Origin: Candidatus Cloacimonadales bacterium
GTDB taxonomy: Bacteria; Cloacimonadota; Cloacimonadia; Cloacimonadales; TCS61
Direction of reading: 5' to 3'
DNA: 47,758 nucleotides
Assembly: GCA_030656075.1 (NCBI GenBank)
Contig: JAUSOT010000263.1
Location: forward strand, 1 to 47,758
Made by a program: the position numbers and the translations under genes. This document shows positions 1 through 47,758 of the stretch, piece by piece; position 1 is the first letter of the stretch, and each line of letters starts with the position of its first letter. The notes beneath the pieces were generated by a model that saw only the letters and a program-made list of their open reading frames with translations, had not been told where the DNA came from and searched no databases.

Positions 1-344
1 TCATCACAGGCGTTCTCGTCTGGATGACGAATGTAAGTATTCCATTACAAATCTTTATTTTTGCCATAATAACATTCATAGTTTTCTTATTCACCAGAAA
101 AATAAGTAAAAAATTAATCTCGGATGAATCCGTTCCAACCAACGTGGATGCCTTAAAAGGAAAGCAGGGAATTGTCGTGAAAGAAATACCGGTCGATGGA
201 CGAGGATATGTGAAAGTTGGTGGCGAAGAGTGGTCGGCGATTTCGAGCAAAAATGAAAAAATTAAGATCGGGAAAAAAGTGATAATCCAAAAAATTGAAG
301 GCAACAAACTGATCGTTGCCGAAGCAGATAAAAAGGAGGAATAA
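1..344 (+). CDS. NfeD-like membrane protein, C-terminal part (5' end outside window)
   Basis: The frame is open to the left edge: codons from base 3 read ITGVLVW before the first visible Met at 24, so the gene probably starts upstream and 24 is internal. Hydrophobic residues right after that Met (about 7-25) form a membrane helix, followed by a short basic stretch and a roughly 60-residue beta-rich domain (KGKQGIVVKEI, GYVKVGGEEW) of the NfeD C-terminal OB-fold type. NfeD proteins pair with SPFH/stomatin proteins in membrane microdomains. The stop codon overlaps the start of the SPFH gene that follows (TAATG), which supports this reading. Confidence 0.8.
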   Translation, partial: ITGVLVWMTNVSIPLQIFIFAIITFIVFLFTRKISKKLISDESVPTNVDALKGKQGIVVKEIPVDGRGYVKVGGEEWSAISSKNEKIKIGKKVIIQKIEGNKLIVAEADKKEE

Positions 345-1279
345 TGACAGCATTAATCATCGTTCTGGCAGTATTTGTTTTACTATTAATTTCCAAAGGA
401 CTGGTTGTAGTCAAGCAGGCTCAGGTCATCATCATAGAACGTTTGGGAAAATTCAATCGCACACTGGACAGCGGATTACATATAATCTGGCCGGTTTTTG
501 ATAAACCCAGACAGATCAGTTGGCGTTATGTGAGAACCGATATTCAAGGTAATAAATATGTTCAGGTGAAGAATGAAAACCGCATCGATCTGAGAGAAAC
601 AGTTTATGATTTTCCGCGCCAAAACGTGATTACCGCCGATAATGTTTCCATTGAAATCGATGCCCTGCTCTATTTTCAGATCACCGATTCTACCAAGGCT
701 GTTTATGAAATCGTCAACTTGCCGCAAGCGATAGAAAAACTCACACAAACGACTCTTCGTAACGTGATTGGAGAACTCGATCTGGATAAAACGCTTACTT
801 CTCGGGATACGATCAATTCCAAATTGCGGGATATTCTGGATGAAGCAACCGATAAATGGGGTGTGAAGGTAAATCGGGTAGAGTTGCAGGATATCAATCC
901 ACCTCAGGAAATAAAAACTGCCATGGAAAAACAAATGCGCGCTGAACGCGACAAACGGGCCAAGATCCTGGAAGCAGAAGGAGATAAGCAATCTCAGATT
1001 CTTATTGCAGAAGGAGATAAAGTAGCCAGGATAACCAGAGCACAGGGAGAAGCCGAGGCTAAATTCCTGGTAGCCGAAGCCGAATCGAGAGCCATCAATA
1101 TAGTAGCAAATGCTGTGGAAAAAACCGGTACCGATCCTGCCCAATATCTTTTGGCAATCAAATATATCGCAGCTTTTAACGAAATCGTACAGAATGGCGA
1201 TAAGACTGTGGTCGTTCCTTACGAAGCTGCAGCTATGCTTGGTTCCGTGAAAGCGATGGAGAAAATTTTTAAAAATTAA
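344..1279 (+). CDS. qmcA: SPFH/stomatin-like membrane protein (QmcA family)
   Basis: A 311-residue protein with an N-terminal membrane anchor (about residues 2-20), then the SPFH/band-7 domain (QAQVIIIERLGKFNRTL, GLHIIWPVFD, TADNVSIEIDALLYFQI). A long charged helix with EAEGDK repeats follows (about 195-265), typical of stomatin/QmcA oligomerisation coiled coils. The length matches the QmcA group (about 300). These proteins scaffold detergent-resistant membrane regions and are often encoded next to NfeD, as here, with a 1-nt overlap implying translational coupling. The client proteins cannot be told from sequence. Confidence 0.93.
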   Translation: MTALIIVLAVFVLLLISKGLVVVKQAQVIIIERLGKFNRTLDSGLHIIWPVFDKPRQISWRYVRTDIQGNKYVQVKNENRIDLRETVYDFPRQNVITADNVSIEIDALLYFQITDSTKAVYEIVNLPQAIEKLTQTTLRNVIGELDLDKTLTSRDTINSKLRDILDEATDKWGVKVNRVELQDINPPQEIKTAMEKQMRAERDKRAKILEAEGDKQSQILIAEGDKVARITRAQGEAEAKFLVAEAESRAINIVANAVEKTGTDPAQYLLAIKYIAAFNEIVQNGDKTVVVPYEAAAMLGSVKAMEKIFKN

Positions 1280-1308
1280 ATTATAAATTGATCTGAATTT
1301 GACAAAAG

Positions 1309-1345
1309 GCAGGGGACAACTAATTTGTTCCCTGCGTGTTTTATG
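1309..1345 (+). terminator. Probable terminator hairpin after the nfeD-qmcA pair
   Basis: GCAGGGGACAA (1309-1319) pairs with TTGTTCCCTGC (1325-1335), an 11-bp stem with one wobble and a 6-nt loop, followed by GTGTTTTATG. It lies 30 bases after the qmcA stop and 46 bases before eno. The T-run is short, so termination is inferred. Confidence 0.5.
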
Positions 1346-1357
1346 TGAATTTACTGA

Positions 1358-2665
<1,308 letters not shown>

Positions 2666-2678
2666 AAAGATCAAGACC

Positions 2679-2779
2679 TTCCGAACGGTTTTAAAAAAAA
2701 ACTTCGGAACGATCGTTTTCAGTAGCTATAATTAACCGTTGCGAAGGTTCTCACGAGTTCGACCGTTCGCAAGGTTGAG
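2679..2779. repeat. Dispersed ACCGTT/GAAGGTT repeat cluster after eno
   Basis: TTCCGAA (2679-2685) and TTCGGAA (2703-2709) form a 7-bp stem. Then 2734-2779 holds two ACCGTT-nn-GAAGGTT-type units in tandem. The stretch 2734-2768 closely matches the reverse complement of 23393-23434, so this is one member of a dispersed family present in opposite orientations about 20.6 kb apart. Confidence 0.7.
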
Positions 2780-2797
2780 AAGCAAAGGATCGAAAAA

Positions 2798-3421
2798 ATG
2801 AAGAAATTTATTTTATTCATATTGCCAGCATTAATAATTTTCGGCTGTTCTTCCGAAGGTGATATCAAGATCATCAATCGCACCGATCACTATCTGTACT
2901 TCAATATCGAAGGAACGGATTACGTTTTGGAAGGCTCGGAAAACTCCAATCCCAGTAAATCAGTTTCGATCGATACCGGCAGTCAATTTCTCTTCTGGGG
3001 AGATGATGAAACAAAAGTTCCCATGAATTTGGAAGGCGAAACTTTCATGATGCAGGATTCCGATGCTTCAGGCGTTCCCAACGGACTTTTCTTCACCGAA
3101 ACCATACTGGCTGTTAAGCCGAATGAAACGCTGAAAATTTATTGCGATCCCACTCATGCCGGCGTGAAACTGGTCAATAATTCCCAGGTTTCTGTTTCAG
3201 GATTTTCCTATTACACAGATGATTCCGATTCACTGGTTTCGCTCATTGAATATCCAGTGATTTCAGGAGATTCGATCTGGTCACGCTTGAAAGCGACAAC
3301 ATCCTACGATTCGATAATTTATTCTTTTGTGATAGAATATGAAAACGGCTGGTATGACAGCAGCTACGTGAATATCGATGACCTGATTGTGGATGAACAA
3401 CTGAGGATAGAATTGCAATAG
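2798..3421 (+). CDS. Predicted lipoprotein of unknown function
   Basis: A 207-residue protein with a lipoprotein signal peptide: MKKFILFILPALIIFGC, with Cys17 in a lipobox (IFGC) followed by SS. The remainder is polar and beta-rich with acidic patches and no domain I recognise. A start at 2798 places an AAGCAAAGGA Shine-Dalgarno-like stretch upstream. It is probably exported and anchored in the outer or inner membrane. Function unknown. Confidence 0.8.
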   Translation: MKKFILFILPALIIFGCSSEGDIKIINRTDHYLYFNIEGTDYVLEGSENSNPSKSVSIDTGSQFLFWGDDETKVPMNLEGETFMMQDSDASGVPNGLFFTETILAVKPNETLKIYCDPTHAGVKLVNNSQVSVSGFSYYTDDSDSLVSLIEYPVISGDSIWSRLKATTSYDSIIYSFVIEYENGWYDSSYVNIDDLIVDEQLRIELQ

Positions 3422-3442
3422 AAATCAATTTCCGGAGGAAAT

Positions 3443-3652
3443 GTGGAAGAAAGTAAATGGAAATGCCCGAAGTGCGGCAACACCGCCTACGAAACGGATC
3501 AATTTGCCGCCACCGGCGGTGGATTTACAAAAATTTTCGACGTACAAAACAAGAAATTCACAACGATTACCTGCACCAAATGTAAATTTACGGAACTCTA
3601 CAAAGGCACCACCAGTATGCTGGGTAATATCTTCGATTTCCTGACAAACTGA
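3443..3652 (+). CDS. Small zinc-ribbon protein (DUF2082 type)
   Basis: A 69-residue protein starting at GTG, placed by a TCCGGAGG Shine-Dalgarno at 3432-3438. The ATG at 3441 is in the wrong frame. Motifs CPKCG near the N-terminus and CTKC near residue 46 give four cysteines for one zinc. ATGGGFTKIFDVQNKKFTTI and the C-terminal NIFDF are characteristic of the zinc-ribbon family once called nucleic-acid-binding protein with Zn-ribbon (DUF2082). The biological role is unknown. It follows the lipoprotein gene by 21 nt. Confidence 0.88.
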   Translation: MEESKWKCPKCGNTAYETDQFAATGGGFTKIFDVQNKKFTTITCTKCKFTELYKGTTSMLGNIFDFLTN

Positions 3653-3706
3653 TAGCCACAAAAGGCACAAAATGAAAAAGGATATTTTTGTTATTTAACA
3701 ATTCGC

Positions 3707-3780
3707 CTGAGCTTGTGTCATCCTGCCTGCCAAGCCGAAGCAATACGTAGTCTGGAGCTTGTCGAAGGACGAAGGCGGAA
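3707..3780. repeat. Degenerate copy of the GAGC-TTGTCGAAGG palindrome family
   Basis: GCCTGAGCTTGTGTCATCCTG near 3707-3727 and GTCTGGAGCTTGTCGAAGGAC near 3749-3769 resemble the CCTGAGCGAAGTCGAAGGA arms of the palindrome at 46426-46502. The copy is degraded and sits immediately before glk. Confidence 0.45.
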
Positions 3781-3794
3781 AGTAAAAAAAAAAT

Positions 3795-4820
3795 ATGAAA
3801 AGTTTAAACGTATCCATCGATGTAGGCGGAACGCACAGCCGCCTGCAATGCGAACTTGTCGAAAACAAGAAAGTTATTTCCACTTCCGGGGAATATAAAA
3901 AAGTCATTGGAAATAAAACCTCTTTGGGAAAATTTGTTCAAACTTCCATCCGGGATTTTACTGATCTGGCTCCCGCAAAATGCATCATCGGTTTTGCCGG
4001 TCCCGTGATCGATCGCCAAGAAGTGGCGATCACAAATTGGACAAATCGACCAAAAATAACTCAGGATGATCTGATCGATTGGGGACTGCCGGAAAACACC
4101 TTTATGGTCAATGATATGGAGCTGGCTTCCTACGGATTGCTGGATATGAAAGAACAGAAACAGATTCCGTCGGAATTTTGCAAAACTCTCTACATGCCGG
4201 AAAATCTTTCCGACAAATATCCCGAAAACATGCTGGTTATTGCACCGGGAACCGGTTTCGGCACGGGCAGCATCGTGGAAGTTAAAACAAAAAGCGGTGA
4301 AAAAATCTACGAAATTGTATCTTCGGAAATCCAGCATATTCAAATACCGCCGTTGGATGAAACTCACGAGAAAATGATCCAGATAATTTTCGGAAAAAAG
4401 GAAAACCGCAATTTCCTGAATTTCGAAGATTTTGTATCCGGACAGGGTTTGGAAGATACTTATAATGCGCTTCTACGGTTGAACGGCAAAAAACCAAACG
4501 GCAAATCTGCTGCCAAAATTGCTCAATCTGCCGTGGAAAATTCTGATGAAATTGCTGCGAAATCCTTGGATTATTTTTACCGTATAACCGGCAGGTTGAC
4601 TCAGGCGATGAGTTTGATGCTCCAACCGTACGGAGGAGTTTTCCTGTGCGGCGCTTCCACCGAGAAAAATGCTGATTTTATAAAGGAAAGCGGTTTTCTG
4701 TTCGAGATGCATAACTGCCTTGTAAGAAAGCTATTGTTGGAACAATATCCGGTTTTCATCATCACAAAATCCGACATCAATCTTGCTGGTGGTTTGTGGG
4801 CGTGCAGAAATATTATTTGA
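3795..4820 (+). CDS. glk: Glucokinase, Glk family
   Basis: Phosphorylates glucose to glucose 6-phosphate with ATP. Length is 341 residues. Visible: the ASKHA phosphate-1 motif IDVGGTHSRLQCEL (residues 7-20), GFAGPVID, the sugar-binding NDMELASYG (analogue of ND-x-A), APGTGFGTG, FVSGQGLEDTYNAL, and a C-terminal GGVFLCGA and NLAGGLWAC typical of the Glk (non-ROK) group. The long acidic insert (about 170-190) is not recognised. The start is the ATG after an A-rich tract; the Shine-Dalgarno (GGCGGAAAG) is distant. It stands alone between repeats and the accessory block. Confidence 0.88.
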   Translation: MKSLNVSIDVGGTHSRLQCELVENKKVISTSGEYKKVIGNKTSLGKFVQTSIRDFTDLAPAKCIIGFAGPVIDRQEVAITNWTNRPKITQDDLIDWGLPENTFMVNDMELASYGLLDMKEQKQIPSEFCKTLYMPENLSDKYPENMLVIAPGTGFGTGSIVEVKTKSGEKIYEIVSSEIQHIQIPPLDETHEKMIQIIFGKKENRNFLNFEDFVSGQGLEDTYNALLRLNGKKPNGKSAAKIAQSAVENSDEIAAKSLDYFYRITGRLTQAMSLMLQPYGGVFLCGASTEKNADFIKESGFLFEMHNCLVRKLLLEQYPVFIITKSDINLAGGLWACRNII

Positions 4821-4904
4821 CAGATAGTCAAAGGAATATAAGTTATCTCTTGGATTTCGCAATTCAAAATGACAAATAATCAATTGCGAAACTCAGGAGG
4901 TAAA

Positions 4905-5966
4905 ATGGAAAATATAATCGGGCAAAATTTACAGTATTTTCGGGAATTGGCAAAGTTCAAAAAGAATGAATTAGCCCGTTTAATACCATGTGATGTTTCT
5001 CTGATAACTCGTTATGAAAATAGCGAAAGGCAACCCACGCTAAAAATTTTGATAAGAATTTCAGAGATTTTTAATATTTCCTTAGATAGGCTTATATCAG
5101 AGCAGAACAACGACTATCAGTTATCTGCCCGCGGGTCAGGTAAAAGTACCAAAGAAGAAGCTCAGGAAATTTTAAATCTGAAACAAATAGCCGAGGATTT
5201 TCTTGAAATAATGAAAAATGTCTCTCTAAATACGGAATATCAGGGCTCTAAGTATTCGGAATATCAACCTGTTCACATCATCGACATCAAGCGAAATATG
5301 GAATTATCTAATCCGATAAACTATGAGGAAATGAAAACTGCCTTGAGATCGAACTGGAATATTCAAATATTTGAACTCCCGCTAAAAACAAGAAATATTT
5401 CGGGTATTACCTTTAACTTTGGAAACCAATATATTGTGTTTATAAACAAAGGACACACCGAAGAGAGAAAATTATTTTCGTTAATCCATGAATTATGCCA
5501 TATCGTTTATCATCTGGATAAGAAACAATATCTTATTTCTCGTTTGTCTTCTCGTGATCCGTTGGAAAAAGAAGCCAATAAGTTTGCCGAAGAATTCCTG
5601 ATACCATCCGAAAAACTATCTTCCGAATTTAAGTTGGAAAAACTGCATAGTTTGAAACAGGAATACATATCAGAATTAGCCGGCAAATTCAATGTTTCGC
5701 CGGAATGTATGTTCAAGGATCTGAACCGTAAAGGCTTAGTCCAGTATCATTGGCAATCCTACAGGCCAGTAACAAATTACAATAAAGAATATAATCTTGA
5801 ATGGAATTGGAAAGACCTTCCCTATTTGTATGTTTTCGGAGTTTTCTATAACTGGAAATTGGAAAAAATATCAATGACACGAGCCGCAAAATATCTCTAT
5901 TCCGATGTACGAACCATTTCTAACCTGTTTAAAGAATTTGATGAAAAAACAGAAAAAGCATCCTGA
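4905..5966 (+). CDS. XRE-family HTH regulator fused to ImmA/IrrE metallopeptidase
   Basis: The start is set at 4905 because AGGAGG lies at 4895-4900; an earlier in-frame ATG (4869) lacks one. The protein has 353 residues. An XRE helix-turn-helix covers about 6-62 (LARLIPCDVSLITRYENSER). A zincin domain of ImmA/IrrE (COG2856) type has HELCH at 195-199, with the third ligand in EKEANKFAEEF (about 221-231). Such proteins bind DNA and can cleave a partner repressor, or act as antitoxin-like regulators. The gene overlaps the PIN gene by one base (TGATG), so the two are co-translated. The C-terminal 90 residues are unassigned. Confidence 0.9.
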   Translation: MENIIGQNLQYFRELAKFKKNELARLIPCDVSLITRYENSERQPTLKILIRISEIFNISLDRLISEQNNDYQLSARGSGKSTKEEAQEILNLKQIAEDFLEIMKNVSLNTEYQGSKYSEYQPVHIIDIKRNMELSNPINYEEMKTALRSNWNIQIFELPLKTRNISGITFNFGNQYIVFINKGHTEERKLFSLIHELCHIVYHLDKKQYLISRLSSRDPLEKEANKFAEEFLIPSEKLSSEFKLEKLHSLKQEYISELAGKFNVSPECMFKDLNRKGLVQYHWQSYRPVTNYNKEYNLEWNWKDLPYLYVFGVFYNWKLEKISMTRAAKYLYSDVRTISNLFKEFDEKTEKAS

Positions 5967-6472
5967 TGAGTAGAATATTAATTCTTGATACCGTCTCCCT
6001 AATAAACCTGCTTGAGCGATGTGTTTCAAGAAACTTGCTAAAGGATTTGATACAAATCGGTTATGAATTTCAGATTGTAACTGAAGTAGAAAAAGAATTC
6101 CTGAAAAAACCAACAGAAATTGGCTTTGGCCGATTATTTGAAAATAAAATGAACGACATCATTTCTGTTATCGATTTCGATCAGAAAGAGATAGATATTT
6201 CCTCTTTGAAAAAATTGGAAGGATTAGATTTAGGCGAATCAGTATCAATCTTATATCTGCTGCAAAACAAAACGTATGAGCTTGTCTCTGATGATTATGC
6301 TGTTCATAATAATCTTAAATCTAAATTTGGTATGAAATGCAAATGGACTGCCGGATTGTTACAGGAACTCATTTCAATGAAAATCATCACTCTTGAAGAT
6401 GCTCAGGAAATCTATCTCGAAATGAAGCAAAATGGTTTTTGGGGATTCAAAAAACAGAAATTCACAGAATAG
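5966..6472 (+). CDS. PIN-domain protein, probable toxin partner (DUF3368-like)
   Basis: A 168-residue protein with a PIN-like acidic pattern: D8 (ILILDTVSLINLL), Glu at about 40-44, E91 (LDLGESVSILYLL) and D109/D110 (LVSDDYAVHNNL). The order GES..L then SDD.A resembles the DUF3368 branch of PIN nucleases, which are often RNase toxins. It starts in the stop codon of the XRE-ImmA gene, so the pair looks like a toxin-antitoxin-type module, but no member of this exact pairing is known to me as tested. The nuclease role is inference from family. Confidence 0.78.
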   Translation: MSRILILDTVSLINLLERCVSRNLLKDLIQIGYEFQIVTEVEKEFLKKPTEIGFGRLFENKMNDIISVIDFDQKEIDISSLKKLEGLDLGESVSILYLLQNKTYELVSDDYAVHNNLKSKFGMKCKWTAGLLQELISMKIITLEDAQEIYLEMKQNGFWGFKKQKFTE

Positions 6473-6481
6473 GGATTGCAG

Positions 6482-7261
6482 ATGCATTACGACAAAATAA
6501 AAGACAAATTCGCCAAATTGATCGACCTGTTTCCTGCCTTCAGGAAGCTGTTTTATTACTCATTGGATATGCTGCTTCTGCGGCAATGGTACGTGAAACG
6601 AGCGATCAAAAAACATTTTTCCAAAAATAACCCGATCCGCTTTTACGATGCCGGCGCCGGGTTTGGACAATATTCCTATTTTGTGTTGAAATATTTTAAC
6701 AAAGCCAGGGTTCAGGCAGTCGATCTAAAAAAGGATTATATGGATTCTTTTGGTCGATATGCGAAGTTAGTAGGCTGGCAGGATTTCACAGCACAGCAGG
6801 CGGATTTGGTGGATTATCTTCCAAAAGATAAATTTGATCTGATCGTCGCTATCGATATTTTGGAGCACATCGAAAATGACAGGCAGGTTTTGCAGAATTT
6901 CCGGCAGGTTTTAGACAAAGGCGGTAAGCTGATAATTTCTTCTCCCAGTACGTTTGATGAATCTGCCAAATTTGTAGCAGAACACGTGCGCCCGGGTTAT
7001 GATAAAGAGGAAATAATTTCCAAATTGGAAAATGCCGGTTTCAAAATCATTTCTTTCGATTATTCTTACGGCAAGTTTGGTCATTTGGCCTGGCTGCTGA
7101 CGATGAAATATCCGATGAGTTTGCTGGGAAAATCGAAGTTATTTTTTTTGCTGCTGCCGTTGTATTATATTGTGCTTTATCCCATTTCTGCGTTTTTAAT
7201 GTGGCTGGATTTAAAAATGAAAAATAAAGTAGGAACTGGGATTGTGGTGGTGGCAGAGTAG
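6482..7261 (+). CDS. Class I SAM-dependent methyltransferase
   Basis: About 259 residues. ATG 6482 is preferred over the TTG at 6476 because AGGG lies 8 bases upstream. SAM-binding motif I is YDAGAGFGQYS, followed by the acidic residue of motif II (VQAVDLKKDY). The FDLIVAIDILEHIEND segment is the motif IV region, then GGKLIISSPS. The C-terminal 60 residues contain a hydrophobic, probably membrane-associated segment (LLGKSKLFFLLLPLYYIVLYPISAFLMW, about 218-245), seen in some sugar or lipid methyltransferases. The substrate is unknown. It begins 9 bases after the PIN gene. Confidence 0.88.
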   Translation: MHYDKIKDKFAKLIDLFPAFRKLFYYSLDMLLLRQWYVKRAIKKHFSKNNPIRFYDAGAGFGQYSYFVLKYFNKARVQAVDLKKDYMDSFGRYAKLVGWQDFTAQQADLVDYLPKDKFDLIVAIDILEHIENDRQVLQNFRQVLDKGGKLIISSPSTFDESAKFVAEHVRPGYDKEEIISKLENAGFKIISFDYSYGKFGHLAWLLTMKYPMSLLGKSKLFFLLLPLYYIVLYPISAFLMWLDLKMKNKVGTGIVVVAE

Positions 7262-7481
7262 GGTTAACAACGAACAAAAGCGAACAATATTAACGGTTGG
7301 CGGTATACGCAGTGCTGGTTATCGAAGCATTTCACTTTCAAATACGCACCGAACCAAATCCTTTATTTAGATTATTTCAAAATTTATTACCAAATCAAAG
7401 ATTTGGCGGTGTTACCACAAAGCAGAGCACTTGGATTACTCACAGAACCCCACATTACATATAACTTTTGTTGAGCGTTCG
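7262..7481. other. Gene-free stretch with hairpins after the DUF262 gene
   Basis: No coding sequence seen. It holds TAACGGTTGGCGGTATACGC (from 7293) and a perfect 6-bp hairpin CAAATC-AAA-GATTTG (near 7394-7408). A GTTGAGC motif (7470-7476), read on the minus strand as GCTCAAC, lies 6 bases past the DUF262 stop. The composition resembles intergenic repeats that accompany mobile genes, but I cannot confirm copies in this window. Confidence 0.4.
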
Positions 7482-9545
7482 TTATTCATTTTCAGCATAT
7501 TTTATTATCAATTCATCTTCTGAGTCAAAAATTGTTAACGCATGTTTTATCCTTTCAAATTTTCCGATATTATCAATATTGCCTTCAATAAAATATGTAT
7601 CATTTATTTGAATTGCTTGTCGCGGGTTGCCTTCTTTCGGGTTTTTAGTTAGTGTTATTTTTTCCGCTAAATCTGTTGTGAAAAAAGTTTCAGGTTGCAA
7701 ATCAAATAGTTGTTTAAATACTTCAACATACAACTTTGCCACTTTTGTGATTTCAAGTTTTTGGTCAAAGAATATAGCATATTCTAGTTTTTTAAACTTA
7801 GGGTCATCTGCTTCAAAAATATTTACTTCGTTGTTTTCATCTCTTTCCTCTATTACAACGTCGGGATATTTCCAAATTTTTAAAAATCTTTCTGACAACA
7901 TATCGAATCGTCTTTCTATTTCTGCTTTATCCCATTTATCTATAATTGATAAATATTTATTTAACCAAAGCCGACTGTCTTTGTAACCTGCCTTTTCTAA
8001 ATCTCTTTTGAACAAGAACGGCTTGTTACCTAATTTACCATTATTACCTGATAAAGTTAAATTTCCGATTGTGTTTAGATAATTTTCTTTAATCAAATTG
8101 TATTCGTCTGCTCCTAAATTAACTTTCCATTTAGGGTCTGGGTTTTGAGGAAATATATGCTCAACTGTAATATCACTATTTCCGTCAATTACAACAGGTT
8201 CTCTGTTTTCAAAATTTTCAAATCTCTCAAGAAGATAAGTTCTGTTTTTGGATTTTATATTATAGACGTCCTTTAGCTTAAGGCTTTCGAGCACTTCTTT
8301 ATTTTTTGGAAATCTTTGAGAACCTGACCTTTTAAGTAACCATTTCTGTAGTGAAATGAGGTAATTATCTTGTTCTATTTTGTCATATAAGGTCATAAAG
8401 ATTTTATTCAACGCATTTGATGGTAGACCAACGATAAATCTGCGCCACGTAAATGACTGTACAAAATCAAGTATTTCAATGAAAGTTTCCTTAGTTATTA
8501 TGCTTTCTGAATAATCCTGATAAACTTTCATTAAGAATGGATATGCTACATTTATTTCTATGCGAGTGATATATTCAAGCTGTGTTCGTATGTCTTTGTC
8601 AGTTTCATTTTTAGGATTGATAAGTTTATTGTAAAATTTAACTAACGATTTAATGGGTGCTAAATTATTTTCTAATTCCTCTATAGTTGTAGTTGGAAAC
8701 TTGGCTTTAAACTCTATATATACGTTATTTTTGTTAGGTATTTTGTTGTTGACCAGTGTTAAATAATCTCTGATAAAGTCAGATACTCTACTTGTGTTTA
8801 GAGTTTCATCTTTTGCTAATTTTTCTATAACATCCCAGTAATTGCTGTAAATTTTATTTTGGTCTCTTCGATTTAACCCCATTAATAGGTAATTCCGAAT
8901 TAAGTCTGCTTGTGACAGTTCAAGTCCTGTCGAATTTAGGCTTTCAAATATTCTTTGAGGGTCGTCTTTTTCACGGTCAAGAGAGATTTCTACGAACATT
9001 AATTTTGCCAACCCTCTTAGAACAAATTCGTAATTTTCTTCGGTAATTCGACCTTTGAAATAATTAAAATTGTCAATTAATTTTGAGAAATCTGGGTATT
9101 CTTCATTTATATCGCCCCTGAGTAAGTATTTTAAAGCTTTGTCATTATTTTCTGTTGGTCGTAGTTTTAACTTTTCTTCATCGGATACAAACTTATTAAT
9201 TAAGTAAGTTTCACTTATTTCGTTTACAAGTGTTTCATCATTTAATTCTATTGCAAGTCTGTGAAGAACCAAGTAAATAAGCGTCAGAGTTGTAAGGCGC
9301 TGTTGCCCATCAATAACCGTCAATTCTTTGATTCTTGATGAAGTATAAACATCATCATGAACATAAACAACACTTCCAATAAAATGAGCACTCATTTCTG
9401 TAATCGTTCCAACTTCCAGTATGTCGTCTAAAAGTTGTTTGCACTGACTTGTAGACCAATCATAGTTTCGTTGGTAAACTGGGATTACAAATTGAGTTTT
9501 ATTTGATGATAAAAAATCTTCAATTTTTGTTTCGTTTGCTTTCAT
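7482..9545 (-). CDS. DUF262/DUF1524 GmrSD-like protein, probable type IV restriction defence
   Basis: A 687-residue protein. The N-terminal DUF262 domain has IPVYQRNYDWS (21-31), HFIGSVVY (54-61) and the NTPase-type DGQQRLTTL (79-87), then FESLNSTGLELSQADLIRNYLL (200-221). The DUF1524 HNH-type nuclease has VEHIFPQ (461-467, His463) and NTIGNLTLSGNNGKLGNKPF (491-510). An extra C-terminal domain of about 110 residues is unassigned. GmrSD relatives degrade modified phage DNA using NTP. The gene is solitary, on the opposite strand to its left neighbours, and lower in GC than they are, which suits horizontal transfer. Confidence 0.9.
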   Translation of the reverse strand: MKANETKIEDFLSSNKTQFVIPVYQRNYDWSTSQCKQLLDDILEVGTITEMSAHFIGSVVYVHDDVYTSSRIKELTVIDGQQRLTTLTLIYLVLHRLAIELNDETLVNEISETYLINKFVSDEEKLKLRPTENNDKALKYLLRGDINEEYPDFSKLIDNFNYFKGRITEENYEFVLRGLAKLMFVEISLDREKDDPQRIFESLNSTGLELSQADLIRNYLLMGLNRRDQNKIYSNYWDVIEKLAKDETLNTSRVSDFIRDYLTLVNNKIPNKNNVYIEFKAKFPTTTIEELENNLAPIKSLVKFYNKLINPKNETDKDIRTQLEYITRIEINVAYPFLMKVYQDYSESIITKETFIEILDFVQSFTWRRFIVGLPSNALNKIFMTLYDKIEQDNYLISLQKWLLKRSGSQRFPKNKEVLESLKLKDVYNIKSKNRTYLLERFENFENREPVVIDGNSDITVEHIFPQNPDPKWKVNLGADEYNLIKENYLNTIGNLTLSGNNGKLGNKPFLFKRDLEKAGYKDSRLWLNKYLSIIDKWDKAEIERRFDMLSERFLKIWKYPDVVIEERDENNEVNIFEADDPKFKKLEYAIFFDQKLEITKVAKLYVEVFKQLFDLQPETFFTTDLAEKITLTKNPKEGNPRQAIQINDTYFIEGNIDNIGKFERIKHALTIFDSEDELIIKYAENE

Positions 9546-9595
9546 TCAATTTCTGTTTTCATTGTTAATGTCCGGTTCGTTATATTGACACCCAA

Positions 9596-9847
9596 CTACT
9601 GGCTAAACGGCATATGTCGTATATTCCTAAATAATGACATGCTATACGAACATTTTATTCTATTATTTTTCATATAACATACTTCCTCAAATAATGTTGC
9701 AACTTCATTTTTTTCGACTTCTCTCAATAATTCCATGTTTTCTTCCTTGAACCTGGCGCAAACTTCAAGTTGTGAGAGATTTGTGTCAAATGTTTTGTTG
9801 AATGTTCCAGATTTTATAGCCTGAATAGCCCCGAGATTTATCTTGAT
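9596..9847 (-). pseudogene. Open frame without a start, unrecognised debris
   Basis: An 83-codon minus-strand frame opens straight after a TAG and has no credible start. Its translation (NLGAIQAIKSGTFNKTFDT, then a glutamate-rich helix) is protein-like but matches nothing I know. It lies directly after the truncated HepT fragment and ends inside the ACCCAAC motif upstream of the DUF262 gene, so it is probably the remainder of a gene broken when the flanking element arrived. Confidence 0.3.
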
Positions 9848-9975
9848 CTAATTACGGCATTAACTGTTTTCTTATCATCTTTAAATATCTGGAATGAAAT
9901 TCCCTCAATAAATATTAACATATCATCAATTTCATCCAGAATATGCTGAATTCTTATCTTATCTTCATGCAACAT
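9838..9975 (-). pseudogene. HepT-like (DUF86) toxin, truncated after 45 residues
   Basis: The ATG at 9975 overlaps the end of the MNT antitoxin gene by 11 bases. The translation (HILDEIDDMLIFIEGISFQI, then KDDKKTVNAVIRS) matches the N-terminal helix pair of HepT/DUF86 toxins, which normally continue LEIIGEA and reach 110-140 residues with an RxxxxH RNase motif. Here a TAA follows VIRSR, so the catalytic half is missing. The fragment is probably inactive. Confidence 0.65.
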
Positions 9976-10267
9976 ATAATTCCCTGGCAATTGATATTAC
10001 ATCATCTCGAAAATATTTGCTTAATTCTGCCGGCGTTCTCAAATCTACTTTTCTTCCCAAGAATTCACTTAGTTGGATTTCTAATGCAGCCAATTTTAAA
10101 AGGCCAGGAATATGATCAACATCAAATTCTACCAGTAAATCAATATCGCTGTTTGGTTTCAATTCATCACGCAAAGCAGAACCGAATAGAGAAAGTTTTC
10201 TGATATTATTTGTCCGGCAGAATTCATGAAGCCTTTCTTTTCCAATAATAATTTCAACTGAAACCAT
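9965..10267 (-). CDS. MNT-type minimal nucleotidyltransferase (antitoxin of HepT)
   Basis: A 100-residue protein with the minimal nucleotidyltransferase signature G29-S30 then D41-x-D43 (LFGSALRDELKPNSDIDLLV). An AAAGGAG Shine-Dalgarno precedes the ATG. In complete systems the MNT protein adds AMP groups to a tyrosine of HepT to neutralise it. Its partner here is truncated, so the antitoxin may persist as an orphan. The acid at the third catalytic position (VDLR, about 75-78) is present. Confidence 0.85.
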   Translation of the reverse strand: MVSVEIIIGKERLHEFCRTNNIRKLSLFGSALRDELKPNSDIDLLVEFDVDHIPGLLKLAALEIQLSEFLGRKVDLRTPAELSKYFRDDVISIARELYVA

Positions 10268-10446
10268 GCTATCTCCTTTAATAAGTTAATACATAAAAAG
10301 GTAGATTTTGTGTCAAGAATTACAAATCTACTTAATTTTTAAAATGGAACTCAGTAGGAATATTTTTAGCAACGAGCAAAACGAATAATGGGCGTCCATG
10401 AATCAAAACTCGCGGCAATTCATAAAAAATCATATCGTCCTTTCCT
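10268..10446. other. Gene-free stretch upstream of the MNT gene
   Basis: It contains the presumed promoter region of the MNT gene (AT-rich from 10290 to 10345) and short minus-strand open frames without Shine-Dalgarno signals. I see nothing else I can support. Confidence 0.3.
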
Positions 10447-10590
10447 TCATCCATTCTGCCAGCGGCTCTTCCACTTTCTATCCAATAAAATCATGAATTT
10501 CCCACCAAAAGTACGCAGACTTTCGATAAAAAGTTTAAGATGGTTTTTATTTGCTTCCCCGGTGTAGAGTGTGAAAAAACAAATATTCAT
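10447..10590 (-). pseudogene. N-terminal fragment of an unidentified gene
   Basis: A 47-codon frame begins directly after the stop of the Cache lipoprotein gene. The translation begins MNICFFTLYTGEANKNHLKL and continues FIESLRTFGGKF, which looks like the beginning of a larger conserved protein, then degenerates into basic sequence and stops. No clear Shine-Dalgarno. Probably a remnant; low certainty. Confidence 0.35.
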
Positions 10591-11133
10591 TTATTTAGGA
10601 GTGTTTTGTTCCAGAACTTTTTCAACCGGCATATCGTATAATCCGCATCCGACCAAATAGGATACACCGTAATGATCGACTGCTTTCTTGATAAAAGTGG
10701 TTTTTTGATAAAGCTCAGAGAAAGCAGGTTTGTTCCACATATAAAACACCCAGCCTTCTCCTTTCTGAGCAGTTTCAATGAACTCTTTGCCGATCGGTTT
10801 GCCGTTCTCATCTTTCAGTTTGCTCATGTTCTGTTTTTCTTTAGAAGGATCGGGCGGATAAACAAGACGAATACCAGCCATGTTCCAAACAAAAACGTAA
10901 GTATCGTCATGATACCACTTGCTGCCTTCGATGCGGAAATCAGCAAAAGCATCCACGCCTTTCAGTTCGATCTCATTCACGGCATCGTAAACCAACTGCA
11001 CCACATCTTTGGTCTGCCGGTATTCATACACGGATAAATCGGGAACCTGAATTTTGATTTCCGGTTTTTCTTCTTTGGGAGCGCAGGAAAGCAGTAACGC
11101 CATTAATAACAAACAATTAAAATATATTTTCAT
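10591..11133 (-). CDS. Cache-domain lipoprotein (extracytoplasmic sensor-like)
   Basis: The start is set at 11133, where AGAGGAATGAG precedes ATG. The 180-residue product has a lipoprotein signal (MKIYFNCLLLMALLLSCAP, Cys17). The mature part reads like a single Cache domain: LVYDAVNEIELKGVDAFADF, DTYVFVWNMAGIRLVYPPDP, GWVFYMWNKP, then KAVDHYGVSYLVGCGLYD. Cache domains bind small ligands outside the cytoplasm; no signalling domain is attached, so it may be a stand-alone binding lipoprotein. The open frame continues upstream into a nitroreductase fragment, and a read-through fusion would hide the signal peptide. Confidence 0.82.
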   Translation of the reverse strand: MKIYFNCLLLMALLLSCAPKEEKPEIKIQVPDLSVYEYRQTKDVVQLVYDAVNEIELKGVDAFADFRIEGSKWYHDDTYVFVWNMAGIRLVYPPDPSKEKQNMSKLKDENGKPIGKEFIETAQKGEGWVFYMWNKPAFSELYQKTTFIKKAVDHYGVSYLVGCGLYDMPVEKVLEQNTPK

Positions 11134-11259
11134 CTCATTCCTCTCACACTTTTCTTTTTTGAAGGAACGCGGTGACCAACGTTTGAAGAAAAGTTCATCC
11201 ACTTCGTCATCGGGTTCTCGATTTGAAAAGTCGATTTGATAATTGTCTGTATATTTCAT
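11134..11259 (-). pseudogene. Nitroreductase N-terminal fragment (42 codons)
   Basis: A good start (GGGAGAATTT then ATG at 11259) leads into a sequence ending LFFKRWSPRSFKKEK, the characteristic opening of nitroreductase-family flavoproteins (usually 170-220 residues). The rest of the flavoprotein is absent. The frame passes straight into the lipoprotein gene without a stop. It looks like a deletion that fused a nitroreductase 5' end to the region just upstream of the lipoprotein. Confidence 0.6.
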
Positions 11260-11291
11260 AAATTCTCCCGATATTCAAATCTGTAAACGAG

Positions 11292-11311
11292 CCCATGACT
11301 TCAGTCGTGGG
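11292..11311. repeat. Short palindrome CCCATGACT-TC-AGTCGTGGG
   Basis: A 9-bp stem (one G-T wobble) with a 2-nt loop, 14 bases beyond the nadD 3' end and followed by a G-run. It resembles the CCGACT-TT-AGTCGG hairpin at 17734-17747 (shared ACT-TY-AGTCG core), suggesting a family of small REP-like palindromes. Confidence 0.55.
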
Positions 11312-11324
11312 GGGAAATGATTCG

Positions 11325-11900
11325 TTACCGATACAAGTCCTTTATTTCCTGCTCGATACTTTCCGGCACCAATCCCTTGATGCTTTCCTTGTTTTTCACT
11401 TTCTTCCTGATCTCGGTCGAAGAAATGTCATGCGGCTTCATGTCGATGAAAATGAAATATTCCAGGTAATCCAGATGCTGCCATTTATCACGGTCGGTAT
11501 CGGGGCGCCGGGCTACCACAAACTGCACATTCTGCAGCAGCCATTCCCATTCGTGCCAGTTGGGAAGTTCGGCAATTATGTCGTCTCCGGTGATGAAAAA
11601 GAAATCATTTTCGGGAGAGATATCTTTTAATCGTTTGATGAGTTCGGAAGAATAACTGAAGCCTTCCTGCTCCATATCCAGGCGGGAAACTTCGAAATTC
11701 GGATAATTCTGCAGAGCTTTCTCGACCAGTTCAAATCTTTTTTCGGCAGGAAGAACATTCTTCTCTTTCTTCAAAGGATGATTCCCGGAAGGCAGGAAAA
11801 GAACTTTATCCAGTTCCAATGCTTTCGCGGCAGTTTCTGCCAGGGCGAGATGCCCGTTGTGCAGCGGATCGAAAGATCCGCCCAAAAGTCCAATTTTCAA
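11325..11900 (-). CDS. nadD: Nicotinate-nucleotide adenylyltransferase
   Basis: Makes deamido-NAD from nicotinate mononucleotide and ATP. A 191-residue protein with the nucleotidyltransferase loop GGSFDPLHNGHLALAE (7-22), FLPSGNHPLKKE, FFFITGDDIIAELPNWHEWE, VVARRP and the ISSTEIRKK signature. Translation must begin at TTG (11898-11900), since the family N-terminus starts right there. It lies 5 bases after the bamD-like gene, at the end of the 14.6-11.3 kb cluster. Confidence 0.95.
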   Translation of the reverse strand: MKIGLLGGSFDPLHNGHLALAETAAKALELDKVLFLPSGNHPLKKEKNVLPAEKRFELVEKALQNYPNFEVSRLDMEQEGFSYSSELIKRLKDISPENDFFFITGDDIIAELPNWHEWEWLLQNVQFVVARRPDTDRDKWQHLDYLEYFIFIDMKPHDISSTEIRKKVKNKESIKGLVPESIEQEIKDLYR

Positions 11901-11905
11901 GCTGG

Positions 11906-12643
11906 TTATTTAAATTTCTTTTTGATCAGTTTATTGATCTTAATGGTTTCTTTGCTGTCGGGATAGCGCACATTCAGTTTTTCTGTGATATTTTCGGAAT
12001 TGTTTTTATCCATGCGGACGATGTACATTCTGGCTTCATAATAAAGCGACATTTTATCGACATCGTTCAAATTTTCCAGTTCGATGATCTCATTAAAATA
12101 CATAAAAGCGGCAGGATAATCATGCATTTTGAAATAAGCATAACCATTGTAATATTTCTTTTTGATCAATTTCTTATGGCATTTTTGCAGATAATCGATC
12201 GCTTCCTGTTTACGTTCATCAAAGGGGAATTTTTCCAGGAAAGTTTCAAAGGCATGAATGGCGCTGCGCGTGTCTTCCTGGGTATAATGCGGACTCAGAG
12301 AATCTTCCCAATAACAGATTCCCACCTGGAAATAGGCGCGGTTGATGTTTTTTGCATCACGGAAAAGACGGATCAATTCTTCATACTCAAACCTGGCTTC
12401 GGTAAATTTATTTTGGAAAAAATAACAGTCTGCCAGCTTCAATTGAGCTTCGGAAGTGTAGGTGGAATTCCGTTCAAAAGCCACATCGGTGTAATAGGGA
12501 ATTGCTTTGTGATATTTCTTTTTAGCGAAGAATTCCTCGGCAATTTCCATTTTTTTAGCCACCGGCATTTGTTTATTGATCTTATTGCTGCTGCAGGCTC
12601 CCAGCACGATTGCGATCAAAACAACGATTAATATTTTTTTCAC
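11906..12643 (-). CDS. bamD: BamD-like outer-membrane assembly lipoprotein (TPR)
   Basis: A 245-residue protein starting at GTG with GAGG upstream. Signal peptide with lipobox: MKKILIVVLIAIVLGACSS (Cys17). Tandem TPR-type helices follow (AEEFFAKKKYHKAIPYYTDV, EAQLKLADCYFFQNKFTEAR, FLEKFPFDERKQEAIDYLQK). Length, lipid anchor and TPR layout match BamD, the periplasmic lipoprotein of the beta-barrel assembly machine. The last helices (KYYNGYAYFKMHDYPAAFMY) also match the BamD pattern. Confidence 0.85.
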   Translation of the reverse strand: MKKILIVVLIAIVLGACSSNKINKQMPVAKKMEIAEEFFAKKKYHKAIPYYTDVAFERNSTYTSEAQLKLADCYFFQNKFTEARFEYEELIRLFRDAKNINRAYFQVGICYWEDSLSPHYTQEDTRSAIHAFETFLEKFPFDERKQEAIDYLQKCHKKLIKKKYYNGYAYFKMHDYPAAFMYFNEIIELENLNDVDKMSLYYEARMYIVRMDKNNSENITEKLNVRYPDSKETIKINKLIKKKFK

Positions 12644-12654
12644 AATAACCTCAT

Positions 12655-14070
12655 TTATACTTTTTCAAAGAAAGCTTTATAGGCTTTGTAGCAGGAATAA
12701 ATATCGGCTTTGCTGGTAAGTTCATAAAGCGCATGCATTCCCAATACTCCCGGTCCGCAATCGATTACTTCAGCGCCATATTCTGCCATGAATTTGGCGA
12801 TCGTACCGCCGCCGCCTTCATCAACTTTACCCAGCGCACCGATCTGCCAGTTCACTTTTTCCTGGTTAAAGATACGGATGATCTTGGAATTGAATTCCGC
12901 GTTGGCATCATTCGATCCGCTTTTTCCACCGCTACCGGTATATTTGGTCACACTCACGCCGAAACCGATATGAACGGCATTTTCTGCTTCATGCACATTT
13001 GGGAAATTCGGATTGATCCCGGCATTTACATCTGCTGAAATGATCTGGCTTTTCAGAAGTGTTCTACGCAGAGTTGTGCTGTCGCCATTCTCGCCATTAT
13101 ACCGCAGCAGATCAGAAATGAAATCCAGAATAAAGATGGATTTGGCGCCGGTATTGCCGTCGCTGCCGATCTCTTCTTTATCTGCCAGATAAACGATAGC
13201 AGTTTTTTCCAGATTTTTGTTTGCATCGAAAATTGCTTCCGACGAAGTGTAGGCGCAGATGCGGTCATCCTGACCATAACCCAGCACCAGACTTTTATCC
13301 AATCCGGCATCACGGGCTTTTCCGGCTGGGACCAGTTCCAGTTCGGCACTCAGGAAGTTTTCTTCGATAATGCCGTATTTTTCATGCAGAAGATTCAGTG
13401 CATTCAGTTTGACTGCTTCTTTGGTTTTTTTGTCGTTCGAGAAGGGGATGGAATTGAAAACTAGGTTCATCTTGCCGGCATCGACAGCTTCGCCGATCTT
13501 CTTGGTGTATTGTTCTTTTCTGGCCAGATGCGGTAGCAAGTCGGGCATTACAAAAACAGGATCGTTATCGTCTTCGCCGATGTTGACTTTTACTATTTCA
13601 CCATCATTTTTCACTATCACACCGTGCAGAGCCAGAGGAGTGGACATCCATTGATATTTCTTCACACCGCCGTAATAATGCGTTCTCATCATACCGAGTT
13701 TGGTGGGACCATCTTCATAAAGAGGATTTTGTTTCAGGTCAACACGAGGGGCATCAACGTGGGAAACGATCAAGTTCACACCTTCGCTGATCGGCTTTTT
13801 GCCAATGATTGCGATGGCAGCATTTTTGGCTCTGGCGATGCGAAAGATTTTCTTACTTTTTATACTGCCGTCAATTTCGGCGAATCCTTTTTTGCCGAGA
13901 AGTTCAGCATAAAAATCTATTGTCTCGCGCTCGGTTTTGCAGCTATCCAGAAAGTTCTTATAATTTTTGGCAAAATCAAAGGCAGATTTTTGTTCTTTTT
14001 TGGAAGCTTCTTTCCAGAAACATTTTCGTTCGTAAGACAGCCTCTTGCTCAGTTCTTCAGCTTTGCTCAT
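12655..14070 (-). CDS. M18-family aminopeptidase
   Basis: A 471-residue cytoplasmic metallo-aminopeptidase. ATG 14070 is preferred over the in-frame TTG one codon earlier because AAGGAG sits about 6 bases upstream. Metal and catalytic motifs of M18 are visible: SHVDAPRVDLKQNPLYED, GYGQDDRICAY, YLADKEEIGSDGNTGAKS, AVHIGFGV and the C-terminal GPGVLGMHALYELTSKAD. M18 enzymes form large tetrahedral complexes that trim acidic N-termini. The length fits the bacterial branch. Confidence 0.93.
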   Translation of the reverse strand: MSKAEELSKRLSYERKCFWKEASKKEQKSAFDFAKNYKNFLDSCKTERETIDFYAELLGKKGFAEIDGSIKSKKIFRIARAKNAAIAIIGKKPISEGVNLIVSHVDAPRVDLKQNPLYEDGPTKLGMMRTHYYGGVKKYQWMSTPLALHGVIVKNDGEIVKVNIGEDDNDPVFVMPDLLPHLARKEQYTKKIGEAVDAGKMNLVFNSIPFSNDKKTKEAVKLNALNLLHEKYGIIEENFLSAELELVPAGKARDAGLDKSLVLGYGQDDRICAYTSSEAIFDANKNLEKTAIVYLADKEEIGSDGNTGAKSIFILDFISDLLRYNGENGDSTTLRRTLLKSQIISADVNAGINPNFPNVHEAENAVHIGFGVSVTKYTGSGGKSGSNDANAEFNSKIIRIFNQEKVNWQIGALGKVDEGGGGTIAKFMAEYGAEVIDCGPGVLGMHALYELTSKADIYSCYKAYKAFFEKV

Positions 14071-14112
14071 CAAATACTCCTTATTTTATATATTGTCTTC
14101 AATCATGTTAGG

Positions 14113-14583
14113 TTACTTTATATCTAATATTTCAAATTCTCTGTCACCGATGGGAGCTTGCACCACAAAACGCTGACCAATTTTTTTGCCGATCATGGGT
14201 TTACCGATGGGTGAAGCGATGGATTTTCTTTCGTATTCTGCATCGTTTTCAAAAATTTCGTCGATCCCAACCAGTTGAAATTTGTAAATTTGTTCCGTGG
14301 AGATTTCCTTCACGGTTACTTTTGCACCGAAGCGAACTGCATTTTTGGGAAGAGTGTCAGGATCAATTACCTGCAATTTATCGATTCGATTCTTGATTTT
14401 GTTGTATTCATTTTCCAGGTAACGCTGTCTTTCTCGTGCTGCGTGATATTCCGCATTTTCGCTGAGATCACCCATTTCTCGTGCCGTCACAACTTGTTTG
14501 ATGACAGCCGGACGTTCCTGTATGAGTTCGGTCATCCGCTTTCTAAGCCGTTGTATTCCTTCTTTTGTAATGTAATTTGCCAT
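14113..14583 (-). CDS. greA: Transcription elongation factor GreA
   Basis: A 156-residue protein. The N-terminal coiled coil contains TKEGIQRLRKRMTELIQERP and the acidic tip DLSENAEYHAARERQ, which enters the RNA polymerase secondary channel to trigger cleavage of backtracked RNA. The C-terminal FKBP-like domain has SPIGKPMIGKKIGQ. An AAGGAA site lies 14 bases before the ATG. It is 43 bases upstream of the M18 gene and likely in the same transcript. Confidence 0.96.
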   Translation of the reverse strand: MANYITKEGIQRLRKRMTELIQERPAVIKQVVTAREMGDLSENAEYHAARERQRYLENEYNKIKNRIDKLQVIDPDTLPKNAVRFGAKVTVKEISTEQIYKFQLVGIDEIFENDAEYERKSIASPIGKPMIGKKIGQRFVVQAPIGDREFEILDIK

Positions 14584-14608
14584 AAAATCTATTGAATTCC
14601 TTTCCGTG

Positions 14609-15415
14609 TTAATTTTTTTTCTTCAGGAGCTTCTGCCCGTGGATACCGATTTTCTTCATATTAATATTTCCACTCATAGCCCAATGATCGCAGGTGTTTT
14701 TTAGAGTTTCATTGTAGCAGCAAATAGCATTGCACAGGATTTCGGCAAAAATCGGATTGCGGGTAGATTTGTAATTTTCATAAACAGAAAAATAGAATTT
14801 GGGATCAATTTTATAGATTGCTTTCAAAAAATTTGTACTCACCCTGATCATGTTATGCGTAGCATATAACCAGGAAATTTCCAATTTGCTGAAGATTGGT
14901 TTGATGAGAGTTGGATCATAAGTGATCAGTTTCACCAGCATTTTCTGCAGGCTGAGCGAAAGGAGATCATTATCTTTTTTGATCCAGTTTGCCAGCAGAT
15001 CGATGTAATCATGGGGTTTTTTCTTCAGCAGGGGAAAAATGGTCTTATCAATCACCAGATTGCATGATTTCTGATCTTTTGTGCTTACCAGAAATTTTTC
15101 GATATAAGGAATGAAAAGCTCCGGTTTACTTTTGATAGCACGCGCCATGATGTAGGCAAAGATCATCCTGCCATTGTCGCCTTTTTCATGGATCAGATAA
15201 TCGTAAAAAGCTAAGAATTTATCGTATTTACGATTTAATTTTGAACCAAATGTTTTTCCCACCAGCGTGATCACGGCATGGGGAATGTTGTTGTCTATTC
15301 TTTGGGGATAAGCATTGTAAATGATATCTATATCATAGTCACCGGCGGGAAGCTTCCGTTCGATGAAATCTTTTGTATCTTTGACCAATCTTTCTTTCCA
15401 GTCTAATGAAATCAT
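14609..15415 (-). CDS. HEAT/ARM-repeat-like protein, AlkD-like layout
   Basis: A 268-residue all-helical protein with a strong AAGGAG Shine-Dalgarno. Repeated helix pairs (FLAFYDYLIHEKGDNGRMIF, LFIPYIEKFLV, DYIDLLANWIKKD, LVKLITYDPTLIKPIFSKLE) suggest a HEAT-type solenoid. The length and pattern resemble DNA-alkylation-repair AlkD relatives, but I cannot see the specific base-binding aromatic and aspartate set, so function is open. It is the first gene of the greA-M18-bamD-nadD cluster. Confidence 0.7.
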   Translation of the reverse strand: MISLDWKERLVKDTKDFIERKLPAGDYDIDIIYNAYPQRIDNNIPHAVITLVGKTFGSKLNRKYDKFLAFYDYLIHEKGDNGRMIFAYIMARAIKSKPELFIPYIEKFLVSTKDQKSCNLVIDKTIFPLLKKKPHDYIDLLANWIKKDNDLLSLSLQKMLVKLITYDPTLIKPIFSKLEISWLYATHNMIRVSTNFLKAIYKIDPKFYFSVYENYKSTRNPIFAEILCNAICCYNETLKNTCDHWAMSGNINMKKIGIHGQKLLKKKN

Positions 15416-15913
15416 AATCTGTCTCCTTTCAAGTCACCAGCTTGTCCATTCCGCTATTCGGTTTTCCGGGGAATGTTCCGGGCATTCCTCAAACTATTCC
15501 AATCGAAAGACCTTAATTTCTTTCTCGAAAACAAAGAATCAATGTTTTCGAGATTACGGACAAATCACAGAAATCCATATTCTCAAAGGAATTCACCAAA
15601 ACCCCAGATTGGTGTATCCTTATATAAAATAATTTGATATAAAATTCTTAGAGTATAGTTTACTGTCAAGCTGAAATGACGACTTATCCTGAAATAGAAA
15701 GAAAGCAGCAGTGGAGCAAACAAATGAGGTAATTCATCCATTTTGGGTAAATATTGTTGCCGGGTTGATTTTATCTGGTGCAATCCATGAGCTCTAAAAA
15801 ACAGAAATCCTGCCTGGTTGGATGGCTTCAAGCAAACTTCTTCAATTTTTTTTGTTTGACACCAGATACTCTAAAAAAATGAATAAACAGGAATTAAAAA
15901 AACGGAGGATATA
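15416..15913. other. Long divergent intergenic region with a hairpin
   Basis: A 498-base divergent region between the HEAT-like gene (minus) and the acyl-CoA dehydrogenase (plus). CTCGAAAAC (15524-15532) and GTTTTCGAG (15544-15552) form a perfect 9-bp stem with an 11-nt loop. A TTGACA at 15856-15861 may be a -35 element for the dehydrogenase, but I see no good -10 at the expected spacing. No coding sequence is supported. Confidence 0.45.
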
Positions 15914-17056
15914 ATGATTGATTTTTCATTGAGCACTAAACAACTGGAGATACAGGAAAAATACCGTGATTTCGCTGATAGATTCATTCGACCCAACCGG
16001 ATGAAATACGATGAATCCTGCGAATTTCCGTGGGATATTGTGAAACAAGCCTACAAAGAAAAGCTTATGAACGGACCAGTTCCGGTGCAGTGGGGTGGAA
16101 ATGGCTATAAAATTTTTGAAGGTACTTTAGCTTCGGAAGAACTCGGTGCTGCTTGTGTGGGGATAGGAATTTGCATCGATGCCAACACTTTGGCACTCAC
16201 TCCTCTGTTGCTCAGCGGAACGGAAGAACAGCAGAAAAAATTCTTCGGACTCATCAAAGAAAAACAGGCTGTAGCTGCTTATTGCCTCACCGAACCGAAT
16301 GCCGGTTCCGATGTGGCAGGAATCAAATCTACTGCTATTCTGCATGGCGATAAATACATTTTGAATGGACACAAAAGATTCATAACCAATGGTGAAGTTG
16401 CTGCTTTTCATACCGTTTTCGCTCTCACAAATCCGGAAAAAGGCGCCAGAAGCCTCACACCGTTCATCGTTCCTGCCGATCTACCGGGAGTGGAAATCGT
16501 GAGTAAATTGAAAAAGATGGGACAGAATGCTTCCGTTCAAAACGAGATAAAATACCATGATGTCGAAGTTCCTGTAGAAAACATGCTTGGCAGTGAAGGA
16601 CGCGGATTCCTGGTTGCGATGAGAACTTTCGACAGAACCAGAACCGGCGTTGCCGCACTCAGTTTGGGAGCCGCCAGAGAAGCCTATGAAATTTCCCGCG
16701 ATTGGGCTAAAGACCGAATCCAATTCGGCAAACCGATCGCTGCCAACCAGGCTGTTGCTTTTATGCTGGCTGATATGGCTACGGAAATTGAAGCTGCCAG
16801 AATGCTGACCTGGAGAGCTGCCTGGGCGTATGATAATGAACAGAAAGATCTTTCGATCTTGTCTGCCATGTCCAAATTATATGCTTCTGATGTTGCCATG
16901 AAAGTCGCTACAAATGCTGTGCAGGTGATGGCTGGAGACGGATATTCCAAAGATTATCCGGTAGAAAAAATCATGAGAGACGTAAAACTCTGCCAGATCT
17001 ATGAAGGTACGAACCAGGTGCAAAGAGTTGTGATTTCAAAAGGAATTTTGAAATAA
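15914..17056 (+). CDS. Acyl-CoA dehydrogenase
   Basis: An FAD enzyme that makes the alpha-beta double bond of acyl-CoA, passing electrons to ETF. A 380-residue protein with GGAGGATAT before the ATG. Signatures: AYCLTEPNAGSDVAGIKSTA (FAD-binding), GHKRFITNG, FDRTRTGVAALSLGAAREAY, RIQFGKPIAANQAVAFMLAD, and IYEGTNQVQR, whose Glu is the catalytic base in the short/medium-chain type. All key residues look intact. No ETF or other beta-oxidation genes are adjacent, so the substrate is uncertain. Confidence 0.95.
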   Translation: MIDFSLSTKQLEIQEKYRDFADRFIRPNRMKYDESCEFPWDIVKQAYKEKLMNGPVPVQWGGNGYKIFEGTLASEELGAACVGIGICIDANTLALTPLLLSGTEEQQKKFFGLIKEKQAVAAYCLTEPNAGSDVAGIKSTAILHGDKYILNGHKRFITNGEVAAFHTVFALTNPEKGARSLTPFIVPADLPGVEIVSKLKKMGQNASVQNEIKYHDVEVPVENMLGSEGRGFLVAMRTFDRTRTGVAALSLGAAREAYEISRDWAKDRIQFGKPIAANQAVAFMLADMATEIEAARMLTWRAAWAYDNEQKDLSILSAMSKLYASDVAMKVATNAVQVMAGDGYSKDYPVEKIMRDVKLCQIYEGTNQVQRVVISKGILK

Positions 17057-17125
17057 AAAATAATTAAAACATATTATGGCGTTACGAAGACGAACTTCGT
17101 AACGAGTAAATTAATTGTTATTCTT

Positions 17126-17203
17126 GTTCCCAAGTTTGTCTTGGGAACACTGAAATATCCAACCCGGGTCAAGTTTTTGTGAACTCAATTCGGGTTTTTT
17201 AAT
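17126..17203 (+). terminator. Palindrome plus T-run hairpin after the acyl-CoA dehydrogenase
   Basis: GTTCCCAAG-TTTGT-CTTGGGAAC (17126-17148) is a perfect 9-bp stem of the same GTTCCCAA/TTGGGAAC type that surrounds the RAYT near 33 kb. Then AACCCG (17161-17166) pairs with CGGGTT (17191-17196) ahead of a T6 run, a plausible intrinsic terminator. The 17200-17400 stretch contains further short imperfect repeats (CAAGGTTGG twice) and no gene. Confidence 0.55.
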
Positions 17204-17400
17204 AAGGCGGGGTTTCATTTTTTCGACCTCATCCCAACCTTCTCCTATCGAGGAGAAGGAGAAGACCTTGCCATCGCTTCTTTCAAGGCAGCGTTCATTT
17301 AGTAATGCCAAGGTTGGAAAATGAAGAGAAATGAAAGAAACCTTGGCAGGATTAAGCAAGAAGTTCAGTTGAAAGAAATCCTGACAAGGTTGGTTAGCCT

Positions 17401-17673
17401 TTATCCTACCAAAAATTTCTTCGCATTTTTGGGAATATCACCGGTGGAGAGGATTTTGCGCAGAGATTCATAATATTCCACATATTTCTCATCGTCGGGT
17501 TCTGCAGCATCTTGTGTTTGTTTTTTATTTTTCAGGATGTCGAAACTGTTCACGAAATTCTGCAGCACGCGGCTCACCAACTCCGATGTTTTCATTTCGT
17601 TGATTTTAGCCAGGTTGTTGATTTTAGTGATTATTTCTTCGTCCAGGTTCACTGTAAATGGTCTTTGACCCAT
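17401..17673 (-). CDS. Ribbon-helix-helix (CopG-like) DNA-binding protein
   Basis: The start is set at 17673: GGCAAAGGAG precedes this ATG, whereas the longer frame has no signal. A 90-residue protein; the N-terminus PFTVNLDEEIITKINNLAKI, then MKTSELVSRVLQNFV, is a typical RHH strand plus two helices. The C-terminal half is charged and unassigned. Such proteins act as small repressors or antitoxins, but no toxin-like partner is adjacent. Confidence 0.75.
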   Translation of the reverse strand: MGQRPFTVNLDEEIITKINNLAKINEMKTSELVSRVLQNFVNSFDILKNKKQTQDAAEPDDEKYVEYYESLRKILSTGDIPKNAKKFLVG

Positions 17674-18048
17674 AAAAACTCCTTTGCCACAGAGATACGA
17701 AGTGCACAAAGAAAATCTTCTCTTTAGATGAGTCCGACTTTAGTCGGGAGGTATGCTCTTTGTTTACTCTTCAATCCCTATTCTATTATTTTTTCCTTCA
17801 TCATTTTACAAATTTGATTTCCTTTTGGAAGCTTTTGAGTGTCAAGATTAAAAAGATCTTTCCGAATCTTAGCAATAAAAATTCCCAAATAATAAGCTTC
17901 GCAAAGTTAGATCATTGATAGTCAGATACTCAGACATTAATCAACAAAAAAGTTCGTCTTTGTTAGTTTTAGTTCGGTGCTAATTTTTCCAATAAAAAAC
18001 ACCTGCCCGGAAATCGAGCAGGTGTTCAAGATATTGTTTTATTTGGCT
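17674..18048. other. Intergenic region with a palindrome and gene debris-like AT tracts
   Basis: It includes GCCACAGAGATACGAAGTGC (17688-17707), which resembles the common CACAGAG repeat class, and a perfect hairpin CCGACT-TT-AGTCGG (17734-17747). The rest is AT-rich. The minus-strand terminator at its right end is listed separately. No gene seen. Confidence 0.4.
17988..18026 (-). terminator. Intrinsic terminator of the PorV-like gene
   Basis: On the minus strand AACACCTGC pairs with GCAGGTGTT (arms at 17998-18006 and 18018-18026), a perfect 9-bp stem with an 11-nt loop, followed by TTTTTTATTGG. It lies 22 bases past the stop codon of the gene at 18049-18945. Confidence 0.85.
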
Positions 18049-18945
18049 TTAGAATTTGTACGTCAAACCGATAATATGCACATCATCTATCTCAGAAGAG
18101 AATGGAATGAAAGCATAATTGAAATAGATTTTTTTCAAATCCACGCCAAAGCCAACCGAAAACGATTCCGCATCATAATTGAATTTATAACCCGCTTTGA
18201 GGTTGAGTTTTTTATTCAAATCGCAGCGAATTCCCAGCACAGATTTCAAATTATCATCGTCGATATTCTGGATGATTCTCAGATCACCGGAAAACATCAT
18301 CGAACCAAGTTGGTAATTCTTCACAAATCCTAATTCACCGGAAACCGGCAGATCGATATTTTCCACATCCATCTTGGAAGTTTTCCCGATATTTTTCAGA
18401 GCTGCATTGATTTGAATTCCCTGGAAAGGTGTGAGATAAGTGTAACCCAGATCGAAAGAAACTCCGTAACTGGAAGAAGTGAGGATCTTCTCATAAAGTG
18501 CATTTACGTTTATTCCGGCATAATGATCGGGCGTGATGCGGTAACCGAAATTCATGGTGACCACCATATCCATCGGATGATATTCACCGATCAGGTTTCC
18601 TACGTCGTCGTAGTTATCCAGTTTACCGTAATCCAAATAACGGTAAGCAAAACCAAACGATTTGTTTCCCTGCGAATTCAGATAAGCTCCGCTATTCATG
18701 GATGTATCAAAAATCCAGTAATTCTGAGCCAGGGAAATCACTTTGTTGCGGCTGAGCAAACCGGCTGTGGGATGATTCAAAAATCCAAAAGCATCACTGG
18801 CGGAAAAAGCACCCGCTCCGCCCTGAGCTGCACAATCTACTCCCGAACTGATCTTCAGCATCTGCCAGCCGTATTCGCCGCTGGTTTCTGCTGAAAGCAC
18901 GAACAACACGTTTATTACTATGAGTGTTAAGAATATTTTTTTCAT
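18049..18945 (-). CDS. PorV/PorQ-like outer-membrane beta-barrel protein
   Basis: The start is set at 18945 (AGGAG just upstream), giving 298 residues with a signal peptide (MKKIFLTLIVINVLFVLSAE). The mature N-terminus LKISSGVDCAAQGGAGAFSA, then SDAFGFLNHPTAGL, follows the PorV/PorQ pattern (GARAAGMGGA, NPAGLA). Alternating beta strands end in a C-terminal Phe (IIGLTYKF). PorV relatives are part of, or linked to, type IX secretion; the next gene upstream encodes a sorting-tail protein, which fits. The exact role is not fixed by sequence. Confidence 0.8.
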   Translation of the reverse strand: MKKIFLTLIVINVLFVLSAETSGEYGWQMLKISSGVDCAAQGGAGAFSASDAFGFLNHPTAGLLSRNKVISLAQNYWIFDTSMNSGAYLNSQGNKSFGFAYRYLDYGKLDNYDDVGNLIGEYHPMDMVVTMNFGYRITPDHYAGINVNALYEKILTSSSYGVSFDLGYTYLTPFQGIQINAALKNIGKTSKMDVENIDLPVSGELGFVKNYQLGSMMFSGDLRIIQNIDDDNLKSVLGIRCDLNKKLNLKAGYKFNYDAESFSVGFGVDLKKIYFNYAFIPFSSEIDDVHIIGLTYKF

Positions 18946-18960
18946 TTTATCTCCTGATTT

Positions 18961-19068
18961 TGTCATTGCGAGTTATCTGTAAGCGGCTTCATACGAAGCA
19001 ATCTGTATATTTATATAGATTAGAGATTGCTTCAGTAGAACTTCTTTATAAGAGTCCTCGCAAAGACA
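18961..19068. repeat. Nested palindrome of the TGTCATTGCGAG family
   Basis: The outer arms TGTCATTGCGAG (18961-18972) and CTCGCAAAGACA (19057-19068) are imperfect inverses. The inner arms GAAGCAATCT (18995-19004) and AGATTGCTTC (19024-19033) are perfect inverses. The layout matches the widespread class of bacterial dispersed palindromes starting GTCATTGCGAG. It lies in the 5' leader region of the PorV-like gene. Confidence 0.7.
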
Positions 19069-19082
19069 TTTTTTTGTCACTT

Positions 19083-22000
19083 CTATTTTTCCACCGCGAA
19101 CTTCAATTTCAACACTTTTCCACCCGCTTTCAGGATTGCAAAATACACCCCGGAAGACATTTTTTTTGCATCGATATAGACTTTGTTGATCACGCCATTT
19201 TCACACAAACTGGATTTTTCGTAAATTTTGTTGGCTGCGATGTCAAATATTTTTATATCCACATTCACATCCTGAGTGGTTAAAATTCTCAGAATGATCG
19301 TCTGCTCAGGAACTTCATTTCCGAAGTCGATAGCTTTCGAAAAGGTTGTTCCCAGTGGATTGGGATAGAAATAGGTTTCTTCTTTCACAAAAATTTTGTC
19401 ATTCGGCTCGGGCGTGGGGTTTTGAATTCCCTGCCAGGAAGCAGTTCTTTGCAGATTGCAGTATTCATACAGGGTTTCGGCATTCAGCGGCTCTGCATCA
19501 GAAGGTAGCTCGATACGGTAGATCACGCCATTATTGCAACTGAGATAAGCAGCTCGCGGCTCGGTGGAATATTCAGCAATGATGGGATAATTCAAGCTTC
19601 TTTCTCCAACCGTTATCGGGAAATCACGGTTCAATTCGAAATCGTTATTATTAACGTTTTCCCATAAACTGAAACGATTATGCGACATATTTCCCACGAT
19701 ATCAAGTTTGCCGTCATCATTGGCATCGAAAGCGATCACACCACCTGCAACTTGCAAAGTATCAGGATTTACCAGTTTCCGCGATGGAGTGAAAACATCT
19801 CCGTTTTTATCGAAAACAGCAAAAGAATTTTCTCCACCGATCAAAATATCCAGATAACCGTTGTTATCGACATCGGCAAAGGAAGGCAAAGAAATTGCAT
19901 TCAAAGGAATTGGTTGCGGATAACCATTCAAACAACTTCCATCCTGCTTAAAAACATGCAGCAGCGAATCAGTCGAAGTGATGATTAATTCAGAACTTTC
20001 ATCTCCATCGATATCTGCCATCAAAGCAGAAAAAATACCGCTGAAATTAACTCCACTGTAATCCAAAGCGATCTCATCGATCTCGAATGTTTCCAGGTCG
20101 ATCTGATATTTATTCCATTCAGCATCAATGAAATAAAGCTGGTCACCTTCCAGCATCAGGTTGGAAGCAATTGTGGTTTCAAATTCCTGTTCGAGAAGAA
20201 TATGATAATCTGCGTCCAGAGTAACCAACACTCCATGATTATTATCAGATTTATTGAATGGCAGTATCACCCTGTGAGGATTTTCGGTATCGGTATTTAC
20301 TACCGGCGCAGCAGCCCATTTTCTATCAATAAATATTGGATACGAAACTTCATATTCGTTGAAAATGTAAAGTCGACAAATATCAGAGGCAACAGTTTCA
20401 CAAGGAATCAAGAAACTTCTTGTCTCAGTATCAAAAGCATATAAGTATGGAATTGTGCCAATATTGCGGGGAAAACCTACAATGAGTTCATCGTCTTCCC
20501 ACAAATACAAATATCCATTCGACATTGGATAGAACAAGACATTATATTCACTTTCATCAAAAAAATCTACAATGGCAGCAGGATAATTATTTTCACCGAT
20601 AAAATCTGCGCTCAATGCCCATTTATAACGCACCGAAAAAGTCATCAGAGAATCGGATGCACCGATATCATAAACTTCCAGCGGAATGCCGCCGTAATAA
20701 CTTTCCGCAGTAGGGGTGCTGAAGTTTCCCTGGTATGAATTCTTACCAAAATAGGTGCGGTTGCCATCTCGATATGCATCATCTTCCGAACCGTAAAAAC
20801 TCTGCAAACCGTACAGAATGGAATCGAGATGCTGGATGCCGTCGGCTTCTTCCAAATCCACACCTTTGTGGGAAGCGTTTGCATTTACGGTATTTTGTTC
20901 AAAATCGGGATCGAAATTTTCAGCGATCACATTCTCATCGATATGCCAGATCAGAATACCGGAACCGTCTTCATCAGGATCGGAACTAAAACCATAACCA
21001 GGTAAATAAAAATCCCATTCACAGCCCAGATAATTGTTCAGCATAAAACTGAATTTTGGCTGTCCGGCATTAATGTTATCGGGCGGATAAACCGGTTGAT
21101 TCGGGATGGTAGCAAAAGAGAAGGAAACCACCGTATCACCTGCAGTATTCACATACAGGCTCCCATCTGGGTTCTGCTGCCTGTTTTCGATCAGAAAATA
21201 TTCGTCATCGGTGATCTTGAGTTTGTAGATTTTGGGAGTGGAATCATCTTCCGCCATGGGAAAAGTGAGTTCCAGATTGGCGGTTGTTTCATCGATTTCT
21301 ACAATGTTATCATTTTCCCAACCCAGATAATAGCGCGACCAGGCACAGGGCAGCGGTGGAACGTAACCATTGGCATTCCATACTCCGGTTCCCATCACGC
21401 CGAAACCGCCTATTCCATAGGAAGAACCGTTGGTACTGTTATTATCAAACAAAGTTGGCAAACCGATCTGGTGTCCAAAATTGTGAGTGATCACTCCAAA
21501 AAGTCCGTACAAAGTATCGCCAGGTTGAACGTAGGGTTGGTTGGAAGTTTCGGGGATCACGGAAAATTCTTTCAGGAAAATTCCGTCGTTTGTTTCTATG
21601 CCGGGAAAATCATCATTTTCAGGATCAATACCGGCTTGCAGAGATCTGCGGCTGAGAAAAGTACTGTAAATCTCTTCTTCCATGTCGGGATCGGTTTCTT
21701 GTCCAGCTCCGGCATGAATGATGATGATGGCATCATATTCACTAAAATCGATGTCGTCATCTACCATTTCCACAGCATCTACAACCATTGCACAAACGCG
21801 TTCGATCTGCAGATCTTCATAGCCATAATATCCCATAGTATTGGGAAGAGAAAGCACTTCATTCCAAACTGTGTAATTATCTTCAGTTAGAATGTAATTT
21901 TCATGAGAAGCATCTTCCCAATAGGAAGCCATGTGGAAAAGCAGTCTTTCAAAATACTCTTTATTATGAGCCAGAGAATCCGGGAAATCGGGAATTAAAT

Positions 22001-22208
22001 CGAATTGAACATCGGTGAATTCCACCCTCAATGCCAGAATGCTTTGCGGTAATTCCCGGCTATCGCGATTGTGCCAGCGCGAGAAATTTGCCGATGGAAA
22101 TTCCTGATATTGCGAGGTTCTTGCTTTTTTACCCGGAACAATGGGCACTGAAAATAACGGGAGACACAGGAAGGACATAATGAGAGCGATTGACAAGGTT
22201 CTCTTCAT
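19083..22208 (-). CDS. Large secreted M6-like metalloprotease-fold protein with sorting tail; zinc motif altered
   Basis: The start is set at 22208 (AAGGAAT upstream), giving 1041 residues with a signal peptide (MKRTLSIALIMSFLCLPLFS). The N-terminal 400 residues follow the M6/immune-inhibitor-A-like layout: IIIIHAGAGQE, then VITHNFGHQIGLPTLFD and GFGVMGTGVWN. The expected HEFGH reads H242-N243-F-G-H246, so the catalytic glutamate is replaced. A middle FG-GAP/VCBS-like stretch has ADIDGDESSELIITS, ADVDNNGYLDILIGG and FDANDDGKLDIVGN. The C-terminal about 90 residues (FYPNPLGTTFSKAIDF to SSGVYFAILKAGGKV) form a FlgD-like sorting domain. Zinc binding may persist; proteolysis is doubtful. Confidence 0.88.
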   Translation of the reverse strand: MKRTLSIALIMSFLCLPLFSVPIVPGKKARTSQYQEFPSANFSRWHNRDSRELPQSILALRVEFTDVQFDLIPDFPDSLAHNKEYFERLLFHMASYWEDASHENYILTEDNYTVWNEVLSLPNTMGYYGYEDLQIERVCAMVVDAVEMVDDDIDFSEYDAIIIIHAGAGQETDPDMEEEIYSTFLSRRSLQAGIDPENDDFPGIETNDGIFLKEFSVIPETSNQPYVQPGDTLYGLFGVITHNFGHQIGLPTLFDNNSTNGSSYGIGGFGVMGTGVWNANGYVPPLPCAWSRYYLGWENDNIVEIDETTANLELTFPMAEDDSTPKIYKLKITDDEYFLIENRQQNPDGSLYVNTAGDTVVSFSFATIPNQPVYPPDNINAGQPKFSFMLNNYLGCEWDFYLPGYGFSSDPDEDGSGILIWHIDENVIAENFDPDFEQNTVNANASHKGVDLEEADGIQHLDSILYGLQSFYGSEDDAYRDGNRTYFGKNSYQGNFSTPTAESYYGGIPLEVYDIGASDSLMTFSVRYKWALSADFIGENNYPAAIVDFFDESEYNVLFYPMSNGYLYLWEDDELIVGFPRNIGTIPYLYAFDTETRSFLIPCETVASDICRLYIFNEYEVSYPIFIDRKWAAAPVVNTDTENPHRVILPFNKSDNNHGVLVTLDADYHILLEQEFETTIASNLMLEGDQLYFIDAEWNKYQIDLETFEIDEIALDYSGVNFSGIFSALMADIDGDESSELIITSTDSLLHVFKQDGSCLNGYPQPIPLNAISLPSFADVDNNGYLDILIGGENSFAVFDKNGDVFTPSRKLVNPDTLQVAGGVIAFDANDDGKLDIVGNMSHNRFSLWENVNNNDFELNRDFPITVGERSLNYPIIAEYSTEPRAAYLSCNNGVIYRIELPSDAEPLNAETLYEYCNLQRTASWQGIQNPTPEPNDKIFVKEETYFYPNPLGTTFSKAIDFGNEVPEQTIILRILTTQDVNVDIKIFDIAANKIYEKSSLCENGVINKVYIDAKKMSSGVYFAILKAGGKVLKLKFAVEK

Positions 22209-22297
22209 TGATATTCCTTTCAGAAATAATGGCAAACACCCACTTTTGCAGCAGCTGAGAGGGCATTCAAAGTGATTAAAACGGTCAAAAAATTTCT

Positions 22298-22504
22298 TTA
22301 TACTTTTCCCGACATAATGTCGTTTTCGTTACACTTACACATTGAGACGAATTCATACTTGGGCGCCCAGGTTTCAGCTTTAGATTTATTAGCTCTGATG
22401 AGTTTGACTTTTTTAATTTCTGTATTGCATTTCGGGCAAATAACCTTACCTTCGGTACTGATCTCGTGAGCAAGCTTAGCTGCGAATGTTCTAGCTTTTG
22501 GCAT
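22298..22504 (-). CDS. Small four-cysteine protein, probable zinc-binding
   Basis: A 68-residue protein with GGAG before the ATG. Cysteines sit at 23 and 26 (ICPKCNTEI) and 56 and 58 (MCKCNEND), a probable single zinc site. The N-terminus is basic (MPKARTFAAKLAHEI). It lies 51 bases after efp on the same strand, so co-expression is likely. I do not recognise a named family; a ribosome- or nucleic-acid-associated role would be a guess. Confidence 0.7.
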   Translation of the reverse strand: MPKARTFAAKLAHEISTEGKVICPKCNTEIKKVKLIRANKSKAETWAPKYEFVSMCKCNENDIMSGKV

Positions 22505-22555
22505 CTTGCACTCCTATATTTATTCTATTATTTTTTTTAAAAATGAAAACAAAAC

Positions 22556-23116
22556 CTATATGCGTTCAATATATTCACCGGTTCGGGTGTCAATTTTTAT
22601 TTTATCTCCGACCTCCAGGAAGAAAGGAACGTTGATCAGCAAACCTCTGTCGGTGACTGCTTTCTTGCCGCTTACGGAAGCAGAATTTCCCCTCACATTC
22701 GGCTCACATTCAGCAATTTCCTGAATAACCGTGGTTGGCAACTCGATACCCAAAATTTCGCCATCGGGTGAAAGTCTCATGGTTACTTCCATGTTCTCGA
22801 TCAGCAGTTTATCGAGGTCTCCGATAACGTCTGCCGGAATCTGGGTTTGTTCATAGGTAGTGGTATCCATAAAAACGTAAAAATCTCCGTCACGATAGAG
22901 ATATTCTCTTTTATGTTTTTCCACGCGTACTTCTTCCAGCTTTTCACTGGTGCGGAAAGTATTTTCAATCACTTTGCCGGTTTTCACATTTTTCAGCTTG
23001 GTGCGCACAAAGGCACCGCCTTTGCCCGGTTTCACATGCAGGAATTCTACGATCTCAAAAAGATCATTTTTGAAATTTATTATCATTCCATTCCGAATAT
23101 CGGAAGTTGTTGCCAT
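22556..23116 (-). CDS. efp: Elongation factor P
   Basis: Relieves ribosome stalling at proline stretches. A 186-residue protein with AAGGAG before the ATG. The N-terminal KOW-like domain contains the tip loop HVKPGKGGAFVRTKLKN, with Lys32 at the usual modification site. Two OB domains follow, and the C-terminal signature TDRGLLINVPFFLEVGDKIK plus DTRTGEYIERI is clear. No EpmA/EpmB-type modification genes are in the window. Confidence 0.97.
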   Translation of the reverse strand: MATTSDIRNGMIINFKNDLFEIVEFLHVKPGKGGAFVRTKLKNVKTGKVIENTFRTSEKLEEVRVEKHKREYLYRDGDFYVFMDTTTYEQTQIPADVIGDLDKLLIENMEVTMRLSPDGEILGIELPTTVIQEIAECEPNVRGNSASVSGKKAVTDRGLLINVPFFLEVGDKIKIDTRTGEYIERI

Positions 23117-23631
23117 ATATGCTCCTTAATTTCAATTAACTTACAGTAGGTCCGGAATTTAGTTCCCCACTTACCATGGACGCTAAAAATAAATATGGCT
23201 AAATTATGGCAAGGAAAAATTTTAAGGCTGTTTTGGCTTGAACTCACCCCCAGTCTTCGTCACGATTATTTCGTGACTGCGCCCTGGCAGGTTGCTGTCC
23301 CCTCTCTTTTTAAAAAGAGGTGAGCACTAGAAAATCAGGAAGAAGTTGATTTCAGTTTTCGATTGATTTTTTAATTTAAGAATGTAATACTCACCTTCGG
23401 AACGGTCGAGCTTGCGAGAACCTTCCGAACGGTGAAGCAAACAATAGGTATTGACCGTTACGAAGGTTAGAAGGAAAATCTGGTAAACAAAATATCCACT
23501 TCTCCTCTGAGAAAATGTACATAATCAGTCGTGCATGATTAAAAAAATTTGACAACAGAATCATTTAGTTGTTTTGAAGGAATTAGATTTGATATGAAAT
23601 ATTGAAACGGTAAATTTTAACGAGAGGCGTT
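23117..23631. other. 515-base divergent intergenic region with several hairpins
   Basis: Between efp (minus) and an outer-membrane gene (plus). It contains GTCACGA-TTATT-TCGTGAC (near 23258-23276), a CCTCT/AGAGG palindrome (near 23302-23322), and the ACCGTT/GAAGGTT repeat listed separately. TTGACA occurs at 23549-23554 without a convincing -10 element. No gene seen. Confidence 0.45.
23393..23475. repeat. Second copy of the ACCGTT/GAAGGTT dispersed repeat
   Basis: 23393-23434 is the reverse complement, with few mismatches, of 2734-2768, and a further GACCGTTACGAAGGTTAGAA unit lies at 23453-23472. AACGGT and ACCGTT motifs alternate, giving folding potential. Confidence 0.7.
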
Positions 23632-24147
23632 ATGAGAAAGTTTATTTTAATAGCAGCATTACTGCTGATTAACCGGATGATTTTCAGCACAGAAAATCCT
23701 GACAGCACAAGAATATATAACATCAACATAACTTATGGTTATGCCAGCGGCGGAGTCATTGGAATTGGCAATGTTAAGCAATTCGGAAAGAAGACAAAGG
23801 AATTCACTTATAATTTTCATTACCTGAAGAATTCAGATTACTTTGTTACAGGAATCTATTGCCAGATAAATTCATACAGAAACAAACAGCGAACCGGATT
23901 TTTTACTCTTCTGATGGCTGGAGTGGATTACATCAAAGGAAAAGAAAGGATATCTTCCATTATCGGAGATCCAGGTGGACCAGATGAAGAAGATGATGAT
24001 AAGGTGAAATTCGCGGGAATCCATCCAATTTTAACGATTGGCTGTGGTTCCAGCTTTTGGATTTCTCCTAAAAACCGACTGTTATTTTACCTGGATTTGG
24101 GTGTTAAGGCAACATTCGCCTCATTGAATCTGGCGGTTACGTTTTGA
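23632..24147 (+). CDS. Predicted outer-membrane beta-barrel protein (tandem paralogue 1)
   Basis: A 171-residue protein with a signal peptide (MRKFILIAALLLINRMIFS) and alternating beta strands ending in a C-terminal Phe (LNLAVTF), typical of small outer-membrane barrels. The motifs NRTGFF/TLLMAGVDYI, GDPGG and KATFASLNLAVTF have counterparts in the next gene (SRTGLFYTIDLGVDLI, ADPGG, KAVISNLNFSITF), so the two are diverged tandem duplicates 31 bases apart. Function unknown. Confidence 0.75.
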   Translation: MRKFILIAALLLINRMIFSTENPDSTRIYNINITYGYASGGVIGIGNVKQFGKKTKEFTYNFHYLKNSDYFVTGIYCQINSYRNKQRTGFFTLLMAGVDYIKGKERISSIIGDPGGPDEEDDDKVKFAGIHPILTIGCGSSFWISPKNRLLFYLDLGVKATFASLNLAVTF

Positions 24148-24178
24148 TGATTTTAAACGTAATTTTAGGAGAAACTAA

Positions 24179-24664
24179 ATGAAGAAATTCACTATGATAA
24201 CAATCTGCATTTTGCTTGTAACGTTTGCTTTTTCTGATGAAGTGAAAAGCGAAACAAAACCACAGATTGTATTTATAAATATTTTATCTCCCGGATTATT
24301 TTCAACCTTTGGTTTTGGTGTGGGAAATGTGTCTCCCGATCTGAAAAAAGAAAGTTTGGTTATCTTCCATGCCGGAGCTGCTCCGGTGTTTTGGGGCGCA
24401 GGAATTTATTCCCAGACGAGATTCTTTCAAAATACTTCGCGAACAGGCTTATTCTATACTATTGATCTGGGTGTTGATTTAATCCTAGGTGTGGCAGCAG
24501 ATCCCGGTGGAGGTAGTGCAGCTATTATTGCGTTACCCTTTCCGAATATCGCAGCAGGGATTGGCTACAGTGAAAAAATTGGAAAAAAATCATATTTCCG
24601 AATTTCAATTGATGCGGGGATTAAAGCAGTAATAAGTAATCTGAATTTCTCGATAACGTTTTAG
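24179..24664 (+). CDS. Predicted outer-membrane beta-barrel protein (tandem paralogue 2)
   Basis: A 161-residue protein with signal peptide MKKFTMITICILLVTFAFS and AGGAG upstream. Glycine-rich strands (GLFSTFGFGVGN, GAAPVFWGAGIYSQTR) and a terminal SITF again suggest a barrel. It is the paralogue of the preceding gene, with the acidic EEDDD loop replaced by AADPGGGSAA. The two are probably co-transcribed. Confidence 0.75.
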   Translation: MKKFTMITICILLVTFAFSDEVKSETKPQIVFINILSPGLFSTFGFGVGNVSPDLKKESLVIFHAGAAPVFWGAGIYSQTRFFQNTSRTGLFYTIDLGVDLILGVAADPGGGSAAIIALPFPNIAAGIGYSEKIGKKSYFRISIDAGIKAVISNLNFSITF

Positions 24665-24726
24665 AAATCCAATCGCTATTTTCTTTCTGCTTAGCAATTT
24701 CAAGATTTCCTGCGGATAACCCTGAA

Positions 24727-24776
24727 CTTTCCGAATCATAGCCGGAAGCAATTTTCTGCCGGAAAGCTTCGGAAAG
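24727..24776. repeat. CTTTCCGAA/TTCGGAAAG palindrome, copy 1
   Basis: CTTTCCGAA and TTCGGAAAG form the outer 9-bp stem, with CCGGAA/CCGGAA elements inside. It matches the copies at 41898-41947 and 42134-42183 in length (50 bp) and arm sequence. It is located downstream of the tandem barrel genes. Confidence 0.8.
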
Positions 24777-24926
24777 GTAATTCTGTTTGTTCGTGCGAAT
24801 TTGTGTAAATTAGTGGTTAGAAAAAATATACCTAATTTGGAACTCCCAACTTCCAATTGACAAACAATAGAAACATAATTTTTTTGTTAAAGTTATAAAA
24901 CAGATGTAAGTATTATAGGAGATATG

Positions 24927-26159
24927 ATGAAATATAGTGTTTTGGCGATTTTAACGATCTTGTCCGCAGCGCTTTTGGGAAATTCTGTTTTTTCTTTCGA
25001 AGGCATGCCGGTTCAATATTATGGTAATGACGTATATGGTCTGGGAATGGGTGATACGGGCAATTCAGATTTATTTCGCATTAATTCGAATTTTTCCAAT
25101 CCGTCCATCACTGTTACCACCAACAAAGTTTTGTTTTCCACAGCCGCTTCTCTGGGCTATATCTGGTATGATGATGAACTGGGAAATTCCTTCAAAGATG
25201 ATGGAATTTATCTGCCGTTCTTGCAAATTGCCGTTCCGATTGCCAATCACAGGATTGCTTTCAGCTTCAATGCCATGTCATCCGGCGATCTGGAAAATCA
25301 ACTTGATTCATTATTTGTTAAGGAAAATGGAGACACACTTACCTATTCCGGAACCAACCGGCTGAGCTCTTCCATTTTCAAAGGCGATCTGATCTACGCC
25401 TACAAAACCCCGATCCTGAATTTTGGTGTAGCAATAAATTATTATTTAGGTCATCGTATCCGTTATTGGAAGCTCGATTTTGATGACTCCTATACTCTCG
25501 ATGCAAAATACGAAATTGATAAACTTTTTAAAAATCCCGGTTTCACAGCAGGCGTGAGCAAAAAAATCGGCGGCTTGTCTTTAAGCGCCGCCTATTCGTC
25601 TCACGTAAAGTTGAAAGGCGATGTCGAACTGAATTACGGTCACACACCTTATGCCGACACACTCTCACTATCAGATGATTTTCTGTTTGAAATCCCGCCT
25701 AAAGTTTCCGGTGGATTCACGTTCAAATTTCTCGAAAAATACAAACTTGCTGCTGAAGCTCAATATGAAATGTGGGAAGACACAAAGCAGTATGATAAAA
25801 ACACACTCAAGATCGGAGCTGGATTTGGCTACGATCCGTTAAGCGGCTACGGAAAATGGTTTGAAAGTATTCCACTGCGAATTGGCGGCTACATCCGTGA
25901 ACTTCCTTTCGAGAAGAACAACGAAAAGATCATGGAACAGGCTCTCACTTTTGGAACCTCCATTCTGCTCAAATCAGCCAATAAAAAAATCGATCTGGCT
26001 GTCCAATATCTCACTCGAGGTGATGTGGACACAAATGGTCTCAGCGATACTTCACTCATGTTCACCATTGGTATTACAGGATTTGATATTTTTCAGAAAC
26101 AGCATAAAAAAATCGAAGACAGAGAAATTCCCAAAGCCGACAACAGGCTTGCCGAATAA
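24927..26159 (+). CDS. Outer-membrane beta-barrel protein, FadL/PorV-like
   Basis: ATG 24927 is chosen over 24924 for better spacing from TAGGAG; 410 residues. Signal peptide MKYSVLAILTILSAALLGNSVFS. The mature N-terminus has GNDVYGLGMGDTGNSD, then NPSITVTTNKVLFSTAASLG, a pattern shared by FadL-like and PorV-like barrels. Many amphipathic strands follow (FGVAINYYLGHRIRYW, GAGFGYDPLSGYGKW). The stop overlaps the RecJ start (TAATG), an unexpected pairing of a barrel with a nuclease that may only reflect shared transcription. Confidence 0.78.
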   Translation: MKYSVLAILTILSAALLGNSVFSFEGMPVQYYGNDVYGLGMGDTGNSDLFRINSNFSNPSITVTTNKVLFSTAASLGYIWYDDELGNSFKDDGIYLPFLQIAVPIANHRIAFSFNAMSSGDLENQLDSLFVKENGDTLTYSGTNRLSSSIFKGDLIYAYKTPILNFGVAINYYLGHRIRYWKLDFDDSYTLDAKYEIDKLFKNPGFTAGVSKKIGGLSLSAAYSSHVKLKGDVELNYGHTPYADTLSLSDDFLFEIPPKVSGGFTFKFLEKYKLAAEAQYEMWEDTKQYDKNTLKIGAGFGYDPLSGYGKWFESIPLRIGGYIRELPFEKNNEKIMEQALTFGTSILLKSANKKIDLAVQYLTRGDVDTNGLSDTSLMFTIGITGFDIFQKQHKKIEDREIPKADNRLAE

Positions 26160-27724
26160 TGAAATTCCGGTGGAATTACAACGAAAAAAGCGATCTTTCG
26201 ATCTTTGATCAGATCAAGGAAAACAGGAAGATCGCCGATTCGTTCATCCACCTTACTTTTTCCGACTTACCGCCCATTTCATTGATGAAAGACCTGGCCA
26301 AAGCTGCCGAGCGTATCATCGAAGCAGTTCGCAGGAATGAAAAGATCATGATCTACGGACATGATGATGTGGACGGAATTACTTCTACCTACATTCTTTT
26401 CGATTTTCTGGAACAGATCGGTTTTCAAAATCATGTTTATTACATTCCCAATAGAATGCTGGAAACGCACGGAATACCAGATAGACTGATAGATCAGCTC
26501 ATCGAGCAGAAATTTAATTTACTGATCACGGTAGATGGCGGAATTTCCGAGTTTGAAAACGTAAAACTTCTCTCCGAAAATGGGATCGATACGATCGTCA
26601 CAGATCATCACCTGGTTCAGGATAAAATTCCTCAGGCTTATGCTGTGGTGAATCCCAAACAGAAAGACTGTGAATTTCCCGGAGAAATGCTGGCTGGAGT
26701 TGGCGTCACCTACTTCCTGATCTTGCAGATAGCCGACCTGCTTTCCTATCCGGTCGATGAAAACTATCTCTTCTGGACAGCAGTGGGAACCGTTGCCGAC
26801 AAAGTTCCGCTGCTTGGAGTGAACCGGATTTTATTGAAAGAAGTTCTGGATAAATGGTACATGTTCGACAGTGAAGCATTCCGAACCATGGCGCCCTACC
26901 TGGTTCCTGCCCTGGATTACAGCAAGCGCATCAGCATCATCAAATTCATTGGCAGGCTGCTTTCCAACGGCCGGGAAGCAGAAGGCGAAAATCTGGCCTT
27001 GTATTATCTGATCGCACCCCGCGAAGAAAAGGAAATAATCCTGCAAAAACTGGTTCAATTACAGAGAGAGAATGAAACAAAATTGAATCTGATCTGCGAA
27101 TATTTGAAAGAATCCGTTCCTGCCAACAACAAAAACTGCATAATTTTTTTAGATAAGGACAATGAAATAGAAGCTAACCTACTGGGATTTTCCGCTTCTC
27201 AATTAGCTCTGAAATATCTTATTCCAGTAGTTTTTCTGAAAGAAAAAAATGATGTCATCATCGGGGAAGCACGCTGCACGGAAGGCTTCAACCTGATGGA
27301 AGCATTCACCCATTGTAAAAAAAGCCTTATACAGTTTGGAGGCCATGCCAAAGCAGCCGGGTTCACTGCACAAAAAAAACAGATTTCTCATTTTACTGAG
27401 CTTTTTCAGGATTATGTGAGCAAAAAAAAGGAACAGATCGAAAACCATAAACGCATCGATGTCGATGCGGTATTTTCCATCGAAGAATTCGAGGAATTCG
27501 ATAATTATCTGCAATCGGATTATAACTTGCTGCAGCCTTTTGGGCAGGGAAACAGGAATCCGCATTTCCTGCTGAAGAATTTCAAACCGGCACGTGACAG
27601 CGAAAAAATTCGATTGAAAACTGCGGAAGACGGTCTTGATCCAGATGAAATATATGATGTGATCTTCAAGCTGAAAGGAAGCGGATTTAAAATGATCGAT
27701 CACCGCAGAGCAGAATTATCGTAA
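26159..27724 (+). CDS. recJ: RecJ-like single-strand DNA exonuclease (DHH family)
   Basis: A 521-residue protein. The DHH phosphoesterase core is visible: YGHDDVDGITSTYILF, ITVDGGIS, VTDHHLVQDKIPQAYAVVNP (DHH motif), LAGVGVTYFLI and AVGTVADKVPLLGVNR. The DHHA1 domain has LIQFGGHAKAAGFT. RecJ degrades 5' ends of single strands in recombination and mismatch repair. It is at the short end of the RecJ range (about 550-580). Confidence 0.92.
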   Translation: MKFRWNYNEKSDLSIFDQIKENRKIADSFIHLTFSDLPPISLMKDLAKAAERIIEAVRRNEKIMIYGHDDVDGITSTYILFDFLEQIGFQNHVYYIPNRMLETHGIPDRLIDQLIEQKFNLLITVDGGISEFENVKLLSENGIDTIVTDHHLVQDKIPQAYAVVNPKQKDCEFPGEMLAGVGVTYFLILQIADLLSYPVDENYLFWTAVGTVADKVPLLGVNRILLKEVLDKWYMFDSEAFRTMAPYLVPALDYSKRISIIKFIGRLLSNGREAEGENLALYYLIAPREEKEIILQKLVQLQRENETKLNLICEYLKESVPANNKNCIIFLDKDNEIEANLLGFSASQLALKYLIPVVFLKEKNDVIIGEARCTEGFNLMEAFTHCKKSLIQFGGHAKAAGFTAQKKQISHFTELFQDYVSKKKEQIENHKRIDVDAVFSIEEFEEFDNYLQSDYNLLQPFGQGNRNPHFLLKNFKPARDSEKIRLKTAEDGLDPDEIYDVIFKLKGSGFKMIDHRRAELS

Positions 27725-27736
27725 TCGGGAGATCAA

Positions 27737-27907
27737 ATGAAAATAAATCGAGACTTGTGTGATGTCTGCGGCACCTGCGTGGCAGTGTGTCCCGCGGATG
27801 CCATCGTTGTTTCGGAATTTGAAGTGAACATCGATGATGAAAAATGCATCAAATGTATGAATTGCGTCACGGTCTGCCCCATCAAAGCGATCAGCGAGGG
27901 GGAATGA
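27737..27907 (+). CDS. Two-cluster [4Fe-4S] ferredoxin
   Basis: A 56-residue protein with GGGAG before the ATG. Two motifs, CDVCGTCVAVCP and CIKCMNCVTVCP, each bind a 4Fe-4S cluster. Its stop overlaps the start of the reductase gene (ATGA), so it is the obvious electron donor for that reductase. It lies 12 bases after recJ. Confidence 0.93.
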   Translation: MKINRDLCDVCGTCVAVCPADAIVVSEFEVNIDDEKCIKCMNCVTVCPIKAISEGE

Positions 27908-29100
27908 TGATCAAAGAAAAATATGATGTTTTAGTTATCGGAGCGGGTCCGGCTGGAAGTGTAACAGCCAGATTTGCCGCCGAAAACGGCGCTTCAGTAC
28001 TTATGCTGGAACGTGATCGTGAGGCAGGAATTCCTGTGCGTTGCGCCGAAGGAGTTTCTCATAACGGGATCGTTCCCTTCATAGAATTGGACGAAAAATG
28101 GATTGCTGCGAAGATAAATATTGCCAAACTGCATTCTCCCAACGGTGAAACTGCTGTGATGCGCAACAATGGTGCGGGTTATGTGTTGGAACGCCGGATC
28201 TTCGATACAGCTCTTTGCGACCTGGCTGCCGAAAAAGGTGCGGAATTCATCACTAAAGCCGATGCTTTAGATTTAGTCTGGGAAGATGGCAAAATTGCCG
28301 GTGTAAAATTCAAATACATGGGTGAAATAAAAACCGTGAAATGCGATATCGTGATCGGTGCTGACGGCGTGGAATCTCGCGTGGGAAGATGGGCCGGCAT
28401 TAAAACAGCAGTTCGTTTGGAAGATATCGATACCTGCGTGCAATACACGCTTTCCGGACTTGAAATTGACGACGAAGCCTGTGATTTTTATTTCGGACAG
28501 AATATTTCTCCCGGCGGTTACGTCTGGATTTTCCCGAAATCCAAAACCACAGCCAATGTGGGCATCGGCATTGCCGGACATCTGGCGAAAGATAAAAGTC
28601 CCAAGGAATACCTGGATAAATTTGTGGAAGAGCATTTTCCCAACGCGAAAATAAATTATACAGTTTACGGAGGCGTTCCCACAGCAGCAACATTAAAAGA
28701 GATCGTGAAAGATAACATCATGCTGGTGGGCGATGCAGCGCGACAAGTGAATCCCATTACCGGCGGCGGCATTGTGCAGGCCATGATCGCAGCCCGGATT
28801 GCCGGGAAATTAGTTGCCGAAGCTGTAAAAGCCAAACGTTTCGATGCAAAATTCCTGAAAAAATACCCCCAGGAATGGGATAAAATATTAGGACATTCCC
28901 AAAAAACCATGTTCGACATGAAAGAAAAATTTATGACCCTGACCGATGACAAATTCAACAGTATCGTGGAATTCTGTCAGAAAGTTCCCGAAGACCAATT
29001 CAGTCTGAAAGCGCTCTTCATGGAAGCCGTGAAAGGCGATCCGATGCTGATGCTGGATGTGGCAAAATCGTTTGTCGTCAGCAAAATGAAATTAAAATGA
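27907..29100 (+). CDS. Geranylgeranyl reductase-family FAD oxidoreductase
   Basis: The longer frame starts inside the ferredoxin gene. GAGGGGGA at 27896-27903 points to ATG 27907, giving 397 residues. The Rossmann motif GAGPAGSVTARFAAENGASV is near residue 12; then RDREAGIPVRCAEGVS, IGADGVESRVGRWAGI and MLVGDAARQVNPITGGGIVQA follow, diagnostic for geranylgeranyl reductases (plant ChlP, archaeal GGR). These saturate isoprenoid double bonds using ferredoxin or NADPH. The coupled ferredoxin and a polyprenol-kinase-like gene support isoprenoid lipid or quinone modification. Confidence 0.92.
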   Translation: MIKEKYDVLVIGAGPAGSVTARFAAENGASVLMLERDREAGIPVRCAEGVSHNGIVPFIELDEKWIAAKINIAKLHSPNGETAVMRNNGAGYVLERRIFDTALCDLAAEKGAEFITKADALDLVWEDGKIAGVKFKYMGEIKTVKCDIVIGADGVESRVGRWAGIKTAVRLEDIDTCVQYTLSGLEIDDEACDFYFGQNISPGGYVWIFPKSKTTANVGIGIAGHLAKDKSPKEYLDKFVEEHFPNAKINYTVYGGVPTAATLKEIVKDNIMLVGDAARQVNPITGGGIVQAMIAARIAGKLVAEAVKAKRFDAKFLKKYPQEWDKILGHSQKTMFDMKEKFMTLTDDKFNSIVEFCQKVPEDQFSLKALFMEAVKGDPMLMLDVAKSFVVSKMKLK

Positions 29101-29699
29101 TCCAAAAACATAAAGGCGAAGTTTTTAGGAAAGCGATTCACTTCAGCCTGATATTGCTGCCTCTCGCCTATCGTTACCTGGTGAACTACGACAAAAAGAT
29201 CACACTTTTTGTTTTAATATCCCTTCTATTCATCGCTTTGCTGGTGGAAATCCTCAGGATGAAACATCCGACCTTCAAACGTATCTTTTTTGATGTTTTC
29301 GGGTTGATGCTGCGCAGCCGTGAATATCACGATTTCACCAGCGCCACCTACATGCTGATATCTGTGGTTATCTGCATTGCTGTGTTGCCGCCCGAAATTG
29401 CCTTTATTGCGATTTCTTTCCTGGCGATCGGTGATACTTTAGCAGCTCTGGTGGGGGTTCAGTTCGGAAAGCGAAAATTATTTGGAACAATTAAAAGTTT
29501 GGAAGGCAGCCTGGCTTGTTTTGCAGGGACGTTTATTTTTGCCTTGTTTTATTTGAATCCGATCATAGCTTTTGCCGGAGCGCTCGCTGCAACGTTGGCA
29601 GAAGCTGCTCCCATCTGGTTGGATGATAATATCAAAGTGCCGATCACATCGGGAATCGTGATGATGTTGGTGAGTTATGTGGTTATCTCAGGTATCTAA
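29097..29699 (+). CDS. Integral-membrane polyprenol/phytol kinase-like protein (SEC59/DGK1/VTE5 family)
   Basis: A 200-residue protein with 5-7 membrane helices (FSLILLPLAYRYL, LFVLISLLFIALLVEI, YMLISVVICIAVL, FIAISFLAIGDTLAALVG). The conserved cytoplasmic face motif FRKAIHF, then AIGDTLAALVGVQFGKRKLFG, then KSLEGSLACFAGTF is characteristic of CTP-dependent dolichol, phytol and diacylglycerol kinases. The start overlaps the reductase stop (ATGA). It probably phosphorylates an isoprenoid alcohol; the exact substrate is inferred from context only. Confidence 0.85.
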   Translation: MIQKHKGEVFRKAIHFSLILLPLAYRYLVNYDKKITLFVLISLLFIALLVEILRMKHPTFKRIFFDVFGLMLRSREYHDFTSATYMLISVVICIAVLPPEIAFIAISFLAIGDTLAALVGVQFGKRKLFGTIKSLEGSLACFAGTFIFALFYLNPIIAFAGALAATLAEAAPIWLDDNIKVPITSGIVMMLVSYVVISGI

Positions 29700-29704
29700 A
29701 AACA

Positions 29705-29804
29705 GCCGCGGATTTTCGCAAATAGACGCGGATGAGGTAGCGTAATGTTAAGAAAAGAAAAAAGTAAACATTTTAATCTGTGTTTTTTCGCGTTAATCAG
29801 CGGC
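29705..29804. repeat. Solo inverted-repeat pair of the GxxExxY element family
   Basis: 29705-29733 is a 29-base copy of the element end (GCCGCGGATTTTCGCAAATA...). 29789-29804 is an inverted partial copy ending CAGCGGC. Between them are about 55 AT-rich bases and no gene, so it resembles a deleted, MITE-like derivative beside the full element. Confidence 0.65.
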
Positions 29805-29846
29805 TACGGAAAATTTTTGTGAAGTATGAAAGATAATCTAAAAACA

Positions 29847-30305
29847 GCCGCGGATCTGCACAAATAGACGCGGATAAGGTTCTATAATGTTAAAACATGC
29901 AAACTTATCCAACGAAGTAATCCAATGTTTTTATGAAGTTTATAATGAACTTGGTAGAGGATATTTAGAATTAGTATATCAGAATGCAATGCTGGTTAGA
30001 TTTATAGAAAAATTCATTCCTGCAGAGAAAGAAAAGAATATTGATGTGTATTTCCATGAACAAATAGTCGGAAAATTTAGAGCAGATATAATTGTTGATG
30101 ATAAAATAATTATCGAAATAAAAGCTGTGAAAGCAATCATAAAAGAACACGAAGCTCAATTGCTTAATTACTTGCGCGCTACTAAAATCGAAGTTGGTCT
30201 AATTTTGAATTTTGGCGATGAACCAACTTTTTCCAGGAAAGTGTATGATAATGACAGAAAGAAATAAACTTAAAATATCAGCGTTTATCCGTGCAAATCA
30301 GCGGC
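29847..30305 (+). mobile_element. Putative GxxExxY mobile element, copy 1, with 29-bp terminal inverted repeats
   Basis: The left end 29847-29875 and right end 30277-30305 are 29-base inverted repeats identical at about 23 positions (GCCGCnGATnTGCACnnATA...). They enclose one gene with 11 bases on each side or less. A second enclosed gene of the same family with equivalent ends is at 39517-39974. Mobility is inferred. Confidence 0.6.
29887..30267 (+). CDS. GxxExxY-family protein (PD-(D/E)XK nuclease fold)
   Basis: A 126-residue protein with the family signature GRGYLELVYQ (G-x-x-E-x-x-Y). The PD-(D/E)XK-like core reads FRADIIVDDKIIIEIKAVKA (D then E-x-K), then HEAQLLNYLRATKIEVGLIL. The family is widely scattered and often multi-copy in genomes; activity is unproven. 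It is enclosed by terminal inverted repeats and about 80% identical by eye to the copy at 39554-39934. Confidence 0.9.
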   Translation: MLKHANLSNEVIQCFYEVYNELGRGYLELVYQNAMLVRFIEKFIPAEKEKNIDVYFHEQIVGKFRADIIVDDKIIIEIKAVKAIIKEHEAQLLNYLRATKIEVGLILNFGDEPTFSRKVYDNDRKK

Positions 30306-30338
30306 AAAAGAATTATCCTGTCTAAAAAGAGGTAAAAA

Positions 30339-31271
30339 ATGAAATTATCATTTGTAATACCGGTTTATAACGAAGAACAAAGTTTAAAACAACTTAATTC
30401 AGAAATTACAGAAAATGTTAAAGATCATGAATACGAAATCATCTTTGTCGATGATGGTTCAACCGATCGCAGTTTCGCTGAAATGCAAAAGCTGACAGAG
30501 CAAGATAAGAACGTAAAGATTATCCGCTTCCGCAGGAATTTCGGTAAAGCAGCCGGGTTGCAAGTTGGTTTCGACCATTCTGACGGTGATGTCATATTCA
30601 CGATGGATGCCGATCTGCAGGACGATCCCAAAGAGATTCCGGCCTTCCTGCAAAAGATTGAGGAAGGCTACGACCTGGTGACGGGCTGGAAGAAAAAACG
30701 ACGCGACCCGATCAGTAAAACCGGGCCTTCCTGGCTGGCAAATTCCGTCATGTCCCGTGCCTTCAAACTGAAACTGCACGACTACAACTGCGGCTTCAAA
30801 GCTTATCGCAAAGAAGTGATCGAAGAAATCGATGTGTATGGCGAAATGCATCGTTACATTCCTGCCCTGGCTCATGCCAAAGGCTTCAAAGTAGCTGAAA
30901 TTCCGGTGCATCACCGCAAAAGAAAACACGGTGTTTCCAAGTATGGCGTGGAGCGTTTTTTCCGCAGTTTCCTCGATCTGCTCACCGTCAGATTGGTGAC
31001 CGGTTATCTGCACAGTCCGCTTTATCTTTTTGGCCGCATCGGTGCCGGATTCACATTCCTCGGTTTTCTCATCGCCCTTTATCTGACGATCATGAAACTG
31101 GGCTTCGGTCAGCCTCTCTACAACAGGCCTCTGCTCTATCTGGCCACACTGCTCATCATCATTGGATTGCAGTTCTTTTCGATCGGGCTTCTGGGTGAAC
31201 TCATCGTGAATCAGGGACGCAAAATAAACAAAGAAAATCAAATCTCAATCAAGGAAAAAATAAATCTTTAG
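30339..31271 (+). CDS. GT2 glycosyltransferase with C-terminal membrane helices (DPM1/GtrB-like)
   Basis: A 310-residue protein with AGAGG before the ATG. The GT-A core has SFVIPVYNEEQSLKQL, IIFVDDGSTD, FRRNFGKAAGLQVGF, FTMDADLQDDPKEIP (D-x-D) and DYNCGFKAYRKEV. Two membrane helices at about 233-255 and 263-288 identify the polyprenyl-phosphate sugar transferase (DPM/GtrB) class, which loads glucose, mannose or related sugars on a lipid carrier. It is followed 14 bases later by a UDP-sugar pyrophosphorylase that could supply its donor. Confidence 0.92.
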   Translation: MKLSFVIPVYNEEQSLKQLNSEITENVKDHEYEIIFVDDGSTDRSFAEMQKLTEQDKNVKIIRFRRNFGKAAGLQVGFDHSDGDVIFTMDADLQDDPKEIPAFLQKIEEGYDLVTGWKKKRRDPISKTGPSWLANSVMSRAFKLKLHDYNCGFKAYRKEVIEEIDVYGEMHRYIPALAHAKGFKVAEIPVHHRKRKHGVSKYGVERFFRSFLDLLTVRLVTGYLHSPLYLFGRIGAGFTFLGFLIALYLTIMKLGFGQPLYNRPLLYLATLLIIIGLQFFSIGLLGELIVNQGRKINKENQISIKEKINL

Positions 31272-31285
31272 GAAGGTAGTTTATC

Positions 31286-32644
31286 ATGCAAAATCATCTT
31301 TCAAAATTTGTTGAGTTAATGCAGAATGCCGGACTTAACGATCTGACGATCCAGGCTTTCTCAACCTATTATTATCAGGTATTGGAAGGCACTTCCGGTA
31401 AACTTTGCGAAAAGGAAATCGATCAGCCGGATTATGATAAAATTGTGCAGTACGAACACCTGCATAAATATCCTTTTTCACCCTTGGAAAAACTCGTCGT
31501 GATCAAACTGAACGGCGGTTTGGGAACCAGCATGGGATTGAAAAAAGCCAAAACCCTGCTGAAAGTGAAAGGCGAACTGAATTTTCTGGATATCATTGCC
31601 CGGCAGATCTTGGAATTGCGCGAAGAAAGCGAAAAAAACATTCCGCTGCTATTCATGCACAGTTTCAATACCAGGGAAGATTCATTGGCTCATTTGAAGA
31701 TTTATCAATATCTGGCTCTTCCCCATTTGCCGTTGGATTTTTTGCAAAACAAATTTCCTAAAATCAAGCAGGAAGACCTTTCCCCGCTGCAAAACGAAGA
31801 CGGTAGTCAGAATTGGAATCCACCCGGACACGGTGAAATTTACAGCGTTCTGGCCAGTTCGGGAGTGTTGGACAAACTGCTGGAACTTGGTTATGAGTAT
31901 GCCTTCATTTCCAATTCGGATAACCTGGGCGCAGTGATCGATGAGAAAATTTTAAACTATTTTGCCGAACATAAAACTCCTTTCATGATGGAAGTCTGCC
32001 AGCGCACGGAAGTGGATAAAAAAGGCGGCCATCTGGCGCAGAACAAACACGGACAACTCATTTTGCGGGAATCAGCTCAATGTCCCGATGATGAAGTCGA
32101 TTATTTCCAGGATATCGAGCGTTATTGCTATTTCAATACGAACAATCTGTGGGTAAATTTGAAAGCCTTGAAACATAAACTCTTTGAAACGAACAACCTG
32201 CTACCGCTGCAATTAATTTTGAACAGCAAGGAAGTGGATGGAACGAAAGTTTATCAGTTGGAAAGCGCCATGGGAGCTGCTATCAGCGTGTTCCGGGAAT
32301 CCAGGGCAATCCTGGTGAACCGCGACCGGTTTGCACCTGTAAAGAAAACCACCGACCTGCTGGCTATCTGGAGCGATGCTTACAAACTTACCGATGATTA
32401 CCGGCTGATTCTGAACGGACGAAATAAACCGCCCAAAATTATCCTAGATGACAGATATTATAAAACAATCGAGCAACTGCAGGATCATTTTGAATACGGT
32501 CTTCCTTCTCTACGCCGCTGCAAAAGTTTGGAAATCAATGCAAATGTATATTTTGAAAAAGGTGTTGAGATCATTGGAGATGTGAAAATTTCCAAAGATT
32601 GCGATCTGGAATACTGCAAATTGCAGAACGAGGAAGTGAAGTAG
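31286..32644 (+). CDS. UTP-sugar-1-phosphate uridylyltransferase, eukaryotic-type UDPGP family
   Basis: A 452-residue protein with AGGAAGG before the ATG. The UDPGP (PF01704) signature is LVVIKLNGGLGTSMGLKKAK (77-96), with later motifs PPGHGEIYSVL, FISNSDNLGAVID, MMEVCQRTEVDKKGG and FNTNNLWVN. A C-terminal left-handed beta-helix-like end (CDLEYCKLQN) fits. This is the family of eukaryotic UGPases, not bacterial GalU. It makes UDP-glucose or a related UDP-sugar, and is likely co-transcribed with the GT2. Confidence 0.92.
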   Translation: MQNHLSKFVELMQNAGLNDLTIQAFSTYYYQVLEGTSGKLCEKEIDQPDYDKIVQYEHLHKYPFSPLEKLVVIKLNGGLGTSMGLKKAKTLLKVKGELNFLDIIARQILELREESEKNIPLLFMHSFNTREDSLAHLKIYQYLALPHLPLDFLQNKFPKIKQEDLSPLQNEDGSQNWNPPGHGEIYSVLASSGVLDKLLELGYEYAFISNSDNLGAVIDEKILNYFAEHKTPFMMEVCQRTEVDKKGGHLAQNKHGQLILRESAQCPDDEVDYFQDIERYCYFNTNNLWVNLKALKHKLFETNNLLPLQLILNSKEVDGTKVYQLESAMGAAISVFRESRAILVNRDRFAPVKKTTDLLAIWSDAYKLTDDYRLILNGRNKPPKIILDDRYYKTIEQLQDHFEYGLPSLRRCKSLEINANVYFEKGVEIIGDVKISKDCDLEYCKLQNEEVK

Positions 32645-32992
32645 AAGCAGGATTGGCAGGATTTTGTTAGATTTTCAGGATTTAGTCTGGCTCCCAAACT
32701 CCTCTTTGGATACCCAATAATCATGCGAAACCCTGTTTCAAAAGATATTAAACCAAAGTGGGCTTTGACGCAATTATGCGTTCCCAATCAGGGGATTGGG
32801 ACCGAGAGAAAAAAAGGATTGGGAACGAGAGATTCTTTCATCAACTGGTTCGTCAACTGGTTCCCAAACCCCTGTTTGGGAACCCAAGAATGAATTGAAA
32901 CGGCATATCTAAGATAAGATTGCCACTACTGGTGGGGCTGTTTGGGAACCCAAGAATGAATTGAAACCCCGTTTTAAAAAAAGGAGTCAATG
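32645..32992. repeat. REP-like palindrome cluster upstream of the RAYT gene
   Basis: CCAAAG-TGGG-CTTTG (near 32752-32767), then GTTCCCAATC-AGGG-GATTGGGAC (32780-32803), a half unit GATTGGGAACGAGAG (near 32818), and GGTTCCCAAAC-CCCT-GTTTGGGAACC (32859-32884, perfect 11-bp stem). These are one family of GTTCCCAAWC palindromes with a following GAACGAGA tail. No gene here. The palindromes continue on the other side of the RAYT. Confidence 0.9.
32872..32967. repeat. CRISPR-like pair: two identical 30-base repeats with a 36-base spacer
   Basis: 32872-32901 and 32938-32967 are identical (start CTGTTTGGGAACCC, end GAATGAATTGAAAC), separated by a unique 36-base stretch. The ATTGAAAC end and dimensions mimic a CRISPR repeat. 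A third, degenerate copy (5 mismatches) is at 33701-33730 beyond the RAYT. There are no cas genes, and the repeat contains the REP stem, so I label it a repeat. Confidence 0.75.
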
Positions 32993-33562
32993 ATGCGATC
33001 CAGATACAAATTTATTGATTCTGAAAAAGCACCGTATTTCCTAACGTTTTCAGTTATTGAAAGAATACCTGTTTTCACAAATTCTAAATATTGCGATGTT
33101 ATTATCGAAAACTTTGAATTCTATCGTAAAGAACGGGGTTTACAGATATTCAATTACGTGATCATGGATAATCATGTTCATGCCATCATGTTTCACGAAA
33201 ATGAGATAGGTAAAGTTGTTCAGGATTTCAAAAAATATACTGCAAAACAGATTCTGGAATTGTTGGAAAATGATTCCAGAAGTTGGATTAAATATCTGAT
33301 GAAATTCTTCAAGAAACCGCATAAAACAAAATCGACATATCAATTCTGGCAGGAAGGAAGCCATCCTGAATTAATTCAAAATCAGGAAATGTATAATCAA
33401 AAGGTCGATTATATTCATAATAATCCGGTGAAACGAGGATTGGTTTTGGAAAGTAAAGATTGGTATTATTCCAGTGCCAGAAATTTGTATGGATTGGATA
33501 ATCCATTTGAAGTTGATGTGATCGATGATAATTGGGGAATGGAAGAGTTTGATGAACAGTAA
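32993..33562 (+). CDS. REP-associated tyrosine transposase (RAYT, Y1/IS200-like)
   Basis: ATG 32993 sits 6 bases after AAGGAG; 189 residues. HUH-type single-strand transposase: NYVIMDNHVHAIM (H61-V-H63) and a catalytic Tyr140 in KVDYIHNNPVKRGLV, with WQEGSHPE typical of RAYTs. RAYTs are single-copy domesticated relatives of IS200/IS605 transposases that act on REP palindromes. This one is flanked on both sides by matching GTTCCCAA palindromes, the expected arrangement. The reading frame is intact. Confidence 0.93.
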   Translation: MRSRYKFIDSEKAPYFLTFSVIERIPVFTNSKYCDVIIENFEFYRKERGLQIFNYVIMDNHVHAIMFHENEIGKVVQDFKKYTAKQILELLENDSRSWIKYLMKFFKKPHKTKSTYQFWQEGSHPELIQNQEMYNQKVDYIHNNPVKRGLVLESKDWYYSSARNLYGLDNPFEVDVIDDNWGMEEFDEQ

Positions 33563-33570
33563 GAATTTTG

Positions 33571-33730
33571 CCAAAGAGGGCTTTGGTACAAATGTGCATT
33601 CCCAATCAGGGGATTGGGAACGAGAGAAAAAAAAGGATTGGGAACGAGAGAAGGGGAGTTTGGAAACGAGACATTCTTTCATCAACTGGTCCCCAAACCC
33701 CTGTTTGGAAACAAATGAATGAATCGAAAC
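33571..33730. repeat. REP-like palindrome cluster downstream of the RAYT gene
   Basis: CCAAAG-AGGG-CTTTGG (33571-33586), then TTCCCAATC-AGGG-GATTGGGAA (33599-33620, perfect 9-bp stem) with GAACGAGAG tails, a second GATTGGGAACGAGAG half unit (33636-33650), and CCCCAAAC-CCCT-GTTTGG. It repeats the order of the upstream cluster, including CATTCTTTCATCAACTGGT between units. The degenerate 30-base repeat ends it (33701-33730). Confidence 0.88.
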
Positions 33731-33761
33731 CCCTGTTTCAAAATGTGTAAGAAATGCAGCC

Positions 33762-34517
33762 ATGACCATCAAAACCGAATTTAATAAAAACTTCCGAAAG
33801 TGGTTTGTGAATGATGTGCTGTATGCCATCAAAATCTACAAGATGTTCGAGCCGAATGAAAAAATTTGTGTAGCTCTTTCCGGCGGCAAAGACAGCATCG
33901 CTTTGCTTTACATTTTGTGGTTCATCAATCAATATTCCTGGCTCAAATTCCAGCTTTCTGCCTTGCACGTGAAAACAGCAGAATATGATACTTCGATACT
34001 TCAAGAATTCTGCGAAGAACTGAAAGTTCCTTACTACGAAACGCAACTTTTTCTCACTGAAAAATCGCTTTCCAAATATGCCTGCTACATCTGTTCCCGC
34101 CTCAAACGCGGAGCTATGAGCCGTTTTCTGCAGGATAAGAAAATCCAAAAAGTAGCTTACGGTCATCATGCCGACGATGCAGCCGAAACCTTCTTTATGA
34201 ACATGATCAAACACAAACGGCTGGGCAGCTTCTCACCCAAAGTGGATTTCGAAAAATATTACATCAACATCATCCGTCCCATGATCTATCTGGAAGAAGA
34301 AACTATCATAAAATTACATAAAAAGGTCGGATTACCAGTCTTGGATTATCAATGTCCGCATGAAGATAAAAATATTCGTAGTGATTTCAAGGAAAGTTTA
34401 CAGCAGATGAATAAGATTTTTCACACCCGGCATTTCAGCCGCGCGGTAGTGAAATCTCTGGAAAATATAGATTGGAAAAACATTTGGGAAGATTTGAAGC
34501 AGGATGAACAGGATTGA
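33762..34517 (+). CDS. TtcA-like PP-loop tRNA thiolation protein
   Basis: A 251-residue protein. PP-loop ATP pyrophosphatase motif SGGKDS at 40-45; an iron-sulfur/thiolation pair C108-x-x-C111 (YACYICSRLKRGAM); YGHHADDAAETFFMN; and a later Cys in YQCPHEDKN. This arrangement defines the TtcA group that makes 2-thiocytidine or related thiolated bases in tRNA. No strong Shine-Dalgarno; the start follows the repeat cluster by 31 bases. The exact base modified is uncertain. Confidence 0.88.
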   Translation: MTIKTEFNKNFRKWFVNDVLYAIKIYKMFEPNEKICVALSGGKDSIALLYILWFINQYSWLKFQLSALHVKTAEYDTSILQEFCEELKVPYYETQLFLTEKSLSKYACYICSRLKRGAMSRFLQDKKIQKVAYGHHADDAAETFFMNMIKHKRLGSFSPKVDFEKYYINIIRPMIYLEEETIIKLHKKVGLPVLDYQCPHEDKNIRSDFKESLQQMNKIFHTRHFSRAVVKSLENIDWKNIWEDLKQDEQD

Positions 34518-34540
34518 ATCAGGATTTGCAGGATGTACAA

Positions 34541-34569
34541 ATCAGCGTTCATCCGCGTCTATCCGCGGT
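34541..34569. repeat. Solo end of the GxxExxY element family
   Basis: ATCAGCGTTCATCCGCGTCT and the following bases match the right-end 29-mer at 30277-30305 at about 22 of 29 positions. It is a single copy without a partner, 24 bases after the TtcA-like stop. Confidence 0.6.
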
Positions 34570-34622
34570 TTTAAAAAGTCAGTGTCTATTCAGTGAAAGT
34601 CTGTGACTAAAAAAGAGGAATT

Positions 34623-35276
34623 ATGTGGAAGATTGAACCAAACACACCTTTAAAGCTGGGCGTGATCATAATGAAAAATGTTTCGGTAACGGCTGAAAAA
34701 ACAGCCTACAATAAAATTTTGGACTGTGCTGCCGAATACGCCCGAAAATACCAAAATACAAACATCGGTGAAATTCCCGGAGTGATGAACTCACGCTCTT
34801 TGTTCCGTTCCATCGGCATGGATCCGACCAAGCATCGTCCTTCTTCCGAAGCTTTGTTGCGAAGAGCTTTGAAAGGTTTGGAATACTTTTCCATCAATAC
34901 ATTGGTTGATATCGGCAACTGGTGTTCGCTGGATTTTCTGCTGCCCATCTGCGTTTATGATGCCGACAAAACCGCAGGCGAAATTACAGCACGTTTGGGA
35001 AAAGAAAATGAAAGCTATTTCGGGCACAATAACCGGGAAGTGAACCTGCACAATCGTTATTTAATAGCCGATGAAAAAGGACCATTTGGTTCTCCGATCA
35101 CGGATTCCATTCGTACAGCAGTTGATATAAACACAAGAAATGCCATCCTGATCATTTTTACTCCACAGGATTTTGCTGATGAACTTCTCCAAAAACAAAT
35201 GGAAATCTTTGCCGAACGAGTGCAGGAAATCTGTGGTGGAAAAATTGTGGAATCTTTTGTTTTGAAATCAAACTGA
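34623..35276 (+). CDS. B3/B4 tRNA-binding-domain protein (COG3382)
   Basis: A 217-residue protein with AGAGGAATT before the ATG. It has the B3/4 fold pattern known from PheT and stand-alone COG3382 proteins: MNSRSLFRSIGMDPTKHRPS, SEALLRRALKG, VDIGNWCSLDFLLPICVYDA, GPFGSPITDSIRTAV. The stand-alone proteins may bind or edit tRNA or amino acids; not proven. The last codons and stop lie inside a 140-bp tandem repeat. Confidence 0.85.
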   Translation: MWKIEPNTPLKLGVIIMKNVSVTAEKTAYNKILDCAAEYARKYQNTNIGEIPGVMNSRSLFRSIGMDPTKHRPSSEALLRRALKGLEYFSINTLVDIGNWCSLDFLLPICVYDADKTAGEITARLGKENESYFGHNNREVNLHNRYLIADEKGPFGSPITDSIRTAVDINTRNAILIIFTPQDFADELLQKQMEIFAERVQEICGGKIVESFVLKSN

Positions 35277-35545
35277 AACCTTGAAAGCGTCTCTTTCAAG
35301 AATTCCGGAGAATTGACACTTTTAAGGTTGGATAGTTTACCAAAGAGAGCTTTGGTTACAAATAGCGTTCTCAATCAGGGGATTTGGAACGAGAAAGCCG
35401 CTTCGAATCAAACTGAAACCTTGAAAGCGTCTCTTTCAAGAATTCCGGAGAATTGACACTTTTAAGGTTGGATGGTTTGCCAAAGAGGGCTTTGGCATTA
35501 TATTGCGTTTCCAAACAGGGGTTTAGGAACGAGAAAAACAACGAT
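35266..35545. repeat. Tandem 140-bp repeat (two copies) with three hairpins per unit
   Basis: Units 35266-35405 and 35406-35545 begin AATCAAACTGAAACCTTGAA and are near-identical for about 120 bases. In each: AACCTTGAAAGCGTC (35277-35291) pairs with GACACTTTTAAGGTT (35315-35329); then CCAAAG-AGAG-CTTTGG (35340-35355); then GTTCTCAATC/GATTTGGAAC (35367-35390), the RAYT-type palindrome. The first unit starts within the last codons of the B3/B4 gene. Confidence 0.9.
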
Positions 35546-35638
35546 CCTCCATGATTTCTAAAACAGAAAACATAAACCTGCAGGTTAATTACTGAATATT
35601 TAAGTTGATAAACTTTCTCCAATAATTTTCATCGACTC

Positions 35639-36004
35639 ATGAAAATAATATTTATTCCGGATGGTTCGTACGAAGGCGATCAAGTCGAAAAGCAGAATTC
35701 GTTCAATATTATCAGCAACAGTTTTGTGGACATTGTTGCCGAACAATTGAAACAAAAGAAATTGAGTAAATCCTGGTTGGCAAATAAGCTCAAAATTTCT
35801 GCTCCGGCTGTCAGTAAATTATTGGTAAGAAATACCAATCCAACCCTCAAAACAATCGCAGAAGTAGCAGATGCCCTGAGCATCATTATCGAATTAAAAT
35901 TCACTTCGAAAAACAACTTATTAAAAAGACTTGAAGATGATGTTTTCGGCAGAAATGTTAAGAAAGAAATTATTGTTAATCCAACCCAAACAAAGGAGTT
36001 TTGA
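35639..36004 (+). CDS. XRE-family helix-turn-helix protein (antitoxin-like)
   Basis: A 121-residue protein. The HTH covers about 27-84: VAEQLKQKKLSKSWLANKLK, ISAPAVSKLLVRNTNPTLKT, IAEVADALSI. No clear Shine-Dalgarno is present before ATG 35639, so the start is uncertain. The stop overlaps the next start (TGATG), giving a two-gene unit. It resembles HigA-like or other XRE antitoxins; the toxin is not obvious. Confidence 0.8.
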   Translation: MKIIFIPDGSYEGDQVEKQNSFNIISNSFVDIVAEQLKQKKLSKSWLANKLKISAPAVSKLLVRNTNPTLKTIAEVADALSIIIELKFTSKNNLLKRLEDDVFGRNVKKEIIVNPTQTKEF

Positions 36005-36555
36005 TGGCACCAAAAAACAAATCTAAAACTGAGATTGAATACCCCAAATTTACTCGCAGGGAAATATGGCTTACGTATTTTAAAGAAAATGTTGATTACG
36101 ATCACAGCAAATTTGCTATTTCCAAAAATGAATCCTTACCAAATGAAGATGGCGGCCATGAACAGCTTCTAGCCATGATGACGCCGACGGCTGTAAGTGT
36201 GACCGTAAACACTGAAAAAGAATTGATCAAAATCGAACTCAAACCGCAATTTATTTTGCAAAATCCCAAAAATTCCGAAAAGCAGCAAACAGCTTATGAA
36301 GTTGGAATTGGACAAACCTTCAAAGTGAAAAACTTCAAAGAGTTGTTTTTTGATCAGGCTAAAGAAACTTATGTGATTCCCAAGGATTTCGCTAATGAAC
36401 TGATCTATTATACATTTATTGCAGCCATCGGAATGATTGAATCTTTACCCAAAAAGAAGACGATCAGTAAGTTCAATCTTCATTACAGCGACACCTGGAA
36501 AAACTGTATGAAAGAAGATATTCTCTGCTCCGATGAGGATTTTTTTACGAGTTAA
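36004..36555 (+). CDS. Unknown protein coupled to an HTH gene; SecB-like resemblance
   Basis: 183 residues from ATG 36004, with AAAGGAG 5 bases upstream; the overlapping TTG codon before it is not needed. The middle (IKIELKPQFILQNPKNSEKQ, AYEVGIGQTFKVKNFKELFF, FANELIYYTFIAAIGMIESL) alternates strands then a long helix, a pattern similar to SecB-like chaperones found in toxin-antitoxin-chaperone modules. This is pattern similarity only. It is translationally coupled to the HTH gene. Confidence 0.65.
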   Translation: MAPKNKSKTEIEYPKFTRREIWLTYFKENVDYDHSKFAISKNESLPNEDGGHEQLLAMMTPTAVSVTVNTEKELIKIELKPQFILQNPKNSEKQQTAYEVGIGQTFKVKNFKELFFDQAKETYVIPKDFANELIYYTFIAAIGMIESLPKKKTISKFNLHYSDTWKNCMKEDILCSDEDFFTS

Positions 36556-36574
36556 AATTTTTCAAAAAATCAGC

Positions 36575-36684
36575 AGTGTCTCTTTCAAGAATTCCGGAGA
36601 ATTGACACTTTTAAGGTTGGATGTTTTGCCAAAGAGGGCTTTGGCATTATATTGCGTTCCCAAACAGGGGTTTGGGAACGAGAA
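36575..36684. repeat. Third copy of the 120-bp composite repeat
   Basis: From GTGTCTCTTTCAAGAATTCC to GGGAACGAGAAG it matches the 35266-35545 units, and ends with a perfect 10-bp palindrome GTTCCCAAAC-AGGG-GTTTGGGAAC (36656-36679). It starts 20 bases after the stop of the preceding gene. Confidence 0.9.
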
Positions 36685-36768
36685 GATAAGATGAGAAATT
36701 TTCCTTTTCCTTGACATCTAAATCCATCTTCTCAGTTTAAAACCCGATTAATAATTAAGGAAAATAAT

Positions 36769-37425
36769 ATGACACGAAGACTATTTCTGGTCAGCAACTT
36801 CTCAGATAATTTTGATAAAATTGCAGCCAGTTTCGTCCAGGCTTGCGGTGGGAAAAAAGCCCGAATTGTCTTCCTGATGCAGGGTGGAAAAGATTGGGAA
36901 ACGTATTTTCAAGATTACCAAAAGAGCTTTTTGAAATCGAAACTGACGGACTTTTCTCCCATCTATCCGGACGATGAATTTGAATATGAACCGGAGATGG
37001 TGAAAAAACTGAAAAAAGCAACCGGGATTTTTATGGGCGGTGGCTATGCCTTCCGCTATATACGGGCTTATGTCGAAAGCGAGATCACACCGATAATCAT
37101 GGAGAAATACCGGGCTGGAATTCCTTATGCCGGATTATCTTCAGGAGCGATCATCACATTGAGATTGGGAATTTTACCGAAGATAATCCTGAAACCTCAT
37201 TTCAGCCAGCAAAACAGGTTTTTCGAACTGCAAAAGAAATTGCGGAAAAGCAAAGCTGCTTTCGGACTTGGTCTGGACGACGGTATCTGGCTGGAAATTG
37301 AAGATGAAACAAAAGGAATAGTCTGCGGCAAGGGTAACTGCTATCGTTGCAATAAAATAGAAGGGGAAGAATTCGAATTTAAGATTTATCATCCCGGCGA
37401 TGAGATAATCTTGAAAACAGAATGA
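36769..37425 (+). CDS. Peptidase S51-like (dipeptidase E/cyanophycinase-type) protein
   Basis: A 218-residue class I glutamine-amidotransferase-like fold. Serine nucleophile elbow: GLSSGAI (G122-L-S124-S-G126). GIFMGGGYAFRYIRAY matches the FxGGNxxxL region, with the usual Asn replaced by Tyr. C-terminal FGLGLDDGIWLEI is typical. S51 peptidases cleave Asp-X dipeptides or cyanophycin; with the altered GGN the specificity may differ. Followed by a strong hairpin. Confidence 0.82.
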   Translation: MTRRLFLVSNFSDNFDKIAASFVQACGGKKARIVFLMQGGKDWETYFQDYQKSFLKSKLTDFSPIYPDDEFEYEPEMVKKLKKATGIFMGGGYAFRYIRAYVESEITPIIMEKYRAGIPYAGLSSGAIITLRLGILPKIILKPHFSQQNRFFELQKKLRKSKAAFGLGLDDGIWLEIEDETKGIVCGKGNCYRCNKIEGEEFEFKIYHPGDEIILKTE

Positions 37426-37470
37426 GTTTTTTAATTGGAGCGGAAATTAAATTTGCCTCGAAAAAAAAGC

Positions 37471-37521
37471 CTCGAGTCGTCGGCTCTTGATTTCTTACGA
37501 CTCGAGAAAATATCTTTTTTT
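37471..37521 (+). terminator. Inverted repeat CTCGAGTCGT/ACGACTCGAG, likely terminator
   Basis: A perfect 10-bp stem (37471-37480 with 37497-37506) and a 16-nt loop, then AAAATATC and a T8 run. It lies 46 bases past the S51-like gene and 39 bases before the next. It is followed by CAGGAGCATTGGAACGAGAA, a half unit similar to 41954-41990. Confidence 0.7.
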
Positions 37522-37559
37522 CCGCAGGAGCATTGGAACGAGAATAAAATAAGAGAAAA

Positions 37560-38129
37560 ATGAAAAAAGGAATATTCTGCCTGGAAGGCATTTGGTTCGA
37601 CGATCTAAGAAAACGTTCTACAGTTAGACCAATCCTGGAATTATTGGAACTGAATTCGGATATTCCTTTTCTGCATTCGGATTGTGCAACTGAAGAAGAA
37701 TTCATCTTTTACATCCGGAAATGGAAAGCTGCCGAATATGACCGCTATCCAATTTTATATCTTGCTTTTCATGGCGCTGAAAAGGGCATCCTGATAAATG
37801 ACAAAGTCTTCACGCTTGACCGGATGAGCAGCGAATTGAAAGGCAAATGCAAAAACCGGGTAATCCTGCTGGCTTCCTGCAGTTCGGTGAAAACAGACAA
37901 ACGCAACCTGAAACGTTTTTTGCGGGAAACGAACGCCCTGGCTATCTGCGGCTACAGAAAAATCGTTCCCTGGATAACTTCCACCGCTTTTGAGCTGATG
38001 CTGCTCTCCGCCATGCAGGACAATGCGTTGGACGGACGCGGCATCGAAGCTGTGCAAAGACATATTGAAGGCATTTCCAAAATGTTCAAAGAACTGGATT
38101 TTTTGATGCTTACGAATAAGGAAGTGTGA
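37560..38129 (+). CDS. Small caspase-like (clan CD) protein candidate
   Basis: A 189-residue protein I do not recognise as a named family. Core: ILYLAFHGAEKGILINDKVF (H71 in AFHG) and RVILLASCSSVKTD (C107 in ASCSS), strand-His-Gly then strand-Cys spaced 36 residues, as in caspase/CHAT-type peptidases. An upstream strand (MKKGIFCLEGIW) and ALAICGYRKIVPW also fit the fold. No effector domain is attached. The stop overlaps a GTG start of a broken DUF6498 gene (GTGA). Confidence 0.6.
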   Translation: MKKGIFCLEGIWFDDLRKRSTVRPILELLELNSDIPFLHSDCATEEEFIFYIRKWKAAEYDRYPILYLAFHGAEKGILINDKVFTLDRMSSELKGKCKNRVILLASCSSVKTDKRNLKRFLRETNALAICGYRKIVPWITSTAFELMLLSAMQDNALDGRGIEAVQRHIEGISKMFKELDFLMLTNKEV

Positions 38130-38573
38130 AAAAAATAAACTTAAGCTTTCGTTCACCATCTGTCTTATTATTAGTTTTGGCAAACCTGGTGCCGGTTTAT
38201 GGAGTGCTTTTTCTGGGATGGAAAGTCTTTCCCCTCTTGTTTCTTTTCCGGTTTTCCCAGTCCTGGAACTTTTTTACAGATACTCCAGATGAATAAACTG
38301 GATTACGCTGCTTTACTCTTGTTTATCAGTCACGGATTTTCTTTTTTATGGAATTATGTAGGTAAAAAGGAATATGAAAAGGCTGATCTCGGCACCCTGA
38401 TGGCAAAACCTTACAGCAGAGTAGTTTTATTGCACATCACCATTCTGCTGGGCGGATTTCTTTTGATGGCTTTGCATTCACCGGTGGCAGGATTGCTGCT
38501 CTTTATTTTATTGAAAATTTTTATGGATGTATCTGCTCATTCCAAAGAACATAAAGCATTGGAAAAGAAATAA
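38126..38573 (+). pseudogene. DUF6498 membrane protein, broken by frameshift and deletion
   Basis: The N-terminal part 38126-38296 (GTG start) reads INLSFRSPSVLLLVLANLVP, VYGVLFLGWKVF. The C-terminal part, in a second frame (38289-38573), reads LFISHGFSFLWNYVGKKEYE, then LMAKPYSRVVLLHITILLGG, the expected end of DUF6498 proteins. The middle (about 100 residues including the FWLEN-type helix) is missing and the frames do not join. Function of the family unknown. Confidence 0.75.
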
Positions 38574-38610
38574 ATTATACACAAATCTGAAAACTGATTA
38601 TATTCTGAAA

Positions 38611-39474
38611 TTAATATTCGCTGATCAAATAATCGATATCAGATTCCATTTCCTCGTAAGCATCTTTCATGATAGATTGCAAAGCTGCTTTCTGGATTTG
38701 TCGGACTCTTTCGCGAGATAACCCCAACTCTTCCCCAATCTGAGCAAAATTCCTGCTGCCGTCGCCTTCCAGACCAAAATACTGCTTAACGATATAAGCA
38801 TCACGCGGCGGAAGTTTTTCTATCGATTTTTCTATTTTATCCTGGACTTTTTCTTTATAATAAAGGGTTTTCGGGTCAACTATACCGGGATCTTCCAGGA
38901 AATCGGAAAGTGAAACGCTATCGTGTTTTTTGGTGTAACTTTTGTCATCCAGAGATAACGTCTGAATATTTTGAACGCTCATTTTTTTGATGGCTTTTTT
39001 ATCGAGATCAGTCCGATCGGAAATTTCTTCTAAAGAGGCATCATGTCCGGTCTCGCTGAAAACCTGGTCTTTGGCATATTTGATTTTGTTGGCAATGTTG
39101 GCTTTTCCCAGGGGGATACGGATCACATTTGTTTTTTCGGCCAAAGCAAAAAGAATGCGCTGACGTATCCACCACACCGCATAGGAAATCAATTTATTCT
39201 GCTGTTCCGGTTCAAATTTTTCGATCGCTTTGATGAGTCCCATGTTGCCTTCGCTGATCAATTCTGCTAAAGTCAAGCCTCGATTTTGATAGCGGGAAGC
39301 TACTTTTACTACGAATTTCAGATTAGTAGTAACAAGTTTGTCGAGAGCTTTTTTGTCACCTTTTTGAGCTTTGATCGCCAGTTCCTGTTCCTTTTCCCGG
39401 GAAAGCGGTTTGATCTTGGCTATCTGGTTCAAATAGCTTTGCAGGGCACGATCATTAAAAACGTTTTCAGACAT
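38611..39474 (-). CDS. rpoD: Primary-type RNA polymerase sigma factor (RpoD/SigA-like), short
   Basis: A 287-residue protein with GAGGAATT before the ATG. Region 1.2 (ALQSYLNQIAKIKPLSREKE), 2.1-2.4 (LVTTNLKFVVKVASRYQNRG, LISEGNMGLIKAIEKFEPEQ, SYAVWWIRQRI), region 3, and 4.1-4.2 (KLPPRDAYIVKQYFGLEG, IGEELGLSRERVRQIQKAAL). Region 1.1 is absent, as in Bacteroidota and related primary sigmas. It may be the housekeeping sigma or a close paralogue; the window cannot decide. Confidence 0.93.
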   Translation of the reverse strand: MSENVFNDRALQSYLNQIAKIKPLSREKEQELAIKAQKGDKKALDKLVTTNLKFVVKVASRYQNRGLTLAELISEGNMGLIKAIEKFEPEQQNKLISYAVWWIRQRILFALAEKTNVIRIPLGKANIANKIKYAKDQVFSETGHDASLEEISDRTDLDKKAIKKMSVQNIQTLSLDDKSYTKKHDSVSLSDFLEDPGIVDPKTLYYKEKVQDKIEKSIEKLPPRDAYIVKQYFGLEGDGSRNFAQIGEELGLSRERVRQIQKAALQSIMKDAYEEMESDIDYLISEY

Positions 39475-39516
39475 AATTCCTCAAATATTGGACAGGATAA
39501 CAGGATAAATGCTTTT

Positions 39517-39974
39517 GCCGCTGATGAACACGGATAAACACTGATAAATGAGTTTAATTTTTTCTTTCATTATCATACACTTTCCTAGCAAATGTTGGTT
39601 CATCGCCAAAATTCAAAATTAGACCAACTTCGATTTTAGTTGCTCGCAAGTAGTTTAGTAATTGAGCTTCATGCTCTTCAATGATTGCTTTTACAGCTTT
39701 TATTTCGATGATTATTTTATTATCTACGACAATATCAGCTCTAAATTTTCCTACTATCTGTTCATGGAAAAACACATCAATATTCTTCTCTTTTTCAGCA
39801 GGAATGTATCTTTCACTAAATCTTATCATCAAAGCATTCTGGTAAACTGATTCCAAATATCTTCTTCCGAGTTCATTGTAAACTTCATAAAAGCTTTTAA
39901 TAATCTCATTGGAAAGATTTGCATGCTTTAACATCACATCTCCCTATCCGTGCCTATCAGTGAGAATCCGCGGC
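39517..39974 (-). mobile_element. Putative GxxExxY mobile element, copy 2, with 29-bp terminal inverted repeats
   Basis: 39517-39545 and 39946-39974 are 29-base inverse copies identical at about 22 positions and homologous to the ends of the element at 29847-30305. They enclose one gene on the minus strand. Total length 458 bases against 459 for copy 1, which supports a defined unit. Confidence 0.62.
39554..39934 (-). CDS. GxxExxY-family protein, second copy
   Basis: A 126-residue protein (ATG 39934 preferred over an earlier GTG, as GGGAG is 7 bases upstream). Signature region GRRYLESVYQNAL: the leading Gly of GxxExxY is Arg here. The PD-(D/E)XK core is intact (FRADIVVDNKIIIEIKAVKA). It is highly similar to the gene at 29887-30267, with most differences in the first 70 residues, and nearly identical after KNIDV. 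Confidence 0.9.
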   Translation of the reverse strand: MLKHANLSNEIIKSFYEVYNELGRRYLESVYQNALMIRFSERYIPAEKEKNIDVFFHEQIVGKFRADIVVDNKIIIEIKAVKAIIEEHEAQLLNYLRATKIEVGLILNFGDEPTFARKVYDNERKN

Positions 39975-40101
39975 ATGCGTACACCTCTGATATTTTTTAA
40001 AATTTGGTTCAACCAGGAAGTCTTGAACCAACAAATTAACTTCAAAAATATAAATATTCAAACTCTGTGCCCTCAGTGTCTCCGTGGCACTGTGTTGAGA
40101 A

Positions 40102-40407
40102 TTATCCCACATGGAATTCAGTCTTATGATCATAAATAAAATCCAATAATTCATCATCCGACATTTTCAGTTTTTTAGCTAAAGAAAACACAATTTTCAC
40201 TCCTGAAAGATTCAATCCAATCTCCTGGGTTAAAGTGATAATTATGTTTATTTTTGTCACATCATTTTTTGAAAAAAGTCGGGTTTGATGTTCTGAACGC
40301 TGAGGCAAGATCAGTTTTTTTCGTTCATACATACGGATCGTCTGGTCGTGGATTCCCAGCTGTTTTGCCACTTCACCGATCAAAAAAAAATCCTTTCTAT
40401 CTGCCAT
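40102..40407 (-). CDS. MerR-family transcriptional regulator (HspR-like)
   Basis: A 101-residue protein. MerR winged HTH: FFLIGEVAKQLGIHDQTIRM, YERKKLILPQRSEHQTRLFS, then DVTKINIIITLTQEIGLNLS. It lacks a long ligand-binding C-terminus, as in HspR-type MerR proteins that repress heat-shock genes. It lies 11 bases after the M23 lipoprotein gene on the same strand, so it is probably co-transcribed with it; no chaperone genes are nearby. Confidence 0.88.
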   Translation of the reverse strand: MADRKDFFLIGEVAKQLGIHDQTIRMYERKKLILPQRSEHQTRLFSKNDVTKINIIITLTQEIGLNLSGVKIVFSLAKKLKMSDDELLDFIYDHKTEFHVG

Positions 40408-40418
40408 AAGTTCTCTCT

Positions 40419-41327
40419 CTAAAAATGCGGAAGCACATCACGCGGATTGATCGCTTTACCCTTCACCCTGTATTCAAAGTGAAGGTGTGGAGCGGAAGCA
40501 TTACCAGTCTGCCCTACTGTGGCGATCGGTTGTCCTTTTATCACAGTTTCCCCCAATCTGACCAGGTTAGATTCATTATGAGCATAGACCGTCATAATTA
40601 AATTATCATGTTCCAAAATTACAATGTTTCCATAACCGTGCTGCGTTCCTGCGAAGACGACTTTTCCAGCCAAAGTAGCATAAATAGGCTCACCCATATC
40701 GCAACCAAAATCGACGCCTTTGTGAGGGAGACCGTCACGTATGCCGAATTCTGAAGTGACAACTCCATTTACCGGCATGAAAAGATCAACTTTGGGAATT
40801 TTCTCTTTTTCAATTTCGGTTTTGGGAGGAATCGTCTTTTCCGTTATGACAAATTCCTGGGTGCTGCCTTCATGTTCAATTAACCACAATTTTAAACCGG
40901 CTTTCAGATCCAGGCTCTGCAAATTGTTAAAATCCATGATATCAAGAATATCGACTTTATACATCTTGGAAATGCGGTAAATGGTTTCTTTGGATTTGAC
41001 GATGTGAAATCCTTCTTTGGGAATGCTGCGAACCGTGACGAAATCACTTCTCTTTTTCTGGCGGGGATAAAGATAGATCTTCTGTCCTACAAATATTCGG
41101 TCGGTTTTCAGATTATTGAATAACTTCAGTTTTTCCACTGGAATGAAATATTTCTGGCTGATCGAATAAAGAGTTTCTCCTTTTTGCACAATGTGATAAT
41201 CTGTGGAAGGCGTCTGATAGATTGGGCGACTGGAGAAGGAAATTTGGGCACAGGAAGAGAGGATGATAATTGAAAAACCCAGAAAGAAGATTCTTAAAAT
41301 TCTATCATTCAACATTTGGTTTTTCAT
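40419..41327 (-). CDS. LysM-M23 peptidoglycan endopeptidase-like lipoprotein (NlpD-like)
   Basis: The start is set at 41327 (302 residues); the longer frame runs into a repeat. Signal peptide with lipobox ILSSCAQ (about residues 22-28). Two LysM domains (YHIVQKGETLYSISQKYFIP, FHIVKSKETIYRISKMYKVD). The C-terminal M23 domain has SEFGIRDGLPHKGVDFG (H-x3-D) and SAPHLHFEYR (HxH), so zinc ligands are complete, unlike degenerate NlpD. It probably acts in cell-wall remodelling or activates amidases at division. Confidence 0.93.
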   Translation of the reverse strand: MKNQMLNDRILRIFFLGFSIIILSSCAQISFSSRPIYQTPSTDYHIVQKGETLYSISQKYFIPVEKLKLFNNLKTDRIFVGQKIYLYPRQKKRSDFVTVRSIPKEGFHIVKSKETIYRISKMYKVDILDIMDFNNLQSLDLKAGLKLWLIEHEGSTQEFVITEKTIPPKTEIEKEKIPKVDLFMPVNGVVTSEFGIRDGLPHKGVDFGCDMGEPIYATLAGKVVFAGTQHGYGNIVILEHDNLIMTVYAHNESNLVRLGETVIKGQPIATVGQTGNASAPHLHFEYRVKGKAINPRDVLPHF

Positions 41328-41347
41328 CAGGCAGAACCCCTCTTGGT

Positions 41348-41366
41348 CTCCCCTTTCAAAGGGGAG
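41348..41366. repeat. CTCCCCTTT-C-AAAGGGGAG palindrome
   Basis: A perfect 9-bp stem, 1-nt centre, 21 bases upstream of the M23 lipoprotein start. A related CCCCTCTTAATTTCCCC/AGGGGAG stretch is at 47140-47165, and a weaker one at 23302-23322. Confidence 0.65.
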
Positions 41367-41418
41367 CAGAATGGATTTTGAAAACAAATACTGCCATTAT
41401 TCGATAAAAAAAATTTCA

Positions 41419-41691
41419 TCAATACTCAATCCGAAAATTATTGAAATCATGGACAGCCGAAAGTTCGGTTATTTTCATATCTTCTACGAGCGCCAGGCGG
41501 GGACCATGACGCAGTTCCTGCAAAAACAACTCCAAATTTTTCTCGGAACCTACCGCAACCACGCGCACTTTTCCATCATAAGAATTTTGCACATTTCCCA
41601 AAATATTATATTCCTGAGCCAGGCGGACAGTGAAATAACGAAAGCCCACTCCCTGAACTCTTCCTGAAATAACTATTTCTAATTTTCTCAT
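41419..41691 (-). CDS. acyP: Acylphosphatase
   Basis: 90 residues from ATG 41691 (AAGGTTAGG upstream; an extra ATG precedes it). Hydrolyses carboxyl phosphates. The active-site loop GRVQGVGFRYF contains the catalytic Arg, and the Asn is in LGNVQNSYDGKVRVVAVG. Length and motifs match the family. A probable stand-alone cytoplasmic enzyme upstream of the M23-MerR pair. Confidence 0.95.
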   Translation of the reverse strand: MRKLEIVISGRVQGVGFRYFTVRLAQEYNILGNVQNSYDGKVRVVAVGSEKNLELFLQELRHGPRLALVEDMKITELSAVHDFNNFRIEY

Positions 41692-41897
41692 CATCCTAAC
41701 CTTATAAATTACACAATCTCAAATAAAACTTGAGTGAGTTGATGTCAAATATTTTATGCTGAGAAGTACAACGCTCGTCCCGAGCGTTAAAGACCACCAA
41801 GCCGCTAAGAACACGAAAAAGCACTAAGAAAAACCTTGCGGATAAAGAACTCCTGCTTGAACTTCCAAGGTGTCATTCAATTTTCATGTTATTCTTT

Positions 41898-41947
41898 CTT
41901 TCCGAATCTCAGCAGGAAGAATTCCTCTGTGGGAAAGCTTCGGAAAG
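41898..41947. repeat. CTTTCCGAA/TTCGGAAAG palindrome, copy 2
   Basis: A 50-base unit with 9-bp outer arms and a GGAAGAATTCC inner palindrome. Nearly identical to 42134-42183 over the entire unit. Confidence 0.85.
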
Positions 41948-42133
41948 TAGCATATTTCTCGTTCCAATGCTCCAGCGTTGGAATGTCTTTTCTCCGCTCC
42001 TGCGGACAATAGAATAGTTGATTTCCGATTGGAAATTTTTGGTGAAATGACTAAAATCGTTAAACTTCCGAAGCTTATCTTCTTCGGAAATCTGATTGTT
42101 AAAGATTTAGAAGTATGAGTAAAAATAAAGTAT

Positions 42134-42183
42134 CTTTCCGAATCTCAGCAGGAAGAATTCCTCTGTGGGAAAGCTTCGGAAAG
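42134..42183. repeat. CTTTCCGAA/TTCGGAAAG palindrome, copy 3
   Basis: The same 50-base unit as 41898-41947, in direct orientation and 236 bases apart. The inner GGAAGAATTCC centre is conserved. Confidence 0.85.
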
Positions 42184-42365
42184 TGTGCAAATGGCTTCTT
42201 TCTGATTAGCAATTTCAAGGTGTCTTTCAATCATGAATTGAAGAGAAAGAAAGAAAAAAACTTTCCCAAACAAACCCGGAAGAGACCTTGCATCAAAGTT
42301 TTGGAAAGTAATTTGCCCAATCTTCTGCTTGACAGCAATCTCTTGAAATCAGGAATGAATTTGTT

Positions 42366-42995
42366 ATGAATAGAGAAAAATTTAAAAGATTTATCATCAA
42401 ACATTATCCACAGAACCAGCAAAATCTGCTCCGGCAATTCGATAAATATCTGGAAATTCTCTGGGAAACCAATCAACAGATCAACCTGATCTCGCGACAA
42501 ACAGCGAAGGAAGATTATTGGACATTGCACTTTCTGGATTCATTACTTCCAGCGGAGTTTTATAATTTTTCCAACCTAAAAATACTCGATTTTGGAACCG
42601 GCGGCGGTCTGCCGGGAATTCCCCTGAAAATTGCATTTCCTTCCTCTTCGGTCTATCTGCTGGATTCTATCCACAAAAAAATAACCGCTCTGGAAAATAT
42701 AATAAAAGTTCTTGACCTGCCGGAGTGTTTCACGATTGTTTCACGGCTGGAAGATATGGAAGAGAAGTGGAATGGTTTTTTTGATGTGATCGTTTGCCGA
42801 TCGGTGAAGATACTGCCGAAATACAAAAAAAAGCTGCTTTCTCTGCTGACTAAAGACGGCAGGATTTTGCTGTATAAAAGCAAGCTTTTGGATGATGTGG
42901 AAGTGTTTGATCGTGTCAAAATCCATCAGATGAATTTTCCTGAAATTGGTGAAAGAAAAATCGTTGAGATCAGGAAACGAGAAATAAATTGGTAA
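42366..42995 (+). CDS. rsmG: 16S rRNA G527 N7-methyltransferase (GidB)
   Basis: A 209-residue protein. WETNQQINLISRQTAKEDYW, HFLDSLLPAEF, ILDFGTGGGLPGIPLKIAFP (SAM motif I), VYLLDSIHKKITAL and FDVIVCRSV match RsmG. No Shine-Dalgarno is obvious. It stands directly before parA-parB, the arrangement commonly found near bacterial replication origins. Confidence 0.95.
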   Translation: MNREKFKRFIIKHYPQNQQNLLRQFDKYLEILWETNQQINLISRQTAKEDYWTLHFLDSLLPAEFYNFSNLKILDFGTGGGLPGIPLKIAFPSSSVYLLDSIHKKITALENIIKVLDLPECFTIVSRLEDMEEKWNGFFDVIVCRSVKILPKYKKKLLSLLTKDGRILLYKSKLLDDVEVFDRVKIHQMNFPEIGERKIVEIRKREINW

Positions 42996-43005
42996 ATTGG
43001 TGATC

Positions 43006-43761
43006 ATGGCAAGAATTATAACGATAGTAAATCAAAAAGGCGGAGTTGGAAAGACCACCACGGCGATCAATCTGGCCTCAGCATTGGCGATTTTCGAAAA
43101 GAGAACTTTACTGATCGACTTCGATCCGCAGGGAAATTCATCGAGCGGAATCGGAGTGGATAAGAGCAATCCAAACATTTATGAAGCGCTCATCGGGAAA
43201 GCAAAACTAAAAGATATTCTCATTAAATCACCGATATTGGAACACCTGGACATTGCCCCCGCCAATGTAGAACTGAGCGGAGCGGAAATCGAATTAGTGC
43301 GGGAATATGCCCGGGAATATAAACTGAAAACTCTACTGGAACAGGAACAGGAAAAATACGAATATATCATCATCGATTGTCCTCCCTCTCTGGGATTGCT
43401 CACGGTAAATGCGCTGACAGCCTGCACCGACGTGATCATCCCCATCCAATGTGAATATTTTGCTTTGGAAGGCGTCAGCCAGCTTCTCACCACGATCCGG
43501 CTCATCAAGAATGGTTTAAATCCAGACATGAATATCATGGGAATCGTGCTGACCATGTATGACCGCAGATTAAATCTTTCCCAGCAGGTAGCGAAAGAAG
43601 TGCGCAGATATTTCCAGGAAAAAGTCTTTAATACAATCGTGCACCGCAGTATAAAATTGGGTGAAGCACCGAGCTTTGGCAAATCGATTTTCCACTATGA
43701 TATCAAATCTGCCGGTGCGATCAGTTATTTAAGTTTTGCAAAGGAAGTGATAGTAAGATGA
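43006..43761 (+). CDS. parA: Chromosome partition ATPase ParA/Soj
   Basis: 251 residues from ATG 43006 (GTG and TTG codons lie in frame just upstream). Deviant Walker A: VNQKGGVGKTTTAINLA; A' motif LIDFDPQGNSSSGIG; Walker B IIIDCPPSLGLLT. No N-terminal HTH, so it is the chromosomal Soj type. It works with ParB in origin segregation. The parB start overlaps its stop (ATGA). Confidence 0.97.
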   Translation: MARIITIVNQKGGVGKTTTAINLASALAIFEKRTLLIDFDPQGNSSSGIGVDKSNPNIYEALIGKAKLKDILIKSPILEHLDIAPANVELSGAEIELVREYAREYKLKTLLEQEQEKYEYIIIDCPPSLGLLTVNALTACTDVIIPIQCEYFALEGVSQLLTTIRLIKNGLNPDMNIMGIVLTMYDRRLNLSQQVAKEVRRYFQEKVFNTIVHRSIKLGEAPSFGKSIFHYDIKSAGAISYLSFAKEVIVR

Positions 43762-44609
43762 CAAGATTAGGAAAAGGTTTAGAAGCGCTGATAAATTCGG
43801 GTCCGGAATCGATCGATAGAACAACCGGCATAACCACCGTGAAGGTGGATATGATCAAACCGAACCGATATCAGCCCAGAAAGTTTTTGGATAGTGAGAA
43901 ACTGCAGGAACTGGCAAATTCGTTAAAAGAAAACGGTATCATCCAGCCCATCATCGTCACCAAAAAAGATGATACAAATTATGAACTGGTGGCAGGAGAA
44001 CGCCGCCTCGAAGCAGCCAAACTGGCCGGTTTTGAAGAAATTCCAGTTATCATCCGCAGCGTTTCACCCAAAGAACAACTCCAATTTGCTATCATTGAAA
44101 ACGTGCAGCGCGAAGATCTGAGCCCGATCGAGGAAGCAAATGCCTATCAGAGATTAAACGAGGAATTCAATCTCACCCATGCCCAGATTTCTGAAATCGT
44201 AGGGAAAGACAGGGTCACGATCACCAACCTGATCCGCCTGTTGAAACTTCCTGCCAGCATTCAAAAAATGATCCTCGATAAACAGCTTTCTCCCGGCCAT
44301 GCCAGAGCCATCCTGCAGGTAGCGGAAGAAGATCAGGAAGATTTCGCTTTTAACATAATTAATAATATTTTTTCAGTTCGCAAAGCCGAACAGGAAGCCA
44401 AGATAATCAAAGAGAAAGTCGTTTCTAAAAAACCGAGAATCGAACCGGAAAAAATCCCGGAATTGATCGATTATGAAGCACATTTGAAAAAAGAATTTAA
44501 TTCCAGGGTCAAAGTTTCCGGCAAATTGACCAAAGGTAAGATCACCTTCTATTATTCTTCCAAAAAAGAACTGGAAAAACTGATCAGGATGTTCGACGGA
44601 AATGAGTAA
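43758..44609 (+). CDS. parB: Chromosome partition protein ParB/Spo0J
   Basis: A 283-residue protein. N-terminal ParA-activating segment (TRLGKGLEALI); a CTP-binding box with ELVAGERRLEAAKLAGFEEI and AIIENVQREDLSPIEEANAY; the HTH (LTHAQISEIVGKDRVTITNL); then a C-terminal dimerisation domain. It slides as a CTP-dependent clamp from parS. TGTTTCACG, a half of parS, occurs twice inside rsmG at 42726-42745, but no full parS is visible in the window. Confidence 0.97.
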   Translation: MTRLGKGLEALINSGPESIDRTTGITTVKVDMIKPNRYQPRKFLDSEKLQELANSLKENGIIQPIIVTKKDDTNYELVAGERRLEAAKLAGFEEIPVIIRSVSPKEQLQFAIIENVQREDLSPIEEANAYQRLNEEFNLTHAQISEIVGKDRVTITNLIRLLKLPASIQKMILDKQLSPGHARAILQVAEEDQEDFAFNIINNIFSVRKAEQEAKIIKEKVVSKKPRIEPEKIPELIDYEAHLKKEFNSRVKVSGKLTKGKITFYYSSKKELEKLIRMFDGNE

Positions 44610-45249
44610 ATATCTTTTGATTTTGGTGATTATCATCTTGATCGTCGCCCTGATTTTTTGTCTTTCCGAAAATAAAAAACTGAAAGACAAACTTTCCAAA
44701 ACATTGCACGAGTTGGATGTTTCACTCAAATATATTCAATATCTCACCCAGCAGACGAAAGAAAGCAGCAGTCTCCGGGAATTGAATAAAGATGATCGGA
44801 TGCGCACCCTTCTGAAAGATTATTTGAGCGATCATGTTGAAGAGCAGGATTCGGTTTTTTCCCGCGATGAATCTGAAAATCTGAACATTCCTGATTTGAT
44901 TCCCATTATGGGCGAATATGCCATCAGTCAGCGTTTTAGCGATAAACATCCGGCTTTGGATTTTGCTGCCGGCGAAGGTACGGAAGTCGTTTCGGCTGCC
45001 AGTGGAGAAGTGCTTTCCGTCTATGAAGATCAATATTTCGGCAATGTGATGATCGTCGATCATCTGAATGAATATGCCACGCTTTATGCGCATCTTGCTA
45101 CGGCAATTTATGAACCGGGAGCAGCAGTGAAAAAAGGCGAAACCATCGGATTGGTGGGAAACACCGGCTTCAGCTCTGCCCCGCATCTGCATTTTGAAAT
45201 ATTGAAAAACGGCGAAAACATCAATCCTGAAAGCGTGTTGAAGAAATAA
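44602..45249 (+). CDS. M23-family peptidase with N-terminal membrane anchor
   Basis: A 215-residue protein overlapping parB by 8 bases. Membrane anchor (LLILVIIILIVALIFCLSE, 5-23), a helical segment to about residue 90, then an M23 domain: YAISQRFSDKHPALDFAAGE (H-x3-D), GNVMIVDHLNEYATLYAHL and APHLHFEILKNG. Zinc ligands are complete. Probably a cell-wall endopeptidase facing the periplasm. Transcription with parAB links wall growth and partition genes. Confidence 0.92.
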   Translation: MSKYLLILVIIILIVALIFCLSENKKLKDKLSKTLHELDVSLKYIQYLTQQTKESSSLRELNKDDRMRTLLKDYLSDHVEEQDSVFSRDESENLNIPDLIPIMGEYAISQRFSDKHPALDFAAGEGTEVVSAASGEVLSVYEDQYFGNVMIVDHLNEYATLYAHLATAIYEPGAAVKKGETIGLVGNTGFSSAPHLHFEILKNGENINPESVLKK

Positions 45250-45286
45250 CTTTTTTCAAAGTCGAAGTAACAAGAGAAGAACTCAA

Positions 45287-46654
45287 ATGAATGCGAAAAA
45301 AATCATATCGCTTATTTTGTTTATTCTGTTTTATTCTTTTTGTTTCTGCCAGGAATACTGGGAATCAATTTTTGAATATGAAGATAACTTGAAATGCATA
45401 GAACAAAACTCTCTTGGATTTTTATTTATTGGAACAGAATGTGGTGTTTACAGATCAATTGATAATGGAAATAACTGGGAACACGTTGGATTAGAAAACA
45501 TCTCAGTATACAGCATGATTATAAATTCAAACGATGATATATTCGTGGGTACGGGTGGATACTTTAATATTTACATTTCAGAAGATCACGGAGAAAATTG
45601 GATACCAATACACGAAAATATTGCTCCCAATAATGTAATAGCTTTATTTATCAATTCGGAAGGCAATATATTTGCAGGTTCAGGTGGAGATTATGGGTTG
45701 TTGAGATCGACTGATAATGGGGGGAATTGGGAGCTAATACTATCCTTATCTAGCTGCGAAGCAATATATTCAATTTGTTCGAATTCAGAAGGAATATTAT
45801 TTGCAGCAACAACGAATTTCATGGGAGAAGGTGGAGTATATCGCTCATTAGATCAAGGCGATAGTTGGGAACTTATTGGTTTAAATTATCATTTTCTAAG
45901 CTCACTGGCAGTGAATTCTAATGATGAGATATTTGCAGGGGGTCGAGGTCATTATTATCAGGGTATTGGAGGAGTATATCGCTCTTCCGATAACGGCGAA
46001 ACATGGGAGACATTAACCAATTATTTCTATGTGAACGACATCGCCTTAGATTCGCAGAATAGGATTTTCATTGGTTGTGAATATGGTGCAGTTTGGTTTT
46101 CCGAGGATAACGGCGAGACCTGGCAATTCGTTGAATCTGAACTGATGCCGGAAGAAACTGAGATTTCATTTCTGACAATTTCGGATGATGATTTTGTTTA
46201 TGCCATTAGTTATGGTGGTCCGACCAATAACGTTTATCGCAGTTTGGAATCTACTTCAGTTGATGATTATGTTGTAAGGGCAAATGAATTACCGATTAAA
46301 TTATGCAACTATCCTAATCCTTTCAATCCAAGTACAACAATTTCATTTGAATTAAACACCGAAACATCCGAAAACACCGAATTGGTTATTTATAATTTGA
46401 AAGGACAGAAAGTGAAAATATTGTTTGTCACCCTGAGCGAAGTCGAAGGATCAAACAATCATTTTTCCAGTCCTTCTTCCTTCGACTTCGCTCAGGATGA
46501 CAGGACAGGGGAATCACATACTGGAAATAAAACTTATTCCGTAGTTTGGAACGGCACCGATCAAAATAACCAGCCTGTTTCATCCGGTGTCTATTTTTAC
46601 AAATTGAAGTCTGGAAATATTGAAATTTCTCGAAAAATGTTATTGTTAAAATAA
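45287..46654 (+). CDS. Secreted Asp-box beta-propeller protein with FlgD-like sorting tail; contains a palindromic insertion
   Basis: A 455-residue protein. Signal peptide IISLILFILFYSFCFCQ. Six Asp-box repeats S-x-D-x-G-x-x-W (SIDNGNNW, SEDHGENW, STDNGGNW, SLDQGDSW, SSDNGETW, SEDNGETW) indicate a BNR/Ycf48-like propeller. The C-terminal domain has NYPNPFNPSTTISFEL and SSGVYFYKLKSG, a FlgD-like sorting domain. Between strands of this domain, residues 380-406 are encoded by an inverted repeat (46426-46502), read in frame as VTLSEVEG and SFDFAQDD. The domain is otherwise intact. Confidence 0.9.
   Translation: MNAKKIISLILFILFYSFCFCQEYWESIFEYEDNLKCIEQNSLGFLFIGTECGVYRSIDNGNNWEHVGLENISVYSMIINSNDDIFVGTGGYFNIYISEDHGENWIPIHENIAPNNVIALFINSEGNIFAGSGGDYGLLRSTDNGGNWELILSLSSCEAIYSICSNSEGILFAATTNFMGEGGVYRSLDQGDSWELIGLNYHFLSSLAVNSNDEIFAGGRGHYYQGIGGVYRSSDNGETWETLTNYFYVNDIALDSQNRIFIGCEYGAVWFSEDNGETWQFVESELMPEETEISFLTISDDDFVYAISYGGPTNNVYRSLESTSVDDYVVRANELPIKLCNYPNPFNPSTTISFELNTETSENTELVIYNLKGQKVKILFVTLSEVEGSNNHFSSPSSFDFAQDDRTGESHTGNKTYSVVWNGTDQNNQPVSSGVYFYKLKSGNIEISRKMLLLK
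46426..46502. repeat. 25-bp inverted-repeat palindrome inside a coding sequence
   Basis: Arm 1 (46426-46450, TGTCACCCTGAGCGAAGTCG...) and arm 2 (46478-46502) are inverse complements with one mismatch, with a 27-base loop. It belongs to the common CCTGAGCGAAGTCGAAGG class. The insertion keeps the reading frame (77 bases plus adjoining sequence), adding about 27-30 residues. Confidence 0.93.
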
Positions 46655-46717
46655 AAAATATATTGTCAGTTTGGATGTGATTTCAGATTGTAAATACAAT
46701 AAAATTGTGAGGATAAT

Positions 46718-47101
46718 ATGGCAAGGAATAGAAAAGTGGAACTTTCGACCATAATCGGCAAAGGGAGCAAAGTCAGCGGCAAGCTTTTTGTGGATGGCGG
46801 CGTGCGGATCGACGGCGAGATAGAGGGCAACATCGAGTCGAACGGCTTCGTAACTGTCGGGCTTTCCGGCACAGCCAATGCCGACATCAAAGCAGAGGAA
46901 TGCCTGATCTCCGGAAAAGTTGTCGGCAACGTGACCGTGAGCGACGGGTTGGAACTGGACAGCACTGCCCAACTGACAGGCAACATTATCGCCAAAGTTA
47001 TCAAAATTCATACCGGCGCCATGTTCAACGGCCAGAGCCAGATGGGAAATCCGGTGAAATCGAAAAGCGTGAAATCAAAACCGGAAAACACCGAAGATTA
47101 G
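46718..47101 (+). CDS. Bactofilin
   Basis: A 127-residue protein with GAGGATAAT before the ATG. Bactofilin (DUF583) beta-helix: GKGSKVSGKLFVDGGVRIDG, EIEGNIESNGFVTVG, then KAEECLISGKVVGNVTVSDG. The C-terminal tail is basic and disordered. It polymerises into nucleotide-free filaments that position cell-wall enzymes; two M23 peptidases lie within 6.5 kb, a common partner. Confidence 0.95.
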   Translation: MARNRKVELSTIIGKGSKVSGKLFVDGGVRIDGEIEGNIESNGFVTVGLSGTANADIKAEECLISGKVVGNVTVSDGLELDSTAQLTGNIIAKVIKIHTGAMFNGQSQMGNPVKSKSVKSKPENTED

Positions 47102-47187
47102 TTTATGAGGTGGCAATATGATTGATTTTTTAACCCCTCTTAATTTCCCCATGACAGGGGAGAAATAAGGAAAAGAAAAATAGAATT

Positions 47188-47418
47188 ATGCTGAAAAACC
47201 AAAATCCGATGCTGAGAGAAATCCTGAAGAATATCGGATTGATCACGCAGTTAGGCCTTTCGGTGATCAGTCCAATCCTGATTTTCGTGCTGGGCTTCGT
47301 CTATCTGGACAAAAAACTGCACACCGAAGGCAAATTGATCATCATTGGAGTTTTGCTGGGAGTAGCTACCGGCATCCTGGCTGCTTACAGATTATTAAAA
47401 AAAACCTATAAAGATTAA
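47188..47418 (+). CDS. atpZ: AtpZ-like F1Fo ATP synthase accessory protein
   Basis: A 76-residue protein with two membrane helices (LGLSVISPILIFVLGFVYLD, LIIIGVLLGVATGILAAYRL) and the family pattern ITQLGLSVISPILI. AtpZ is usually the first gene of the atp operon, followed by atpI, as here. Roles proposed are cation channel or assembly help; not certain. Confidence 0.85.
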   Translation: MLKNQNPMLREILKNIGLITQLGLSVISPILIFVLGFVYLDKKLHTEGKLIIIGVLLGVATGILAAYRLLKKTYKD

Positions 47419-47433
47419 TCGCGTGAAATATAG

Positions 47434-47758
47434 ATGACAAATGAAGCTTACGTAAAACGAATCCTGGTCATTATTCTATTGACAGATATACCTGCAATTT
47501 TGATTTTACCGTTGTTTTTTAAAGAGGGGATGGGTTGGATTTTAGGTTCGCTTGCCAGTGCAGTAAATTTTTTATTGCTGGCGCATAACGTTAAACTCAG
47601 CTTGGAATTGCAGCCGACAAAGTCCAAATTGAATGCAGTGAAAGGAACTTATTTAAGGTTGCTTTTCTTGCTGGTGTATGCGGTATTGATCCTCAGTTTT
47701 ATCAAGCCGAGCATCATATTTTTAGGATTCGGTCTGCTGGCTGCGCAGATCGTGATAT
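47434..47758 (+). CDS. atpI: AtpI-like ATP synthase protein I, N-terminal part (3' end outside window)
   Basis: ATG 47434 begins an open frame running off the right edge (108 codons visible). The translation starts TNEAYVKRILVIILLTDIPA, with three to four hydrophobic helices (LLFLLVYAVLILSFI, IIFLGFGLLAAQIVI). Position after atpZ and helix layout suit AtpI, a helper for c-ring assembly. atpB would be expected next. Confidence 0.75.
   Translation, partial: MTNEAYVKRILVIILLTDIPAILILPLFFKEGMGWILGSLASAVNFLLLAHNVKLSLELQPTKSKLNAVKGTYLRLLFLLVYAVLILSFIKPSIIFLGFGLLAAQIVI

Follow-up and report, generated by a model that had tools for sequence, protein, structure and literature searches.

GxxExxY genes in a Candidatus Cloacimonadales bacterium and its relatives lie between inverted arms of tandem heptamers, and comparison of related genomes gives good support for the view that gene and arms move as one unit. 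Slightly better than even confidence attaches to our preferred reading, in which these units are compact mobile elements whose nuclease reads the repeat units of its own arms while host repair inserts the copies. Such an element would measure ~460-510 bp and consist of inverted arms, each of at least three tandem 7-mers, around a single gene for a Cas4/lambda-exonuclease-like nuclease. The elements are laid along the direction of transcription from one gene's stop codon to the next gene's ribosome-binding site. Typically, the left arm starts no more than ~30 nt from the preceding stop codon, and 4-35 nt separate the right arm from the start codon that follows. Two elements were found in the window, the whole 47,758-nt stretch analysed, which is one contig of a 3.2-Mb draft genome (G000).

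The two window elements are summarized in Table 1. The best ungapped inverted 29-mer match within 100 bp of each GxxExxY gene was 23/29 for element 1, reached by 0 of 300 shuffles, and 21/29 for element 2, reached by 1 of 300. Across the two copies DNA identity is 83%, and homology extends from 40 bp upstream of the start codon to 54 bp downstream of the stop, ending at the arms. The sequence-only reading had described two elements of near-equal length with homologous ends and ~29-base inverted repeats of 22-23 matches. Lengths, homology and the enclosure of both genes were borne out, although the match count was slightly generous for element 2. Between the arms there is only the PD-(D/E)XK ORF, and no transposase is encoded. 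The pairwise dN of 0.07 and dS of 0.90 indicate strong purifying selection on the GxxExxY protein; dN/dS values for the protein fall at 0.06-0.15, with ~0.1 for one recent pair of near copies.

Table 1. Elements, arms, hairpins and solo repeat arrays in the window
Feature	Position	Strand	Description
Element 1	29847-30305		459 bp; encloses CDS 29887-30267(+)
Left arm, element 1	29847..29875	+	three units GC-CGCGGAT-ctg-CACAAAT-aga-CGCGGAT
GxxExxY gene, element 1	29887..30267	+	126 aa; predicted Cas4/lambda-exo-like PD-(D/E)XK (D67, E77xK79, Q91xxxY95)
Right arm, element 1	30277..30305	-	read on - strand: GC-CGCTGAT-ttg-CACGGAT-aaa-CGCTGAT
Element 2	39517-39974		458 bp; encloses CDS 39554-39937(-)
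Right arm, element 2 (element reads on - strand)	39517..39545	+	GC-CGCTGAT-gaa-CACGGAT-aaa-CACTGAT
GxxExxY gene, element 2	39554..39937	-	127 aa; start GTG, or ATG one codon on
Left arm, element 2	39946..39974	-	GC-CGCGGAT-tct-CACTGAT-agg-CACGGAT
Gene-less hairpin (MITE-like), left and right GAT arms	29705..29804	+	internal-deletion derivative of adjoining element 1
CAGGAT unit pair	32648..32661	+	just past stop codon of 31286-32644
Solo array of CAGGAT units	34500..34533	+	another GxxExxY-arm flavour; overlaps upstream gene's stop codon
Solo right arm, GAT flavour	34541..34567	-	
Solo right arm, GAC/GAA-like flavour	34578..34605	-	directly behind GAT arm, ahead of next gene
CAGGAT unit pair	39493..39506	+	adjoins right end of element 2
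Solo arm, GAG flavour	40063..40086	-	just behind MerR-like gene; GAG relic at same place in G001

The arms are more than plain inverted repeats, as each is a head-to-tail run of 7-mers. Three tandem units of consensus CRCNRAN, spaced by 1-3 nt, point inwards from each end, and the outer arm edge reads approximately TTnRC ahead of the first unit (38 intact arms). Positions 5 and 7 of the unit define a flavour (GAT, GAG, AAG, AAT, GAA or GAC), and CAGGAT and ATTGATG-type units occur beside the CRCNRAN flavours. Both arms of one element share a flavour, which varies between elements and subfamilies. A strict scan recovered 95 arrays in 376 kb versus 0.0 in shuffled sequence, and all 28 nearest convergent arm pairs were of one flavour. 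Under a looser rule, convergent pairs agreed in flavour in 37 of 41 cases, versus 0.19 by chance. Inter-arm distances fall into two groups, mostly ≤200 nt when gene-less or 386-600 nt when a gene is present. In G000 itself the strict scan found 16 arrays, several of them solo, in the 283 kb sampled, and genome-wide counts rest on such samples. A possible depletion of one base in the arms was also considered, and no difference from background was seen. In the Bacteroidota genomes G062 and G063 (L241, L231), GxxExxY genes have other ends, of GTCTGAACC-[AG]-GGATTT and GGATT-type units, which the CRCNRAN rule misses. A text search of open-access literature for the unit sequences returned unrelated matches only.

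Arms and GxxExxY protein co-vary across at least five bacterial phyla. On a tree of 102 proteins, 31 of them unlabelled under automatic flavour assignment, 18 flavour changes are needed versus 46.2 after shuffling, and none of 200 shuffles was as low; the tree has 132 columns and many unresolved forks, and the claim is limited to clustering. A tree of 82 proteins gave 16 changes versus 36.3 after shuffling. For 36 of 71 proteins, the nearest labelled relative in another phylum carries the same flavour (mean 10.8 and maximum 20 in 500 shuffles). This tracking of the protein tree argues that arms and gene form one hereditary unit, and it is the main reason for thinking that the GxxExxY protein reads the arms.

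Both window proteins match TIGR04256 (127 bits versus a cut-off of 35), and the first also matches PF13366 (PDDEXK_3; 128 bits versus a cut-off of 22). A structure model of GxxExxY (pLDDT 91) finds its best Foldseek matches in SSO0001 (Cas4), LHK-Exo and lambda exonuclease, with Hjc resolvases weaker. The motifs are intact: D67, E77, K79 and Q91 are invariant and Y95 is invariant or nearly so. From the predicted fold, the D, ExK and QxxxY residues, GxxExxY models as a minimal RecB/Cas4/lambda-exonuclease-like PD-(D/E)XK nuclease. It also gives weak matches to Cas4 profiles, but differs from the nucleases of the Cas4/lambda-exonuclease type in being shorter (126 aa), stand-alone and linked to arms. 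In two longer frames, L045:2406-3333 (309 aa) and L039:490-1468 (326 aa), the GxxExxY domain is preceded by ~190-210 residues of different sequence, which gives the appearance of an element fused to the tail of the gene upstream. In the open-access literature searched, a passage on RT/CRISPR annotation mentions a GxxExxY-domain gene annotated beside an RT, and that passage makes no link to mobility.

PF13366 is present in 41 of 59 relative genomes, at up to 16 copies per genome. Most gene copies have arms, a point on which the sequence-only reading had staked its case: 90 of 109 GxxExxY copies from 6 phyla show arm evidence (tandem units, inverted-repeat score or special unit types), and the other 19 have no arm by the criteria used. 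Tandem units alone are seen at 73 of the 109 copies versus 23 of 160 control ORFs, and most of these 23 have units in orientations unexpected for element arms. Scored as inverted repeats over 160-170 bp, the flanks of 82 GxxExxY copies outscore the flanks of 388 ordinary ORFs (p=1.5e-20). Among the controls, the highest scores belong mostly to genes adjoining hairpins or to redundant element copies, which makes the test conservative. Eight genomes from Chloroflexota, Bacteroidota, Latescibacterota, KSB1 and Alphaproteobacteria have the same unit types, and 18 of their 27 copies exceed the control 95th percentile. Two GxxExxY loci lie on viral contigs; phage records gave neither GxxExxY nor four-helix-bundle matches. 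These figures come from single-protein scans of genome contigs and crude longest-ORF gene calls in draft genomes, one per species, and near copies inherited together inflate some counts.

Filled and empty orthologous sites, which the sequence-only reading had proposed to look for, exist among the related genomes. The gap between 29097-29699 and 30339-31271, which holds element 1, is short and element-free in G002, G014, G012 and G006; in G022, G010 and G030 it contains gene-less hairpins of AAG flavour, or what is left of them. The MerR-like and sigma-factor genes are separated by just a few dozen bp in G014, G030, G010, G024 and G011. This gap is occupied by a GAT element in G000, by a CAGGAT-flavour element in G012 and, in G001, by tandem copies in decay together with another, different GxxExxY. 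In the pair G022/G010, whose flanks are 91-94% identical, an element after L053:10710 in G022 has no counterpart in G010. The earlier proposal that gene and ends travel together thus stands, with flavour co-inherited with the protein, empty sites in existence and most copies armed. Its description of a PD-(D/E)XK selfish element that lacks a classical transposase agrees with mobility as a unit and with the missing transposase gene; a role of the nuclease in movement would be inferred, and the description needs widening to arms that are gene-less or surround an unrelated gene.

It is very improbable that these are ordinary, immobile operon genes with regulatory repeats, for example for translation control as with the Beggiatoaceae TAACTGA repeats. 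GxxExxY genes are indeed codirectional with their neighbours, the last unit near the start codon could act as a ribosome-binding site, and a regulatory role has been proposed for heptamer repeats (MacGregor 2015, PMC4679880). The filled and empty sites nonetheless contradict immobility, and multiple copies, subfamilies that differ from slot to slot, gene-less hairpins and decayed tandem copies also speak against it.

No target-site duplication or base-resolution donor/recipient pair was found in the flanks compared, where arms and older relics blur the junctions. A 450-bp insert in G022 (L053) has two direct copies of the left arm at its bounds, where G010 has one solo arm. Considered as a target duplication, this arrangement fits either insertion next to an arm or deletion between arms, and is not a clean duplication. 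Upstream of a purD-like gene, one slot is taken by GAG elements in G022 and G009 and by AAG elements in G012 and G023; the first base of the element, counted from the preceding stop codon, is the same in G022 and G012. Such reuse of slots by different subfamilies, seen also at the MerR/sigma gap, would suit a homing-type element whose nuclease cuts empty gaps or resident arms and is spread by gene conversion into existing slots, with little transposition to new sites; the commonness of solo arms points the same way. We regard homing of this kind as unlikely, however, as the elements occupy many unrelated sites per genome, and where one subfamily occurs at different sites homology ends at the arms and the flanks are unrelated.

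Arms also occur as gene-less hairpins of ~100-160 bp, and of 25 short convergent pairs, inverted doublets able to form hairpins, 23 agree in flavour. The window hairpin just upstream of element 1 is 82% identical over its left 68 nt to the left end of that element and retains the ATGTTAA start and the stop-side AAGTAAAC/AAATAAAC region of the reading frame. The sequence-only reading had listed this hairpin and positions 34541-34569 as solo copies; the latter is a true solo right arm, but the former is complete, with both arms. Elsewhere in the window, a direct repeat of 131 nt (35266-35536; two copies, 140 nt apart) includes the 3′ terminus of 34623-35276 together with a CCAAAGAGGGCTTTGG palindrome.

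The hairpins invite comparison with REPINs and the RAYT transposases. Like REPIN/RAYT systems, the GxxExxY elements have inverted hairpin doublets, many gene-less intergenic copies and a link between arm type and protein lineage (PMC3116915). They differ in having a Cas4-like nuclease rather than an HUH Y1 transposase, tandem 7-mers without the GTAG palindrome, and the gene inside the arms. It has been weighed, and judged improbable, that arms and hairpins are REPIN-like and are moved by a co-resident RAYT (Y1, TnpA-REP), with the GxxExxY and four-helix-bundle genes as enclosed cargo. RAYTs are abundant in these genomes, one of them at 32990-33562 in the window, and Y1_Tnp counts correlate with GxxExxY counts (Spearman 0.66, 59 genomes). 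The gene-less doublets look like REPINs (PMC3116915), and RAYT genes share the elements' codirectional bias, at 15:1. Yet G039, G041, G050 and G056, which are 99-100% complete, have GxxExxY genes and no Y1_Tnp, which rejects a RAYT acting in trans as the sole mover. Arm flavour tracks the GxxExxY protein, GTAG/CTAC falls in or within 6 nt of only 7 of 88 arms, and the repeats beside the window RAYT are palindromes of another kind. That gene (NF047646) has direct and inverted repeats of the type CCAAACCCCTGTTTGGGAACC / CAATCAGGGGATTGGGAACGAGAG, with no relation to the 7-mer arms.

An unrelated gene is enclosed by arms of this design as well. PF05635 genes (23S_rRNA_IVP, four-helix bundle) were present in 12 of 12 genomes tested and multicopy in 11. 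Many of them lie between inverted arms of tandem 7-9-nt units, with inverted-repeat scores above controls (p=1.3e-9), and the units are each copy's own: GGTTGAGAG, GAGAGGTCA, TTAGCnnG, GGAGAAAY and others. On cyanobacterial plasmids, PF05635 genes have inverted STRR-like heptamers (GGGTGTA, GGGAGTA or GGGAACA); the basis of this link is the cyanobacterial STRR heptamers reportedly described by Mazel et al. in 1990. Two four-helix-bundle elements, L192:1989-2345 and L190:2001-2360, sit inside CRISPR operons of cyanobacterial plasmids (cas10/cmr3 and cas6/cas4, respectively). STRRs, the stems of trnL P6b (in Nostoc composed of a 7-nt motif from either of two classes; PMC4476775) and the TAACTGA repeats resemble the arms in being tandem degenerate 7-mers in intergenic DNA, but were described without a linked gene, whereas GxxExxY arms end gene-bearing elements.

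A close published parallel is the intervening sequence (IVS) of 23S rRNA. The Coxiella IVS is 428 nt long and has a terminal stem of 28 bp, and its small S23p ORF is preceded by three tandem heptamers (PMC4990558). The sequence-only interpretation should be toned down on this point, as the architecture itself was already published for these sequences. The likeness extends to size, ~28-bp terminal inverted repeats, tandem heptamers before a small ORF and the absence of a transposase. From this plan, shared with both the PF05635 genes and the Coxiella IVS, we read the GxxExxY elements as siblings of the IVS type that carry a nuclease. They differ in lying between protein genes, in encoding a nuclease unrelated to S23p, and in a CRCNRAN unit that tracks the nuclease lineage. 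An Rfam search of the window found no RNA family, and the window copies lie between protein genes, outside rRNA. The GxxExxY elements thus lack two defining features of an IVS, the rRNA location and the S23p/four-helix-bundle ORF.

Kinship with the IVS raises the possibility that the elements are intervening sequences at the RNA level, carried in transcripts as an arm-folded stem cut by RNase III and spread via RNA or cDNA. In favour of this are the identical plan of the Coxiella IVS, the arms shared with four-helix-bundle genes and an orientation in the transcribed direction of 97:1. The bias is not diagnostic, however, because RAYT genes are also codirectional, and the difference between the two ratios is not significant. 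The RT domain PF00078 was not found in the element-rich draft genomes G010, G012, G022 and G024, on which ground RT-driven mobility was rejected. Mismatches in GxxExxY arms, read on the sense strand, show no excess of G.U over A.C (37 versus 48), a result that speaks against strong selection to form an RNA stem; four-helix-bundle elements show a weak excess (25 versus 12, p=0.047), so that selection on a stem tests negative for the former and marginal for the latter. Spread through RNA is rated a shade less probable than either homing or movement by RAYTs. Neither an RT nor a RAYT in the same genome is required.

The preferred reading, that of a mobile element served by its own nuclease, can be drawn out as follows. 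The GxxExxY protein would bind its own unit type on both arms and cut or resect there. Host repair would then copy or insert the element at a related arm, or in a gap behind a stop codon. Gene-less hairpins may be moved in trans by the same protein, as RAYTs are thought to move REPINs, and solo arms would be left by recombination between direct arm copies. We infer the action of the nuclease on its own arms and likewise the chemistry of recognition, cutting and insertion. Against such a role, Cas4 and lambda-exonuclease relatives are weakly sequence-specific, and a protein of 126 aa could hardly accommodate a separate domain for DNA binding. The same arms also surround an unrelated gene, so another factor could move them all.

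On a wider view, which we offer tentatively and hold as possible rather than probable, these elements may belong to a general class of bacterial transposable elements with neither a classical transposase nor an RT. Inverted arms of tandem units would give this class an address code capable of evolving, and a small linked protein would read it, either a Cas4-like nuclease or a four-helix-bundle protein, and autonomous and gene-less copies would spread through intergenic gaps in many phyla. Such a class would bring together the IVSs of 23S rRNA, the STRR heptamers of cyanobacteria and related repeats. With its defined ends and co-varying protein, the element supplies a concrete mobile unit for short repeat arrays known for decades from environmental bacteria but lacking a mechanism, such as STRRs, TAACTGA repeats and IVS ends. 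The arm code, in which units and proteins are linked by phylogeny, makes the mover of these repeats testable by binding and cleavage assays. It also offers a candidate function for GxxExxY, a family of several phyla, and points to a form of jumping DNA that is very compact and has gone unrecognised.
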